From assembly GCF_018128965.1 (NCBI RefSeq), contig NZ_JAAEDH010000003.1, positions 124,001 to 188,000 on the forward strand: a stretch of 64,000 bases of DNA, read 5' to 3'. The stretch's first letter is position 1. Each line of letters starts with the position of its first letter. Of the stretch, positions 1 to 64,000 are shown piece by piece. The stretch is from Plastoroseomonas arctica. Its GTDB lineage: Bacteria; Pseudomonadota; Alphaproteobacteria; Acetobacterales; Acetobacteraceae. The position numbers were made by a program, and so were the translations under genes. The notes under the pieces were generated by a model, which made no database searches, was not told the origin of the DNA, and saw only the letters and a list, made by a program, of their open reading frames with translations.

Positions 1-803
1 CTGCAGGGCACTTGGCGGAAAGGATCCGCGAAGCGGGTGGCGGCGAGCAGCCGGGCGAAGCGCTCGAGGGGCGTGTCGTGGGGGTCACCGAAGGCGGGGC
101 GCGCGGCTTGGGCGTAGACCGAGACGCCCGCCGCGGCCGCGATGCGGGCGAGGCCGTCATCCTCCAACCCATGCCATTCGGCGGCCGCCTCGATCAGGGT
201 CCAGGCCGCGAAGGGGCCGATCGCGCCGGGCAATGTGGCCTGCCCGGTGCCGATGCGTACCGCGATGACCGGACGTCCCGCCGCGACCGCACGGGCGCTG
301 TCCCACATGGCGCGCACGGCGCGCGCGCAGCCTGCCTCGCAGCGGTCGAGCACCAGCACCGCGTCACCGGGGGCGACACCCAGCCCGGCGGCGCCGGGGT
401 CGGGGAGGCCCGCCGGTCCCGCCACCCGGGCCTCGCGCATCGCGGCGAGGAAGGTGGCGGCCTCGGGCGCGGCGACCAGCCCGCTGCCGCGCGTACCCTC
501 CCGCACCAGCCCCGGCATGGCCTGTTCGGCGGCCAGGAGGGCGGCGCGGCCGATGCGGGCGCCGAAGCGCGCCCAGGGCCAGGGGCCCGGCCCGACGCGG
601 ATAATCCGCGGTGGCGCGGCGGCCGGCGCGTCCTCCGCAAAGACCCAGGCGGTGGCCGCCTCGGGCGCCTCCGACCAGACCGTCTCAGGAAAAAACGGAC
701 GCAGGCCCGGCATCGCCAAGGCCGTGCGCGGGTCTGTCGCCACGGCCAGGCCGGCCCAGCCGGGCGGTGATGGGGCGAGGGACACGGCGGGCGACGAACG
801 CAT
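1..803 (-). CDS. KpsC-like capsule polysaccharide biosynthesis protein (partial, 3' end off window)
   Basis: An open frame on the minus strand begins with ATG at 803 and runs off the left edge after 267 codons without a stop. It starts MRSSPAVSLAPSPPGWAGLA. The last visible residues, around LLAATRFADPFRQVPC, resemble the conserved 'YP.Y.DP.TG.PC' stretch at the end of a KpsC beta-Kdo transferase-type domain. The preceding 'SVYAQAARPAFGDP' fits the region where KpsC has its 'YG.PFYAGWGLT' motif, but the fit is loose. It lies head to head with a kpsM/kpsT/kpsE-type export operon, which supports a capsule role. Family membership is tentative; the frame itself is well supported by its neighbours and uninterrupted length. 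Confidence 0.5.
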   Translation of the reverse strand, partial: MRSSPAVSLAPSPPGWAGLAVATDPRTALAMPGLRPFFPETVWSEAPEAATAWVFAEDAPAAAPPRIIRVGPGPWPWARFGARIGRAALLAAEQAMPGLVREGTRGSGLVAAPEAATFLAAMREARVAGPAGLPDPGAAGLGVAPGDAVLVLDRCEAGCARAVRAMWDSARAVAAGRPVIAVRIGTGQATLPGAIGPFAAWTLIEAAAEWHGLEDDGLARIAAAAGVSVYAQAARPAFGDPHDTPLERFARLLAATRFADPFRQVPC

Positions 804-806
804 GGG

Positions 807-835
807 TTGAAACGTTTACCATCTTTTCTTCTATT
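807..835 (+). promoter_or_regulatory. candidate sigma70-type promoter for the capsule export operon
   Basis: TTGAAA (807-812) and TCTATT (830-835) are separated by 17 bases in a locally AT-rich stretch of the gap between the divergent KpsC-like and lipoprotein genes. This is a motif match by eye only. The same AT-rich patch also weakly resembles part of the dispersed repeat seen at 10.1 kb. Confidence 0.35.
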
Positions 836-967
836 TTGGGCGAAGGTTGCGCTAGAAGAGCGGCGCGGTGGCGCTGTGTTTTGCCTCCCCCCGGAGCTTC
901 CTCTAGTCTGTCCGGGAAAAGGATGATTGTCATGGACCTGGCGGCGATCTTGCCGGATACGCATCGA

Positions 968-1375
968 ATGATCGCGTCCCGAACCCTTTTGGCATGCCGC
1001 GTGTCGTTCGCGCGACGTAACAGCCTGCGTGTCTCCACCGCCCTCGCCATGGCGCTGATCCTCGCCGGATGCGTCACCCCGGCCGAGACGCCGACCGCGG
1101 TGGACGCCACGACGGCGACGGTCTCCACCGGCGACCCGCTGATCGCCTTCGTCGCCGGTGCCGCCCCGGGGGCCGAAGGCGCGAATATCGGTGCCGGCAT
1201 GCCCTCCCGCTTCCGGCTCACCCGCTCCTACTCGGCAGCCAGCGGTGCCGAATGCCGCGAGGTGCAGGAAACCCCCGCCGGCGGCGTCGAGCGTCTGCGC
1301 CTGGTATGCCGCGACCCGAACGGCCAGTGGCGCGAGGCGCGGCCGTTGCTCAGCAACGTCTACTCCAGACAGTGA
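968..1375 (+). CDS. small outer-envelope lipoprotein of the capsule export operon
   Basis: This 135-residue protein has an N-terminal basic region (RR at 16-17), a hydrophobic stretch and a lipobox LAGC with the lipidated Cys at residue 35, so it should be a signal peptidase II substrate. The mature part contains 'SGAECREV' and 'LVCRDPNGQWREARPL', a Cys-pair arrangement reminiscent of small surface-antigen lipoproteins (RT0821/Lpp0805 or DVU3141-like), which is only a resemblance. Alternative in-frame ATGs lie at 923 and 932; 968 gives the most signal-like N-terminus. Its stop overlaps the GTG start of the KpsM-like permease (GTGA at 1372-1375), so it belongs to the export operon and may be an accessory lipoprotein of the complex. 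Confidence 0.65.
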   Translation: MIASRTLLACRVSFARRNSLRVSTALAMALILAGCVTPAETPTAVDATTATVSTGDPLIAFVAGAAPGAEGANIGAGMPSRFRLTRSYSAASGAECREVQETPAGGVERLRLVCRDPNGQWREARPLLSNVYSRQ

Positions 1376-2163
1376 GCGCCGCGCTCGGCCGTTCCCGCGT
1401 CCTGCGCGACTTCGTCGCGCAGCACCACGTCATCGAGGCGCTGATCCTGCGCGACGTCGCGGAACGGATCGGGCATGGCCGCATCGGCATCTTCTTCATC
1501 TTCGCCGAACCGCTGGTGCTCGGCGCGGCGATCACCGCGATCAACTCCGTGATGCATGCCGGCGAGTTCGCCGAGATCATGATGTTCTATTCGGTCGGCT
1601 ACCTGTGCTTCTACATGCTGCGCAACATGCTCAACCGCGCCGGCATGGTGATCTCGGTCACCCAGAACCTGCTCTATCACAGCCGGGTCACGCTGCTGGC
1701 CTCCTTCGTCGCGCGCCATATCGTGGAGTTCCTGATCAGCATCACGGTGATGACGATCTTCGTGGGCGCGGCCATCCTGTTCGGCGCACGGATCCCCGAC
1801 AGCCCCATCAAGATGATCTCGGGGTTCCTGCTGGTGATGCTGCTGACCCAGGGTCTCGCCTTCCTGCTGGCGTCGCTGGTGCACGAATACCCCGCGATCG
1901 AGCGCGGCGCGCACATCGTCTCCTATATTTTCCTGCCGCTGTCGGGCATCTTCTTCATCCTCGACAACATCCCCCCGCCGATCCGCGACATCCTGGTCTG
2001 GTTTCCCTGGGCGCTGGCGATCGACCTGCTGCACGACGGCATGGCCGGCGAGCGCTACAAGTACCACTGGGACATCCCGTACATCCTGATCTGCATCGGC
2101 GCCCTGCACGTGCTGGGGCTCTCCGCGCTGCGTCGCGTGCGCGACACGCTGGCCCTGGACTGA
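1372..2163 (+). CDS. kpsM: ABC-2 type polysaccharide export permease (KpsM-like)
   Basis: This 263-residue integral membrane protein has about six hydrophobic segments and the layout of the ABC-2 permeases that export lipid-linked capsular polysaccharide across the inner membrane. The N-terminal 'LRDFVAQHHVIEALILRDVAERIGHGRIGIFF' pattern and the C-terminal 'YKYHWDIPYIL...LGLSALRRVRD' are typical of KpsM/CtrC proteins. The start is taken as GTG at 1372, which overlaps the stop of the upstream lipoprotein (GTGA). The next gene, encoding the cognate ATPase, starts five bases after the stop, so the two should form a heterotetrameric transporter. Confidence 0.88.
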   Translation: MSAALGRSRVLRDFVAQHHVIEALILRDVAERIGHGRIGIFFIFAEPLVLGAAITAINSVMHAGEFAEIMMFYSVGYLCFYMLRNMLNRAGMVISVTQNLLYHSRVTLLASFVARHIVEFLISITVMTIFVGAAILFGARIPDSPIKMISGFLLVMLLTQGLAFLLASLVHEYPAIERGAHIVSYIFLPLSGIFFILDNIPPPIRDILVWFPWALAIDLLHDGMAGERYKYHWDIPYILICIGALHVLGLSALRRVRDTLALD

Positions 2164-2168
2164 GCGCG

Positions 2169-2807
2169 ATGACCCTTGAACTCAGCGACGTCTACAAGAG
2201 CTACAAGGTCGAAGGTGCCACCCGCACCGTGCTGCGCGGCGTGCACCTGCGCGTGGAGCGCGGCGACACCATCGGCATCCTGGGGCGCAACGGCGCCGGC
2301 AAGTCGACCCTGGTGCGCATCCTGGCGGGGGTGGAAAAGCCAACCTCCGGGGCGGTGCGGCGGCGGATGTCGGTGTCCTGGCCGCTCGGCTTCCAGTCGG
2401 GCTTCCTGCTCAACAGCACGGGGATGGAGAATATCCGCTTCGTCGCCCGCCTGTATAACCGCCAGCCGAAGCGCATCGCGGAATTCGTCGACGACCTCGC
2501 CGAACTCGGCCGCTACATGTATATGCCGATGACGACCTATTCCTCCGGCATGCGCACGAAGCTCGCGCTGGCTCTCTCGCTCGCCTTCGATTTCGACTGC
2601 TACCTGGTCGATGAGGCGCTGGCCGTCGCCGACCAGCGCTTCAACAATGTCATCGAGCAGCGCCTTCGCCACGCCTCCCTCGTGCTCATCACCCACGCCC
2701 CCACCCTCGTCCATCGGTTTTGCCGGCGCGCCGCGATTCTCGACGCCGGCATCCTCACGGTTCATGACGATCTCGATGAAGCTCTCGCCACATACAACGC
2801 TCTCTGA
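2169..2807 (+). CDS. kpsT: polysaccharide export ABC transporter ATP-binding protein (KpsT-like)
   Basis: This 212-residue nucleotide-binding protein has a Walker A motif GRNGAGKST at residues 39-47, a short signature region around 'TYSSGMRTKLALALSLAF', Walker B 'DCYLVDEALAVAD' and a switch His in 'LVLITHAP'. The degenerate signature (YSSGM in place of LSGGQ) and the short length are normal for KpsT/CtrD export ATPases. It energises the adjacent KpsM-like permease. Its last 32 bases overlap the predicted start of the next gene, indicating tight coupling. Confidence 0.9.
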   Translation: MTLELSDVYKSYKVEGATRTVLRGVHLRVERGDTIGILGRNGAGKSTLVRILAGVEKPTSGAVRRRMSVSWPLGFQSGFLLNSTGMENIRFVARLYNRQPKRIAEFVDDLAELGRYMYMPMTTYSSGMRTKLALALSLAFDFDCYLVDEALAVADQRFNNVIEQRLRHASLVLITHAPTLVHRFCRRAAILDAGILTVHDDLDEALATYNAL

Positions 2808-3969
2808 TCCCCAAACCAGCGAGCAGCTGGGCTGGCCGGGAGAGGAGGATGAGCGTCCACCCAGCTGGCTCGACCGGCTGCGCGCGCCGTTCCTGTGGCT
2901 CGTGGTGCTGCCGACGCTGATCGTGGGCGGCTACCTCTATGGCATCGCCGCCGACCAGTACGTCTCCGAGGCCCGATTCATCGTTCGCGGTTCAGCACAG
3001 TCGGCCGGCGGCGGGCCGGTCGCCGCGGCAATCGGCGGCATCGGCGGCGGTGCGGCCGCGGCGGGCGCATCCTCCGGCGGTGCCGAGGCCATGGCGCTGC
3101 GCGACTACGTGAATTCCTTCGACGCGATCCGCGACGCCAACGAGATCCTCGACATCGCCGCCATCTACCAGCGCGAGGAGGCGGATTGGTGGTTCCGCCT
3201 GGACCGCAACGTGCCCGAGCTGATGACGCGCTACGTGAACAACATGGTGACGGTGTCGCGCGATTCCGAAACGGGCACCGGCATCCTCCGCGTCCGCGCC
3301 TTTCGGCCCGAGGATGCGCACAACTACGCCGAGACCTTGATGACGCTGGCCGAGCGACTGATCAACCGGCTCAGCGAGCGCCAGCGCAACGACACGCTCA
3401 ACAACGGCCGCCGCGAGGTCGCGATCGCGGAAGCCCGCGTTCTGGCCGCCCGCGATGCGATTTCCGAGTTCCGCGAGCGCGAGCAGAACCTAGACGCGAC
3501 CCGCTCCGCCGCCGCCGCGGGCGAACGCATCACCGCCCTGCAGGCGCAGCTGACCCTGGTGCGGACCGAGGCGCAGAACGCGCGCAACTTCCTCCGCGTC
3601 GACAATCCGCAATACATCATCCTGCAGAACCGCATTCGCGCCATCGAGGCGCAGATCGCCGAGGACCGCCAGGCGAGCACGCGCGGCGGCGACGCGCTTC
3701 TCCAGCAAGTCTCCGCCTTCGAGCGCCTGGTGCTGGAGCGGGAATTCGCCGACAAGCAGCTCTCCTCGGCCACCACCTCGCTCGAGGGCGCGCGCTACGA
3801 GACGCAGCGCCAGCAGCTCTATCTGGCGCGTGTGGTGCAGCCGAGCCTGCCCGTCTACCCGCTGTATCCGCGGCGGATGCTGATTGTCCTTTCCGTGTTC
3901 GGCTGCCTCTGCATCATCTATGCCGTGGGCCGCCTCATCGCTTCTGGATTGCGCGAAAATGCTTCGTGA
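2776..3969 (+). CDS. kpsE: capsule export inner-membrane/periplasmic adaptor (KpsE/CtrB-like)
   Basis: This 397-residue protein has a short cytoplasmic N-terminus, a transmembrane helix ('FLWLVVLPTLIVGGYLYGIA', about residues 37-56), a long periplasmic part and a C-terminal transmembrane helix ('MLIVLSVFGCLCIIYAVG'). The middle (roughly 195-330) is rich in Glu, Arg, Ala and Gln with heptad-like spacing, the coiled coil expected of the polysaccharide co-polymerase/KpsE group. A Gly/Ala-rich stretch (about 75-105) is unusual. The start ATG at 2776 overlaps the kpsT end by 32 bases; ATG 2764 is also in frame. It should link the KpsMT transporter to the outer-membrane channel encoded next. Confidence 0.82.
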   Translation: MKLSPHTTLSDPQTSEQLGWPGEEDERPPSWLDRLRAPFLWLVVLPTLIVGGYLYGIAADQYVSEARFIVRGSAQSAGGGPVAAAIGGIGGGAAAAGASSGGAEAMALRDYVNSFDAIRDANEILDIAAIYQREEADWWFRLDRNVPELMTRYVNNMVTVSRDSETGTGILRVRAFRPEDAHNYAETLMTLAERLINRLSERQRNDTLNNGRREVAIAEARVLAARDAISEFREREQNLDATRSAAAAGERITALQAQLTLVRTEAQNARNFLRVDNPQYIILQNRIRAIEAQIAEDRQASTRGGDALLQQVSAFERLVLEREFADKQLSSATTSLEGARYETQRQQLYLARVVQPSLPVYPLYPRRMLIVLSVFGCLCIIYAVGRLIASGLRENAS

Positions 3970-3979
3970 GTTGACGGTC

Positions 3980-5830
3980 ATGCGGCTACGCCCGGTTTTG
4001 TTGGTTCTTGTTTTCGCCGCGATGCTGGCACCGCCAGATAGTGCCAGGGCGCAGCAGCAGCAGCCCGCCCAGCAGCAGCGCCCGCCGACCCAGACGCAGG
4101 CGCCGCAATCCGGCCAGGCGGGGCAGACCGGGCAGGCGCCGGTCGGCCCTTCCGACCCGTCGCTCGCCGCCCAGGGCCTCGCACCCAACCCGACCGGGCC
4201 GGCACCGGTGTTCAACCAGCGCAGCCTCGCCGATACGCCGGGCCCGCTGCGCGGGATCGAGCGCCTCGGCCAGCCGACCCAGGCCGAGGGCGGACCGACA
4301 TTGGTGCAGCCGCTGGGCGAGGGGCCGCGGGCGATGTTTCCGCTCGCCGCCGTGTTTGGCGCTGCACTGTTCACCGGCCAACCGGCGACGTCGTCGGACG
4401 CGCCCAACCCGAACTACGTCCTGGCACCAGGCGACCGCGTGTCGATCCGCGCCTGGGGCGCGGTGGATGCCGAGCAGACCGCTGCCATCGACCCTTCCGG
4501 CAACGTCTTCATCCCCAATGTCGGCCCCGTTCGCCTGGCCGGCACGCGGGTGGGCGACATGCAGGGCGTGGTCGCCGGCGCGGTGCAGCAGGTCTACACG
4601 CAGCAGGTCCAGGTCTATGCCAACGTGCTGCAGACCCAGCGCATCGGCGTCTTCGTCACCGGCTTCGTGCGCAACCCGGGGCGCTATGCCGGGGCGGCAT
4701 CGGATTCCGTGCTCGACTTCCTGCTCCGCGCCGGCGGCGTGGATCCCACCCGCGGCAGCTTCCGCGTCATCTCCGTCCAGCGCGGCGGCAATTCGGTCGC
4801 GCAAGTGGACCTCTACCGTTTCCTCCTCGCCGGCACCCTGCCGCGCCTGACCCTGCAGGAAGGCGACACCATCCTCGTCGCGCGGCAGAACCCGCTGGTG
4901 GGTGCAGATGGCGCCGTGCGCAACAACTACCTGTTCGAGGCGGCGACGCGCAGCCCGATCACCGGGCGCGAGCTGATCGATCTCGCGCGCCCGCTGCCGG
5001 CCGCGACCAACGCGGTGGTGCGCGGCGTGCGCGGCTCGCAGCCTTTCTCGCGCTATGTCACGATCAACGATCTCAGCGGCATCGTGCTGCAGGACCAGGA
5101 CACGGTCACCTTCACCGCCGACGTCGCGGCGAGCACCGTGCGCGTATCGGTCGAGGGCAGCCGGCTGTTTCCCTCCGTGCTGGTGACCGACCGCGGCATG
5201 AACCTGTGCCAGATCCTCGACCACATCGCGGTCGATGCGGCACTCGCCAATCCGCGCGGCGTGTTCCTGCTGCGGCCTTCGGTCGCCGCGCAGCAGCGCC
5301 GCTCGATCGACGAGGCGCTGGACCGGCTGGAGCGGCAGCTGTTCCTCTCGCCGTCGCCCACGGAAGGTGTTGCCGCCGTGCGCACCGCGGAGGCGCAGTT
5401 CATCTCCTCCTACATCCAGCGCGCGCGCCGGGTGCAGCCGGAGGGGCGGCTGGTGGTGTTCGACAGCACCGGGCGGTGCAATCCGGTGCGGCTCGAGGAT
5501 GGCGACATCATCGTCATCCCCGAGCGTTCGCAGACGGTGATGGTGCAGGGCGAGGTGAACGCGCCGCAGGCCGTGGTCTGGCGTCCGGACTGGACGATTC
5601 CGCAGTACCTGGCCGCCGCCGGTGGCGTCTCCAGCCGCGGCCGCGTGGACACCTTGATGCTGCGCCGCCCGAGCGGCGAGGTCATCCTCGAGCCCACCCA
5701 GCCGCCGCAGGCGGGCGACGAGCTGATCGCGCTGCCCTACCTTGACCCGAAAGTGTTCCAGATCGCGCGCGACGTGTTCGGCGCCATCTTCCAGGTCGCC
5801 GTCGCGACGCGCACCTTCATCCGGCCCTGA
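3980..5830 (+). CDS. outer-membrane polysaccharide export protein (Poly_export/SLBB; KpsD/BexD type)
   Basis: This protein of about 616 residues has a signal peptide (MRLRPVLLVLVFAAML..., likely cut after ARA) followed by a Gln/Pro-rich low-complexity segment. A polysaccharide export domain begins near 'YVLAPGDRVSIRAWG' (about residues 140-230) and is followed by SLBB-type repeats ('VFVTGFVRNPGRYAG', 'VMVQGEVNAPQAVVW'). These proteins form the periplasm-spanning, outer-membrane part of group 2/3 capsule exporters. The start is taken at ATG 3980, just after the kpsE stop; ATG 3959 (overlapping kpsE) would add seven residues. Together with the four preceding genes it completes an export machine. 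Confidence 0.85.
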   Translation: MRLRPVLLVLVFAAMLAPPDSARAQQQQPAQQQRPPTQTQAPQSGQAGQTGQAPVGPSDPSLAAQGLAPNPTGPAPVFNQRSLADTPGPLRGIERLGQPTQAEGGPTLVQPLGEGPRAMFPLAAVFGAALFTGQPATSSDAPNPNYVLAPGDRVSIRAWGAVDAEQTAAIDPSGNVFIPNVGPVRLAGTRVGDMQGVVAGAVQQVYTQQVQVYANVLQTQRIGVFVTGFVRNPGRYAGAASDSVLDFLLRAGGVDPTRGSFRVISVQRGGNSVAQVDLYRFLLAGTLPRLTLQEGDTILVARQNPLVGADGAVRNNYLFEAATRSPITGRELIDLARPLPAATNAVVRGVRGSQPFSRYVTINDLSGIVLQDQDTVTFTADVAASTVRVSVEGSRLFPSVLVTDRGMNLCQILDHIAVDAALANPRGVFLLRPSVAAQQRRSIDEALDRLERQLFLSPSPTEGVAAVRTAEAQFISSYIQRARRVQPEGRLVVFDSTGRCNPVRLEDGDIIVIPERSQTVMVQGEVNAPQAVVWRPDWTIPQYLAAAGGVSSRGRVDTLMLRRPSGEVILEPTQPPQAGDELIALPYLDPKVFQIARDVFGAIFQVAVATRTFIRP

Positions 5831-5886
5831 GAACAAGGGAGGCGGGCGCGGGATTTCTCCGCACCCGGCCATAACGGGAGGCGCGC

Positions 5887-6621
5887 ATGCTCATCGCCCT
5901 GATGTCCGACATCCACGGCAATCTGGAGGCGTTCAGCGCCTGCCTCGCCGATGCGGACCAGGCGGCACCCGGCGCCCGCCTCGTCGCGCTGGGCGACTTC
6001 GTCGGCTATGGCGCGGACCCCAATGCCGTCACACGCCTGGCGATGGGGCGCGCCACGATCGCCATCCGCGGCAATCACGACGAGGCCGCGACCTCCGATC
6101 TCTCCGGCATGACCGCCGATGCCGCCGCCGCCATCGCCTGGACGCGCACCACGCTGGCCCCGGATGTGCGCGACTGGCTCGCACGGCTCCCGCTCGAGGC
6201 AGTGGAGGAGGACCGGCTCTATGTGCATGCCGAGGCTTCCCGCCCCGGGGGCTGGCGCTACGTGATGGACGCCGATACCGCGCGGCACAGCATCGAGGCG
6301 ACAGAGGCGCGCCTGACCTTCACCGGGCACACCCATGTGCCGGTGCTGTTCGGCCTGACCGCGACCGAGAAGATCACCCGCTTCCGCCCGGTTCCCGACG
6401 TGCCGGTGCCGATGCCGCGGCCGCGCCGCTGGCTCGCGGGCGTGGGTTCGGTGGGCCAGCCGCGTGACGGCAATCCGGCCGCCTGCTACGCCATCTTCGA
6501 TACCGACACTGCCGAGCTCACCTTCCGCCGCGTCGCCTACGACATCGCCACGGCGGCGGCCAAGATCCGGGCCGCCGGGCTGCCCGAGCGTCTCGCCAGC
6601 CGGCTGCTCCACGGCCACTGA
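5887..6621 (+). CDS. calcineurin-like metallophosphoesterase
   Basis: This 244-residue cytoplasmic protein carries the dinuclear metal motifs of the calcineurin-like superfamily: SDIHGN (7-12), GDFVGYG, GNHDEA and, further on, TGHTHVP. The arrangement and length match the YfcE/MJ0936-like and bacterial PrpE-type phosphodiesterase/phosphatase group. A good ribosome binding site (GGGAGG) precedes the ATG. Its stop overlaps the start of the following Ser/Thr kinase (TGATG at 6619-6623), so the two are co-translated. A role as the counter-acting phosphatase of that kinase is an attractive inference, not shown by the sequence. Substrate unknown. Confidence 0.85.
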   Translation: MLIALMSDIHGNLEAFSACLADADQAAPGARLVALGDFVGYGADPNAVTRLAMGRATIAIRGNHDEAATSDLSGMTADAAAAIAWTRTTLAPDVRDWLARLPLEAVEEDRLYVHAEASRPGGWRYVMDADTARHSIEATEARLTFTGHTHVPVLFGLTATEKITRFRPVPDVPVPMPRPRRWLAGVGSVGQPRDGNPAACYAIFDTDTAELTFRRVAYDIATAAAKIRAAGLPERLASRLLHGH

Positions 6622-8021
6622 TGCACCGGGTGCGCCTGACCGAGGGCGACGTCATCGGCGGCTTTACCGTCGGCCCGCGCCTGCATCGCGGCGGCATGGC
6701 GCTGATCCACGCGGTGACGCATCCCGCCCATGCGGTTCCGCTGGTGATGAAGGTGCCGATCCTGTTCGAGGGCGAGGACCCGGCCGCCATCGTCAGCTTC
6801 GAGATGGAGCAGATGATCCTGCCACGCCTGCACGGCCCGCACGTGCCGCGCTTCATCGCAAACGGCGATTTCTCCGAGCTGCCCTTCATCGTGATGGAAC
6901 GCATCCCTGGTGGGTCGCTGCTGCCGCGCCTCGCGCAACTGCCCATGGCGTACGCGGAGCTCGCCCCGCTCGGCGCGCAGATCGCGACGGCACTCGAGGC
7001 GATCCATCGCCTGCATGTCGTCCACCTGGACGTGAAGCCTTCCAACATCCTGCTGCGCGAGACCGGCGCGGTGGTGCTGATCGACTATGGCCTGTCGCAC
7101 CATGACCAGCTGCCCGATCTGATGGAGGAGGAGTTCCGCCTGCCCTACGGCACCGCGCCCTACATGGCGCCGGAGCAGGTGATGGGCGTGCGCAGCGAAG
7201 CGCGCAGCGACATCTTTGCCTTGGGCGCGCTGCTGTATTTCTTCGCGACCGGCACCCGTCCCTTCGGTGATCCGCAGAAGCTCTCCGGCCTCAAGCGCCG
7301 GCTCTGGCGTGACCCGCCGCCACCACGCGCGCTGAACCCGGACGTGCCAAAGCCCTTGCAGGAAACCATCCTGCGGTGTCTGGAGGTGGACCCTGAGCGC
7401 CGCCATCCCTCCGCCGCGCAGCTCGCCTTCGACCTGCGCAACCCGGATCAGGTGGTGCTCACGCCGCGCGCCGAAAAACTGCGCGCGGATGGCTGGCGCG
7501 ACACGCTGCGCCGGCGCTTCAACCCCGAGGCGCGGCCGGTCTTCCGCCGCCGCATCGAGGAAGGTGCCGCCCCCCCGGCGCCGATCCTGGCGGTCGCACT
7601 CGACCTCGCGGAGGCGCCGGACCCGCGCCTGGACGACGCACTGCGCGCGGCGCTGCGCGGTCTGCTCGCGACGCATGCCGGCGCGCGGATCGCCTGCCTG
7701 CACGTGCTGCGGCAGAACCGGCTCGCGCCCGACACCAGCCTCGATGCCGAGGGTGCCAACAAGCATGTGAGGCGCCTGGTGGCGCTGCAGCAATGGGCGG
7801 CGCCGCTGGGCCTGCCGGAGGGGCGCGTGACCTTCCACGTGCTGGAGGCGGTGGATGCCGTCGGCGCGCTCATCGACTACGTGACAGCGAACGGCATCGA
7901 CCACCTGGTGCTGGGCGCGCGGCCGGCATCGACCAAGCGACGCCTGCTCGGCGGCGTCTCGGCGGAGGTCACGATGAACGCGCCCTGCACGGTGACGGTC
8001 GTGCGCCCGCACGCGGGTTGA
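6621..8021 (+). CDS. Hanks-type Ser/Thr protein kinase fused to a universal stress protein domain
   Basis: This is a 466-residue two-domain protein. The N-terminal kinase (about 10-275) has a degenerate Gly loop ('GPRLHRGGMA'), the ATP-binding Lys44 in 'LVMKVP', the catalytic loop HLDVKPSN (135-142), a metal-binding DYG (155-157) in place of DFG, and YMAPEQ (181-186). From about residue 325 a universal stress protein domain follows: it starts 'APILAVALDLAEAP' and ends with the typical 'HLVLGARPAST...LLGGVSAEVTMNAPCTVTVVR' nucleotide-loop pattern. No transmembrane segment or extracellular sensor is present, so it appears soluble. It overlaps the phosphoesterase gene by one base. The USP part may bind ATP or regulate the kinase (inference). 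Confidence 0.88.
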   Translation: MHRVRLTEGDVIGGFTVGPRLHRGGMALIHAVTHPAHAVPLVMKVPILFEGEDPAAIVSFEMEQMILPRLHGPHVPRFIANGDFSELPFIVMERIPGGSLLPRLAQLPMAYAELAPLGAQIATALEAIHRLHVVHLDVKPSNILLRETGAVVLIDYGLSHHDQLPDLMEEEFRLPYGTAPYMAPEQVMGVRSEARSDIFALGALLYFFATGTRPFGDPQKLSGLKRRLWRDPPPPRALNPDVPKPLQETILRCLEVDPERRHPSAAQLAFDLRNPDQVVLTPRAEKLRADGWRDTLRRRFNPEARPVFRRRIEEGAAPPAPILAVALDLAEAPDPRLDDALRAALRGLLATHAGARIACLHVLRQNRLAPDTSLDAEGANKHVRRLVALQQWAAPLGLPEGRVTFHVLEAVDAVGALIDYVTANGIDHLVLGARPASTKRRLLGGVSAEVTMNAPCTVTVVRPHAG

Positions 8022-8071
8022 AGCCGTGCGGCCGTATGGGGGATAGACGCATCAGGCCGTGGATCTGACGC

Positions 8072-8746
8072 TCATTCCCAGCCGTGGAGCTGCGCCCAAT
8101 CGGCCAGCGGCGCGCGCTCGGTCACCAGCGCATTCTCCGGCGCGTCCCAATCGGCCTCGCCCAGCGCCATGCCGCAGACCACCATCTCCTCCGGCGCGAT
8201 CGGCAGGTGCCGGCGGATGATCTTGTGATAGGGCGCGAAGGCCGCCTGCGGACAGGTCTCCATCCCCTCGCCGCGCGCGGCCAGCATGATGTTCTGCAGG
8301 AACATGCCCAGGTCGAGCCAGCTGCCGGGATTGAGCCGCCGATCGACGGTGATGATCAGCCCGACCGGCGCGCCGAAGAAGGAGAAATTGCGCCCATGCT
8401 GCACCTGCATCCGCGCGCTATCGCCCTTGGTGATGCCGAGCGTCGCGTACAGCGCCCAACCGACTTGCCGCCGCCGCGCCAGGTAAGGCTCGAACCAGGG
8501 CTCGGGGTAATAGAGGTACTCGCGGTCCCCGGCATCGCCTGCCATATGCGCCGCGTGGATCTCGGTGCACAGCGCGTCGCGCGGGGCGCCTGCCAGCCCA
8601 TAGGCGCGCCAGGGCTGGGTGTTGGACCCCGACGGCGCACGCGCCGACAGCGCGAGGATGCGCTCGACCACGTCACGCGCGACCGGCGCGTCGCGGAAGG
8701 CCCGGATCGAGCGCCGGCCCGCGATGGCCTCATGCACGCCCATCAT
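8072..8746 (-). CDS. nitroreductase family protein
   Basis: This 224-residue FMN-dependent oxidoreductase of the nitroreductase family starts MMGVHEAIAGRRSIRAFRDAPV, with the conserved 'RRSIRAF' and 'ARAPSGSNTQPW' FMN-binding segments. Family members reduce nitroaromatics, quinones or enones with NAD(P)H; the physiological substrate cannot be told. The ATG at 8746 overlaps the stop of the upstream dihydroorotase gene (ATGATGA at 8746-8740), so the two are translated from one message. The family's usual C-terminal 'GMALGEAD' segment is present and the length is normal. Confidence 0.88.
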   Translation of the reverse strand: MMGVHEAIAGRRSIRAFRDAPVARDVVERILALSARAPSGSNTQPWRAYGLAGAPRDALCTEIHAAHMAGDAGDREYLYYPEPWFEPYLARRRQVGWALYATLGITKGDSARMQVQHGRNFSFFGAPVGLIITVDRRLNPGSWLDLGMFLQNIMLAARGEGMETCPQAAFAPYHKIIRRHLPIAPEEMVVCGMALGEADWDAPENALVTERAPLADWAQLHGWE

Positions 8747-10074
8747 GCGCCGCGCGCCGCCCCGAATCGCACGGGCCGGCCGCGCGGTGTGCCCAGCACC
8801 GTGTCCTCGCGCATCGCAACGGCGCCACGCAGCACCACCATCATCGGCCACCCCGTCACGCGCTGCCCCGCAAAGGGCGTCCAGCCGCAGGGCGAGGCGA
8901 TCCAGCTATCCTCGATGGTGCGCGTCGCCGCCATGTCCACGATGGTGAAGTCGGCATCGTAGCCGGCGGCCAGCCGCCCTTTGCCCGTCGCGCCATAGAC
9001 CCGCGCAGGGCCGGCGCACATCAGATCCACCAGGCGCATCAGCGACAGCCGCCCGGCATTCACATGGTCGATCATCAGGGGTGCCAGCGTCTGCACGCCC
9101 GTCAGCCCCGCCGCCGTATCCGGCCAGGGCCTCTCCTTCGCCGCACGCGAATGCGGTGCGTGGTCGCTGCCGACCACATCCACCATGCCGTCGCGCACCG
9201 CGGCCCAGGCCGCCTCGCGGTGCCGCGCCTCGCGGATCGGCGGGTTCATCACCGCATAGCCCCCAAGCCGCTCATACGCTTCGTCGGTCTGCGACAGGTG
9301 GTTGACGAGCAGCTCGCAGGTCGCGACATCGCGGAAATCGCGCAGATAGCCGAGCTCCTCCGCGGTACTGACATGCAGGATATGCGCGGGCCGCCCAGTC
9401 TTCCGCGCCAACGCCATCAGCCGCCGCGTGCCCAGGAACGCCGCCTCCACGTCGCGCCAATCGGCGTGCATGATGTGCGGCATGCCCTTGGTGTAGTTGG
9501 GCTTGCGCGCCTGCAGGCGATACTCGTCTTCCGAATGATAGGCGATGCGCCGGCGCCCGCTGCGCATCGCGCGCTCCAGGCTTTCGTCATCCTCGATCAT
9601 CAGATCGCCGGTGGAAGACCCCGCGAAAATCTTGACCGCGCAGACATTCTCCTGCTGCTCCAGCATCGCGAGCTCGGGCGTGTTCGCGCGCGTGCCGCCG
9701 ACATACATGCCGACATCGCACCAAGCCTCGGCGCCGATCTGCGCGCGCTTGCGGTCGAGCTGGTCGCGCGAGGTGATGGAGGGCTGGGTATTGGGCATGT
9801 CGAACACCGCCGCCAAGCCGCCGAGCAGCGCCGCCTTCGTGCCCGTGGCCATCGTCTCCACCGCCGGATCGCCGGGGTCGCGCAGATGCACGTGCGGGTC
9901 GATCAGCCCGGGCAGCACATGAAGGTTGCGGCAATCCAGCGTCTCGTTCGCCTCGTCGGCGCGCAGGTCGCCCATGGCGACGATGCGGCCGTCGCGCACG
10001 CCGATGTCGAGGGTCTCGATGCCGCCAGGGGTGACACAGGCGCCGCCGCGCAGGATCAGGTCGTAATGGGCCAT
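8743..10074 (-). CDS. pyrC: dihydroorotase / amidohydrolase (class I PyrC type)
   Basis: This 443-residue cyclic amidohydrolase has metal ligands in 'GLIDPHVHLRDPG' (His61, His63), a carboxylated Lys at 148 in 'AVKIFAGSSTG', later His ligands around 'YHSEDE' and 'HILHVSTAEE', and the catalytic Asp in 'GSDHAPH'. The 'DMPNT' and 'APHS...KERPW' segments are those of dihydroorotase, which closes carbamoyl-aspartate to dihydroorotate in pyrimidine synthesis. Allantoinase or dihydropyrimidinase relatives are less likely but not excluded. It is followed, with overlap, by a nitroreductase. Confidence 0.85.
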   Translation of the reverse strand: MAHYDLILRGGACVTPGGIETLDIGVRDGRIVAMGDLRADEANETLDCRNLHVLPGLIDPHVHLRDPGDPAVETMATGTKAALLGGLAAVFDMPNTQPSITSRDQLDRKRAQIGAEAWCDVGMYVGGTRANTPELAMLEQQENVCAVKIFAGSSTGDLMIEDDESLERAMRSGRRRIAYHSEDEYRLQARKPNYTKGMPHIMHADWRDVEAAFLGTRRLMALARKTGRPAHILHVSTAEELGYLRDFRDVATCELLVNHLSQTDEAYERLGGYAVMNPPIREARHREAAWAAVRDGMVDVVGSDHAPHSRAAKERPWPDTAAGLTGVQTLAPLMIDHVNAGRLSLMRLVDLMCAGPARVYGATGKGRLAAGYDADFTIVDMAATRTIEDSWIASPCGWTPFAGQRVTGWPMMVVLRGAVAMREDTVLGTPRGRPVRFGAARGA

Positions 10075-10102
10075 CGAGTGGGTCTCCGTCGAAGCAGGTC
10101 GG

Positions 10103-10150
10103 AGAAAGAATTCCCCGAACCCCTTCTTTTATTTTTGGCTATGGGTGCGA
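10103..10150. repeat. single copy of an AT-rich dispersed intergenic repeat (copy A)
   Basis: In the divergent gap between pyrC and the O-antigen ligase gene, the segment AAAGAATTCCCCGAACCCC followed by TTCTTTTATTTTTGG and a GGGTGC-like end matches the two arms of the inverted repeat at 38.0-38.15 kb almost base for base. The low GC content stands out sharply against the surrounding DNA. Confidence 0.7.
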
Positions 10151-10196
10151 GGGGGAGAGTGGACGCCACGCCGCCCGGGCGCTAGTCCCGCGGCGC

Positions 10197-11390
10197 ATGG
10201 CCCCCACACACCCCCTCGCGCTTCTGCTGCTGGTGATGCCGGCGGCGAGCGTGCTGCAATTCCGCGCCATCGCGCCGCTGGCCATTGCGGCCCTCGTCGC
10301 TGTGGTCGTGATGGGGTGGCGCGTCGCCCGGCCAGGCGGGCCGGTGCTCTGGGCCGCGCTCGCGCTCGCCGGCTGGGGTGCGCTGAGCGCGACATGGGCC
10401 GTGGACCCCAAGCGCGCGCTGACCGAATCGCTGCTGCTCGGTGCATTCTTTGCGCTGGGTGCCGCTGCGGCGAGCGTCATCTCGCGCGCCGAGGCGTCGG
10501 CGCGGCACACGCTGCTGCGCTGGCTGGCCTTCGGGCTCGCCGGCGGCGTGCTCCTCGCGGCGCTGGACCATGCGACGGGCAATGCGGTGCGCGCCGCAGT
10601 GCGCGGGCTGCGCGAGCATGACATCACGCTGAGCTTTGGCCTGAAGCCGGCGATTACCGTTTTCGCCGTGCTGCTGCCGATCGCCATCGCGGCGCCCATG
10701 GCGGGATGGATGCGCGCGGTGCTGGCGCTGGCCAGCGTGGCCGTGGCGCTGTGGCTGCCGGCGGAGACCGCGAAGATCGCGATCATCGTGGGCGTGGCCG
10801 CCTATGGCATTGCATGGGTGCTGCCGCGCGCCACGCGCGTCGTGCTGGCGGCGGGCCTCGCGCTGGCGATCCTGGCGATGCCCGCGCTGCTGGGTGCGGC
10901 GTTGACCAGCGGAGCCACCGCCGGCTTCCTCCCCTTCTCCGCCGCGCATCGCGTCGTCATCTGGGATTTCGCCATGGCGCGCATCGGCGAGCGCCCGCTG
11001 CTGGGATGGGGGTTCGAATCGAGCCGTGCGATCCCCGGCGGCAAGGCCAATGCGACGCCGGCGACGCTCGACCGCCTCGGCGTCACCGATCCCGGCCAGC
11101 GCGCGCGCTTCGCGCTGCCCAATGCGGAAAGCCTGCCGCTGCACCCGCACAACGCGCCGCTGCAGCTGCGCCTGGAGATGGGCATCGTGGGCAGCGTGCT
11201 CGCGGCGCTGCTGGTGGCGCTGCTGGCGCTGCGCGCGGGCACGCCGTCTTCCATCGGCGCGCTCGCCGCCGCGGCGGTGGTCGGGTCGCTCAGCTACGGA
11301 CTGTGGCAGGGGTGGTGGATTGCGCTGCTGCTGGTGCTGATCGCGGCCACGCGCGCGCTACCCGCCGAGGGTCGCGAAGACATCGCCTGA
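10197..11390 (+). CDS. O-antigen ligase family membrane protein (WaaL/Wzy-type)
   Basis: This 397-residue protein is very rich in hydrophobic helices (about ten to twelve), with one larger loop holding 'LGWGFESSRAIPGG...LPLHPHNAPLQLRLEMGIVGS'. The H-N-x-x-L-x-L...E-x-G-x-x-G pattern in that loop is the hallmark of the O-antigen ligase/polymerase (Wzy_C) family. Such enzymes transfer or polymerise undecaprenyl-linked glycans at the periplasmic face. It converges on and overlaps by 33 bases the asparagine synthase-like gene on the other strand. Neighbouring glycosyltransferases support a lipopolysaccharide or exopolysaccharide role. Ligase versus polymerase cannot be decided. Confidence 0.78.
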   Translation: MAPTHPLALLLLVMPAASVLQFRAIAPLAIAALVAVVVMGWRVARPGGPVLWAALALAGWGALSATWAVDPKRALTESLLLGAFFALGAAAASVISRAEASARHTLLRWLAFGLAGGVLLAALDHATGNAVRAAVRGLREHDITLSFGLKPAITVFAVLLPIAIAAPMAGWMRAVLALASVAVALWLPAETAKIAIIVGVAAYGIAWVLPRATRVVLAAGLALAILAMPALLGAALTSGATAGFLPFSAAHRVVIWDFAMARIGERPLLGWGFESSRAIPGGKANATPATLDRLGVTDPGQRARFALPNAESLPLHPHNAPLQLRLEMGIVGSVLAALLVALLALRAGTPSSIGALAAAAVVGSLSYGLWQGWWIALLLVLIAATRALPAEGREDIA

Positions 11391-13112
11391 GACGTCGCGC
11401 CCCTCGATATGACGAGCGTGCCAAAGCGAATAGAACAGCAGGTGCCAGGCAGCGAAGCCCTCCCGCTTGCCGGCCGCCGCGCGGAACAGCGCCTCCACCC
11501 GGTCGGGCTTCGCGATCGCCGCCACGCCCGACTGGCGGGCGACGAGTTGGCCAAGGCGCGCGCCATCATCCTCGATCCAGGCGCCGATCGGGACGGTGAA
11601 TCCCTGCTTGGGGCGGAAGGGTTCGGATGCCGGGAAGTGCCGCTCCAGCCATCGGCGCAGTAAATACTTTCCCATATCGCGCTTCACCTTCAGGGCGTCG
11701 GGCAGGCGGAAGCCAGCGGTGGCAATGCCGACGTCGAGGAAGGGCGTGCGTCCTTCCACCGCATGCGCCATCAGGCAGCGGTCAAGCTTCTGCAGCAGGT
11801 CGTTCGGCAGCCAGTCGGCGACGTCGAGCGCCTGCGCGCCCTGCAGGCGGGAACGGCCGCCGGCGCCGGCCTCGACCTCGGCGGCCGCGATGCCGTCGCG
11901 CCAGCCGGTGGGCGGCTCGCGCAGCACGTCCAGCTTGTCGAAGGCGCCCTTGCCGCGCGGCGCCTTGCCACCCAGCCACCAGGGCCGCATGGCGCTGCGG
12001 TAGCGGCCATAGCCCCCAAATATCTCGTCGCCGCCCTCGCCGGAGAGCACCACCTTCACATCCTGCCGCGCGCGGCGCGCGAGGAACCAAGTGGGGATGA
12101 TGGCGTAGTCCGCCGCCGGGTCATCCATCGCGGCGACAATGGCCGGCAGGTGCTGCCAGACCATCGCGCGGGTGATGCCGATGGTGACGTGCTCCGCACC
12201 CGCGGCGCGGGCGGCGCGCGTCGCGGCCTCGCGCTCATCCGCCGCGCCGGCGCTCTCGAAGCCGGCGGTATAGGCCAGCACCGGGCGCGTGTTCAGCCGC
12301 GCCATCATCGCTAGGATCGCCGCGCTGTCGGTGCCGCCCGAGAGGAACATCCCGTAGGGCACGTCGCTGCGCTGGTGCAGGTCCACGCTTTCCGCCAACG
12401 CCGTGTCGAGACGCGTGAGAGCCTCTGCTTCCTCAATCACCTCCGGCGGACCTTCGGGCAGTGCCGCGCGGCGGTGGCGCTCCACGATGCGGCCATCGGC
12501 AATGGCGATGGTCTCGCCCGGCAGCAGCCTGGTGATGCCGCGGAAGATGGTGTCGGCGCCTGTGGTGAATTGCGATTGCAGCAGCTCGTTCAGCCGCCCG
12601 CCATCGATCAGGGGTGCCACGATCCCGGCATCAAGCAGCGCACGCGGCTCGGAGGCAAACGCGATGCCGCCATCAAACTCGGCGATGTAGAGCGGCTTTA
12701 TCCCGAAGGGGTCGCGCGCCAGCAGCAACCGGCGTGCGGTGGGGTCGTGCAGCGCGATGGCGTACATCCCGCGCAGCGCATCGGCGAAGCGGATGCCGTC
12801 GCGCCGGTACAGGTGCAGCGGCGGCTCGCAATCGGATTGCGTGATGCACTGGAACTGATTGTCGCGCTTCAGCTCGCGGTAATTGTAGATCTCGCCATTG
12901 CCGACCAGCGCGACAGCGCCGGCGAATAGCGGCTGGTCGCCGGTGACCAGGTCGATGATGGCGAGGCGCGTATGCGCGAGCGCGACATTGCCATTGACGT
13001 GCTGCCCCGCGCCATCCGGACCGCGATGGGCCAGCGCACGGTTCATTGCCTCCAGCACGGCCGGGTCCGGCGTGGCGCCGGCGCGCAGCATGAGGCCGGC
13101 GATTCCGCACAT
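11358..13112 (-). CDS. asnB: glutamine-hydrolysing asparagine synthase-like amidotransferase
   Basis: This 584-residue protein starts MCGIAGLM, so after Met removal Cys becomes the N-terminal nucleophile of the class II glutaminase domain; 'RGPDGAG', 'LAHTRLAIIDL' and 'GNGEIYNYREL' follow. The C-terminal synthetase domain has the PP-loop SGGTDSAAI and 'SGEGGDEIFGGYGRY'. In surface-glycan clusters such AsnB homologues often amidate sugar acids rather than making free asparagine; the position between an O-antigen ligase and three glycosyltransferases makes that likely here (inference). Its ATG shares one base with the stop of the upstream glycosyltransferase, and it overlaps the convergent ligase gene by 33 bases. 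Confidence 0.88.
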   Translation of the reverse strand: MCGIAGLMLRAGATPDPAVLEAMNRALAHRGPDGAGQHVNGNVALAHTRLAIIDLVTGDQPLFAGAVALVGNGEIYNYRELKRDNQFQCITQSDCEPPLHLYRRDGIRFADALRGMYAIALHDPTARRLLLARDPFGIKPLYIAEFDGGIAFASEPRALLDAGIVAPLIDGGRLNELLQSQFTTGADTIFRGITRLLPGETIAIADGRIVERHRRAALPEGPPEVIEEAEALTRLDTALAESVDLHQRSDVPYGMFLSGGTDSAAILAMMARLNTRPVLAYTAGFESAGAADEREAATRAARAAGAEHVTIGITRAMVWQHLPAIVAAMDDPAADYAIIPTWFLARRARQDVKVVLSGEGGDEIFGGYGRYRSAMRPWWLGGKAPRGKGAFDKLDVLREPPTGWRDGIAAAEVEAGAGGRSRLQGAQALDVADWLPNDLLQKLDRCLMAHAVEGRTPFLDVGIATAGFRLPDALKVKRDMGKYLLRRWLERHFPASEPFRPKQGFTVPIGAWIEDDGARLGQLVARQSGVAAIAKPDRVEALFRAAAGKREGFAAWHLLFYSLWHARHIEGRDVSGDVFATLGG

Positions 13113-14128
13113 CAGCGCGCGACCCCCGCGAGGAAGGCCCGCCATTGCGCGACGACCGGCGCCTGCGCGTGATGCGTCTCGAATTCGACGCGCCCGGCCG
13201 CAGCGAGTTGTGTCGCGCCCGCCGGGTCGGTGATGAGCGACGCGATGGCGGCGGACAGCGCATCCGCGTCACCCACCGGCACCAGCAGGCCGGTCTGCCC
13301 GTCGGCGATCACCTCGCGCGGGCCATCGGCGGCAGCGGCCACGATCGGGCGTGACGCGGAAAACGCCTCCAGCACGACGTTGCCGAGCGGCTCGTGATGC
13401 GAGGGGCAGACGAAGATGTCGCAGCCGGCGAGCATCGCGCCGCGATCCTCCCGCCAGCCCAGAAAGTTCACACGCTGCGCAACGCCGAGCGAGGCCGCCA
13501 ACGCCTCCAGCGCCGCGCGCTCCGGCCCTTCGCCGGCCAGCGAGAGATGCGCCTCGGGCAGGGCTGGCATCGCTCGCAGTAGCGTGGAAAATCCCTTGTT
13601 GGCGTGCAGCCGGCCCATCGCCAGCAGCCGCACCTTGCCTGCCAAAGGCGCTGGCGCAATGCCGGCGAAATCCTCGACGAAATTTGGTACCATATGCGCG
13701 CGCTCGACGGGCCAGCCCTCCCGCACCAGCCAGTCGCAGATGCCGCGCGTGTTGCCCACGAGATGGTCGAAGCCGGCATAGTATTTCAGGTCGTAATACC
13801 CCCCGAGGCGGCCCACCAGCGGCGCCCGGCGCGGCGCCGGCCAGGCGCGCGCGCAGTACCGCGCGGCGCGGTTCATCCAGGCCAGCACCACATCGGGCGC
13901 GAAGCCATCCACCGATGCGCGCAGCCGCCGCGTCGTGGTGACGTCGAACACGCCGCCAAAGCCCAACTGTACCGGCGCAAGCGCCCCGAGCAGCGTGGCG
14001 CGCCGCGGATCGGCGCGGAACACCGGCAGCACCGCATCGCCGGCGCCATGCAAGGCGAGCGTCAGGCGTTCATAAAAGGCTTCCGCCCCGCCCATCGCCG
14101 CGCCCGCCATGACCTGCGCCACCCTCAC
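13112..14128 (-). CDS. glycosyltransferase family 4 protein
   Basis: This 338-residue GT-B fold glycosyltransferase has an N-terminal 'VRVAQVMAGAAMGGAEAFYERL' with the Gly-rich acceptor loop, a C-terminal donor domain beginning 'VRLLAMGRLHANKGF', and the E-x7-E element 'EPLGNVVLEAFSASRPIVA'. The start is taken as GTG 14128, preceded by GGGG at proper spacing and ten bases after the upstream stop; longer frames would run back through the upstream gene. It is part of a minus-strand run with overlapping ends (GT9, GT2, GT4, asnB). It should build a surface glycan from a nucleotide sugar; donor and linkage unknown. Confidence 0.87.
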   Translation of the reverse strand: MRVAQVMAGAAMGGAEAFYERLTLALHGAGDAVLPVFRADPRRATLLGALAPVQLGFGGVFDVTTTRRLRASVDGFAPDVVLAWMNRAARYCARAWPAPRRAPLVGRLGGYYDLKYYAGFDHLVGNTRGICDWLVREGWPVERAHMVPNFVEDFAGIAPAPLAGKVRLLAMGRLHANKGFSTLLRAMPALPEAHLSLAGEGPERAALEALAASLGVAQRVNFLGWREDRGAMLAGCDIFVCPSHHEPLGNVVLEAFSASRPIVAAAADGPREVIADGQTGLLVPVGDADALSAAIASLITDPAGATQLAAAGRVEFETHHAQAPVVAQWRAFLAGVAR

Positions 14129-14138
14129 ACGAGCCCCA

Positions 14139-14903
14139 TCATTCGCGATGCTTCTCGGGTTCGAGTCGCGCCTTGAGGTAGGAGAGAAGAGGGAAGGCCC
14201 CGGTGCAGAAGGCGAGCAGCACGCCCCAGGCACCCTCGCGATAGCCGCGCCGCCCGACATAGCTCTTCCACGCCCGGCTGAAGAACCGCCGCACATTGCC
14301 GCGCAGCGTGCCGATATCGCCCGCCGCGATCAGGTCGCGCGCCTTGGCCGTCGAGTAGCTGTCGAGCCGGCGCAGCATGTCCGTGATGTCGCGGTCCACC
14401 AGGTGGACCAGCGCACCGCGCGTGATCTTCGGTCCCTGTGTGCCGGTCCAGTCGAGCCCGGGATGCACCCGCTGCATCCGCCACCGCTTCGCACCCTTGC
14501 GGAACAGGCCGGGGACGGAGGTGGTCCCAAAGCTGCCGGCCCAGCCGAAGCGGATCAGCCGCTCGCCCACGTAATTGTCCTTGGGCACCTGGTGCCAGGC
14601 GAAGGGGCTGGTCGCGATGGTCTCGCGCACGGCGGTCGCAAGCTCGGGCGAAACGCGCTCATCGGCGTCCACCTCCAGGATCCACTCGCCGGTGCAGGCT
14701 TCGATGCCCGCGTTGCGGCGCGCACCCTCCATCGCCCAGGCACCTTCGAGCACCCGCGCCCCGGCCGCGCGTCCGATCTCCGCCGAGCCATCCGTCGTGC
14801 GGTCGAGCACAACCAAAATCTCGTCGGCGAAGGCGAGCGAGATCAGGCAATCCGGCAGCCGCGCTTCCTCGTTGCGGGCGACGACCAGGGCCGAGAGCTT
14901 CAT
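14139..14903 (-). CDS. glycosyltransferase family 2 protein (WaaE/KdtX-like)
   Basis: This 254-residue GT-A glycosyltransferase starts MKLSALVVARNEEARLPDCL, with the donor-binding 'ADEILVVLDRTTDGSAEIG' and the metal-binding 'EVDADERVSPEL'. The C-terminal Arg/Lys/aromatic-rich part ('RRFFSRAWKSYVGRRGYREG') resembles the lipopolysaccharide-core beta-glucosyltransferases of the WaaE/KdtX group. The protein probably associates peripherally with the inner membrane. Its ATG overlaps the stop of the GT9 gene (ATGA), so it follows that gene in one operon. Confidence 0.86.
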   Translation of the reverse strand: MKLSALVVARNEEARLPDCLISLAFADEILVVLDRTTDGSAEIGRAAGARVLEGAWAMEGARRNAGIEACTGEWILEVDADERVSPELATAVRETIATSPFAWHQVPKDNYVGERLIRFGWAGSFGTTSVPGLFRKGAKRWRMQRVHPGLDWTGTQGPKITRGALVHLVDRDITDMLRRLDSYSTAKARDLIAAGDIGTLRGNVRRFFSRAWKSYVGRRGYREGAWGVLLAFCTGAFPLLSYLKARLEPEKHRE

Positions 14904-15808
14904 GCCGGCACCAGCAGCCGCGCGATCGCGGCCTCCACTTTCTCCACCGGCAGCGCGTCCATCGGCGCCGCGCCCGGCGGCCCATCGGCCAGCACCGCCA
15001 CGGCGCGCGGCCCGACCGGGCCGTATTCGCTGGCTGGCGTCGGCCCGAACAGGCCGATGGTCGGCGCGCCGGCGGCCGCGGCCAGGTGCATCAGCCCGGA
15101 ATCATTGCCCACGAACAGCGCAGCCCGTGCGAGCAGCGCCGCGCATTCGGGGAGCGTCAGCGCGCCCACGCCATCGATCGCGCCGGGGATCGCCGCCAGC
15201 ACCGGCGCGGCCAGTGCCCGCTCCTGCGCGCCTGGCCCCGCGAGCACCACGCAGCTGGCGCCCGGCATGGCGCCGCCGCGCCCGGTCAGCGCCTCGAACA
15301 GCGCGACGAAGCGGGAGGCCGGCCAGACCTTGTCGTTCCAGTTCGCCGAGGGGCCGAGCACGATGAAGGGCAGGCCGGGCGGCACCAACGCCGCGGCGCG
15401 GGCGCTGTCCTCCGCGGCGAACCAGGCCACCGGGCGCGGCGGCGGGTCGATCCGCAGCAGGGCGGCCAAGTGCCCCAGCCGGTGCCCGGGATGGCGCCCG
15501 CCGCGGGCGATGAAGCGCCTGGCCGTCGGCACCAGGAAGGCCAGCGCCGAGGCGCGCAAATCCACCACCAAATCCCACCAGGTGAACGCCACCTGCCGCC
15601 ACAGCCCAAGCCAGTGCCGGCCATAGGGCTTCTTCACAAGGGTGATGGTGCGGTCGCGCCGCGGCATGCGCGCGAAGACGCCCTCCGCCACCGCGCCGCA
15701 GGCGATGGTGAACCGCGCCGTCGGGTATTGCCGCAGCAAATGGTCGAGCAAGGCCGTGGACAGCACCGCGTCGCCGATTCGGGTCGAGGAGATGAACAGG
15801 ATGCGCAC
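14900..15808 (-). CDS. glycosyltransferase family 9 (heptosyltransferase-like)
   Basis: This 302-residue protein starts at GTG 15808 as VRILFISSTRIGDAVLSTALLDHLL, the classic beginning of ADP-heptose:LPS heptosyltransferases with the catalytic Asp in 'RIGDAV'. The C-terminal donor part has 'FIVLGPSANWNDKVWP' and 'LFVGNDSGLMHLAAAAGAPTIGLFGPT'. It should transfer heptose or a related sugar to the lipopolysaccharide core on the cytoplasmic face. Longer in-frame extensions upstream would overlap the divergent ygfZ gene and look non-coding. It is the first gene of the minus-strand glycan run. Confidence 0.87.
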   Translation of the reverse strand: MRILFISSTRIGDAVLSTALLDHLLRQYPTARFTIACGAVAEGVFARMPRRDRTITLVKKPYGRHWLGLWRQVAFTWWDLVVDLRASALAFLVPTARRFIARGGRHPGHRLGHLAALLRIDPPPRPVAWFAAEDSARAAALVPPGLPFIVLGPSANWNDKVWPASRFVALFEALTGRGGAMPGASCVVLAGPGAQERALAAPVLAAIPGAIDGVGALTLPECAALLARAALFVGNDSGLMHLAAAAGAPTIGLFGPTPASEYGPVGPRAVAVLADGPPGAAPMDALPVEKVEAAIARLLVPA

Positions 15809-15880
15809 GGCAGCGCGCTTAGCATGGGCCAGCCGCCTTGGGCAGTTGCACCGGGCCAGCCGCGGCCACACATGCCCCCC

Positions 15881-16693
15881 ATGCCGATCGCCCATCTCCC
15901 CAATCGCGCCGTGATCGAGGTGAGCGGCGATGATCGCGTGTCCTTCCTCCAGGGCCTCGTGTCCAACGACGTGGCGCTCGCCGCGCCTGGACGGGCGGTC
16001 TTCGCCGCGTTGCTGACGCCGCAGGGCAAGTGGATCGCGGATTTCTTCATCCTCAGCGATGGCGAGCGCCTGCTGCTGGACACCGAGGCGGCCGGGGCGG
16101 CGCCCCTGGTCCAGCGCCTGTCGCGCTTCCGTCTTCGCGCCAAGGTGGCCCTGCGGGTCGCTGGGGAATTCGCCGTTCATGCGGGCTGGGGCGGCGCCGC
16201 GGCCCCCCCGGACACGCTCGCCGCGCCCGACCCGCGCGCGCCGGCGGCGGGGATCCGCATCCTCGCCACCTTACCTGTCGCGACCGATGCCGGGCCGGGG
16301 GATTGGGACGCCCACCGCCTGGCGCTCGGCCTGCCCGAGGCCGCAGACATGGAGCCTGAGCAGACCGTGCTGCTGGAAGCGGGGTTCGACGCCATGGAGG
16401 GCATTTCCTGGACCAAGGGCTGCTACATGGGCCAGGAGCTGACTGCCCGGACCCGCTATCGCGGCCTGCTGAAGCGCCGCCTGGTGCCGGTGGCGATCGA
16501 GGGCGCGCTTCCGCCGCACGGCACCCCGATCCTGGACGCGGATGGCCTGGGCCAGGGCGAAATGCGCAGCGGGCGCGGCGCGCGGGGCATCGCGCTGCTG
16601 CGGATCGCCGCGCTGGACGGGCGGGCGCTTTCGGCCGCGGACGCCGTCCTCCGGCCCGTGCTGCCCGAACCGGCGCTCGGCCCGGAAGGCTGA
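15881..16693 (+). CDS. ygfZ: folate-binding YgfZ/GcvT-like protein for Fe-S cluster maintenance
   Basis: This 270-residue protein starts MPIAHLPNRAVIEVSGDDRVSFLQGLVSNDV and contains the signature 'KGCYMGQELTART' (K-G-C-Y-x-G-Q-E), whose Cys is characteristic of YgfZ/IBA57. The family resembles the folate-binding GcvT fold and helps repair or assemble certain Fe-S proteins such as radical-SAM enzymes. An in-frame ATG nine bases upstream (15872) is also possible. It is divergent from the GT9 gene and followed by a tRNA gene. Confidence 0.9.
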   Translation: MPIAHLPNRAVIEVSGDDRVSFLQGLVSNDVALAAPGRAVFAALLTPQGKWIADFFILSDGERLLLDTEAAGAAPLVQRLSRFRLRAKVALRVAGEFAVHAGWGGAAAPPDTLAAPDPRAPAAGIRILATLPVATDAGPGDWDAHRLALGLPEAADMEPEQTVLLEAGFDAMEGISWTKGCYMGQELTARTRYRGLLKRRLVPVAIEGALPPHGTPILDADGLGQGEMRSGRGARGIALLRIAALDGRALSAADAVLRPVLPEPALGPEG

Positions 16694-16753
16694 GGCAGTG
16701 GGCCCTTGGCCTCGCCCGGTCTCCCGCGCTAGACGTTTCGCATCGCAGCCTGT

Positions 16754-16838
16754 GCGGGCGTGGTGGAACTGGTAGACGCGCCGGACTCAAAATCCGGTTC
16801 CGAAAGGAGTGTCGGTTCGATTCCGACCGCCCGCACCA
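16754..16838 (+). tRNA. tRNA-Leu (anticodon CAA)
   Basis: This is an 85-base class II tRNA. The acceptor stem GCGGGCG (16754-16760) pairs with CGCCCGC (16828-16834), followed by A and an encoded CCA (16836-16838). The anticodon stem CCGGA/TCCGG (16781-16785, 16793-16797) encloses the loop CTCAAAA with anticodon CAA at 16788-16790. A variable arm and the T-loop GTTCGATTC follow. It reads UUG. Confidence 0.96.
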
Positions 16839-16860
16839 CCTCCTCAACGAGGTTCGGCCA

Positions 16861-17271
16861 ATGACCCAGGAAAATGCCTCCGATCTGATCGACGCCGCGA
16901 TCGCCGCCATCGGCGATTGGCGCGGGGCGACGCTCGCCCGCATGCGGGCCCTCATCCGCCAGGCCGAACCGGCCATTGTCGAGACGGTGAAGTGGCGCAA
17001 GCCGACCAACCCGGCGGGCGTGCCGGTGTGGGAGCGCGACGGCATCCTGTGCACCGGCGGCGTCTTCAAGGACAAGGTGAAGATCACCTTCGGCAAGGGC
17101 GCCAAGCTCGCCGACCCGTCGGGGCTGTTCAATGCCAGCCTCGAGGGCAACGCGATGCGCGCCATCGACCTGGCTGAAGGTGAGCAGGTGGATGAGCAGG
17201 CCTTTGCGGCGCTGGTCCGCGCCGCCGTCGCGCTGAACGCGGCGGACAAGGTGAAAGCCAAGAAACGCTAG
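16861..17271 (+). CDS. DUF1801 domain protein
   Basis: This 136-residue soluble protein starts MTQENASDLIDAAIAAIGDW and contains the DUF1801-type core: 'ETVKWRKPTNPAGVPVWERDG', then 'GVFKDKVKITFGKGAKL', then 'GNAMRAIDL'. The fold is YdhG/YdeI-like; biochemical function is not established for the family. It begins 22 bases after the tRNA-Leu and ends in a Lys-rich tail. Length is normal and the ATG start is unambiguous. Confidence 0.82.
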   Translation: MTQENASDLIDAAIAAIGDWRGATLARMRALIRQAEPAIVETVKWRKPTNPAGVPVWERDGILCTGGVFKDKVKITFGKGAKLADPSGLFNASLEGNAMRAIDLAEGEQVDEQAFAALVRAAVALNAADKVKAKKR

Positions 17272-17358
17272 GCGCCCGGCCCTGGCGCCCATGGCCATGG
17301 GGCCATAGGCTCGGGCGGGCCAGCCCCTTTCGCCAAGCCAGGCAATGGAGGACGCGCC

Positions 17359-18906
17359 TTGCCCCAGCAGCAGATCCTGATCGTGGGCGCCGGCCCGACC
17401 GGCCTCGTCCTCGCCATCGGACTCGCGCGGCGGGGCGTGCCGTTCCGCATCATCGACCAGGCCGCCGGCCCCGGTGAAGCATCGCGCGCCATCGTCGTGC
17501 ATGCGCGCACCCTGGAGTTCTACGCCCAGCTCGGCTTCGCCGACGCCGTGATCGCCGAGGGCATCCGCTCCGATGCGATCCACCTGCGCGAGCGCGACGG
17601 CGCCGGAGGCAGCCACGAAGTGATCCGCATCGCGCTGGGCGATCTCGGCGCGGGCCTGAGCCCCTACCCCTATCTCCTCAGCTACCCGCAGGACCTGCAC
17701 GAGCGCCTGCTGGAACGCCAGCTTGCGGCCCTTGGCGTCACGGTGGAGCGTGGCACCGCGCTCACGGCATTCCACCAGGACGCGGCGCAGGTCACGGCGA
17801 CCCTCGCGGGCCCACGGGGCAGCGAGACGGCCAGCTTCGCCTACCTGTGCGGCTGCGACGGCGCGCACAGCGCGGTCCGCTCGGGGCTCGGCATCGCCTT
17901 CGACGGCGGCACCTACGAACAGCCCTTCTACGTGACCGATGTGCGGATCGAGGGCAATGCCGATGACGACCTCTACCTCAACCTCGGCAAGGACATCCTC
18001 GCGCTGAAATTTCCGGTGCGAATGACCGGCATGCACCGGCTGATCGGCCTGGTCCCGCCGCACCTCGCGGAAAAGGCGGACCTGACTTTCGAGGATCTCC
18101 GCGCCGAGGTGGAGGAGCTCGTCGGCATTCGCGTCGCGCAGGTGAACTGGTTCTCGCGGTACCGCGTGCATCACCGGGTCGCGGGCACGTTCCGCGTCGG
18201 GCGCGCCTTCCTGCTCGGCGATGCCGGGCATATCCACAGCCCGGTCGGCGGCTAGGGGATGAACACCGGCATCGGCGACGCGATCAATCTGGGCTGGAAG
18301 CTGGCCGATGTCGTGAAAGGCCGTGCCGAGGCCGGCCTGCTCGTCAGCTACGAGGCCGAGCGCATCGCCTTCGCCCGCCGGCTGGTCGCCACCACCCATC
18401 GCATTTTCACCCCGATGATCGCCGGCGGAATGCGCGGCGCGCTGATCCGCCGGGTCGTGGCACCGCTGGTCGGCCTGGTCGTGTCCCGCTTCGGCGGCAC
18501 GCGCCGCACCGCCTTCCGCACCATGTCGCAGATCGGCATCCACTATCGCGACAGCCCCCTGAGCGCGGGCAAGGCCGGCGCCGTCGCCGGCGGCGATCGC
18601 CTGCCCTGGGTGGCGGAGGGGGCGGGCAATTTCGCACCCCTGGCCTCGATGGACTGGCAGCTGCACGTCTATGGCGAGGCCTCGCCGGCGCTGGCGGAGA
18701 CGGCGCGCGGACTCGCGCTGCCTTTGCATGCATTTCCCTGGTCCGACGCGGCGCGCGACGCAGGGCTGGCGCAGGACGGGGCCTATTTGGTGCGGCCGGA
18801 CGGGTATGTCGGTCTGGCGCTGCAGGGCGACGATGCTGCCGCGCTGCGGGACTACGTGCTGCGCCTGCGCCCGGCCGGTGCAACCCCCAGCGTCACGGTC
18901 GACTGA
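17359..18906 (+). pseudogene. FAD-dependent aromatic monooxygenase (PHBH/UbiH-like) interrupted by an in-frame TAG
   Basis: Two adjacent open frames in the same register (17359-18255 and 18256-18906) together encode about 515 residues of a flavoprotein hydroxylase. The first has the FAD Rossmann motif 'IVGAGPTGLVLAIGLARRG', the 'GCDGAHSAVRSGLG' DG motif, and 'AFLLGDAGHIHSPVGG'. A TAG at 18253-18255 then stands where the family has Gln in the near-invariant 'GGQGMNTG...DA', and 'GMNTGIGDAINLGWKLADV' continues directly. A single C-to-T change (CAG to TAG) explains it. The start is TTG 17359, supported by a GGAG at 17347-17350. The gene is probably inactive, or the stop could be read through or be a sequencing error. 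Confidence 0.85.
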
Positions 18907-18930
18907 CGCGCGCGCCGCACGGCCGATGGA

Positions 18931-19292
18931 TCAGGGCCGCAGCGCCGCGGTCAGGACGCGCAGGATCTCGGCGTTGAAGGTCGCGTGGAATTCGCTGCGG
19001 TCGAAGCCGGGTTCGCTGCCGCAGAGGGCGGGCACCCGCCACGGCGTGGAACTCGGGCGGACGCGGCAGTCGCCGGTTTGCGTCGGCGCGGCCACGTCGA
19101 GCCGGGTGGCGCGGCACGGACCCCTCCGCCGGAGACCAGGGGGGTCTCGATGGGCAGCGCGGCGCCGTTTGGCAACCCGATGACCATGAACCGGACGACC
19201 GGCTCCTCCGCCCTGACGGTAAGATACGCCGCGAGCACGGCCAGAAGCATGCGGCGCCTGGAGGGATCTTTCGGGATGGGGTGCCCCACCAT
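18931..19292 (-). pseudogene. probable frameshifted gene for a small exported protein
   Basis: The minus strand opposite the ACP gene has an ATG at 19292 giving [20 protein letters not shown], i.e. an Arg triplet plus a hydrophobic signal-like segment, continuing to '[26 protein letters not shown]'. Near 19115-19125 the protein-like character moves to another frame, which ends '[10 protein letters not shown]...[30 protein letters not shown]' at a TGA (18931-18933). The shift falls in a G-rich run (GGCGGAGGGG on minus). Neither half is recognisable. This is the only substantial content of the 18907-19395 gap. Confidence 0.4.
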
Positions 19293-19395
19293 GGCACGGA
19301 ACGCGGCGGCCCGCCCTCGCGCTTGCCAAACCGCCCGCTTCGGGGCATGGACCCCCCCACCAAAGCCCGACACCCCTGACCGGAGGCGCGCCACC

Positions 19396-19677
19396 ATGGC
19401 CTCGGCGTTCGAACGTATTGCCGACATCATTGCCGAAAACAGCGAGGTCAAGCGTGATGCGATCACGCCCGACAGCCATGTGATCAACGACCTCGGCATC
19501 GACAGCCTGGATTTCCTCGACATCGTCTTCGCCATCGACAAGGCCTTTGGGATCAAGGTGCCGGTCGAGGCCTGGACGCAGGAGGTCAATGCCGGCACCG
19601 CGCCGCCGGAGAAGTATTTCGTCATGAAGAACCTCGCCACCCGCGTCGAGGAGCTGGTCGCGGCGAAGGCCGCCTGA
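19396..19677 (+). CDS. acpXL: acyl carrier protein AcpXL for very-long-chain fatty acids
   Basis: This 93-residue acidic acyl carrier protein has the phosphopantetheine attachment site '[13 protein letters not shown]' with Ser37. Its length, the extended loop '[21 protein letters not shown]' and the Lys/Ala-rich tail match rhizobial AcpXL rather than housekeeping AcpP (about 78 residues). AcpXL carries the 27-hydroxyoctacosanoate-type chain that LpxXL attaches to lipid A. A strong GGAGG (19382-19386) precedes the ATG. It is the first gene of a six-gene set whose order matches the acpXL-fabZXL-fabF2XL-fabF1XL-adh2XL-lpxXL locus of Rhizobiales. Confidence 0.88.
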
Positions 19678-19689
19678 GGCTCGGCAGCG

Positions 19690-20142
19690 ATGCTGCTCGA
19701 ATATTTTTCGATGATCGACCGCGTGGTGACCGTGACGCCCGAGGCGATCACCGCGACATCGACGGTGCCCGAGAGCAGCCCCGTCTTCGAGGGCCATTTC
19801 CCCGGCCACCCGCTGGTCCCCGGCGTGCTGCTGATCGAGACGATGGCGCAGGCCTCGGGCTTCCTGCTGCTTTCGCGCATCGACTTTTCCCGCATGGCGT
19901 TCCTCGCCTCGGTGAAGGAGGCGAAGCTGCGCAGCTTCGTCGCCCCGCGTGCGGCGCTGACCATCGAGGCCTCCCTGGTCCATGACGGGTCGGGCTATGC
20001 CGTGACCTCGGCGCGCATACTGGCGGAGGGCAAGCGCATCTGCGACGCCGAGCTCACCTTCCGCATCATGGATTTCCCGGATCCGAAGCTGGAGCAGGCG
20101 ATGCGCGCGCGCGCCGTCGAGATCGGGATGACGCCCGCATGA
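19690..20142 (+). CDS. fabZXL: 3-hydroxyacyl-ACP dehydratase (FabZXL-like)
   Basis: This 150-residue hot-dog fold dehydratase has the active-site segment 'EGHFPGHPLVPGVLLIETMAQASG', with catalytic His36 and Glu50 at the spacing of FabZ. It would remove water from 3-hydroxyacyl-ACP during chain elongation on AcpXL. It starts 12 bases after the acpXL stop, and its own stop (20140-20142) overlaps the ATG of the next gene (ATGA), so it is part of the acyl-elongation operon. Length and motif order are normal for the family. Confidence 0.88.
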   Translation: MLLEYFSMIDRVVTVTPEAITATSTVPESSPVFEGHFPGHPLVPGVLLIETMAQASGFLLLSRIDFSRMAFLASVKEAKLRSFVAPRAALTIEASLVHDGSGYAVTSARILAEGKRICDAELTFRIMDFPDPKLEQAMRARAVEIGMTPA

Positions 20143-21308
20143 ACCGCGAGATCTGGATCACCGGCATAGGCCTCGTCACCTCATTGGGCGAGGGCCGCGC
20201 CGCGCATTGGCAGGCGCTGAACGCGGGAGCGACGCCGGTCGTCGACACCGAGACCTTCGCGCCCTACCCGGTGCACCCGCTGCCGGTCCTGAACCTCGAT
20301 GCGCAGATCCCGCGCAAGGGCGACCAGCGCCAGATGGAGCCCTGGCAGCGCCTGGGCACCTATGCCGCGGGCTTGGCCATCGACGATGCCGGCGCGCGCG
20401 GCCTGGTCGCCGACATGCACCTGATCGTCGCCGCCGGCGGCGGCGAGCGCGACGTTACGGTGGATGAGGCGATCGCCACCGAGCTGGCCGACCGGCCGGA
20501 GACGGAATCCGGCCCCATCCTGAACGAGCGCCTGGCCAACGGACTGCGCCCGACGCTGTTCCTGGCGCAGCTGTCGAACCTGCTCGCCGGCAACATCTCC
20601 ATCGTGCATGGCGTGACCGGCTCCTCCCGCACATTCATGGGCGAGGAGAGTGCCGCGGCCGACGCCATCCGAATCGCGCATGCGCGGCTCGCCGAGGGGC
20701 GCGGCGAGATCGCGCTGGTGGGGGGCGCCTTCGCGGCGCAGCGCTGGGACATGGTGTTGCTCTACGCGCCGGGCGGCGCGTTGTGGCAGGGCGCGCCGGT
20801 GCCGGTTTCCGAACGCGCCGGTGGTGGCGCGGTGCTGGGCGCCATGTCCGCATTCCTGGTGCTGGAACACGCCGAGCATGCGCGCGCACGCGGCGTGCGC
20901 GGCATCGCGAAACTCAGCGGCGTGGCGACCGACGCATCCCGCCGCGCAGGCCCCGGCGACGCCGCGGCGAGCGCCACCGGCTTGCTGGCGAAGCTGCCGA
21001 TCGCCGCGGGTGCGCTTGGCGTGCTGTCTGGCGATTCGGGTGCCGCCGTGCAGGCCGATGAGGCGCGCTTCCTCGCCGCGCTGCCCGATGCGGTGACGCG
21101 CCGCCCGGGCACCCTGATCGGCCATGGCACCGAGGCGAGCTTCCCGGCGCACGTCGCCCTCGCCGCCACCGCCATCGGGGAAGGCGGCTTCTACCCCGTG
21201 CTCGACCCCGCCGACACGGTGTCGCGTGCCGCGCCGCGCCAGATCCTGGTGACCGGCTTCGGCATCTTCCGCGGCGAGGCGTTGGCCCTGGTGGAGCCCG
21301 CAATATGA
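20139..21308 (+). CDS. ketosynthase-like protein lacking the catalytic Cys (FabF2XL position)
   Basis: This 389-residue protein has the thiolase/ketosynthase fold start 'REIWITGIGLVTSLGEG' and family-like segments throughout. Where active ketosynthases have the nucleophilic Cys ('TACATG'), it reads 'GVTGSSRTFMGEES', placing Ser163 at the Cys position. The first catalytic His ('NGHGTGT') is also replaced ('LSGDSGAAVQ'); the second is retained in 'IGHGTEASFPAHVAL'. This pattern suggests a non-condensing partner comparable to a chain-length factor. It sits between the dehydratase and a fully equipped ketosynthase, overlapping both by four bases, so a heterodimer is plausible (inference). It corresponds in position to fabF2XL of rhizobia. 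Confidence 0.82.
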   Translation: MNREIWITGIGLVTSLGEGRAAHWQALNAGATPVVDTETFAPYPVHPLPVLNLDAQIPRKGDQRQMEPWQRLGTYAAGLAIDDAGARGLVADMHLIVAAGGGERDVTVDEAIATELADRPETESGPILNERLANGLRPTLFLAQLSNLLAGNISIVHGVTGSSRTFMGEESAAADAIRIAHARLAEGRGEIALVGGAFAAQRWDMVLLYAPGGALWQGAPVPVSERAGGGAVLGAMSAFLVLEHAEHARARGVRGIAKLSGVATDASRRAGPGDAAASATGLLAKLPIAAGALGVLSGDSGAAVQADEARFLAALPDAVTRRPGTLIGHGTEASFPAHVALAATAIGEGGFYPVLDPADTVSRAAPRQILVTGFGIFRGEALALVEPAI

Positions 21309-22576
21309 AGGACCATCTCGGCCGCCCGCTGGTCGCCGTCACAGGTATCGGCATGGTGACCCCACTCGGCTGGGGTGCGGCGCTGTCGTGGGCGCGCCTG
21401 CTCGCCGGCGACAGCGGCATCCGCCGCATCGGGCGGTTTCCGCTCGATCACCTCAAGACCACCATCGCCGGCACCGTGGACCTGCCCGAGGAGGACGATG
21501 GCGGCAGCACCGCCTTCTCCTCCCCTCAGCGCGTCGAGCGCATGGCCGCCTTTGCCATCGCCGAGGCCATCGCGGAAGCGCGCATTGGCAGCGAGGGCGA
21601 TTTTCCGGGCGCGCTGATGCTCGGCATGCCGCCTGTCGAGCATGAATGGCCTCAGCGCTTCGCCCTCGCCCGCGCCGCGCATGCCGGCCGCTACCCGGAC
21701 ATGGTGCGCGCGGCGACCGGCCATCGCGACCTGTACGAGACCTTCCTGTTCGGCGGCATCGGCGAGCGTCTCGCGGCGCGCTTCGGCACCAAGGGCGCGC
21801 CGATCTCCACCACCACGGCCTGCGCCACCGGTGCGACCGCGATCCAGACTGCGGTCGAGGCCATCCAGCGTGGCGAGACGCTGGCCGCCATCGCCGTGGG
21901 TGCGGATGGCAGCGTGCAACCGGAGGCGCTGATCCGCTTCTCGCTGCTCTCCGCGCTGTCGACCCGCAACGAGGACCCGGCCCGCGCCGCGCGCCCCTTC
22001 GAGAAATCCCGCGACGGTTTTGTGATGGCCGAGGGCGCGGCCGCGCTGGTGCTGGAGGATTATGAGGCTGCCCGCGCACGCGGTGCGCGCATCATCGGCC
22101 TGGTCGCCGGCTGCGGCGAGCGCGCCGACAGCTTCCACCGCACCCGCTCCAACCCCGATGGCGCCGCGATCATTGGCGCCATCCGCAACGCCATCGCCGA
22201 TGCCGGCGTCGCCCCCGTGGAAGTCGGCTACGTCAACGGCCACGGCACCGGCACGCCGGAGAACGACAAGATGGAAGCGCTCGGCATGCGCGCCGTCTTC
22301 GGCGAGGCACCGCCGCCCATCTCCTCGATCAAGTCGATGATCGGTCACACGCTGTCCGCCGCCGGTGCCATCGAGGCGGCGGCGAGCCTGCTCTCCATCC
22401 GCGACCAGGTGCTGCCGCCCACCATCAACCATGTGGAGCCCGATCCATCGATCATGCTCGACGTGGTGCCGAACACCGCGCGCCAGGTGAACGGGCTGCG
22501 CCACGTGCTGTCCAACTCCTTCGGCTTCGGCGGGCAGAATGTGTGCCTGCTGCTCTCCGCACCTCCCGAGGCCTGA
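21305..22576 (+). CDS. fabF1XL: beta-ketoacyl-ACP synthase (FabF1XL-like, intact active site)
   Basis: This 423-residue ketosynthase has a complete Cys-His-His triad: Cys173 in 'STTTACATGATAI', His313 in 'NGHGTGTPENDK' and His348 in 'SMIGHTLSAAGAIEA'. It condenses malonyl-ACP with an acyl chain. Context (AcpXL, FabZ-like, inactive KS-like partner, Adh, LpxXL) points to elongation of a very long chain destined for lipid A. Its ATG overlaps the preceding gene (ATGA), and the adh gene follows two bases after its stop. Confidence 0.9.
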   Translation: MKDHLGRPLVAVTGIGMVTPLGWGAALSWARLLAGDSGIRRIGRFPLDHLKTTIAGTVDLPEEDDGGSTAFSSPQRVERMAAFAIAEAIAEARIGSEGDFPGALMLGMPPVEHEWPQRFALARAAHAGRYPDMVRAATGHRDLYETFLFGGIGERLAARFGTKGAPISTTTACATGATAIQTAVEAIQRGETLAAIAVGADGSVQPEALIRFSLLSALSTRNEDPARAARPFEKSRDGFVMAEGAAALVLEDYEAARARGARIIGLVAGCGERADSFHRTRSNPDGAAIIGAIRNAIADAGVAPVEVGYVNGHGTGTPENDKMEALGMRAVFGEAPPPISSIKSMIGHTLSAAGAIEAAASLLSIRDQVLPPTINHVEPDPSIMLDVVPNTARQVNGLRHVLSNSFGFGGQNVCLLLSAPPEA

Positions 22577-22578
22577 CG

Positions 22579-23604
22579 ATGATGCGTGCGCTCCGCCTCC
22601 ACGGCGACCGGGACCTGCGGCTAGACACCGTCGATGCGCCGGCCCCGCCCGGCCCCGGCCAGGTGCAGGTGCGCATGCGCGCCATGGCGCTGAACCACAT
22701 CGATGTCTGGGGCTGGCGCGGCATGGCCTTCGCCAAGCGCGACCTCCCCCTCGCAGTCGGCGCGGAAGCCGTGGGCGAGGTGGTGGCCACCGGCCCCGGC
22801 GCGACGCGCTGGAAGATCGGCGATCGCGTCGCCCCCTATGGCGCGCTGACCTGCGGCGTGTGCAAGGCGTGCCGCGCGGGCCGCGACAATCTGTGCGAGG
22901 ACGTGCGCGGCGTGATGGGCTTCCACGTCGATGGCTTCGCCCGCGACCTCGCCAACCTCGATGAGCGGCTGATGGTCGCGGTGCCGGACGGCATCTCCTG
23001 GGAGGACGCGGCCTGCGGGCCGATCACCTTCTCCACCGTCGAGCACATGCTGTTCGACAATGCGAAGCTCGAGCACGGCGAGACCATCCTGATCCATGCG
23101 GCGGGGTCGGGGATCGGCACGGTCGCCATCCGAATAGCGAAGGATCTCGGCTGCACGGTGATTGCGACCGCCGGCGATGACGAGAAATGCGCCAAGGCGC
23201 GCGACCTTGGCGCCGATCATGTCGTGAATTATTCGACGCAGAATTTCCCCACCGTCGCGCGCCGCATCACCGGCAAGAAGGGCGTGGACGTCGTATTCGA
23301 GCATGTCGGCGCTACCACCTGGTCCGGTAGCCTTTTGTCGCTGCGCATGGGCGGGCGACTGGTGACCTGCGGGTCGACTTCGGGCGTCTCCGCCGAGACA
23401 AACCTGATGATGCTGTTCCAGCGCCAGCTACGCATTTTCGGCAGTTTCGGCGCCGCGATGCGCAACATCGCCGATGGCTACGCGAAGATGACGCGAGGGA
23501 TTTTGCCGGTGGTCGATACCGTGGTGCCACTGGAACGCTTCACCGAAGGCCTCGAACGCCTTGAAAGCCGCCGCGTGTTCGGGAAGATCGTCGTGACGCT
23601 GTGA
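22579..23604 (+). CDS. adh2XL: zinc-binding alcohol dehydrogenase/quinone oxidoreductase family (Adh2XL-like)
   Basis: This 341-residue medium-chain dehydrogenase has the structural-zinc Cys set 'CGVCKACRAGRDNLC' (about residues 92-106) and a nucleotide-binding 'HAAGSGIGTVAIRIAKDLG'. The family includes alcohol dehydrogenases and enoyl reductases; in the rhizobial lpxXL locus the equivalent gene is adh2XL and may supply a reductive step of chain elongation, which is not proven. A second ATG follows immediately at 22582. Its stop overlaps the lpxXL ATG (TGATG at 23602-23606). Confidence 0.87.
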   Translation: MMRALRLHGDRDLRLDTVDAPAPPGPGQVQVRMRAMALNHIDVWGWRGMAFAKRDLPLAVGAEAVGEVVATGPGATRWKIGDRVAPYGALTCGVCKACRAGRDNLCEDVRGVMGFHVDGFARDLANLDERLMVAVPDGISWEDAACGPITFSTVEHMLFDNAKLEHGETILIHAAGSGIGTVAIRIAKDLGCTVIATAGDDEKCAKARDLGADHVVNYSTQNFPTVARRITGKKGVDVVFEHVGATTWSGSLLSLRMGGRLVTCGSTSGVSAETNLMMLFQRQLRIFGSFGAAMRNIADGYAKMTRGILPVVDTVVPLERFTEGLERLESRRVFGKIVVTL

Positions 23605-24482
23605 TGGACGCCGCCCTCGGCGCGCTGTTGCGCGGCCTGTTTGCGCTCATGCGTGTCCTCGGCTCGCGCGGGGCGCCGGCCATTGGCGCCTTCCTCACCC
23701 GCACCCTGGGCCCGCTCACCAGCTACAACCGCATCGCGCGCGACAACATCGCGGCGAGCTTCCCCGACCGCGACGAGGCCTGGTGCCGCGCCGTCCTGCG
23801 CGAGGCCTGGGACAATCTCGGCCGCACCACCTGCGAATACGTGCACATGGAGACGATCTGGGATTACGACCCCGACGCGCCATCGCCGGATGGCCGCATC
23901 CTGATCGCGCCCGAGGTCGCCGCGCGCTTCCTCGAGCTCGCCGGCGACGGCAAGCCGGCGCTGATCTTCGCGGCGCATCTGGCGAATTGGGAATTGCCGA
24001 TGATCGCGGCCGCCAAGTGCGGGCTGCCCGCCGCGGCGCTCTACCGCACGCCCAATATCCGCGCCGTCGCGCGCGAGATCCTGGCGCTGCGCAAGAATTC
24101 CATGGGCGAGTTGATCCCGGCGGGCCCCTTCGCGCCGCTGCGCATGGCGAGCGCGCTGGAGCGCGGCCTGCATGTGGGCATGCTGATCGACCAGCGCTTC
24201 GGGCGCGGCCCGCGCATCACCTTCCTCGGGCGCGAGGCGGCGGCCAATCCGCTGATCGCTCAGCTCGCCCGCCGCTTCGATTGCCCGGTGCATGGCGCGC
24301 GCGCCATCCGACTTCCCAACGGCCGCTTCCGCCTGGACTTGACCGACGCCCTCGACCTGCCGCGGGATGTGGAGGGCCTGGTCGACGTGCCCGGCGCGAC
24401 CGCGGCGATGAATCAGGTCGTCGAGGGCTGGATCCGCGAACACCCCGGCCAATGGCTCTGGATGCACAGGAAATGGCGATGA
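23604..24482 (+). CDS. lpxXL: lysophospholipid/lipid A acyltransferase (LpxXL/HtrB family)
   Basis: This 292-residue inner-membrane-associated acyltransferase of the LpxL/HtrB family has the catalytic H-x4-E motif 'AAHLANWE' (His125, Glu130), an N-terminal hydrophobic stretch and the family's 'DQRFGRGPRITFLGREA' segment. At the end of the acpXL cluster it should transfer the very long acyl chain from AcpXL to lipid A. An in-frame GTG at 23601 precedes the chosen ATG. The stop overlaps the next gene's ATG (ATGA at 24479-24482). Confidence 0.9.
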   Translation: MDAALGALLRGLFALMRVLGSRGAPAIGAFLTRTLGPLTSYNRIARDNIAASFPDRDEAWCRAVLREAWDNLGRTTCEYVHMETIWDYDPDAPSPDGRILIAPEVAARFLELAGDGKPALIFAAHLANWELPMIAAAKCGLPAAALYRTPNIRAVAREILALRKNSMGELIPAGPFAPLRMASALERGLHVGMLIDQRFGRGPRITFLGREAAANPLIAQLARRFDCPVHGARAIRLPNGRFRLDLTDALDLPRDVEGLVDVPGATAAMNQVVEGWIREHPGQWLWMHRKWR

Positions 24483-25366
24483 CCCTGGTCCGCACCCCCA
24501 CGCTCGACATCGACTGCACCATCACCGGCTCCGAGGATGGCCTGCCCGCCATCCTGCTGCCCGGCTTCCCCTATGGCGCGCGCGACTACGATGCGGTTGC
24601 CCCCATCCTGGCCGCCGAGGGCTGGCGCGTGGTGGTTCCGTCGCTCCGCGGCCATGGCGCCACGCGCTTCCTGCGCGACGACACGCCACGCTCGGGCCAG
24701 CAGGCCGCGCTCGGCCAGGATCTGATCGATCTGATGGATGCGCTGGCGATCCCGCGCGCCGTCGTTGGTGGCTATGACTGGGGAGGGCGCGCCGCCTGCA
24801 TCGTGGCCGCGCTGCACCCCGAGCGCGTCGCGGGCCTCGTCACAGGCACCGGCTACAACATCCGGGACATCGCCGGCAGCGCGAGGCCCGGCCTGCCCGC
24901 ACAGGAACTCCGCCACTGGTACCAATGGTATTTCCACACCGAGCGCGGCGCCGCCGCGATGCGCGACACCCCCGCCGACGTGAACCTGCTGCTGTGGCAG
25001 ATGTGGTCGCCGGACTGGAACTTCTCCGACGCCGAATTCCTCGAGACGGCCGCCGACTGGACCAACCCCGACTACGCCGCCGTGGTGATCCAGTCCTACC
25101 GGCATCGCCATCGCGCGGCGGCCGGCGATCCCGCCTATGACGCGATGGAAGCGGCCCTCGCCGCGCAGCCCTTGATCACGGTGCCGACGGTTGTGCTGCA
25201 CGGGGAATCCGACGGCGTGTCACCGCCGGAGCAGAGCGAGGATTGCCAGCGCCACTTCACCGGACCCTTCGCGCGCGAGGTGATTCCCGCTGTTGGGCAC
25301 TGCATCCCGCGTGAGGCGCCCGAGGTGTTCGCGGCGGCGGTGCGGGTTTTCGGAAGCGGCGCGTAA
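24479..25366 (+). CDS. alpha/beta hydrolase with Asp nucleophile (epoxide hydrolase-like)
   Basis: This 295-residue alpha/beta hydrolase has the oxyanion segment 'LLPGFPYGARDYD', a nucleophile elbow 'GGYDWGG' with Asp100 in place of the usual Ser, and a terminal His274 in 'VGHCIPREAPEVF'. An Asp nucleophile followed by Trp is typical of epoxide hydrolases and haloalkane dehalogenases. The ATG overlaps the lpxXL stop by four bases, so the gene is translationally coupled to the lipid A cluster although it has no known role there. Substrate unknown. Confidence 0.85.
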   Translation: MTLVRTPTLDIDCTITGSEDGLPAILLPGFPYGARDYDAVAPILAAEGWRVVVPSLRGHGATRFLRDDTPRSGQQAALGQDLIDLMDALAIPRAVVGGYDWGGRAACIVAALHPERVAGLVTGTGYNIRDIAGSARPGLPAQELRHWYQWYFHTERGAAAMRDTPADVNLLLWQMWSPDWNFSDAEFLETAADWTNPDYAAVVIQSYRHRHRAAAGDPAYDAMEAALAAQPLITVPTVVLHGESDGVSPPEQSEDCQRHFTGPFAREVIPAVGHCIPREAPEVFAAAVRVFGSGA

Positions 25367-25398
25367 AAGGGCCAGGGGAACTCTATCCTCGCCTTCTT

Positions 25399-26268
25399 CT
25401 ACCCCCGCATCATCTCGATAATCCCCGAGAAATCCTTCCCCGCCCCACCCTCCGCCGCGAACCGCCGATACAGTTCCAGCGCCTTCGCCGCGACCGGCGT
25501 CTCCAGCCCCGCCGCCGCCGCCGCCTCCTGCGCCAGCCCCACATCCTTCACCATCAGCGCCGTCGCAAAGCCTGCCTTGTAGTCGCGGTTGGCCGGGCTC
25601 GTCGGCACCGGGCCGGGCACCGGGCAGTAGGTGGTGAGTGCCCAGCTTTGACCGCTGGATTTGCTGGCCACGTCGAACAGCGCCTGGTGCGAGAGGCCGA
25701 GCTTTTCGGCCAGCAGGAAGGCTTCCGCGGTCACGCCCATGATGGCGGCGAGCATCATGTTGTTGCACAGCTTCGCAGCTTGCCCGGCCCCGGCATCGCC
25801 GCAATGGATGATGCTGCGGCCCATCTGCGCCAGGATGGGCTGCGCGCGGGCGAAGGCATCGCTTGTGCCGCCGACCATGAAGGTGAGCGTGCCGGCCTCC
25901 GCGCCCATGACGCCGCCGGAGACCGGCGCATCGAGGAAGGGCCGGTGCGCGCTGGCGGCGACGGCGCGCGCGGAGTCCACGTCGATGGTGGAGCAGTCGA
26001 TCAGCACGGCGTCCTCGATGCTGGCGGCGGCCATGCCGCCGGCGCCGAGCCAGGCGTCGCGCACATGCTGGCCCGCGGGGAGCATGGTGATGACGAATTC
26101 CGCGCCGCGGGCGGCATCCGCGGCGGTCGCTGCAGGCGATGCGCCGGTCACGCTGGTCATGGCTTCGGCGACCAGGTCGAACACTGCGACCTCGTGCCCC
26201 GCCTTGACCAGGTTGCGCGCCATCGGGCCGCCCATGTTGCCCAGGCCCACGAAGCCGATGCGTGCCAT
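25399..26268 (-). CDS. mmsB: NAD(P)-dependent beta-hydroxyacid dehydrogenase (3-hydroxyisobutyrate dehydrogenase family)
   Basis: This 289-residue protein starts MARIGFVGLGNMGGPMARNL with the dinucleotide-binding Rossmann loop, then 'DAPVSGG' (113-119) and the catalytic Lys166 in 'AGQAAKLCNN'. It matches 3-hydroxyisobutyrate/tartronate-semialdehyde reductases; 3-hydroxyisobutyrate dehydrogenase of valine breakdown is the best guess, but GarR-type or broad beta-hydroxyacid activity is possible. It stands alone on the minus strand, converging on the alpha/beta hydrolase gene. Confidence 0.85.
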   Translation of the reverse strand: MARIGFVGLGNMGGPMARNLVKAGHEVAVFDLVAEAMTSVTGASPAATAADAARGAEFVITMLPAGQHVRDAWLGAGGMAAASIEDAVLIDCSTIDVDSARAVAASAHRPFLDAPVSGGVMGAEAGTLTFMVGGTSDAFARAQPILAQMGRSIIHCGDAGAGQAAKLCNNMMLAAIMGVTAEAFLLAEKLGLSHQALFDVASKSSGQSWALTTYCPVPGPVPTSPANRDYKAGFATALMVKDVGLAQEAAAAAGLETPVAAKALELYRRFAAEGGAGKDFSGIIEMMRG

Positions 26269-26308
26269 GTCCGTTCCTCCCGTTTTTCCCGGCCGCATGA
26301 TGGACCGC

Positions 26309-27160
26309 TCAGGTCCCGAGCGTCACCAGCACAATCTCGGGCGGCACGTTGAAGCGCACCGGCAGGAAGGTGGTGCCGAGACCGGCCGAGACGATCAGCC
26401 GGCGCTCATCCTCCACGATCAGGCCGTGACGATAGCGCTGCCCATACAGCGACGGCACGAAGGGCGCCCGCCCCGCCACGCTCACCTGCCCGCCATGGGT
26501 GTGGCCGGAGAGGGTGAGGTCGAACCGACGCGGCATCTGCGCAAAACTGTCCGGCTCATGCGCCAGCAGAATTGCGGGGGCGGGATCGGTCATCGCGGCG
26601 AGCGTCGCGCCAAGATCATGCGCGCCGAGGCTGCGCCCGAAGGCCCATTGGCTGTCGAGGCCGGCGAGCCAGAAGCCGTCGAAGCGCCGCGCGGCGTTGC
26701 GAAGGACGCCGATGCCAACGCCGGCGAGCTCGCGGGCGATGATGGGCACCACGCTGGCATCGCCGCTGCGCCGCGCCGCGCCATCCTCCCACCAGTCATG
26801 GTTGCCCAGCACCGCATGGGTGCCGAGCGACGCGCGCAGACCCGCAAGGTGGCCCGCCACCACCGCCTGCGGCAGCGGCGCGCCGAGCAGGCTGGCAAAG
26901 CCGTAATCGCCGAGCAGCACGATGAGGTCCGGCGCCAGCGCGTTGGTCGCCGCGACGATGGCGGCGATCCGCGCCTCCGTCATGGTCGACCCGCCGGCGT
27001 GCAGGTCGGCCAGTGCGGCGATGGTCAGGCGTGGCCCGGGCCATGCCAGCGCGTATCGTGCGATGCGCGGCGCCGCGTAGGGTTCGATGCCGATGGCGTA
27101 GGCAGGTGGCAGCATCGCCACCACCGGCACGGCGCCCAGCAGCGCGCGCCGCGTGATCAT
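26309..27160 (-). CDS. exported calcineurin-like metallophosphoesterase (YkuE type)
   Basis: This 283-residue protein has a Tat-like N-terminus (MITRRALLGAVPVVAMLPP) and metallophosphoesterase motifs 'LADLHAGG', 'LLGDYG', 'LGNHDWWEDG' and 'LSGHTHGGQ'. It should act as a phosphoesterase at the periplasmic face. Its ATG overlaps the stop of the PhoD-like gene (ATGA), so the two phosphatases are co-expressed. Start choice rests on the RR signal peptide and the overlap. Confidence 0.86.
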   Translation of the reverse strand: MITRRALLGAVPVVAMLPPAYAIGIEPYAAPRIARYALAWPGPRLTIAALADLHAGGSTMTEARIAAIVAATNALAPDLIVLLGDYGFASLLGAPLPQAVVAGHLAGLRASLGTHAVLGNHDWWEDGAARRSGDASVVPIIARELAGVGIGVLRNAARRFDGFWLAGLDSQWAFGRSLGAHDLGATLAAMTDPAPAILLAHEPDSFAQMPRRFDLTLSGHTHGGQVSVAGRAPFVPSLYGQRYRHGLIVEDERRLIVSAGLGTTFLPVRFNVPPEIVLVTLGT

Positions 27161-28677
27161 GCCCGGTGCAGCCCGGGTCGGCCGGGTTCGACATGGAAAC
27201 GCGCGTCCTCGGCCTGCGGTGCGTCCGGGCGCGAGACGTAGGGCAGGGCGCGAAAGCTGGCCGAGAATCCGCGTGGTCCGGCCTCGTGAAGGGTGAAGCC
27301 GCGGCGGGCGCCGAAATGCGCGATGTGCGGGTTGCGGTCGAGCAGCACCGGGCGACCGGTGATGTCGGCACCATCGCCCTCGCTGGTCACCGAGGTGGCG
27401 GTGAACTCGGTGGCGAGCGGCGCGCTCGCCGCATCCTCGGGTTCGGCGTGCAGGGTCGCCGCCAACGCGCGGTGGACATCGCCCGAAAGCACCACCGCGC
27501 CGCCGATGCCGCGCTCCGCAATCGCACCGAGCAGCCGCGCGCGGGCGGCCGGGTAGCCGTCCCATTTGTCGAGGCTCAGCGCGCCGTTCCCCAGGACGCG
27601 GCGCATCATCGGCACCTGCTGCGCCAGGATCTGCCAGGTCGCGTCGCGCGCGGCGGCGAGGCCTTCGCTCAGCCAGGCCTCCTGCGCAGCGCCGAGCATC
27701 TGTGCATCCGCGCGCGTGATCGCGTCGCAGCGGCCACGCCCGCCGCAGGGCTGCGCATCGCGATGGGCGCGGGTGTCGAGCGCGTGGAGGGCGACGTGGC
27801 GGCCGAAGCGGAAGCGCCGATAGGCCGGCCCTTCCAGCATGGCGCGCGGCAGCGGCATCGCCTCCCACCACGCCTTCAGCGCCGCGGTACGGCGTAGCGC
27901 GAATTCCGCCGAGGGCGGTGCTCCGCCGGCCCAGTCATTGCTGACCTCGTGGTCGTCGTAGCTCACGATGAAGGGGTGCGCGGCGTGCGCCCCCTGCAGG
28001 TTTGGGTCGGCGCGGTACTGCGCGTGGCGCGCGCGGTAGTCTTCGAGCGTCAGCGTCTCGCCGCCCTCGTGCATGCGGATGCGCGAGCGTGCCGCCCAGC
28101 CGCCATCCTCCGGGCGCAGGCCGCGATACTCGTAGATGTAGTCGCCATAGTGGAAGACGGCGTCGAGCGGGGTCTCGGCGATGTGCCGCCAGGCGGTGAA
28201 ATGGCCATGCTCGAAATGCTGGCATCCGGCATTGGCGAAGCGGATTGTCGCCTCCGTACCCGGCGCGGGCGCGGTGCGGGTTCGCCCTGTGGGGCTCACG
28301 TAGCTGCGGGCGCGGAAGCGGTAGAACCAGGTACTCGACGGCGTGAGCCCGGAGAGTTCGATGTGCAGGCTGTGGCCGTCCTCGGCCTGCGCGACCGCTT
28401 CGCCGCGGCGGAGGATGCGCGCGAAGCGTTCATCCGCCGCCACCTCCCAGGTGACCGGCACCGGCGCGGCAATGCCGGTCAGCCGCGTCCACAAGACCAC
28501 GCCGTCGGGGCGCGGTTCGCCCGAGGCGACGCCGAGCGTGAAGGGGTTCTCGCGCACTTCGTCCTCCCCGCGCGCCGGTGCCGAGATGGCGGCCAATGCC
28601 GCCAACGCGACGCCGCCGCGCAGCGCGCCGCGACGGTCGAGGGCGAGGATGTGCCGGGCGAGGCTATCCCCGGCCAT
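27157..28677 (-). CDS. phoD: alkaline phosphatase D family protein (PhoD)
   Basis: This 506-residue protein has a Tat-type signal (RR at 15-16, then 'GALRGGVALAALAAIS') and PhoD family motifs: 'CQHFEHGHFTAWRHIAETPLD', 'HYGDYIYEYRG', 'YDDHEVSNDW' and 'VVLSGDVHRALAA'. An N-terminal Ig-like PhoD_N domain comes first (about 45-140). Such enzymes are secreted phosphodiesterase/phosphomonoesterases using iron and calcium. The C-terminus overlaps the start of the second phosphoesterase, and its start lies just inside the end of the YihY gene. Confidence 0.9.
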   Translation of the reverse strand: MAGDSLARHILALDRRGALRGGVALAALAAISAPARGEDEVRENPFTLGVASGEPRPDGVVLWTRLTGIAAPVPVTWEVAADERFARILRRGEAVAQAEDGHSLHIELSGLTPSSTWFYRFRARSYVSPTGRTRTAPAPGTEATIRFANAGCQHFEHGHFTAWRHIAETPLDAVFHYGDYIYEYRGLRPEDGGWAARSRIRMHEGGETLTLEDYRARHAQYRADPNLQGAHAAHPFIVSYDDHEVSNDWAGGAPPSAEFALRRTAALKAWWEAMPLPRAMLEGPAYRRFRFGRHVALHALDTRAHRDAQPCGGRGRCDAITRADAQMLGAAQEAWLSEGLAAARDATWQILAQQVPMMRRVLGNGALSLDKWDGYPAARARLLGAIAERGIGGAVVLSGDVHRALAATLHAEPEDAASAPLATEFTATSVTSEGDGADITGRPVLLDRNPHIAHFGARRGFTLHEAGPRGFSASFRALPYVSRPDAPQAEDARFHVEPGRPGLHRA

Positions 28678-29530
28678 CGGCGATCGTGCGCTCCGCATCG
28701 CGCTGGGTCAGCGCCACGTTCACCTCGGCGCCGAGCAGCACGACATAAATGCTGACATAGAACCACATCAGCAGACCCACAGCGGCGCCCAGCGTCCCGT
28801 ACATCCGGTCGTAATTGGCGATGCGGCCGACATAGAGCGAGAAGGCGGCCGAGGCGAACGCCCAGATCAGCGTCGCGATCGCAGCCCCTGGCACGATGCG
28901 CCGCCAATGCTGCCCGCCGCCCACCGGCCCCACGCGATAGACGATGACGATGCCGAGGAAGACAAAGGCGAGCGTGACGCCCAGCGACGCCCCTTGCCAG
29001 TACAGCGCGTCGAGCTGCGCCACGCCGAGGAAGGCCAGCGCCGGCGGCATCAGCACCAGCAGCGCGATCGCCGTCGCCGCGACCAGCATCGCGGCCACCG
29101 TCAGTCCAAGCGAGAGAGCGTGGAAATAGAAGAAGCCGCGCGCCTCGGTCGCGCTCCAGGCCATGTTGAGCGCAGCCAGCATGGCGCGGATGCCCGCGCC
29201 CGCGCTCCACAACGCGATCAGGCCGCTCACGACCGCCCCCCAGCCCAGCCCGTGGCGCTCGGCCGAGACCAGGTCGTGCAGGCGCGCGGCGATGAGGTCG
29301 AAGGTCTCCTCCGGCAGCAAACGGCGCAGGCTCTCGATCTGCGGTTCAATGGTGCGCACGTCGAACAGGGTGCCATAGAGCGAGACCACCAGCGACAGCG
29401 CCGGAAACAGGGCCAGCATCGCGTAGAAGGCGCAGCCGGCGGCCGTAAGCGAGATCCGGTCGGACGCGGCCGCCTCCCAGACGCGCCGCGCCAGGCTTGG
29501 CTGTTCGTGAAAGGCTGGCGCGGCATCCAT
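28664..29530 (-). CDS. YihY/virulence factor BrkB family membrane protein
   Basis: This 288-residue integral membrane protein has about six transmembrane helices, with the family's 'LTAAGCAFYAMLALFPALSLVVSLYG' and 'YRVGPVGGGQHWRRIVPGAAIATLIWAFAS...LYVGRIANYDRMYGTLGAAVGLLMWFYVSIYVVLLGAEVN' regions, here cited in pieces. The family was once annotated as ribonuclease BN; that activity is not supported, and function remains unsettled. Its end overlaps the phoD start by 14 bases. Confidence 0.86.
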   Translation of the reverse strand: MDAAPAFHEQPSLARRVWEAAASDRISLTAAGCAFYAMLALFPALSLVVSLYGTLFDVRTIEPQIESLRRLLPEETFDLIAARLHDLVSAERHGLGWGAVVSGLIALWSAGAGIRAMLAALNMAWSATEARGFFYFHALSLGLTVAAMLVAATAIALLVLMPPALAFLGVAQLDALYWQGASLGVTLAFVFLGIVIVYRVGPVGGGQHWRRIVPGAAIATLIWAFASAAFSLYVGRIANYDRMYGTLGAAVGLLMWFYVSIYVVLLGAEVNVALTQRDAERTIADGRG

Positions 29531-29553
29531 GTTGTAAAGCCTCGGCGCAACTA

Positions 29554-29585
29554 GGGCGGGGGGTGCATGATGCACCACCCCGCCC
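29554..29585 (-). terminator. strong hairpin downstream of the PRC-barrel gene
   Basis: GGGCGGGGGGTGCA and TGCACCACCCCGCCC form an almost complete stem around a TGA loop in the 100-base gap between two minus-strand genes. No T-run follows, so it could be a terminator or a processing element. A second smaller stem (CGCCAGCC/GGCTGGCG) lies at about 29602-29624. Confidence 0.4.
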
Positions 29586-29630
29586 CGTTGGTCAGTCCCT
29601 GACGCCAGCCAAATCGGCTGGCGGCCTTGT

Positions 29631-30161
29631 TCAGCTGCGCGACTGGTAGGTATAGGCCGGGCGCGCCTGGAGCGACTCCTTCGTCGCACCGTTGAGCATC
29701 CAGCGCTCGCGCTCGGTGTTGAAAGACAGCTCGCTCAGCGGCACCGCGACGAGGCGCGCGCCGATGCCGAGGAAGCCGCCGACGGACAGAATCGCCGTGG
29801 GAGCGCCGCCGCTGGCGTTGATGATCAGGTCCTCGATCTCGCCGATCGTCTCGTTGCGCTCATTGTGCACGTTGGCACCGATGATGCGGCTGGCGCGGTT
29901 GGTCGGGGTGCCGGTCACAGTGCCCGGAGAGGTCGCGGTGGTTGTCGTCGTCGTGGTCGTCGGGCGCGCCGTTGTGCCGGCGGTGCCAGGTGCCGCGGGC
30001 GCCGGATTGGCGGGCGACGCGGCCGGCGGCGGGTTGGTGTTGGCGCCGCCCGGGGCGGTCTGGCTGAAGGCGAGCATCGGCGCCGCGATCATGCCGGCGA
30101 CGAGCGTGGCCGGCAGGATGATGCTGCGCTTGCTTGTCGAGATCTTTCTGTGCGACTTCAT
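29631..30161 (-). CDS. exported PRC-barrel domain protein
   Basis: This 176-residue protein has a signal-like N-terminus with a long basic region (MKSHRKISTSKRSIILPATLVAGMI) and a low-complexity Pro/Ala/Thr linker (about 40-90) that includes a run of eight Thr. It is followed by a PRC-barrel-like domain: 'ASRIIGANVHNERNETIGEIEDLIIN...ILSVGGFLGIGARLVAVPLSEL'. In other alphaproteobacteria such proteins are stress-associated and periplasmic; the exact role is unknown. It lies in a run with two other small envelope-type genes. Confidence 0.8.
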   Translation of the reverse strand: MKSHRKISTSKRSIILPATLVAGMIAAPMLAFSQTAPGGANTNPPPAASPANPAPAAPGTAGTTARPTTTTTTTTATSPGTVTGTPTNRASRIIGANVHNERNETIGEIEDLIINASGGAPTAILSVGGFLGIGARLVAVPLSELSFNTERERWMLNGATKESLQARPAYTYQSRS

Positions 30162-30265
30162 GGATGTTCTCCTTGGATGGGCCGGAAACAACCCGGCTGC
30201 GCTTTGAACCGTTTCCGCGCACTCCGGTTGCGGCGCGCGGAAACACGGATACGAGAAGCGCGCGC

Positions 30266-30673
30266 TCAGCGGCGGCGGCGGGCCAGCAGGATGTTTGTCA
30301 GGATGCTCCCCACGGAGACGGCCGGGCGCCACAGGGTCGACCCGAGAGCGCCGGGACCTACAGCCGCACGCACCATCTCGCGCCGGATCATCAGCGCCTC
30401 CTGGGCAACGGGATCGAAGCGCGGTCGCGCAAGCAGCAGGAAGAGACCGGCGATGACGAGATCAACGAGTGCGACCCCGCCCGCGGCACCGGCAGGACCG
30501 AGTGGCACCACCAGCAAATACCAGCCGGCGATGTGGATCATGATCAGCGCGCCGAGGCCGCAGACGGCGGCCACGGCGGTCAACGCGGCGCGGCGACCGA
30601 ACGCCTCGCCGGTGCGCCTGAGCCGGAGCCCTTCGGCTTCCGCCGCAGCAGCAAGAAGCCGAAAGGTCCGCAT
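30266..30673 (-). CDS. small membrane protein, holin-superfamily-like
   Basis: This 135-residue protein has two adjacent hydrophobic helices ('ALTAVAAVCGLGALIMIHIAGWYLLVVPLG' and 'GGVALVDLVIAGLFLLLA') flanked by basic termini ending RRRR. The plan is like DUF1469/phage-holin-superfamily-3 proteins often found next to YqjD/DUF883 genes, as here (three bases separate the two). Function unknown; a stress-related inner-membrane role is inferred only from context. Confidence 0.65.
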   Translation of the reverse strand: MRTFRLLAAAAEAEGLRLRRTGEAFGRRAALTAVAAVCGLGALIMIHIAGWYLLVVPLGPAGAAGGVALVDLVIAGLFLLLARPRFDPVAQEALMIRREMVRAAVGPGALGSTLWRPAVSVGSILTNILLARRRR

Positions 30674-30676
30674 GGC

Positions 30677-30982
30677 TCAGCGGCGCAGCAGGTGTGCGGT
30701 GATGAAGCCGGCGATCGCGGCCACGGCGAGGGCCGCGATCGGGCGCTCCTGCACGGTGTCGGACAGGCGGTTGGCCTGCTCGCGCACGGTCGCGGCGGCG
30801 TCGCCGGCCACGTTCTCGGCGCGGTCGACGATGCGGCTCACGGCCGGGGAGACGCGGTCGGACATCAGCGTCTCGACCTTCGCGCGCAGCGCGGAGATTT
30901 CCGCCTGGACGGTGTCCTTGGCAGCTTCGGCTGAGTTGCGCAGGTTTTCTTCGGTCTGGGTACCGGTCGTGTTCATGGCCAT
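30677..30982 (-). CDS. DUF883/YqjD-ElaB-like membrane-anchored protein
   Basis: This 101-residue protein has a long amphipathic helical region ('TEENLRNSAEAAKDTVQAEISALRAKVETL...REQANRLSDTVQERP') and one C-terminal transmembrane helix ('IAALAVAAIAGFITAHLLRR'), the layout of YqjD/ElaB ribosome-associated stationary-phase proteins. ATG 30982 has a GGAG upstream; ATG 30976 is the alternative. It heads the run with the holin-like gene. Confidence 0.75.
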   Translation of the reverse strand: MAMNTTGTQTEENLRNSAEAAKDTVQAEISALRAKVETLMSDRVSPAVSRIVDRAENVAGDAAATVREQANRLSDTVQERPIAALAVAAIAGFITAHLLRR

Positions 30983-31050
30983 GGGGGCGAGCTCCAGGTT
31001 TGGATGGAAGGGGGTGTCGGTGACCGAAACGCCCTCACGCCGTAGTGGTT

Positions 31051-32721
31051 TCAAGTTGCGCGTGTGAGCAGGCCGAATTTCATCATCCAGCCGAGGCCGC
31101 GCATCACCTCCGCCGGTTCCAGGTTGGGACAGCGGCGTGCGAGGGCTGCGCCGTCCTGGGGCGCCTCCTCGAGTGCCGCGATGATGCAGGCGAGGCCGCC
31201 GCGCCCCGGCAGCATGCGGCCGAATGCCACCGCACTGCGCAGCGCGACGATTGCCTCGATCGTCGCGATCGTGGTGCCGGGCAACAGAGCGAAGCGATCC
31301 CCGGAGGCAAGGCGCGCGGTCGGGTATTCGGCGAACAGCGCGAAGGGATCCTGCGCGGCGGGGTTGGCCGGGCGGCCCGGCGCCACGGGCACGCGGGCGC
31401 CGCCTCGCGCGCGCATCGCCGCCAGCTCCGCGGCAAGGGCCAGGTATTGCGGCACGATGACGCGCCAGTCGAACAAGGCGCGCGCCCTGCGCTGGCCTGC
31501 CTCGCCCATCCGACGGCGCAGGGCGGGATCGCGCGCGAGGGTTGCAAAGGATTGGGCAAGGGCCGCGACGTCGAGCGCGGTGGACTGCGCGACGGCGGAG
31601 CAGTAGCGACCATAGCCGTCGACCGCCGCCTCGTGCCGGTAGCCGAGCATGTCGAGCGGCCCGGCCATGCAGGTCGCGACCGCGAAGCCGGTCTCGCCAT
31701 GCACGACGGTGTCGCGGAACCCGTCCCAGTCCCCGGTCACGACCGGCAGCCCCGCCGCCATCGCCTCGACCGGGGCGATACCGAAGGTCTCCTGCACATT
31801 GTCCACCGGCAGGGTGAAGATGTCGGCGGCCGACCAGATCTCGCGCCGCACCCGCGGCTCGCGCCCGTCGAGCCGGTGGATGGTGATGCCGGGGCAGAGC
31901 GCGGCCGCGCCATCGGCGAACAGCGCGGATTGGACGTCGTTCTCGTACCAGCCGGCCAGCAGCAGGTGGAAGCGCTGCGCCGGCGCTTGGACCTGGGCTT
32001 CACGCAGCGCGATGAACAGCGGCAGCGGGTTGAACTTCGTCTCGTGACTGAAGCGCGCGACGCACAGCACCGCGACGTCGCCCTCCCCGATGCCGAGCTC
32101 GGCGCGCCAGGCGGCGCGGGCGACGGGCAGCGCCGCGAAACCCTCGGTCTCGACGCCGAGCGGCAGCACCGGCAGCTGCGGCCATTCGACGCGCGCCGCG
32201 CCGAATCGCTCGCGCAGGTAGGCGCTTTGCTCCTCCATCACGCGCGCGACCATCGCGCGGACCGCGCGTGAGGTGCAGATGATGGCATCCCAGGGCTGCA
32301 CCGGGGCGGTAAGGTTGTCCGCCAGCGCGTTCATGACGCGGGTCGTCGCCGTGGTGTGGGTGATGCCGAGCAGGCTATGGCCATCCTGCCGCCGCCGTCG
32401 CCGCAGCCAGGCCTTGTCCGCGAGGCCGGGGCCGGGGATGAACAGGGTGCCGGCCTCGTCGAGCGGGGCGGGGTCTGCGGCGGTCACGGCGCGGGCGGGT
32501 AGCGCGGGGTTCAGCGCCGCGGCGTGGCGGATGAACGCCTCGCCATTGGCGCGGCCGCCGACCAGCCCGATGATCTCGGCAAGGCCGCCCTCGCAGACCA
32601 GCGCGAGGAAGAATTCCTCGCCGGCGACGCGACGGCCGAGCGGCTCCACGCCCTTCGTCGCGTAGCCGTCCGGGTGGTAGACCAGGGCGAAACGTGGCGC
32701 CGCGGGTGCGGGCAAGGTCAC
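31051..32721 (-). CDS. glycosyltransferase (GT4-like) with extra C-terminal domain
   Basis: This 556-residue protein has a GT-B donor domain: 'VAVLCVARFSHETKFNPLPLF' and the E-x7-E element 'ETFGIAPVEAMAAGLPVVTGDWDGFRD'. The first 90 residues ('FALVYHPDGYATKG...LVGGRANGEAFIRH') are the variable acceptor half. Beyond the GT fold, about 110 residues ('FALFAEYPTARLASG...RRCPNLEPAEVMRGLGWMMKFGLLTRAT') form a helical, winged-helix-like tail of unknown role. The start is GTG 32721 with GAGGAA upstream. Product unknown; it is not next to other glycan genes. Confidence 0.78.
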   Translation of the reverse strand: MTLPAPAAPRFALVYHPDGYATKGVEPLGRRVAGEEFFLALVCEGGLAEIIGLVGGRANGEAFIRHAAALNPALPARAVTAADPAPLDEAGTLFIPGPGLADKAWLRRRRRQDGHSLLGITHTTATTRVMNALADNLTAPVQPWDAIICTSRAVRAMVARVMEEQSAYLRERFGAARVEWPQLPVLPLGVETEGFAALPVARAAWRAELGIGEGDVAVLCVARFSHETKFNPLPLFIALREAQVQAPAQRFHLLLAGWYENDVQSALFADGAAALCPGITIHRLDGREPRVRREIWSAADIFTLPVDNVQETFGIAPVEAMAAGLPVVTGDWDGFRDTVVHGETGFAVATCMAGPLDMLGYRHEAAVDGYGRYCSAVAQSTALDVAALAQSFATLARDPALRRRMGEAGQRRARALFDWRVIVPQYLALAAELAAMRARGGARVPVAPGRPANPAAQDPFALFAEYPTARLASGDRFALLPGTTIATIEAIVALRSAVAFGRMLPGRGGLACIIAALEEAPQDGAALARRCPNLEPAEVMRGLGWMMKFGLLTRAT

Positions 32722-32827
32722 GGCGGAATTCCTCACGGGCGTTGGCGGCGGCAAGCTGCGGAGGCGACTGGCGCCTGTCAAACGCCCCTGGTTGTCGCGG
32801 GCCGGCAATGCGGCTATCCGCGCCGCC

Positions 32828-33997
32828 ATGGATGCCGATACCCCCCCGAGCGCCGGCCCGAATTCCGGTCCTCTGGCTGCCTACCGCGCCCGCATCGCCG
32901 AGGGCGCGCTGAACGCCGACCCCGCCCAGGCGCAGGCGGCGGAGGTGCTGCAGGATCTGTGGCGCCGCACCCGCCACTACGACCCCAAGCCCGGCGTAGC
33001 CGCGGAGGAGGGCGGGCTGTTCGCCCGCTTCTTCCGCCGCAAGGCGATGGAGGAAGCGCCGCCCGACGCGCCGCACGGGTTGTACCTGGTCGGCGCCGTC
33101 GGGCGCGGCAAATCCATGCTGATGGACATGTTCTTCGCCACCGCCGAGGTGCCGCGCAAGCAGCGCCTGCACTTCCACCAGTTCATGCAGCAATGCCACC
33201 GCCGCATCCACGTCTGGAAGCAGCAGCATGGCGACGCGACGGACCCGATCCCGCCGCTGGCCGACGCCATCGCTGCCGATGGCGCGCTGCTGTGCTTCGA
33301 CGAGTTCCAGGTGCACGACATCGTCGACGCGATGATCCTGGGCCGGCTGTTCGAGGCGCTGTTCCAGCGCGGCACGGTGGTGGTCGCGACCTCGAACACC
33401 GCGCCCGACGACCTGTTCAAGGGCAAGCCCGGCCGCGACGCCTTCCTGCCTTTCATCGCGCTGATCCAGCGGCATATCGACGTGGTGCACCTCGATGCCG
33501 CGCGCGACTATCGCCGCGAGCGCATCCGCGGCCTGCCGACCTGGCACAGCCCGGCCGATGGCCGCGCCGAGCGCGCGCTCGACGCCGCCTTCGCCGACCT
33601 CACGGGCGAGGCGCACGGCAAGCCCGACAGCCTGAGCCTGCTCGGCCGCACCATCGCGGTGCCGCAGGCGGCGCGCGGCGTCGCACGGTTCGATTTCGAC
33701 GCGCTGTGCGGGCGCCCGCTCGGCCCAGCCGACTACCTGGCAATCGCCACCCATTTCCACACGCTGGTCGTCGACGGCATTCCCCGCCTGGGGCCGGAGA
33801 ATTTCGACAAGGCGCGGCGCTTCATCACCCTGATCGACGCGCTGTACGAGCATCGCTGCAAGCTGGTCGCCTCCGCCGAGGCGACGCCGGACCTTCTCTA
33901 TGAGCGCGGCGAGAACGCGGCGATGTTCGAACGCACGGCGTCGCGCCTGACGGAGATGCAGAGCCAGGATTACCTCGCGCTGCCGCATCTGACGTAA
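32828..33997 (+). CDS. zapE: ZapE/AFG1-type ATPase
   Basis: This 389-residue AAA+ type protein has a Walker A 'GAVGRGKSM' (89-97), a Walker B region 'LLCFDEFQVHDIVDAMIL' and a sensor-like 'VVATSNTAPDDLF', all typical of the AFG1/ZapE family. ZapE acts at the division site in gamma-proteobacteria; mitochondrial AFG1 assists respiratory complex quality control. Which role applies here is not known. It is divergent from the glycosyltransferase, and ATG 32828 fits the family start. Confidence 0.9.
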   Translation: MDADTPPSAGPNSGPLAAYRARIAEGALNADPAQAQAAEVLQDLWRRTRHYDPKPGVAAEEGGLFARFFRRKAMEEAPPDAPHGLYLVGAVGRGKSMLMDMFFATAEVPRKQRLHFHQFMQQCHRRIHVWKQQHGDATDPIPPLADAIAADGALLCFDEFQVHDIVDAMILGRLFEALFQRGTVVVATSNTAPDDLFKGKPGRDAFLPFIALIQRHIDVVHLDAARDYRRERIRGLPTWHSPADGRAERALDAAFADLTGEAHGKPDSLSLLGRTIAVPQAARGVARFDFDALCGRPLGPADYLAIATHFHTLVVDGIPRLGPENFDKARRFITLIDALYEHRCKLVASAEATPDLLYERGENAAMFERTASRLTEMQSQDYLALPHLT

Positions 33998-34129
33998 TCC
34001 TGGCGCCGGCTGCGCAAGGATAGAGCAACCGCCACCCGGGCTCGTCTTTGCGAATGCGATGTAACGGCAATCCCTGCTTGCAACCGCTCACGCGATATGT
34101 CACCCGGTTACCAAGAGGGGGATCATCGT

Positions 34130-34711
34130 ATGCGATTCATTCTATTGGCGCTTCTCTCCTGCGGCCTGGCGGGCGCGGCGAGTGCGGCTTCCGAGCGCGG
34201 GCGCGGCCAAGGCGTGAGCCAGCCCGGGCCGGTGCGGACGGCGACGGCGCCCGCCGCGATCTCCACCCGCGGCGCCGTCGCGCGGCAGGCCCATGGCGGC
34301 CGCCCGAGCGTGATGCAAACACCGCGTCACGCCGCCGGCCGCTACCACGCCGTGCCGCCGATGGCGCGCCAGATGAGCGGGCGTCGCCAGGCCGCGACAC
34401 CGTTGTCGCGCCACGCCCGCGGCCAGTTCTCGCGACGCGGCAGCCTCTACGGCTCGCGCTTCGCACGCGGTCCGTACGGGCGCGCTGGGATGCGCGGCGG
34501 GTATTACCAGACCGCCTCCCGCGGCGGCTCGCACCACGCCGCCAGCTGCGGGCGCGGCCGGGGCGCGGTCCGCTGCGGCGGCGAGCGCCGCTTCGCCTGG
34601 CAGTCTGGCCTGCCGCAGGCCGCGGGCGTGCAGACCATCTCCTGCCCGACCGGTACGGTCGAGACGCCGGCGCATGGCCACACCACGATCATGCGCTGCC
34701 TGCCGATCTGA
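34130..34711 (+). CDS. exported Arg/Gly-rich protein of unknown function
   Basis: This 193-residue protein has a clear signal peptide (MRFILLALLSCGLAGAASAA) and a mature region dominated by Arg, Gly, Ala, Ser, His and Tyr ('RGSLYGSRFARGPYGRAGMRGGYYQ'), strongly basic and low-complexity. Cys residues appear only near the C-terminus ('ASCGRGRGAVRCGG', 'ISCPTGTV', 'MRCLPI'), suggesting a small disulfide-linked end. GAGGGG precedes the ATG. No family recognised; a cationic envelope- or nucleic-acid-binding protein is possible. Confidence 0.6.
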   Translation: MRFILLALLSCGLAGAASAASERGRGQGVSQPGPVRTATAPAAISTRGAVARQAHGGRPSVMQTPRHAAGRYHAVPPMARQMSGRRQAATPLSRHARGQFSRRGSLYGSRFARGPYGRAGMRGGYYQTASRGGSHHAASCGRGRGAVRCGGERRFAWQSGLPQAAGVQTISCPTGTVETPAHGHTTIMRCLPI

Positions 34712-34807
34712 CGCTTTCGGTCGGTGTTGCCAGAAAATCAGGCGCCTTCGGCGAAGCGCCCGCGCATGGCTGGGCCGCCCGTAACCCGGGCGCCTTGCCC
34801 GGCGTAG

Positions 34808-35830
<1,023 letters not shown>

Positions 35831-35838
35831 TCGGCCAC

Positions 35839-35868
35839 GCGGCCCGGGGAGCCTCCCCGGGCCGCTTT
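35839..35868 (+). terminator. GC-rich hairpin with short T tail between mdh and sucC
   Basis: GCGGCCCGGGGA (35839-35850) pairs perfectly with TCCCCGGGCCGC (35854-35865) around a GCC loop, followed by TTT. This is a 12-base-pair stem; the T-run is short, so partial termination or a 3'-end stabiliser inside the operon are both possible. Confidence 0.6.
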
Positions 35869-35899
35869 CGCATCCCGTACCCGTGACGGAGCTCGCCGC

Positions 35900-37117
35900 A
35901 TGAACATCCATGAATACCAGGGCAAGGAGCTGCTGCGCCGCTACGGCGTCGCGGTGCTCGAAGGCCATATCGCGTGGAATGCGGATGAGGCCGCCGCGGC
36001 GGCCGAGAAGCTGCCCGGCCCCATCTACGTGGTGAAGTCGCAGATCCACGCCGGCGGCCGCGGTGCCGGCCGCTTCGCCGAGGACCCGCAGGGCAAGGGC
36101 GGCGTCCGGCTCGCCAAATCGGTCGAGGAAGCGCGCGCCGCTGCCGAGGCGATGATCGGCAAGACGCTGGTCACCAAGCAGACCGGCCCGGCCGGCAAGC
36201 TCGTCTCCCGCGTCTATGTCGAGGCAGGCTGCGACATCGCGCGCGAGCTGTACCTGGGCCTGCTGGTCGACCGCGAGACCGCGCGCGTCACCATCATGGC
36301 CTCGACCGAAGGTGGCATGGAGATCGAGGAGGTGGCCGAGCACCACCCCGAGAAGATCCTCAAGGTCGCGATCGACCCGGCCGCCGGGTTTTCTCCCTTC
36401 CAGGCGCGAAAACTCGCCTTCGGCCTCGGGCTCGAAGGCGGCCAGGTGCGCAGCTTCGAGAAGTTCGTCGCCTCGCTCACCCGCGCCTTCCACGAGCTCG
36501 ACTGCGCCATCGTCGAGATCAACCCGCTGGTGGTCACGAAGGCCGGCGAGATCGTCGCACTGGATGCCAAGGTCTCCTTCGACGACAACGCGCTGTTCCG
36601 CCACAAGGATCTGGAGGCGCTCCGCGATGATTCCGAGATGGACCCGAAGGAGCTCGACGCGGTCAAGAACGACCTGAACTACGTGGCGCTGGACGGCGAG
36701 ATCGGCTGCATGGTCAACGGCGCCGGGCTCGCGATGGCGACGATGGACATCATCAAGCTGTACGGGTCCTCGCCGGCGAACTTCCTCGATGTCGGCGGCA
36801 CGGCGAACGCGGCGCGGGTGACGGAAGCCTTCCGCATCATCACCTCGGACGTCAACGTGAAGGCCATCCTGGTCAACATCTTCGGCGGCATCGCCAAGTG
36901 CGACATGATCGCCGCCGGCATCGTCGAGGCTTCGAAGACGCTGCACTTGTCCGTTCCCTTGGTCGTCCGGCTGGAGGGCACCAACGTCGAGCTCGGCAAG
37001 AAGATCCTGGCCGAGAGCGGCTTGGCCATCATTCCCGCTGACAACCTCGCCGACGCCGCGCGCAAGGTCGTCGCCGCGGTCAACGAAGCGCGCGTCTCCG
37101 GCGCGACGGGAGCCTGA
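35900..37117 (+). CDS. sucC: succinyl-CoA ligase [ADP-forming] beta subunit
   Basis: This 405-residue protein starts [22 protein letters not shown]. The ATP-grasp region holds '[16 protein letters not shown]', and the end has the CoA-ligase-like '[19 protein letters not shown]'-type stretch (here '[14 protein letters not shown]'). With SucD it couples succinyl-CoA cleavage to ATP formation. Start and length match the family. Its stop is followed by three bases before the sucD ATG. Confidence 0.97.
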
Positions 37118-37120
37118 ACC

Positions 37121-38011
37121 ATGTCCGTTCTCGTCGACAAGAACACTCGCGTCATGACCCAGGGTTTTACGGGCGCCCAGGGCACCTTCCACGCCGAGCA
37201 GGGCATCGCCTACGGCTCGAACTACGTGGGCGGCGTCACGCCGGGCAAGGGCGGCACCACCCATATCGGTCTGCCGGTGTTCAACACGGTGGCCGAATGC
37301 GTGGCCGCCACGGGTGCGAACGCCTCCGTCATCTACGTGCCGCCGCCGTTTGCCGCCGACGCCATCCTCGAGGCGATCGACGCCAAGCTGCCGCTGATCA
37401 TCTGCATCACCGAGGGCATCCCGGTGCTGGACATGGTGCGCGTGAAGCGCGCCTTGTGCGGCACGGACTCCATCCTCGTCGGCCCGAACTGCCCCGGCGT
37501 CATCACCCCCGACGCCTGCAAGATCGGCATCATGCCGGGCCATATCCACCGCCGCGGCTCGGTGGGCATCGTCTCGCGCTCCGGCACGCTCACCTATGAG
37601 GCGGTCGCCCAGACCACCGCGGCCGGCCTCGGCCAGTCCACCTGCGTGGGCATCGGCGGCGACCCGGTGAAGGGCATCGATTTCATCGACGTGCTGAAGT
37701 TGTTTCTGGCCGATGACGAGACCAAGTCCATCATCATGATCGGTGAGATCGGCGGCCAGGCGGAGATCCTCGGGGCGGAATACCTCGCGCGGGAGAATTT
37801 CGGCCCCGGCAAGCCGAACAAGCCGGTTGTGGGCTTCATCGCGGGTGCGACGGCGCCTCCGGGCCGCCGCATGGGCCATGCGGGGGCGGTGATTTCGGGC
37901 GGCAAGGATACGGCCGAGGCGAAGATGGATGCGATGCGCGCCGCAGGCATCCATGTTGCCGAAAGCCCGGCGGCACTTGGTTCGACGATGGTCAAGGCGT
38001 TGGCAGGGTAA
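37121..38011 (+). CDS. sucD: succinyl-CoA ligase alpha subunit
   Basis: This 296-residue protein has the CoA-binding N-terminal part ('[16 protein letters not shown]'), '[20 protein letters not shown]', and the phosphorylated His253 in '[14 protein letters not shown]'. It carries the phosphohistidine intermediate and forms a complex with SucC. It follows sucC at three bases. Downstream lies an inverted pair of AT-rich repeats (about 38020-38152) before sucA. Confidence 0.97.
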
Positions 38012-38019
38012 GCAAGACT

Positions 38020-38152
38020 GGGGGAAAAGAATTCCCCCCGCAAACGTATACGTTTACGCCCCAAATCTTTTATTTTTATCTATTGGTGCTACCTCACGGC
38101 CAGCACCAAAAAATCAAAAATAAAAGAATGGGGTTCGGGGAAATTCTTTTCC
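38020..38152. repeat. inverted pair of dispersed AT-rich repeats (copies B1/B2) between sucD and sucA
   Basis: The left arm (38020-38090) and right arm (38102-38152, read on minus) share GGGAAAAGAATT-CCCC, then CCCAAATCTTTTATTTTT or CCCATTCTTTTATTTTTG, ending in TTGGTGCT. Each arm begins with its own small palindrome (GGGGAAA..TTTCCCC type). The left arm carries a 21-base insert containing the perfect palindrome AAACGTATACGTTT (38042-38055). The arms could form a long hairpin in the sucD-sucA transcript. Confidence 0.75.
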
Positions 38153-38175
38153 CGGACTTTTTTGTGGAGGACTAA

Positions 38176-41040
<2,865 letters not shown>

Positions 41041-41069
41041 CCGCGCGGCTCAGAAAAGGCGAATAGACA

Positions 41070-42347
41070 ATGGCGACCGATATCCTTGTGCCCAGCCTGG
41101 GCGAGAGCGTGTCCAGTGCGACCGTCGCACGCTGGCTGAAGAAGGTGGGCGAGAGCGTCACCGCGGACGAGCCGCTGGTCGAGCTCGAGACAGACAAGGT
41201 CACGGTGGAAGTCCCTGCCCCCGCCGGCGGCGTGATCGAGAGCCTCTCGGCGCAGGAGGGTGCGGAGGTCAGCGCTGGCTCCGTGCTCGGCACCATCGCA
41301 GCCGGTACGGGTGCCGCGGCCAATGGTGCGGCGAAACCCGCGGCCCCCGCCGCGGCTGCCCCGGTGCCGGCGAAGACCGAGCCGGTGCGGGCGCCCTCGG
41401 GTCCCGTCGCGGTTCCGGGCGGCCCCTCGCCGCGCGCCGAGGCGGCACCCACCTCCGCCGCACCGGCGCATGCGCCGTTGCCCGCCGCCGCCAAGATGAT
41501 GGCCGACAACAACGTCAACGCCGAGCAGGTCGGCCAGGGCTCCGCCAAGGATGGCCGTATCGCCAAGGGCGATGTCGCCGCCTTCCTTGCGCGCCCGGCC
41601 GCTCCCGCCGGCGCCCCGGTCGCCGCGAAGGCGCCGCGCGCCCTGGAGAATGGCGAGGAGCGGGTGAAGATGACGCGCCTGCGCGCGACCATCGCGCGCC
41701 GCCTGAAGGAGGCCCAGAACACCGCCGCCATGCTCACCACCTTCAACGAGGTGGATATGGGCGCTGCGATGGCGCTGCGCACCGAATACAAGGAGGTGTT
41801 CGAGAAGAAGCACGGCGTGAAGCTCGGCTTCATGTCCTTCTTCGTGAAGGCCTGCGTGGCAGCACTCCAGGAATTCCCCGCCGTGAACGCCGAGATCGAC
41901 GGCGACGACGTGGTCTACAAGCACTTCATCCACATGGGCATCGCGGTGGGTGGGCCCTCCGGCCTGGTCGTGCCCGTGCTCAAGAACGCGCAGGACCTCA
42001 GCTTCGCGGGCATCGAGAAGACCATCGGCGCCTATGGCAAGAAGGCGCGCGACGGCGGGCTGAAGCTCGAGGACCTGTCGGGCGGCAGCTTCACCATCAC
42101 CAATGGCGGCATCTACGGGTCGCTCATGTCCACGCCGATCCTGAACCCGCCGCAGTCTGGCATCCTGGGCATGCACAAGATCCAGGACCGCGCGATGGTG
42201 GTCGGCGGCAAGATCGAAATCCGCCCGATGATGTACCTCGCACTCAGCTACGACCACCGCATCGTCGACGGCAAGGAGGCGGTGAGCTTCCTGGTGCGCG
42301 TGAAGGAAAGCATCGAGGATCCGCGCCGGCTGATGCTGGACCTCTAA
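41070..42347 (+). CDS. sucB: 2-oxoglutarate dehydrogenase E2 (dihydrolipoyl succinyltransferase)
   Basis: This 425-residue protein has one N-terminal lipoyl domain with Lys43 in '[14 protein letters not shown]', an Ala/Pro-rich linker (about 90-145), a short E1/E3-binding domain ('[29 protein letters not shown]') and the catalytic core ending '[18 protein letters not shown]', with the active His and Asp. It passes succinyl from E1 to CoA. It follows sucA by 29 bases. The E3 gene (lpd) is about 3.7 kb further on, separated by transporter genes. Confidence 0.97.
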
Positions 42348-42358
42348 GCGGCGGCGAG

Positions 42359-42381
42359 GCCGGGGGATGCATTCCCCCGGC
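42359..42381 (+). terminator. hairpin downstream of sucB
   Basis: GCCGGGGGA (42359-42367) pairs with TCCCCCGGC (42373-42381) around a five-base loop, twelve bases after the sucB stop. There is no T-run, so it may stabilise the sucB 3' end or act as a weak terminator. Confidence 0.45.
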
Positions 42382-42443
42382 TCGATCGTCGGGCAGCCGT
42401 ATGCGCGCTCGTGCGTTGATTTGTCAGCCACGGGAGAACCAGC

Positions 42444-43760
42444 ATGTCCAGCATCGCCGATGCCAGTGCCATCAGCGGCGAGCACGAAACCCGGCGGCGG
42501 GTGGTGGCGATCGTCGCCAGCTCCTCGGGCAATCTCGTCGAGTGGTATGATTTCTACGTCTACTCCTTCTTCTCGCTGTATTTTGCGCATGCGTTTTTCC
42601 CAGCCTCAGATCCCACGGTGCAGCTGCTCAGCGCAGCGGGGGTCTTCGCGGCGGGGTTCCTGATGCGCCCGATCGGCGGGTGGCTGTTCGGCATGCTCGC
42701 GGATCGGCGCGGGCGCAAATTTTCCATGATGCTCTCGGTGCTGATGATGTGCGGGGGCTCGCTCATGATCGCCGTGCTGCCGACCTATGACAGCATCGGC
42801 ATCGCCGCACCCGCGTTGCTGCTGCTGGCGCGGCTGCTGCAGGGGCTGTCGGTCGGCGGAGAATACGGCACCTCCGCCACCTACATGAGCGAGGTGGCCG
42901 GCAGCCATAATCGCGGCTTCTTCTCGTCCTTCCAGTACGTGACGCTGATCGGCGGGCAGTTGCTGGCGGTGTTGGTGGCCGTGGCGCTGGAGCAGAGCGT
43001 GGGCGAGCAGGCGCTGCGCGACTGGGCCTGGCGCATTCCCTTCCTCATTGGCGCCGCGGCCGCTTTGGTGGCGTTGTTCCTGCGCCGCAGCCTGCACGAG
43101 ACGGGCGATGCGACCACGCTGGCGCGCAAGGATGCGGGGACGCTGCGTGCGCTGATCGCGCATCCGCGTTCGGTGCTGGTGACACTGGGCATCACAGCCG
43201 GCGGCAGCCTGATCTTCTATACGTTCACCACCTACATGCAGAAGTATTTGGTCAACACGGTCGGCTATCCGGCCAAGCAGGCCAGCGTGATGATGCTGGT
43301 TGCGCTGTTCGTCTACATGCTGATGCAGCCGCTGTTCGGCGCGCTGTCGGACCGCATCGGCCGGCGGCCGCAGATGCTGGCCTTCGGCGTGCTGGGCACG
43401 CTGGCGGTGCTGCCGCTGATGACGGCGATTTCGGGCAGCGGCGGCCAGCCGGTTCTCAGCGTCTGCCTGGTGCTGGCAGCGCTGGCGATCGTGAGCCTCT
43501 ACACCTCGATCAGCGGCGTGGTGAAGGCGGAACTCTTCCCCGCCCAGGTGCGGGCGTTGGGCGTGGGGTTCTGCTACGCGATCGCGAACGCGATGTTCGG
43601 CGGCACCGCCGAATATGTCGGCCTGAACTTCAAGGCGCATGGGATCGAGAGCGGCTTCTACTGGTACGTGGCGGCGATGATGGCGATCGTGCTGGTGGCC
43701 ACGATCGCGATGCCTGATCCGCGCAGGTTGGGGCATATGGAAGCAGCGCCGCCCCGGTAG
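42444..43760 (+). CDS. kgtP: MFS transporter of the metabolite:H+ symporter family (KgtP-like)
   Basis: This 438-residue, twelve-helix transporter has the MHS-family signature '[22 protein letters not shown]', the loop 2-3 '[13 protein letters not shown]' and '[24 protein letters not shown]'. Family members import 2-oxoglutarate, citrate, proline/betaine or shikimate with protons; the '[16 protein letters not shown]' and '[10 protein letters not shown]' parts and the position right after sucAB favour 2-oxoglutarate, but substrate is inferred. It ends just before the repeat pair at 43770-43921. Confidence 0.83.
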
Positions 43761-43769
43761 AAAAGCATG

Positions 43770-43921
43770 GGGGAAATGAATTTCCCCAAAGCCCCATTCT
43801 TTCTTTTTTATCGTTGGGAATGCCGCGCGGACGACGTTGATCTGGCATGAGTGTGCCACTTGCGAACGGCCACCAAGGAATCAAAAATCAAAGAATGCGT
43901 CTGGGGAAATTCTTTTCCCCA
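43770..43921. repeat. inverted pair of dispersed AT-rich repeats (copies C1/C2) between convergent genes
   Basis: The left arm GGGGAAATGAATTTCCCC (43771-43788) plus AGCCCCATTCTTTC and the right arm (43871-43921, read on minus) CTGGGGAAAAGAATTTCCCC plus GCATTCTTTGATTTTTGATT match the copies at 10.1 and 38.0 kb. Each arm starts with its own palindrome. Between the arms is a 40-50 base spacer with a small TGGCA/TGCCA stem. The location between converging genes would allow a bidirectional terminator role. Confidence 0.75.
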
Positions 43922-43928
43922 GCCTTTC

Positions 43929-44891
43929 TCAGTCGATGCTGAGGTTCAGTCGCGCCACCCATTCCCGCTCATACGCCACCCTCTCTACCACGAAGGCCAA
44001 GTACTCCGCTGGCCCGAGATACTCGCGCGGCATGTCCCAGCGCCGCACGATCGCCTGCGCGCTCTCATCCTCCCAGGCTTTCTTGAAGCTGCGGTGGAGG
44101 ATATCCACGACCTCCGGCGCCATGCCCTTGGGTCCTGCGACGCCATAGGGCGAGGTCACCACCATGTCGTGCCCCAGCTCGCGCAGCGTCGGGGCGTTGG
44201 GGAAGCCGCCCAGCCGGTCTCGCGTCCAGACGCTGAGCAGGCGGAACTCGCCGCTTTCCACCTGCGGGCGCCAGGATTGCGCGTCCGCGACCATGTCGAT
44301 CTGACGGCCGAGCAGTGCGGTCACGCCTTCCTGCGCGCCGCGAAACGGCACGTGCAGCATCTCCGCGCCGACGCGGCGCAGCAGGTCCTCCATCGCGATG
44401 TGGTTCGAGGTTGCGATGCCGCTGGTCGAATAGGTCATCCGGCCGGGGTTGCGCTTCGCGGCTTCGAAGAATTCGGCCAGCGTCCGGTGCGGGCTGTCGG
44501 CGCGCACCACCGTACCGAAGGTGAAGCCGGAGAACTGCATGATGTAGGTGAAGTCGGCCACCGGGTCCCAGCTCGGCTGCCGGGTCAGGAAGGGGTGGCG
44601 CAGGATGGACAGATGCTGGTGCGCCAGCGTGTAGCCGTCGGGCCTCGCCTGCTGCACTAAGAACTGCGCCGCCATGGTGCCGCGCGCGCCCGGCCGGTTC
44701 TCGCTGACGATCGGCTGGCCGAGGTCGCGTCCCACCACCTCGAACATGGTGCGCTGGAGCGCGTCGAGCGAGCCGCCCGGCGGCCAGGGCGTGAGGAAGC
44801 GGATCGGCCGGTCGGGAAAGCGTGGCTGGGCGAGGGCGGGCGTCGCCAGCGCCAAGCCGGCCAAAGCCGCACGGCGGGTGAAGACTGCCAT
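43929..44891 (-). CDS. Bug-family periplasmic tricarboxylate-type solute receptor (copy 2)
   Basis: This 320-residue protein has a Tat/Sec-like signal (FTRRAALAGLALATPALA) and mature start 'QPRFPDRPIRFLTPWPPGGSLDALQR', the classic Bug (TctC) opening. The later 'PVADFTYIMQFSG' and 'STSGIATSNHIAMEDLL' segments are also typical. Bug proteins bind small carboxylates in the periplasm, often for a TctAB-type transporter; no tctA/tctB is in the window. Located five bases after the stop of a related Bug gene, so the two are tandem paralogues in one operon. Confidence 0.88.
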   Translation of the reverse strand: MAVFTRRAALAGLALATPALAQPRFPDRPIRFLTPWPPGGSLDALQRTMFEVVGRDLGQPIVSENRPGARGTMAAQFLVQQARPDGYTLAHQHLSILRHPFLTRQPSWDPVADFTYIMQFSGFTFGTVVRADSPHRTLAEFFEAAKRNPGRMTYSTSGIATSNHIAMEDLLRRVGAEMLHVPFRGAQEGVTALLGRQIDMVADAQSWRPQVESGEFRLLSVWTRDRLGGFPNAPTLRELGHDMVVTSPYGVAGPKGMAPEVVDILHRSFKKAWEDESAQAIVRRWDMPREYLGPAEYLAFVVERVAYEREWVARLNLSID

Positions 44892-44896
44892 CCCCC

Positions 44897-45877
44897 TCAC
44901 TCCATCCGCAGCCCGAGGCGCTGCACCATCGCCTGTTCATAGGCGACGCGCTGCACCACGAAATCGCGGTAGGCCTCGGTGTCGAGATAGACGAGCGGCA
45001 TGTCGAACTGCGCTCGCACCGCCGCGTTCTGCGGGTCGAACAGCGCCTCTTTCATGGCATCGTGCAGCACGCGCACGACGCCAGGGTCCATCCGCGGCGG
45101 ACCCGAAATGCCGTAGGGCGAATTCACCACGATATCGATGCCGAGCTCCTTCAGCGTCGGCACGTTGGGGAAGCGCGCGGCGCGCTCGGCCGACCACACG
45201 CAAAGGAGGCGCATCGACCCCGCCTCCACCTGCGGCGCCCAGGTCGAGCTGTCCGCGATGGAATCCACATTGCCCCCCAACACGGCCGTCACCCCCTCAT
45301 TGGCGCCGCGGAAAGGCACATGAACAAACTCCACGCCCAGACGCTGCGCGATATCCTCCATCGCAATGTGGTTCGTGGTCGCGATGCCGCTGGTCGAGAA
45401 GGTGAGCCGGCCGGGATTGGCGCGCGCGAAGGCGATGTAGTCCGCCCAGGTGCGGTGCGGGCTGTCGGCGCGCACCGCCACGCCGAACAACCAACCGGTC
45501 ATGCCGATGATGTGCGTGAAGTCGTTGACCGGGTCCCATTGCGGCGTGCGCACCAGGAAGGGCCGGCGCAGGACCGAGAGGTGCATCTGGCCGACCGTGT
45601 AGCCATCCGGCCGCGCCTCGCGTGCGAGGTGCAGCGCGTGCAGCGTGCCGCCGGCGCCGGAGCGGTTGTCGACCAGCATCGGCTGGCCCAGCTTGCGCGA
45701 ACAGATCTCCGCGACGCCACGCAGCTGGGAATCCGCCGACCCGCCCGGGGGCCAGGGCACGATCAGCCGAATGGGGCGTTCGGGAAACCGCGGCTGCGCG
45801 ATGGCGGGCATAGCCAGCGCGGCCGCGCCCAACGCGAGGGCAGCGCGCCGGCCGAGACCGGGCGAGATGGGATCCAT
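44897..45877 (-). CDS. Bug-family periplasmic tricarboxylate-type solute receptor (copy 1)
   Basis: This 326-residue paralogue of the downstream gene has the same architecture: twin-Arg-like signal 'GLGRRAALALGAAALAMPAIA', mature 'QPRFPERPIRLIVPWPPGGSADSQLRG', 'PVNDFTHIIGMTGWL' and 'FSTSGIATTNHIAMEDIAQ'. ATG 45877 has GGAGG seven bases upstream, which rules against the ATG at 45883. It is divergent from lpd. Probable ligand class is a di- or tricarboxylate or related acid; not determined. Confidence 0.88.
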   Translation of the reverse strand: MDPISPGLGRRAALALGAAALAMPAIAQPRFPERPIRLIVPWPPGGSADSQLRGVAEICSRKLGQPMLVDNRSGAGGTLHALHLAREARPDGYTVGQMHLSVLRRPFLVRTPQWDPVNDFTHIIGMTGWLFGVAVRADSPHRTWADYIAFARANPGRLTFSTSGIATTNHIAMEDIAQRLGVEFVHVPFRGANEGVTAVLGGNVDSIADSSTWAPQVEAGSMRLLCVWSAERAARFPNVPTLKELGIDIVVNSPYGISGPPRMDPGVVRVLHDAMKEALFDPQNAAVRAQFDMPLVYLDTEAYRDFVVQRVAYEQAMVQRLGLRME

Positions 45878-46028
45878 GGACATCCTCCAGCACATCGCCC
45901 CTTGCACGAGGCTTCTGCCGCCACCCTAGCAAGGCTGCCCCGCGGTTTGGAACAACTCCCTGGGGTTGCGCCCAGCGCCGTCCGGCGGCAGTTTCCCGCC
46001 CGAATTCCCTCCGTCAAAAAGGCTTCCC

Positions 46029-47423
<1,395 letters not shown>

Positions 47424-47436
47424 TCGCCCGCCCGGT

Positions 47437-49659
47437 TCAGGCCAGCTCGGGCAGGCGGTCGAGCATCTTGTCGAGCGTCATCGGGTAGTCGCGCAGTCGC
47501 ACGCCGGTCGCGTTGTAGATGCCGTTCGCGACCGCTGCGCCGACGCCGCAGATCCCGAGTTCACCGACACCCTTCGCCTTCATCGGCGAGGAGATCGGGT
47601 CCACCTCGTCGAGGAAGATGACCTCCTGGTGCGGGATGTCGGCATGGACCGGCACCTCGTAGCCGGCGAGGTCGTGGTTGACGAAGAAGCCGTGGCGCTT
47701 GTCGACCGCCAGTTCCTCCATCAGCGCCGCGCCCACGCCCATGGTCATCGCCCCGATCACCTGGCTGCGCGCCGATTTGGGGTTGAGGATGCGCCCCGCC
47801 GCGCAGACCGCGAGCATCCGCCGCACCCGGGTCTCGCCGGTCGCGACGTCCACCGCCACCTCCACGAAATGCCCCGCGAAGGTCGATTGCTGGAAGCGCT
47901 TGGCGAGGTCGCCGTATTCGATGGTGTCCTCGCCGACGAGTCCGTCGGCACCCGCCGCCTCGCCAAGCGGCGCGCTGCGGTTGCCGCCGCGCACCACGCC
48001 ATCGGCGAATTCCGCCTCGGCCGAGTTGAAGCCCAGGCGCTGCGCCACCGCCTCGCGCAGCTTCACGCAGGCGGCGTAGACGCCGGCGGTCGCGCTGTTG
48101 CCGCCCCACTGCCCGCCGGAGCCGGCAGAGACCGGGAAGCTCGAATCGCCCAGCCGTACCGTCACCTTGTCGAGGCCGACGCCCATCATCTCGGCCGCGG
48201 TCTGCGCGATGACGGTGTAGCTGCCGGTGCCGATATCGGTCATGTCGGTCTCGACCGTGACGCCGCCGCTCGCATCGAGCAACACCCGAGCGCCGGACTT
48301 CATCACCAGGTTGTTGCGGAAGCCCGCCGCCATGCCCATGCCGATCAGCCAGCGTCCCTCTCGGCGCGCGCCGGGTGTGGCGTTGCGCCTCGCCCAGCCG
48401 AACCGCTCGGCGCCCAGGCGGAGGCATTCGTTGAGCTGGCGCTGCGAGAAGCGCCGCGCCGGATCCTCGGGGTCGACCTGGGTGTCGTTCACGATGCGGA
48501 ATTCCACCGGGTCCATGCCCAGCTTCTCGGCCATCTCGTCCATCGCGATCTCGAGCGCCATCAGTCCCGGCGCCTCGCCCGGCGCGCGCATGGCATTGCC
48601 CTCGGGCAGATCCATCACCGCGAGCCGCATCGCGGTCAGCCGGTTGGCGCCGGCGTAGAGCAACTTGGTCTGCATGACCGCCGTCTCCGCCTTGCCGCCT
48701 TCGAGATCGCCCGAGACGCTTTCATGGGCGATGGCGGTGATGCGCCCGTCGCTTCCGGCGCCGATGCGGATGCGCTGGATCGTCGCCGGACGGTGGGTGG
48801 TGTTGTTCGCGATCATGGGACGGGTGAGCGCGACCTTCACGGGCCGCCTCGCCGCGCGCGAACCCAGCGCGGCGAGCACTGCATCGGCGCGCAGAAACAG
48901 CTTGCCGCCGAAGCCGCCGCCGATGAAGGGCGACTCGATGCGGACATTCCCAGGCTCGAGGCCCAGCGTCTTGGCCAGGTCGCGCTTGCCCCACGCGATC
49001 ATCTGATTCGAGGTCCAGACGGTGAGCTTGTCACCCTCCCACTGCGCGATGGAGGCGTGCGGCTCCATCATCGCGTGGCTCTCGTCGGGCGTGGTGTAGG
49101 TCGCGTCGAGCGTGACAGGCGCGGCCGCGAAGGCGCCCTCGAAATCGCCGACCCGGTCCTCCGGCGGCGGCGGGGGAGAGTCATCATCGCTCTCGGGCGC
49201 GGTCAGCTCGGCGTGCGGCATCTCGGCCTCGAGGTCGTAGCGGCCGGGCGTGCGCGCATACTCCACCCGGATCATAGCGGAAGCGTCGCGCGCCTGCTCG
49301 AAGGTCTCGGCCACAACCACCGCGATCGCCTGGTGGTAGTGCTGGATCTCGGGGCCGCCGAACAGCGAGGCGGTGTTGGTCTTGCCCTTCTCCAGCCGGG
49401 GCATGTCGAGCGTGGTGACGATGGCGACCACGCCTGGCGCGGCGCGCGCCGCGCTTGTGTCCATCGCGGTCACGCGGCCCTTGGCGATGCCGGCGCCGAG
49501 CACCTGGCCATAGGCCTGGTTCGGTGCGACGTCATGCCGCTCATAGGCGTAGGGTGCGGTGCCGGTGGTCTTGCGCGGCCCGTCGATGCGGTCGACCGGC
49601 TTCCCTACGATCTTGAGCTGGTCGATCGGGTTGGTCGTGGCGGGTGTTTCGAACTTCAT
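47437..49659 (-). CDS. paoC: molybdenum aldehyde oxidoreductase large subunit (PaoC-like)
   Basis: This 740-residue protein of the xanthine oxidase family has the molybdopterin-binding 'SPFIGGGFGGK' and 'NAMRAPGEAPG' segments, with the catalytic Glu700 in 'KGVGELGICG'. It lacks FAD and Fe-S domains, which are on separate genes upstream (49663-50610 and 50607-51257), as in E. coli PaoABC. The complex oxidises aldehydes to acids, with electrons passing through FeS and FAD. Molybdenum-cofactor maturation (PaoD-like) is not encoded in the window. Three bases separate it from the upstream stop. Confidence 0.88.
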   Translation of the reverse strand: MKFETPATTNPIDQLKIVGKPVDRIDGPRKTTGTAPYAYERHDVAPNQAYGQVLGAGIAKGRVTAMDTSAARAAPGVVAIVTTLDMPRLEKGKTNTASLFGGPEIQHYHQAIAVVVAETFEQARDASAMIRVEYARTPGRYDLEAEMPHAELTAPESDDDSPPPPPEDRVGDFEGAFAAAPVTLDATYTTPDESHAMMEPHASIAQWEGDKLTVWTSNQMIAWGKRDLAKTLGLEPGNVRIESPFIGGGFGGKLFLRADAVLAALGSRAARRPVKVALTRPMIANNTTHRPATIQRIRIGAGSDGRITAIAHESVSGDLEGGKAETAVMQTKLLYAGANRLTAMRLAVMDLPEGNAMRAPGEAPGLMALEIAMDEMAEKLGMDPVEFRIVNDTQVDPEDPARRFSQRQLNECLRLGAERFGWARRNATPGARREGRWLIGMGMAAGFRNNLVMKSGARVLLDASGGVTVETDMTDIGTGSYTVIAQTAAEMMGVGLDKVTVRLGDSSFPVSAGSGGQWGGNSATAGVYAACVKLREAVAQRLGFNSAEAEFADGVVRGGNRSAPLGEAAGADGLVGEDTIEYGDLAKRFQQSTFAGHFVEVAVDVATGETRVRRMLAVCAAGRILNPKSARSQVIGAMTMGVGAALMEELAVDKRHGFFVNHDLAGYEVPVHADIPHQEVIFLDEVDPISSPMKAKGVGELGICGVGAAVANGIYNATGVRLRDYPMTLDKMLDRLPELA

Positions 49660-49662
49660 GGC

Positions 49663-50610
49663 TCAGCCCCTCGCATCGGCCAGGACGGAGGCGAGGGTGC
49701 GCTCCGCCAGGGTCACCTTGAACGCGTTCTCATGGGTCGGGCGCGCGCCCGACAGGATCGCGGCCATCGCCGGCTTCGCACCGCGCGGCAGCTCGCGCTC
49801 GGCCGCCTCCACGCGCCATGGCCGGTGTGCGACGCCGCCGAGTGCCACGCGCCCGCTGCCATCGGGCTGCACCACGGCAGCGACCGAGACCAGCGCGAAT
49901 GCGTAGGAGGCCCGGTCGCGGACCTTCTTGTAGAAGTGCTTGCCCCCGAGCGGTGCGGGCAGCGTCACGCCGGTGATGAACTCGCCGGCCTCCAGCGCGG
50001 TCTCGACATGCGGCGTGTCGCCGGGCAGGCGGTGGAATTCGGCGATGGGGATGCGCCGCGTGGCACCATCGGCCTTGACCGTCTCAACCACGGCGTCGAG
50101 TGCGCGCATGGCGACGGCCATGTCGCTCGGGTGCGTCGCGATGCAGGCTTCACTGGCGCCGATCACGGCGAGCTGGCGGGTAATGCCGCCGATCGCGGAA
50201 CATCCGCTGCCGGGCTGGCGTTTGTTGCACGGCTGGTTGGTGTCGTAGAAATACGGGCAGCGCGTGCGCTGCAGCAGGTTGCCCGCCGTAGTCGCCTTGT
50301 TGCGCAGCTGCCCCGACGCGCCGGCGAGCAGGGCGCGCGACAGCACGGCGTAGTCGCGCCGTACGCGCGCATCAGCAGCCAGCTCGGTGTTGCGAACTAG
50401 CGCGCCGATGTGCAGCCCGCCTTCCGGCGTCGGCTCGATACGGTCCAGACCCAGGCCGTTCACGTCGATCAGATGCGTCGGCGTCTCGATCTGCAGCTTC
50501 ATCAGGTCGATCAGGTTCGTCCCGCCGGCGATGAACCGCGCTCCCGGCTGGCGCGCGGCGGCGGCCGCCTCGCTAGGGTTACGGGCGCGCTCATAGGTGA
50601 AGGGCTTCAT
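49663..50610 (-). CDS. paoB: aldehyde oxidoreductase FAD-binding subunit (PaoB-like) with 4Fe-4S site
   Basis: This 315-residue flavoprotein of the xanthine dehydrogenase medium-subunit family has an N-terminal FAD loop '[16 protein letters not shown]' and '[22 protein letters not shown]'-type core. It has Cys118, Cys128, Cys137 and Cys156 in an insertion ('[21 protein letters not shown]'), matching the extra [4Fe-4S] cluster of PaoB. Its ATG (50610) overlaps the stop of paoA (ATGA). Confidence 0.88.
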
Positions 50611-51257
50611 GCCTGCCTCCCGGCGACTTCGGTGATCGCGTCGACGATGTTGGAATAGGCGCCGCAGCGGCAGATGTTGCCGCTCATGCGCTCGCGGATT
50701 TCCTCGGGCGTGACCTGCGCGGTGGCGACGAGGTCGGCCGAGACATGGCTGGGGATGCCGGCCTTGATCTCGTCGAGCATCGCGACCGAGGCGCAAATCT
50801 GGCCCGGCGTGCAGTAGCCGCACTGGTACCCGTCATGCTTGACGAAGGCCGCCTGCATCGGGTGCAGATTGTCCGGCTGGCCGAGGCCCTCGATGGTCGT
50901 GACCGCCTCGCCTTCATGCATCACCGCGAGGGTGAGGCAGGAGTAGATGCGCCGTCCCTCGACAATGACGGTGCAGGCGCCGCACTGGCCGTGGTCGCAG
51001 CCCTTCTTGCTGCCCGTCAGCTGCAGATGCTCGCGCAGGGCGTCGAGCAGCGTGGTGCGCGGGTCGAGCTCGAGCTCGCGCGCGGCGCCATTCACGCGCA
51101 GGGAGAATTTCGCCATCGCGGGGGCTCCGGGGCTGGGGGTTGCGATGGCGGCGGGCGCGGTTTGCGCGTCGACGGCGCCCGGCACAGTGGCCGCGGTCGT
51201 GGCGGCCGCGGCGACGAGCGCGCGACGCGATATCGTGGGATGGCCAGGTGAACGCAT
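50607..51257 (-). CDS. paoA: aldehyde oxidoreductase 2Fe-2S subunit with Tat signal (PaoA-like)
   Basis: This 216-residue protein has a Tat signal ([16 protein letters not shown], residues 10-25), an Ala/Pro linker and two [2Fe-2S] domains: '[12 protein letters not shown]...IYSC' (plant-type) and 'QCGYCTPGQ...NICRCG'. Only this subunit has the signal, so the folded complex should be exported to the periplasm by hitch-hiking. It is the first gene of paoABC. The ATG at 51257 is supported by the signal peptide. Confidence 0.9.
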
Positions 51258-51410
51258 GGCATCCGATCCTTCTTGTCTGGGGGCGCGCCTCGATCGGGTG
51301 CGCGATGCCGCTGGTGGCCAGGCTCGCCTGGCAGGTGCCGGGGGAACGCCCCCGCCGGCGTCAGGTTGCGCCGCCGCGACGTGACGTGCGGGAGGAACGC
51401 AGGATGCGCC

Positions 51411-51806
51411 TCAGCGCCGGTAATCCGCGTCGCTCACCTTCTCCATCCAATCCACCGGCGAACCGTTCAGCTTCTCCTGGATGGCGATGTGGGACATCGC
51501 GGTGGTGGGCGTCGCGCCGTGCCAATGCTTCTCGCCGGGGGCGAACCAGACGACGTCGCCGGGGCGGATTTCCTCGACCGGCCCGCCCTCACGCTGCACC
51601 CAGCCGCAGCCCGTGGTGACGAGCAGCGTCTGACCCAGGGGATGGGTGTGCCAGGCGGTGCGGGCGCCGGGTTCGAAGGTGACCAGCGCGCCGCCGACGC
51701 GCGCGGGGTCAGGCGGGCTGAACAGCGGGTCGATGCGCACCGTGCCGGTGAACCACTCGGCCGGTCCCTTGCCCGAGGCATGTGATCCTGCCCGCGTGAT
51801 CTCCAT
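51411..51806 (-). CDS. cupin domain protein
   Basis: This 131-residue single-cupin protein has metal-ligand motif 1 '[13 protein letters not shown]' (His53, His55, Gln59) and motif 2 '[11 protein letters not shown]' (His94 or His96). Such small cupins can be quercetinase/dioxygenase-like or carboxymuconolactone-type enzymes; the '[18 protein letters not shown]...[17 protein letters not shown]' layout, quoted here in part, is shared with carboxymuconolactone-decarboxylase-associated cupins. Function unassigned. It stands alone between the pao genes and xerC. Confidence 0.82.
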
Positions 51807-51891
51807 CGCCGCTCTCCTCGCGTGTACGCCACGAGAGATGGGGCCGGGCCTGCCGAGGATCAGGCGTGACAGCGCGGATGTGAGGTGGGCG

Positions 51892-52821
51892 TCAGGCCCG
51901 CGGGTGCGCCCGGCGCCAGGTTTCCAGAAGGGCCACGGCGTCGACCGCGGTGTAGCGCTGCGTGGTGCTGAGGCTCGCATGGCCGAGCAGTTCCTGGATC
52001 GCGCGCAGATCCGCGCCGCCGCCGAGCAGGTGGGTGGCGAAGGAGTGCCGCAGCGCGTGGGGCGTGGCGTGTTCGGGGATGCCGGCGAGGCGGCGATACT
52101 CGCGCAATGATCGTTGCGCCACCGCCGGATCGAGCCGGTCGCCGCGGGCGCCGATAAAGAGGGGGGCGTCGGGCGCGGCGCCGGCACGGTGGGCCAGCCA
52201 GGCGGCCATGGCGTCGCGGATGACGGGCAGGATAGGGACGATGCGTTCCTTGCCGCCCTTGCCGGTGATGCGCAGCGAGGCGTCGGAGCCCGGCAGCGGC
52301 GCGTCGCGGATATTCAGGGCGAGGGCTTCGGCGATGCGGAGGCCGGCGCCGTAGAGAAGCGTGAACAGCGCCACGTCGCGGGCGGCCTGCAGGGGCGCCA
52401 GAGGGTGGCGCGCCGGGTCGTAGCGGGAGCCGATCCGGGTCGTGATGTCCTTCGCGTCGGCGGCGTTCAGCGCGCGCGGGACGGGCGGCTTGGGGCGCGG
52501 GCCGCGCATGGCCGCGAGGGGGAGGGCCGCCATCCCGTGCCGGCGCGTGAGGTGTCGCAGGAACCCTCGCACGGCCGCGAGCGCGCGGGCGCGGGAGGCG
52601 GCGGCAAGGCCATCGGCGGCGCGCTGGGCGAGGAAGGCGCGGAAGTCGGTGGGCTTGAGCGTGCCGAGGGCGGCGAGGTCCGGGGTTTGGCCCAGGTGTT
52701 GGGTGAGAAAGCCCAGGAAGGTTGCAATGTCGCGTTGGTAGGCTTCGAGCGTGTGCGGGCTGGCACGCCGTTCCGAGGCGAGGAAGCCGAGATAGGCGGA
52801 GAGCGCCTGGTCGCCGGTCAT
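51892..52821 (-). CDS. xerC: tyrosine recombinase XerC
   Basis: This 309-residue site-specific recombinase has a full catalytic set: Arg162 ('[11 protein letters not shown]'), Lys188 ('[10 protein letters not shown]'), His255 and Arg258 ('[11 protein letters not shown]'), His281 ('[13 protein letters not shown]') and Tyr290. XerC resolves chromosome dimers at dif with XerD. The location directly after a DUF484 gene is typical, and the ATG overlaps the DUF484 stop (52818-52821). No integrated element surrounds it, supporting a housekeeping role over an integrase. Confidence 0.92.
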
Positions 52822-53444
52822 CGCGCGAGGGCGGCGGCCACCGCGCGGCCGAGGAAGGCGAGTTGGGGTGCGGCGTGGCTTTCGGGCAGGGCCGCCGCCT
52901 CGCGCGCGCCGAGCGCGATCAGCATGGGCACGGGTCCTGGGACACGGGCGAGTGCATCGCGGGCGATGAGTGGCGCCTGTTCGGCGTGAAGCAGGGCAGT
53001 CTCCAGCGGGGCGGCGCGCACCACGGCCTCGCGCCCGGCGCCGATGAGGCGGAGCACGCTGCCTGCGGGCAGCGGCAGCACGCCGCGCCGCGCAGGGGCT
53101 TCGGCGGCCAGGGTGCAGCTGTCGATGCCGAGCAGGGCGGGCAGTTCATGAGACACGGCATCGACCGCATCGCGCGTGCGCATCAGCGCGAGGACCGCGC
53201 GCGCGACGCGGTCCGAGAACCCATCCTGCGCGCGGCCCTGGGCGAGCATGCGGGCGAGTTCGACCTCGAGGGCGGACATCTTCGCGCGTTCGGCCGCGAT
53301 CATTGCGGCCATGTGGTCGGCCATCGCCTCGCCGTGCAGGCGCTTTGGGGGCGTCAGCACCGTGTAGAGCTTCGGCCGCTCCGCGAGGAAGTGCGGGTGG
53401 CCGCGCAGCCAGGCCTCGACCGCGTCGGGGCCCAGCTCGGTCAC
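52818..53444 (-). CDS. DUF484 family protein
   Basis: This 208-residue GAF-like protein starts at GTG 53444 as [27 protein letters not shown], matching the 'V..YL..HP.FF...' opening of DUF484. Function is unknown although the gene is regularly beside xerC. The GTG overlaps the transaldolase stop (GTGA), and its own stop overlaps xerC, so the three are coupled. A coiled middle segment ('[19 protein letters not shown]') precedes the GAF-like part. Confidence 0.86.
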
Positions 53445-54097
53445 AGGATGGACTGCCCGGTCTTCTTCCAATCGGCGAGGAAGGCGTCGAGCCCCTTGTC
53501 GGTCAGCGGGTGCTTCATCAGCTGGCGAATGACGGCTGGCGGCAGCGTCGCCACGTGCGCGCCAAGCTTCGCCGACTGCACGACATGGACGGGGTGGCGG
53601 ATCGAGGCCACCAGAACTTCGGTCGTGAGCGCGGGGTAGTTGTTGTAGATCTCAACGATGTCCGCGATCAGCTCCATCCCGTCCTGGCCGATATCGTCGA
53701 GCCGGCCCACGAAGGGCGAGATGAAGGTGGCCCCGGCCTTGGCCGCGAGCAGCGCCTGGGCGGCGGAGAAGCATAGCGTGACGTTGACCATAGCACCCTC
53801 GCCGGACAGGCGTCGGCAGGCGATGAGTCCGGCCTCGGTCAGCGGCACCTTCACGCAGACGTTCGCCGCGATGGTGCGCAGGAAGCGGCCCTCGGCGAGC
53901 ATGCCCTCGGCGTCGGTGGCGGTGACCTCGGCAGAGACGGGGCCGGGGGTGATGTCGCAGATCTCGGCGATCACCTGCTTCATGTCGCGGCCTGACTTGG
54001 CGATGAGCGACGGGTTGGTGGTCACGCCATCGAGCAGACCGGTGTCCATGAGCGAGCGGATCTCGCCGACATCGGCGGTATCGACGAAGAACTTCAT
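53441..54097 (-). CDS. tal: transaldolase / fructose-6-phosphate aldolase (short TalC type)
   Basis: This 218-residue TIM-barrel enzyme starts [34 protein letters not shown], with the Schiff-base Lys83 in 'NVCVKVPLT'. Length and sequence match the short MipB/TalC subfamily, which includes transaldolases and fructose-6-phosphate aldolases; transaldolase of the pentose phosphate pathway is the usual role in alphaproteobacteria. It heads the run tal-DUF484-xerC and is divergent from priA. Confidence 0.93.
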
Positions 54098-54118
54098 GCG
54101 CGGGATTCCTGGGTGAGC

Positions 54119-56329
54119 ATGCCCGACCCTACCCCATTCGCGCTCACCCCCGAAAGCGCCGCGTCGGTTCGTGTCCGGGTGCTGCTGCCGCTGCCGCTGG
54201 CGGACGCCTATGACTACCGCGTGCCGACGGGCATGGACGCCGCATCCGGCGACATCGTTCTGGTCCCGCTCGGCAAGCGGCAGGAAATCGGCGTGGTCTG
54301 GGACGGCGATGCCGACCCCACGCTCCCCGAGCGCAAGCTGCGCGACATCATTGGCCGGCTGGACGTGTCGCCGATGACGGCCAGCTTGCGCGCCTTCATC
54401 GACTGGGTGGCGCAGTACACGCTCAGCCCGCCGGGCGCGGTGCTGCGCATGGCGCTGTCGAGTCCCTCCGCGTTGGAGGCCCAGCCGATGCAGGCTGGCT
54501 GGACGCTGGCCGAACCGCCGGCGGACCAGCGGCTGACGCCAGCGAGGAAGCGTGTCCTCGCCCAGCTCTCGCCCGGGCTGGTGGTGGGGGGGACCACGCT
54601 GGCCGAGGTGGCGGGGGTCTCGCCGGGCGTGGTGCGCGGCCTGGCTGATGCAGGCTTCCTCCGCCCCGCGCCCTTGCCGCGCGGCAGGGCCTTCGCCCGC
54701 CCCGACCCCGACTTCCCCGGCCCGAGCCTGGCCGAGGATCAGGCCATCGCCGCCGAGGCGCTGCGCGCGTCCGTCGCCGCGCGCGCCTATGGCGTGACGC
54801 TGCTCAGCGGCGTCACCGGCTCAGGCAAGACCGAGGTGTATTTCGAAGCCGTTGCCGAAGCCCTGCGGCAGGGCCGCCAGGCGCTCGTGCTGCTGCCGGA
54901 AATCGCCCTCTCCGCGCAATGGCTGGACCGCTTCCGCGCCCGCTTCGGCGTCGCGCCCGCGCTGTGGCATTCCGAGCTGACCTCGCGCACCCGGCGCGTC
55001 ACCTGGCGCGCGGTCTCCGAAGGCGAGGCCCAGGTCCTGGTCGGCGCCCGCTCCGCGCTGTTCCTGCCCTTCCCCGACCTCGGCCTGATCGTGGTCGACG
55101 AGGAGCATGAGACGGCCTTCAAGCAGGAGGAGGGCGTGGTCTACCACGCGCGCGACATGGCCGTGGTGCGCGCCCGCCTGGCCGAGGCGCCCTGCGTGCT
55201 GGTCAGCGCGACGCCGTCGCTGGAAACCCGCAACAATGCCGAGACCGGGCGCTACGCCCTGCTCGACCTGCCGGCGCGGCACGGCGGCGCGGTGCTGCCG
55301 GAGGTCGCGGTCGTCGACCTTCGCCGCGACCCGCCGCCGCGCGGCCGCTTCCTCAGCCCGGTACTGGCCGATGCCGTCTCCGCCACACTGGCGCGCGGCG
55401 AGCAGGCGATGCTGTTCCTCAACCGCCGCGGCTACGCGCCGATGACGCTGTGCCGCAGCTGCGGCCACCGCATGCAATGCCCCAACTGCTCCGCCTGGCT
55501 GGTCGAGCATCGCGCGCACAAGCGCCTGCAATGCCACCATTGCGGCCACACCGAACCGCCACCCGCCCAATGCCCGCAATGCGCCGCACCCAACTCCCTG
55601 GTGCCGATCGGTCCAGGGATCGAGCGCGTGCTGGAGGAGTCGGTCGCGCTCTGGCCCGAGGCGCGGGTCATCGTCATGGCGTCGGACACGCTGCCCGGAC
55701 CGGCCGCCGCGGCGGCCGCCGCGCGCGCGATCGAGGCGCGCGAGGTGGACCTGCTCATCGGAACCCAGATCATGGCCAAGGGCTGGCACTTCCCGCACCT
55801 CACCCTGGTGGGCGTGGTGGACGCGGATCTCGGCCTTGCCGGCGGCGACCTGCGCGCCGCCGAACGCACGGTGCAGCTGCTGCACCAGGTGGCCGGCCGG
55901 GCAGGGCGCGAAGCGGCACGCGGGCGCGTGCTGCTGCAGAGCTTCAACCCCGATCATCCGGTGATGCAGGCGCTGGTTTCGGGGAATCTCGAAAGCTTCA
56001 TGGAAGCCGAGTCCGCCGCCCGCCGCCCCGGCCATTGGCCGCCCTTCGGCCGCCTCGCCGCGCTGATCGTCAGCAGCGAGGAGGAGCGCGCCGCCGACCG
56101 CGTGGCCCGCGACCTCGGCCTCGCCGCACCCGCCATGGAGGGCGTGCAGGTCCTCGGCCCGGCGCCCGCCCCGCTGGCCCTTCTGCGCGGGCGGCACCGG
56201 CGGCGCCTGCTGCTCAAGGCGCGGCGCGGCATCGCGGTGCAGCCCTTGCTGCGGGAATGGCTGGCGCGGGTGGCTATACCCGCAAGTGTAAAGGTGCAGG
56301 TGGACGTGGACCCGGTGGGCTTCCTCTGA
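54119..56329 (+). CDS. priA: primosomal replication restart helicase PriA
   Basis: This 736-residue superfamily 2 helicase has an N-terminal 3'-DNA-binding domain, Walker A 'GVTGSGKTE' (231-239), the DEEH box ('[12 protein letters not shown]'), the zinc-binding Cys cluster ('[17 protein letters not shown]' and '[10 protein letters not shown]...CPQC') and the helicase C-terminal motif '[11 protein letters not shown]'. It restarts stalled replication forks. ATG 54119 is preceded six bases upstream by an in-frame GTG. It directly precedes the ATP synthase genes, a common alphaproteobacterial arrangement. Confidence 0.95.
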
Positions 56330-56340
56330 GGCGGGCAGCG

Positions 56341-56372
56341 GCGAAATTCATTTCCCCCGGCGCTTTCTGCCC
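56341..56372. repeat. degenerate single arm of the AT-rich repeat (copy D, tentative)
   Basis: GCGAAATTCATTTCCCCC, followed by CGGCGCTTTCT, resembles the GGGGAAATTC-TTTTCCCC-GCCTTTCT arm near 43.9 kb. It sits in the 180-base gap between priA and atpH. Confidence 0.35.
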
Positions 56373-56509
56373 CTGCATCAGTTGCGGCCCCGTTATCCCT
56401 ATGCTAACCGCAGCGCGCCGCCGGGGGGCGGGTTTCTGGCCCCTGACCACGCGCGGATCGTGCCAACCGCGGTGCCACGCGCGCTGCCAAGACAGGACCG
56501 TGATCGCCC

Positions 56510-57109
56510 GTGGCCGCTATCGACGAGACGATCGCTTCTGCCCAGACCACCACCGCCTCCGGCCTTGCCACGCGCTATGCGCAGGCGCTGCTCTCGCTCG
56601 CCGACGATGCGCGGCGCGAGGAGCCTGGTGCGATCGACCGCATCGCCGGCGACCTCGACCGGCTGTTCCAGCTGTGGCGCGAGGATGCCGATTTCCGCGC
56701 CTTCATCGCCGATCCGCGCATTGATGCCGCCTCGCAGCGCAACGCCGCCTTCGGCGTGATGGAACGCGCGGGCATCGGCAAGGAAGTGCATAATTTCATG
56801 GGCGTGCTGATCGCCAACCGCCGTCTCGGCGCCATGCCCGAGATCGCCGGCGCCTTCGGTGCCCTGCTCGCCGCCCGTCGCGGCCAGCAGACCGCCGAAG
56901 TCACCACCGCCCATGCGCTCACCGACGTGCAGCGCGCCGCCATCGCCGCGCGGCTCACGGATGCCGGCTATTCGGGCGTGCGCCTGGTCGAGCATCTCGA
57001 CCCGTCTTTGCTCGGGGGCCTGATCGTAAGGATCGGCTCCCGCCTGTACGACAATTCGATCAAATCCAAGCTGCAGCGCCTGCAGTACGCCATGAAGGGG
57101 GCCGCCTGA
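56510..57109 (+). CDS. atpH: ATP synthase F1 delta subunit
   Basis: This 199-residue protein starts at GTG 56510 as [31 protein letters not shown], with the OSCP-like 'RYAQALL' opening and the C-terminal '[32 protein letters not shown]'-type end (cited in part). It is part of the peripheral stalk that holds F1. First gene of atpHAGDC; the Fo genes are elsewhere, as is usual in alphaproteobacteria. atpA follows one base after its stop. The GTG start has only a distant AGGA upstream. Confidence 0.93.
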
Positions 57110-57110
57110 T

Positions 57111-58643
<1,533 letters not shown>

Positions 58644-58655
58644 AGGCCGCATCCC

Positions 58656-59540
58656 ATGGCCAGCCTCAAGATGCTGCGCATGCGGATCAACAGCGTGAAA
58701 TCCACGCGGAAGATCACGCAGGCGATGAAGATGGTGGCAGCCGCGAAGCTGCGCCGCGCGCAGTCCCAGGCGGAAGCCGCGCGGCCTTATGCCGAGCGGA
58801 TGGAGCGAATGCTCGCCTCGTTGGGCGCGGCCGTCGCGTCATCCCCGGATGCGCCGCCGCTGCTGGTCGGCACCGGGCGCGACCAGGTGCATCTGCTGGT
58901 GGTGATGACCGCGGATCGTGGTCTCGCCGGCGCGTTCAATTCCGGTGTGGGTCGCTTCGCCCGCGCCAGGGTCCGCGCTCTGGAGGCCGAGGGCAAGACG
59001 GTCAAGATCCTGTCCATCGGTCGCAAAGGCGCGGTCTATCTCAAGCGCGAATTCGCCTCCCGCTTCGTGGGCGAGGTCAGCTTCCAGGGCAAGAAGACCG
59101 TCGAATTCGCCGATGCGGCCGAAGTGGTGGCGAAGATTTCCGCCATGCTCGAAGCCGGCGAGTTCGACGTCTGCACGCTCATCTACAACCGCTTCAAGTC
59201 GGTGATCAGCCAGATCCCCTCCGAGCAGCGCCTGATCCCGGCGCCGCTGCCCGAGGTGCAGGAAGAGGCCAAGGCCGGCCCGCAGGCGGTCTACGAATAC
59301 GAGCCCTCGGAAGAGGAAATCCTCGCCGCCCTGCTGCCGCAGAATCTCGGCGTGCAGGTCTATCGCGCCATCCTGGAAAATTCCGCCGGCTTCTACGGCG
59401 CCCAGATGAACGCGATGGACAATGCCACGCGCAACGCCGGCGAGATGATCAACAAGCTCACGCTCAACTATAACCGCACGCGACAGGCCAACATCACCAA
59501 GGAGCTGATCGAGATCATCTCCGGTGCCGAGGCGGTCTGA
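58656..59540 (+). CDS. atpG: ATP synthase F1 gamma subunit
   Basis: This 294-residue central stalk subunit starts '[34 protein letters not shown]', quoted in part as [19 protein letters not shown], and ends with the conserved coiled helix '[19 protein letters not shown]...[19 protein letters not shown]' (partly quoted; here [11 protein letters not shown]). It rotates within alpha3beta3. It follows atpA by 12 bases; a 110-base gap separates it from atpD. Confidence 0.96.
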
Positions 59541-59584
59541 GAGTTTGCGGCCGAGCGTCCGTGGCGCGAGCCACGCGGAATTGA

Positions 59585-61078
<1,494 letters not shown>

Positions 61079-61087
61079 GGCATCCCC

Positions 61088-61501
61088 ATGGCCGGCACCT
61101 TCCAGCTCGAACTCGTCTCCCCGGCGCGGCTGCTGCTCAGCCGCCCGGTTGAGATGGCGGTCATCCCCGCGGCCGAAGGCGAGATGGGCGTGCTGCCCGG
61201 CCATGCGCCGATGATCGTGGCCCTCCGCGGCGGCGTCATCAGCGTCACCGAGGGCGGCCAGGTCACCGAGCACCTCTTCGTCAATGGCGGCTTCGCCGAG
61301 ATCACGCCCGAACGCGTCACCGTGCTCGCCGATGACGCGACGCCGGTCGCGAACCTGTCCAAGGCCGCCGCGGCGACTGCTCTGGCACAGGCCGAGGCCG
61401 GCATGGTGGACCTTCAGTCCAGCACGCCGGAAAAGCGCGACCAGGCCATGGTGGCCCTGCTCTCCGCCCAGGCGATGGTCGCCACCGCCGAAGCACCCTG
61501 A
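61088..61501 (+). CDS. atpC: ATP synthase F1 epsilon subunit
   Basis: This 137-residue protein starts MAGTFQLELVSPARLLLSRPVEMAVIPAAEGEMGVLPGHAPMI, cited in part: the 'EGEMGVLPGHAPM' segment is the epsilon-subunit signature, followed by the beta-sandwich and a C-terminal helical region ('SKAAAATALAQAEA'). It links the central stalk to the c-ring and may inhibit ATP hydrolysis. Last gene of atpHAGDC; nothing recognisable fills the 207 bases that follow it. Confidence 0.95.
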   Translation: MAGTFQLELVSPARLLLSRPVEMAVIPAAEGEMGVLPGHAPMIVALRGGVISVTEGGQVTEHLFVNGGFAEITPERVTVLADDATPVANLSKAAAATALAQAEAGMVDLQSSTPEKRDQAMVALLSAQAMVATAEAP

Positions 61502-61708
61502 GCCCGTCCGGGCCTGGATCTTATCTGGGGACCATCATTCTCGACGCGATTGTTTCACCGGTCCGGGCGCGCACAATCCCGCATTTCGCCTTGAATCCCG
61601 CGCTGTGCTACGCAACCTGGGAAGTTGGTTGACGGAGCCTTGACGGGCGTCACCAGGATGTCGCGCCCATCGCATCGTGCTTTGGTGTGATGAACGAGTG
61701 GGGACCGG

Positions 61709-62569
61709 ATGAAGCACTGGCATATCGATCAGATCGCCTGGGACAAGTTCGATCCCGGCAAAGTCGATCCCGCGATCGTGCCGCTGGTCAAGGCCGCCGC
61801 CATGGTCGAGCGCAATGCGACCGACTACACCGCCTACCTCAATAACGTCTTCCGCGACGACCCCGCCTTCTGCGCTGCCGCCGACAACTGGGCCGTCGAG
61901 GAGATCCAGCACGGCGACGCGCTCGGCCGCTGGGGCATGTGCGCCGACCCATCGTGGGATTTCGAGGCCGCCTTCGCCCGCTACCGCGCCGGCTACAAGA
62001 TCGAGACCTCCGTCGACGCCTCCATCCGCGGCTCCCGCACCGGCGAGCTCATCGCGCGCTGCATGGTCGAGACCGGCACGTCGAGCTACTACACCGCGCT
62101 TGGCGACTCGACCGAGGAGCCGGTGCTGCGCGAGGTCTGCCGCCTGATCGCCGCGGACGAATACCGCCACTTCAAGCTGTTCTACGACCACATGAGGCGC
62201 TACCTCGGCCGCGAGAACCTCGGTTTCGTCCAGCGCCTGCGCGTCGCCCTCGGCCGCATCGGCGAGTCCGAGGATGACGAGCTCGCCTATGCCTATCATT
62301 GCGGCAACGAGGGTGACGGCACCCCCTACAATCATGAGCGCTGCATCGCCGGCTACATGGGCCGCGCGATGGGCTTCTACCGCTATCGCCATATCGAGCG
62401 CAGCACCGCGATGGTGTTCAAGTCGATCGGGCTTGACCCGCGCGGCCGCATGTCCTCCGTCGCGGCGCGGGCCGGGTGGCGGCTGATGCAATGGCGACGA
62501 GAGCGGTTTCTCGCGACGCTGCGCCGCGCCGCGAACGAGAACGCCCCCGGGCTTGACAAGGCGGCCTGA
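61709..62569 (+). CDS. ferritin-like diiron protein
   Basis: This 286-residue soluble protein has four spaced carboxylate/His motifs typical of a ferritin-like diiron site: Glu34 ('MVERNATDY'), Glu65-x-x-His68 ('WAVEEIQHGD'), Glu121 ('RCMVETGTSSYY') and Glu151-x-x-His154 ('AADEYRHFKLF'). The E...ExxH...E...ExxH order is that of acyl-ACP desaturase/ribonucleotide-reductase-like oxidases. The C-terminal third ('AYHCGNEGDGTPYNHERCIAGYMGRAMGFYRY', in pieces) is not recognised. The specific reaction is unknown. It stands alone 207 bases after atpC. Confidence 0.8.
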   Translation: MKHWHIDQIAWDKFDPGKVDPAIVPLVKAAAMVERNATDYTAYLNNVFRDDPAFCAAADNWAVEEIQHGDALGRWGMCADPSWDFEAAFARYRAGYKIETSVDASIRGSRTGELIARCMVETGTSSYYTALGDSTEEPVLREVCRLIAADEYRHFKLFYDHMRRYLGRENLGFVQRLRVALGRIGESEDDELAYAYHCGNEGDGTPYNHERCIAGYMGRAMGFYRYRHIERSTAMVFKSIGLDPRGRMSSVAARAGWRLMQWRRERFLATLRRAANENAPGLDKAA

Positions 62570-62638
62570 AACTCCAGCGTCACGCAAACGTTGGTTCTTC
62601 GTTGCCAGATTGTTGGCTCTCACGAAGGAACAAACACG

Positions 62639-62986
62639 ATGCGCGTTCTCCGCCTTCTTGCCCCCCTCGCCCTGGTGATCGGCGTCGCCGCCTGTGCCGA
62701 CAGCCGCTCCGATCCGCCGGGCACTGCCGCGGGCCGGGCTGTGGACCGCGCCGCCGGGACCAACACCTCAGGCGCCTACCCCGCGCAGTCCGATGGCCGC
62801 CCGGGCAACCCGCCCGGCACCGCCGCCGAGCGCACGCTCGACCGCAACGCCGGGACCAACACCTCGGGCGCCTACCCCGCGCAGTCCGATGGCCGTCCGG
62901 GCAACCCGCCTGGCACCGCCGCCCAGCGCGCCTATGACCGTCAGACCGGTTCGAACACCTCGGGCGCCTACCCGCAGAACCGCTGA
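62639..62986 (+). CDS. small lipoprotein built of 32-residue tandem repeats
   Basis: This 115-residue protein has a lipoprotein signal (MRVLRLLAPLALVIGVAAC, Cys at 19 or nearby) followed by three copies of a roughly 32-residue unit with core 'PPGTAA.R..DR.AGTNTSG' and 'AYPAQSDGRPGN'. The last copy ends 'SGAYPQNR'. The repeats are nearly identical at DNA level (about 96-base period), which suggests recent expansion or copy-number variation. Hydrophilic, Gly/Pro/Asn-rich; no family recognised. A good GAAGGA site precedes the ATG, and a strong terminator follows. Confidence 0.75.
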   Translation: MRVLRLLAPLALVIGVAACADSRSDPPGTAAGRAVDRAAGTNTSGAYPAQSDGRPGNPPGTAAERTLDRNAGTNTSGAYPAQSDGRPGNPPGTAAQRAYDRQTGSNTSGAYPQNR

Positions 62987-62996
62987 GCCTTGCGGC

Positions 62997-63016
62997 GCCG
63001 GGCCTTCGGGCCCGGC
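62997..63016 (+). other. GC-rich hairpin with TTCG tetraloop downstream of the repeat lipoprotein gene
   Basis: GCCGGGCC (62997-63004) and GGCCCGGC (63009-63016) enclose TTCG, a very stable RNA hairpin ten bases after the stop, just before the main terminator. It may protect the transcript's 3' end. Confidence 0.5.
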
Positions 63017-63030
63017 ACCGACACGGATTT

Positions 63031-63062
63031 GGGCCGGAGCGGATAATGCTCCGGCCCTTTTT
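63031..63062 (+). terminator. rho-independent terminator of the repeat lipoprotein gene
   Basis: GGGCCGGAGC (63031-63040) pairs fully with GCTCCGGCCC (63048-63057) around a seven-base loop, followed by TTTTT (63058-63062). Confidence 0.85.
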
Positions 63063-63245
63063 CGTGATCGAGGATACGGTGACTATTACCGGGATGGAGA
63101 CGCGCTGGGAAAGCCTACGAACGCCACGGCACCTGCGTCAGCTTTTAGGGCCGGTGACGGAAAGCCGAAAGCGAGGCGACCTTACCCAGGCCGCTTCCAT
63201 ACCAAGACATTAGCCGTAGGCGGCCAGCAAGGTGGGCTTACCACC
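63063..63245. other. unassigned spacer between the terminator and the convergent ABC transporter gene
   Basis: No long frame of coding character is seen here. A 37-codon frame (ATG at about 63093) starts METRWESLRTPRHLRQLLG but lies beyond the terminator and has no recognisable product. An AAGGTGG/CCACCTT hairpin (about 63229-63247) abuts the end of the ABC gene. GC content is lower than in the genes. Confidence 0.4.
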
Positions 63246-64000
63246 TTACCCGGCCAGGCTCCGCGCCGGCAGCTTCCAGCGCACCGCAGTCTTCGCCGGC
63301 GCGCTGCGCTTGGGCCGCGCGAAGCGGGCGCCGCCCTCGCGCTTCACCAGGGTCAGCGTGCGGGTATGAAACGCCTCGAGCCCCGGCCGGTGGCCGATCG
63401 AGACCAGGGTCGACTCACCCAGATTGTCGACCAGCAGCTGCATCATCTGGTCCTGGTTGGCCTCGTCGAGCGCCGCCGTCGCTTCGTCGAGGAAAATCCA
63501 GCGCGGCTTCTGCAGCATCAGCCGCGCGAAGGCGAGACGTTGCTGCTCGCCCAGCGACAGGATGCGGTCCCAGCGCTCGGTATCCTCGAGCCTTGTCGCG
63601 AGGTGCTTCAAGCCGACCTGCTCGAGCGCTTCGGTCTTCTGTTCCACGGTGAAGTCGCTCGGCCATTGCGGGTAGCACAGCGCGGTCTCGAGAGTGCCGA
63701 GCGGCAGGTAGGGCCTCTGCGGCAGGAAGGCCATGGATTTGCGGGGCGGCGTGATGATCTCGCCCGCGCCCCAGGGCCAGATGCCGCCGATCGCGCGGAA
63801 CAGCGTCGACTTGCCGCTGCCGGACTCGCCCTTGATGAGCACGCGCTCGCCCGGCGCGATCTCGGCCGAGGCGTCCGCGATCACCGTGGTGCCATCGGCG
63901 AAGGCGATCTCCAGGTCCTGGAAGATCAGGTTCTCAGGCTCGCCCTCAGCGGTCTCGCGGATGCCGATGGTGGGCTGCGCGACATCGGTGTGCAGCGCTT
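63246..64000 (-). CDS. ABC transporter ATPase domain, YddA/ABCD (SbmA-BacA relative) type, 5' part outside window
   Basis: The 250 visible C-terminal residues carry a complete nucleotide-binding domain: Walker A 'IKGESGSGKSTLFRAIGGIWPWGAGEI' (motif GESGSGKST), Q-loop 'MAFLPQRPYLPLGTL', the signature region 'ILSLGEQQRLAFARLML', Walker B 'WIFLDEATAALDE' and H-loop His in 'VSIGHRPGLEAF'. The 'IWPWG.G.I' and 'PLGTLR'-like features belong to the peroxisomal/ABCD-like YddA family, where permease and ATPase are fused; the permease half would lie beyond base 64000. Substrate could be a vitamin, peptide or lipid. The gene ends with an Ala/Lys/Arg-rich tail. Confidence 0.88.
   Translation of the reverse strand, partial: ALHTDVAQPTIGIRETAEGEPENLIFQDLEIAFADGTTVIADASAEIAPGERVLIKGESGSGKSTLFRAIGGIWPWGAGEIITPPRKSMAFLPQRPYLPLGTLETALCYPQWPSDFTVEQKTEALEQVGLKHLATRLEDTERWDRILSLGEQQRLAFARLMLQKPRWIFLDEATAALDEANQDQMMQLLVDNLGESTLVSIGHRPGLEAFHTRTLTLVKREGGARFARPKRSAPAKTAVRWKLPARSLAG

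Follow-up and report, generated by a model that had tools for sequence, protein, structure and literature searches.

A predicted very-long-chain lipid A gene cluster in the Roseomonas group of the Acetobacteraceae

The locus and the identity of its genes

Within the 64,000-nucleotide stretch of DNA analysed here, which we call the window, six ORFs on the same (+) strand occupy positions 19396-24482 and stand in the rhizobial order acpXL, fabZXL, fabF2XL, fabF1XL, adh2XL, lpxXL. These genes and the ORF that follows them are:

acpXL, 19396..19677, + strand: specialised acyl carrier protein, 93 aa, with the phosphopantetheine Ser in GIDSLD
fabZXL, 19690..20142, + strand: 3-hydroxyacyl-ACP dehydratase-like protein, 150 aa (PF07977, 72.1 bits, cut 23)
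fabF2XL, 20139..21308, + strand: protein of ketosynthase fold, 389 aa (NF005084), with Glu for the catalytic Cys and the first His and the Lys gone too
fabF1XL, 21305..22576, + strand: beta-ketoacyl-ACP synthase, 423 aa, with Cys173, His313, Lys343 and His348 intact
adh2XL, 22579..23604 (alternative in-frame starts to 22579 are possible), + strand: zinc-type medium-chain dehydrogenase/reductase, 341 aa (PF00107, PF08240, PF13602)
lpxXL, 23601..24482, + strand: predicted very-long-chain lipid A acyltransferase, 293 aa, with an HX4E motif (HLANWE)
alpha/beta hydrolase ORF, 24479..25366, + strand: PF00561, 81.2 bits, overlapping lpxXL by 4 bases

Among the six genes, three of the five junctions are 4-base overlaps, while 2 bases separate fabF1XL from adh2XL and 12 separate acpXL from fabZXL. 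The promoter scan returned 0 sites, and terminator-like sites numbered 4, against 2.2 (sd 1.7) in shuffles. A single tRNA-Leu at 16754, unrelated to the cluster, was seen in the Rfam and tRNA scans. The alpha/beta hydrolase ORF, which is no part of the known acpXL-lpxXL cluster, was considered as a seventh gene and rejected, since just 13 of the 63 long named loci have a homologue (>50%); of these 13, eight bear the name Neoroseomonas and one Caldovatus. A >50% homologue also stands in a shorter Plastoroseomonas locus, L040.

Three of the proteins pass the cut-offs of specific NCBIfam models: AcpXL (NF005079, 155.4 bits, cut 83), FabF2XL (NF005084, 473.6 bits, cut 320) and LpxXL (NF005120, 377.7 bits, cut 273). 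The best NCBIfam model for FabF1XL is NF005076, at 602.5 bits under its cut of 629, so that the FabF2XL and FabF1XL pair is present by cut-off for the former and by best model and position, not cut-off, for the latter. FabZXL and Adh2XL match general dehydratase and medium-chain dehydrogenase NCBIfam models only, and under their cut-offs. Among 63 named loci with a length of 13 kb or above, a non-random sample drawn from the best 80 FabF2XL matches, the six genes keep their order and strand in 62; at the 63rd (L109), the final three cluster genes were not found. The initial annotation had read the six genes as the rhizobial acpXL-lpxXL series, and the profiles and the synteny bear this out: judged by them, the six genes are a true and complete member of the known cluster.

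A comparison with housekeeping AcpP had also been suggested there. All 93 residues of AcpXL were matched to PDB 2kw2, a 'specialized acyl carrier protein' (E 5.9e-39), whereas the genome's own AcpP matches ordinary ACP models (PRK00982, TIGR00517) and shares 36% identity with AcpXL over 59 residues. An ACP tree of 93 columns gave absurd branch lengths, and AcpXL was not separated in it as one side of any branch; this tree was set aside. By profile and identity, AcpXL is distinct from housekeeping AcpP.

Two ketosynthase-fold proteins, one with a degenerate active site

To compare the active sites of the two ketosynthase-fold proteins, we aligned the window with 127 locus rows, leaving out rows with fewer than 350 aligned residues or with 38% identity or less; exact duplicates were removed, yet one row is a repeat of the window. 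In FabF1XL, the residues Cys, His, Lys and His are intact in all 127 rows. Where FabF1XL has Cys173, 127 of the 128 FabF2XL rows have Glu and one has Asp. At the His313 position FabF2XL has Thr, Ser, Cys, Ile or Pro, and at the Lys343 position Ala, Gly, Thr or Ser, both columns lying in gappy stretches and being less certain than the Cys column; at the His348 position His is kept in 118 rows and replaced by Trp in 10. Ten FabF2XL rows, from the family codes f159 and f160, read SRTFMGEE at the Cys site. In the cluster, then, a homologue without the catalytic Cys adjoins an intact ketosynthase (128 FabF2XL and 127 FabF1XL rows).

Because its catalytic Cys is replaced, FabF2XL should not carry out the usual condensing chemistry. 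An AlphaFold model of it has the ketosynthase fold (pLDDT 80.7, built from 20 alignment rows and weak at residues 135-163), and in a fold search with this model 6kxf_A scored Z 40.5 and FabB/FabF 40.4 or less, which is a tie. In Agrobacterium fabrum, fabF2XL and adhA2XL mutants lack the very-long-chain acid (PMC11901934). Since the site is degenerate and yet fabF2XL is needed in A. fabrum, we infer that FabF2XL may be a chain-length-factor-like partner of FabF1XL. The degenerate active site makes the setting of chain length testable with two purified proteins.

Ketosynthase/chain-length-factor pairs, such as those of actinorhodin (1tqy) and ishigamide (6kxd/6kxf), resemble this arrangement in that an intact ketosynthase stands beside a degenerate homologue of the same fold. 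Chain-length-factor partners carry Gln in place of Cys, whereas FabF2XL carries Glu, and the fold scores of FabF2XL, for which single chains were modelled, tie with those of ordinary FabF/FabB. We found no report in the open-licence collection searched that brings FabF2XL together with a chain length factor.

Host, distribution and origin of the cluster

The genome is a 4.44 Mb draft in 51 contigs, 99.02% complete. Judged by FabF2XL, Plastoroseomonas hellenica (78%) is the closest named isolate among the best 80 of 325 relatives, a MAG (L039) being nearer at 88%. NCBI places P. hellenica in the Acetobacteraceae; the rpoB of genome G115 has the same contig, coordinates and score as that of the genome behind the P. 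hellenica locus, and G115 is classed in the same genus as the window. The host is therefore, as the initial annotation had supposed, a member of the Acetobacteraceae, in the genus-level group of P. hellenica.

FabF2XL exceeds its cut-off in 64 of 200 sampled genomes of the family, in 30 of 150 sampled at order level, in 15 of 289 sampled at class level (in ten family codes) and in 28 of 299 at phylum level, where every listed positive is the own genome or belongs to the same class; these samples overlap. The best 80 of the 325 relatives come from Roseomonas, Neoroseomonas, Pararoseomonas, Belnapia, Siccirubricoccus, Caldovatus, Falsiroseomonas, Humitalea and others, and then from Hyphomicrobiales. 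One MAG among them bears the label Asaia bogorensis. Roseomonas mucosa ATCC BAA-692 (L068) has a complete six-gene cluster.

In an rpoB tree of 50 genomes, the 37 Acetobacteraceae form a single clade, divided mainly into a group of 21 and a group of 16. The group of 21, which we call the Roseomonas group, includes P. hellenica (G115), the window and Caldovatus (G047, so taken because its rpoB lies at the place found for the genome behind L076). The cluster is common in this group; one of its genomes, G016, gave no strong cluster match, and thus losses occur. All our trees were built by a quick method and rooted at the midpoint, and they contain long branches. A five-protein tree of 43 genomes and 1408 columns (AcpXL from 41; FabZXL, FabF2XL and FabF1XL from 43; Adh2XL from 36) unites the 20 cluster-bearing Roseomonas-group genomes, the window included, in one branch with support 100. 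This branch is joined by G019, from the second Acetobacteraceae group (96), while the remaining nine genomes of that second group fall together with five from the Hyphomicrobiales side (99). A single clade for all 30 Acetobacteraceae rows was rejected with five genes (p-AU 0.00065) and was borderline in a two-gene test (p-AU 0.0543). A ten-row second group including G019 was also tried as a clade and rejected (p-AU 0.003). Since the second group's copy branches apart, near Hyphomicrobiales, there are at least two cluster lineages in the Acetobacteraceae, and with a single family clade rejected, transfers in the family did occur.

Could this lineage have acquired its cluster recently from Rhizobiales? 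Such an event would account for a gene order that is the same as in rhizobia, and the second group's copy, which branches with Hyphomicrobiales, lends it some weight. We enlarged a two-gene tree by ten genomes of f159 and f160, the family codes with the highest FabF2XL scores, which we took for relatives of Bradyrhizobium and Rhizobium. In it the nine second-group rows lie near f159 and Hyphomicrobiales (90); the Roseomonas group is still one branch (100), with G019 attached at 83. Cluster distances track those of rpoB only moderately within the Roseomonas group (Mantel r 0.50, a value reached by 3 of 2000 permutations) and more closely within the second group (r 0.86, 0 of 2000). The Roseomonas-group disagreements with rpoB are that G015 falls with three fast rows (G072, G174, G044) and that the pair of the window falls with G104. 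The G+C of the cluster, 0.699 against 0.696 for the window, is also native. We consider a recent acquisition from Rhizobiales improbable for these reasons; an older variant, in which the cluster was imported before the Roseomonas group diversified or came from a donor outside the sampled genomes, may apply.

By its place in these trees, the cluster is old in the Roseomonas group, as a branch outside the sampled Hyphomicrobiales, and a recent borrowing from rhizobia does not appear to be its source. The idea of a cluster foreign to its family is not supported, given how common the cluster is in the Roseomonas group, its G+C and its branch.

Predicted lipid A and comparison with known systems

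We propose that the acpXL-lpxXL cluster, which is complete and has long been established in the Roseomonas group, makes a very-long-chain acyl group and attaches it to lipid A, a reading which we regard as very likely and which upholds, as a prediction, the lipid A claimed at the outset. AcpXL would carry the growing chain, and FabF1XL would condense, with FabF2XL as its non-condensing partner, probably shaping a long product pocket. From what is known of the family, the ketoreductase (FabG) would be supplied by the housekeeping set, FabZXL and Adh2XL, the latter a likely enoyl reductase, would finish each cycle, and the (omega-1) hydroxyl would derive from a 3-hydroxybutyryl starter. LpxXL would then transfer to a secondary position of lipid A a C26-C30 chain, which by analogy with rhizobia probably bears the (omega-1) hydroxyl and may or may not be 27-hydroxyoctacosanoate.

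Elsewhere in the genome, a run on contig C13 carries lpxD, fabZ and lpxA over their cut-offs, this separate FabZ lying between lpxD and lpxA, together with an LpxI-like protein (199.9 bits, cut 400), and on contig C2 an lpxK over its cut-off adjoins a Kdo-transferase (PF04413). PF03279 matches in two places only of the draft genome, LpxXL (112 bits) and a protein on contig C35 (35.5 bits) with AMP-ligase, ACP and MMPL genes nearby, presumably an aryl polyene-type locus. LpxXL is thus the only strong late acyltransferase (PF03279) found in the draft genome, and for this reason lipid A here should be largely very-long-chain modified; an uncharacterised DUF374 protein beside the Kdo transferase could be another acyltransferase. 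Of 17 Roseomonas-group genomes whose cluster includes lpxXL, five have a further PF03279 match above 100 bits (G115, G005, G024, G171 and G036) and 12 do not. G088 belongs to the 12, and its cluster lpxXL is split over two frames. None of eight LpxL-type stretches of the family reaches the cut-off of the LpxXL model (171-226 bits, cut 273); these were hand-picked from the stronger matches as matched stretches only, so that the scores may be slightly low, and two are second copies in the cluster-bearing genomes G115 and G024.

The genes might instead make another long lipid, with an LpxXL acceptor other than lipid A. In Bradyrhizobium (PMC5613085), LpxXL moves C26:25OH, which the lpxXL mutant lacks, and does not move a second acid, C30:29OH, which carries hopanoid; we also found no lipid chemistry for this group. 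The passing of the LpxXL model and the standing of LpxXL as the only strong late acyltransferase found speak against such an acceptor, which we hold to be highly improbable. A reading of the locus as one for an aryl polyene or a polyketide, in which a ketosynthase/chain-length-factor pair would stand beside an LpxL-like acyltransferase, is scarcely credible, for although the types of parts are the same (ACP, dehydratase, two ketosynthase-fold proteins, PF03279 acyltransferase), three specific models indicate the XL set and the six genes include no ligase or MMPL exporter, such genes lying elsewhere, on C35.

Since the cluster is real, is common in the Roseomonas group and is apparently no recent loan, Roseomonas-type bacteria probably carry very-long-chain lipid A, and if this is true the trait reaches well beyond plant symbionts. 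Roseomonas mucosa is known from human skin and clinics, and the cluster of strain ATCC BAA-692 predicts the lipid A of that bacterium. A wider hypothesis, to which we give even chances, is that a FabF1XL/FabF2XL heterodimer with the conserved Glu sets the C26-C30 chain across cluster-bearing Alphaproteobacteria, and that the Roseomonas group, R. mucosa included, carries such lipid A from an old lineage separate from rhizobia.

The system itself is an ordinary, known one, useful for predicting lipid A; it occurs here in a family for which no report of it was found, and the loss of the catalytic Cys in FabF2XL is a new detail. Our searches of an open-licence collection found no report of acpXL together with Roseomonas or Acetobacter* (Acetobacteraceae included), nor of acpXL and lpxXL with Acetobacteraceae. 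In Granulibacter, of the same family, lipid A chains are C14-C18. In rhizobia, lipid A with very long chains stabilises the outer membrane and makes the cells more tolerant of stress (PMC11901934, PMC5613085); the literature consulted also included PMC7663294 and PMC8036547.

The VLCFA cluster of Bradyrhizobium ORS278 (BRADO4675-4679) likewise has acpXL, fabZXL, two fabF genes and lpxXL; the window has adh2XL, whereas that locus has no adhA2XL (PMC5613085). The rhizobial cluster differs from that of the window, known here from its genes, in the Acetobacteraceae host of the latter and in the hydrolase ORF that follows lpxXL with a 4-base overlap. Against the fetched Hyphomicrobiales proteins, FabF2XL of the window shows 51-56% identity and LpxXL only 43-51%, for which reason the acyl length could differ. 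The clusters of Agrobacterium, Sinorhizobium and Rhizobium are like that of the window in all six genes, their order and their strand, and in A. fabrum the adh and lpxXL genes are also reported to overlap by 4 bases (PMC11901934).

Genes flanking the cluster

Two further genes of the window lie one to each side of the very-long-chain lipid A (XL) cluster:

17359-18906, + strand: FAD-dependent aromatic-ring hydroxylase-type gene (PF01494)
24479-25366, + strand: alpha/beta hydrolase ORF, overlapping lpxXL by 4 bases

A homologue of the alpha/beta hydrolase is found shortly after lpxXL in six of the eight named Neoroseomonas loci that have one, and likewise in the Plastoroseomonas locus L040, while in the Caldovatus locus L076 it lies ~1.4 kb from lpxXL. 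The hydroxylase-type gene is broken by an in-frame TAG (18253-18255), and both of its halves match PF01494 in register; it is either a recent pseudogene or the product of a sequencing error.

Apparently incomplete or split clusters, and a second lineage

Three fast-evolving clusters of the Roseomonas group, L234, L235 and L236 (genomes G044, G174 and G072, respectively), have acpXL, fabZXL and both fabF genes; adh2XL and lpxXL were not found within the stretch fetched, and L234 stops nearby. Genes of PF03279, the acyltransferase family that includes LpxXL, are present on other contigs in all three genomes. In L217 (genome G088), the match to the cluster LpxXL is divided between two overlapping frames, which suggests a frameshift or an assembly error.

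A second group, elsewhere in the Acetobacteraceae, carries a second, Hyphomicrobiales-like lineage of the cluster (L222-L226, L241, L243, L244 and L251), and in two of these loci, L223 and L224, adh2XL and lpxXL were not found within the stretch fetched. The Hyphomicrobiales MAG locus L109 has acpXL, fabZXL and fabF2XL; fabF1XL, adh2XL and lpxXL were not found within 6 kb downstream.

An additional ORF within one cluster

The alphaproteobacterial locus L231 contains an additional ORF:

L231 8454-9179, between fabF1XL and adh2XL: short-chain dehydrogenase-like ORF, start MAGAVLVTGGTGGIG

Judged by eye, its product is a possible candidate for a dedicated ketoreductase.
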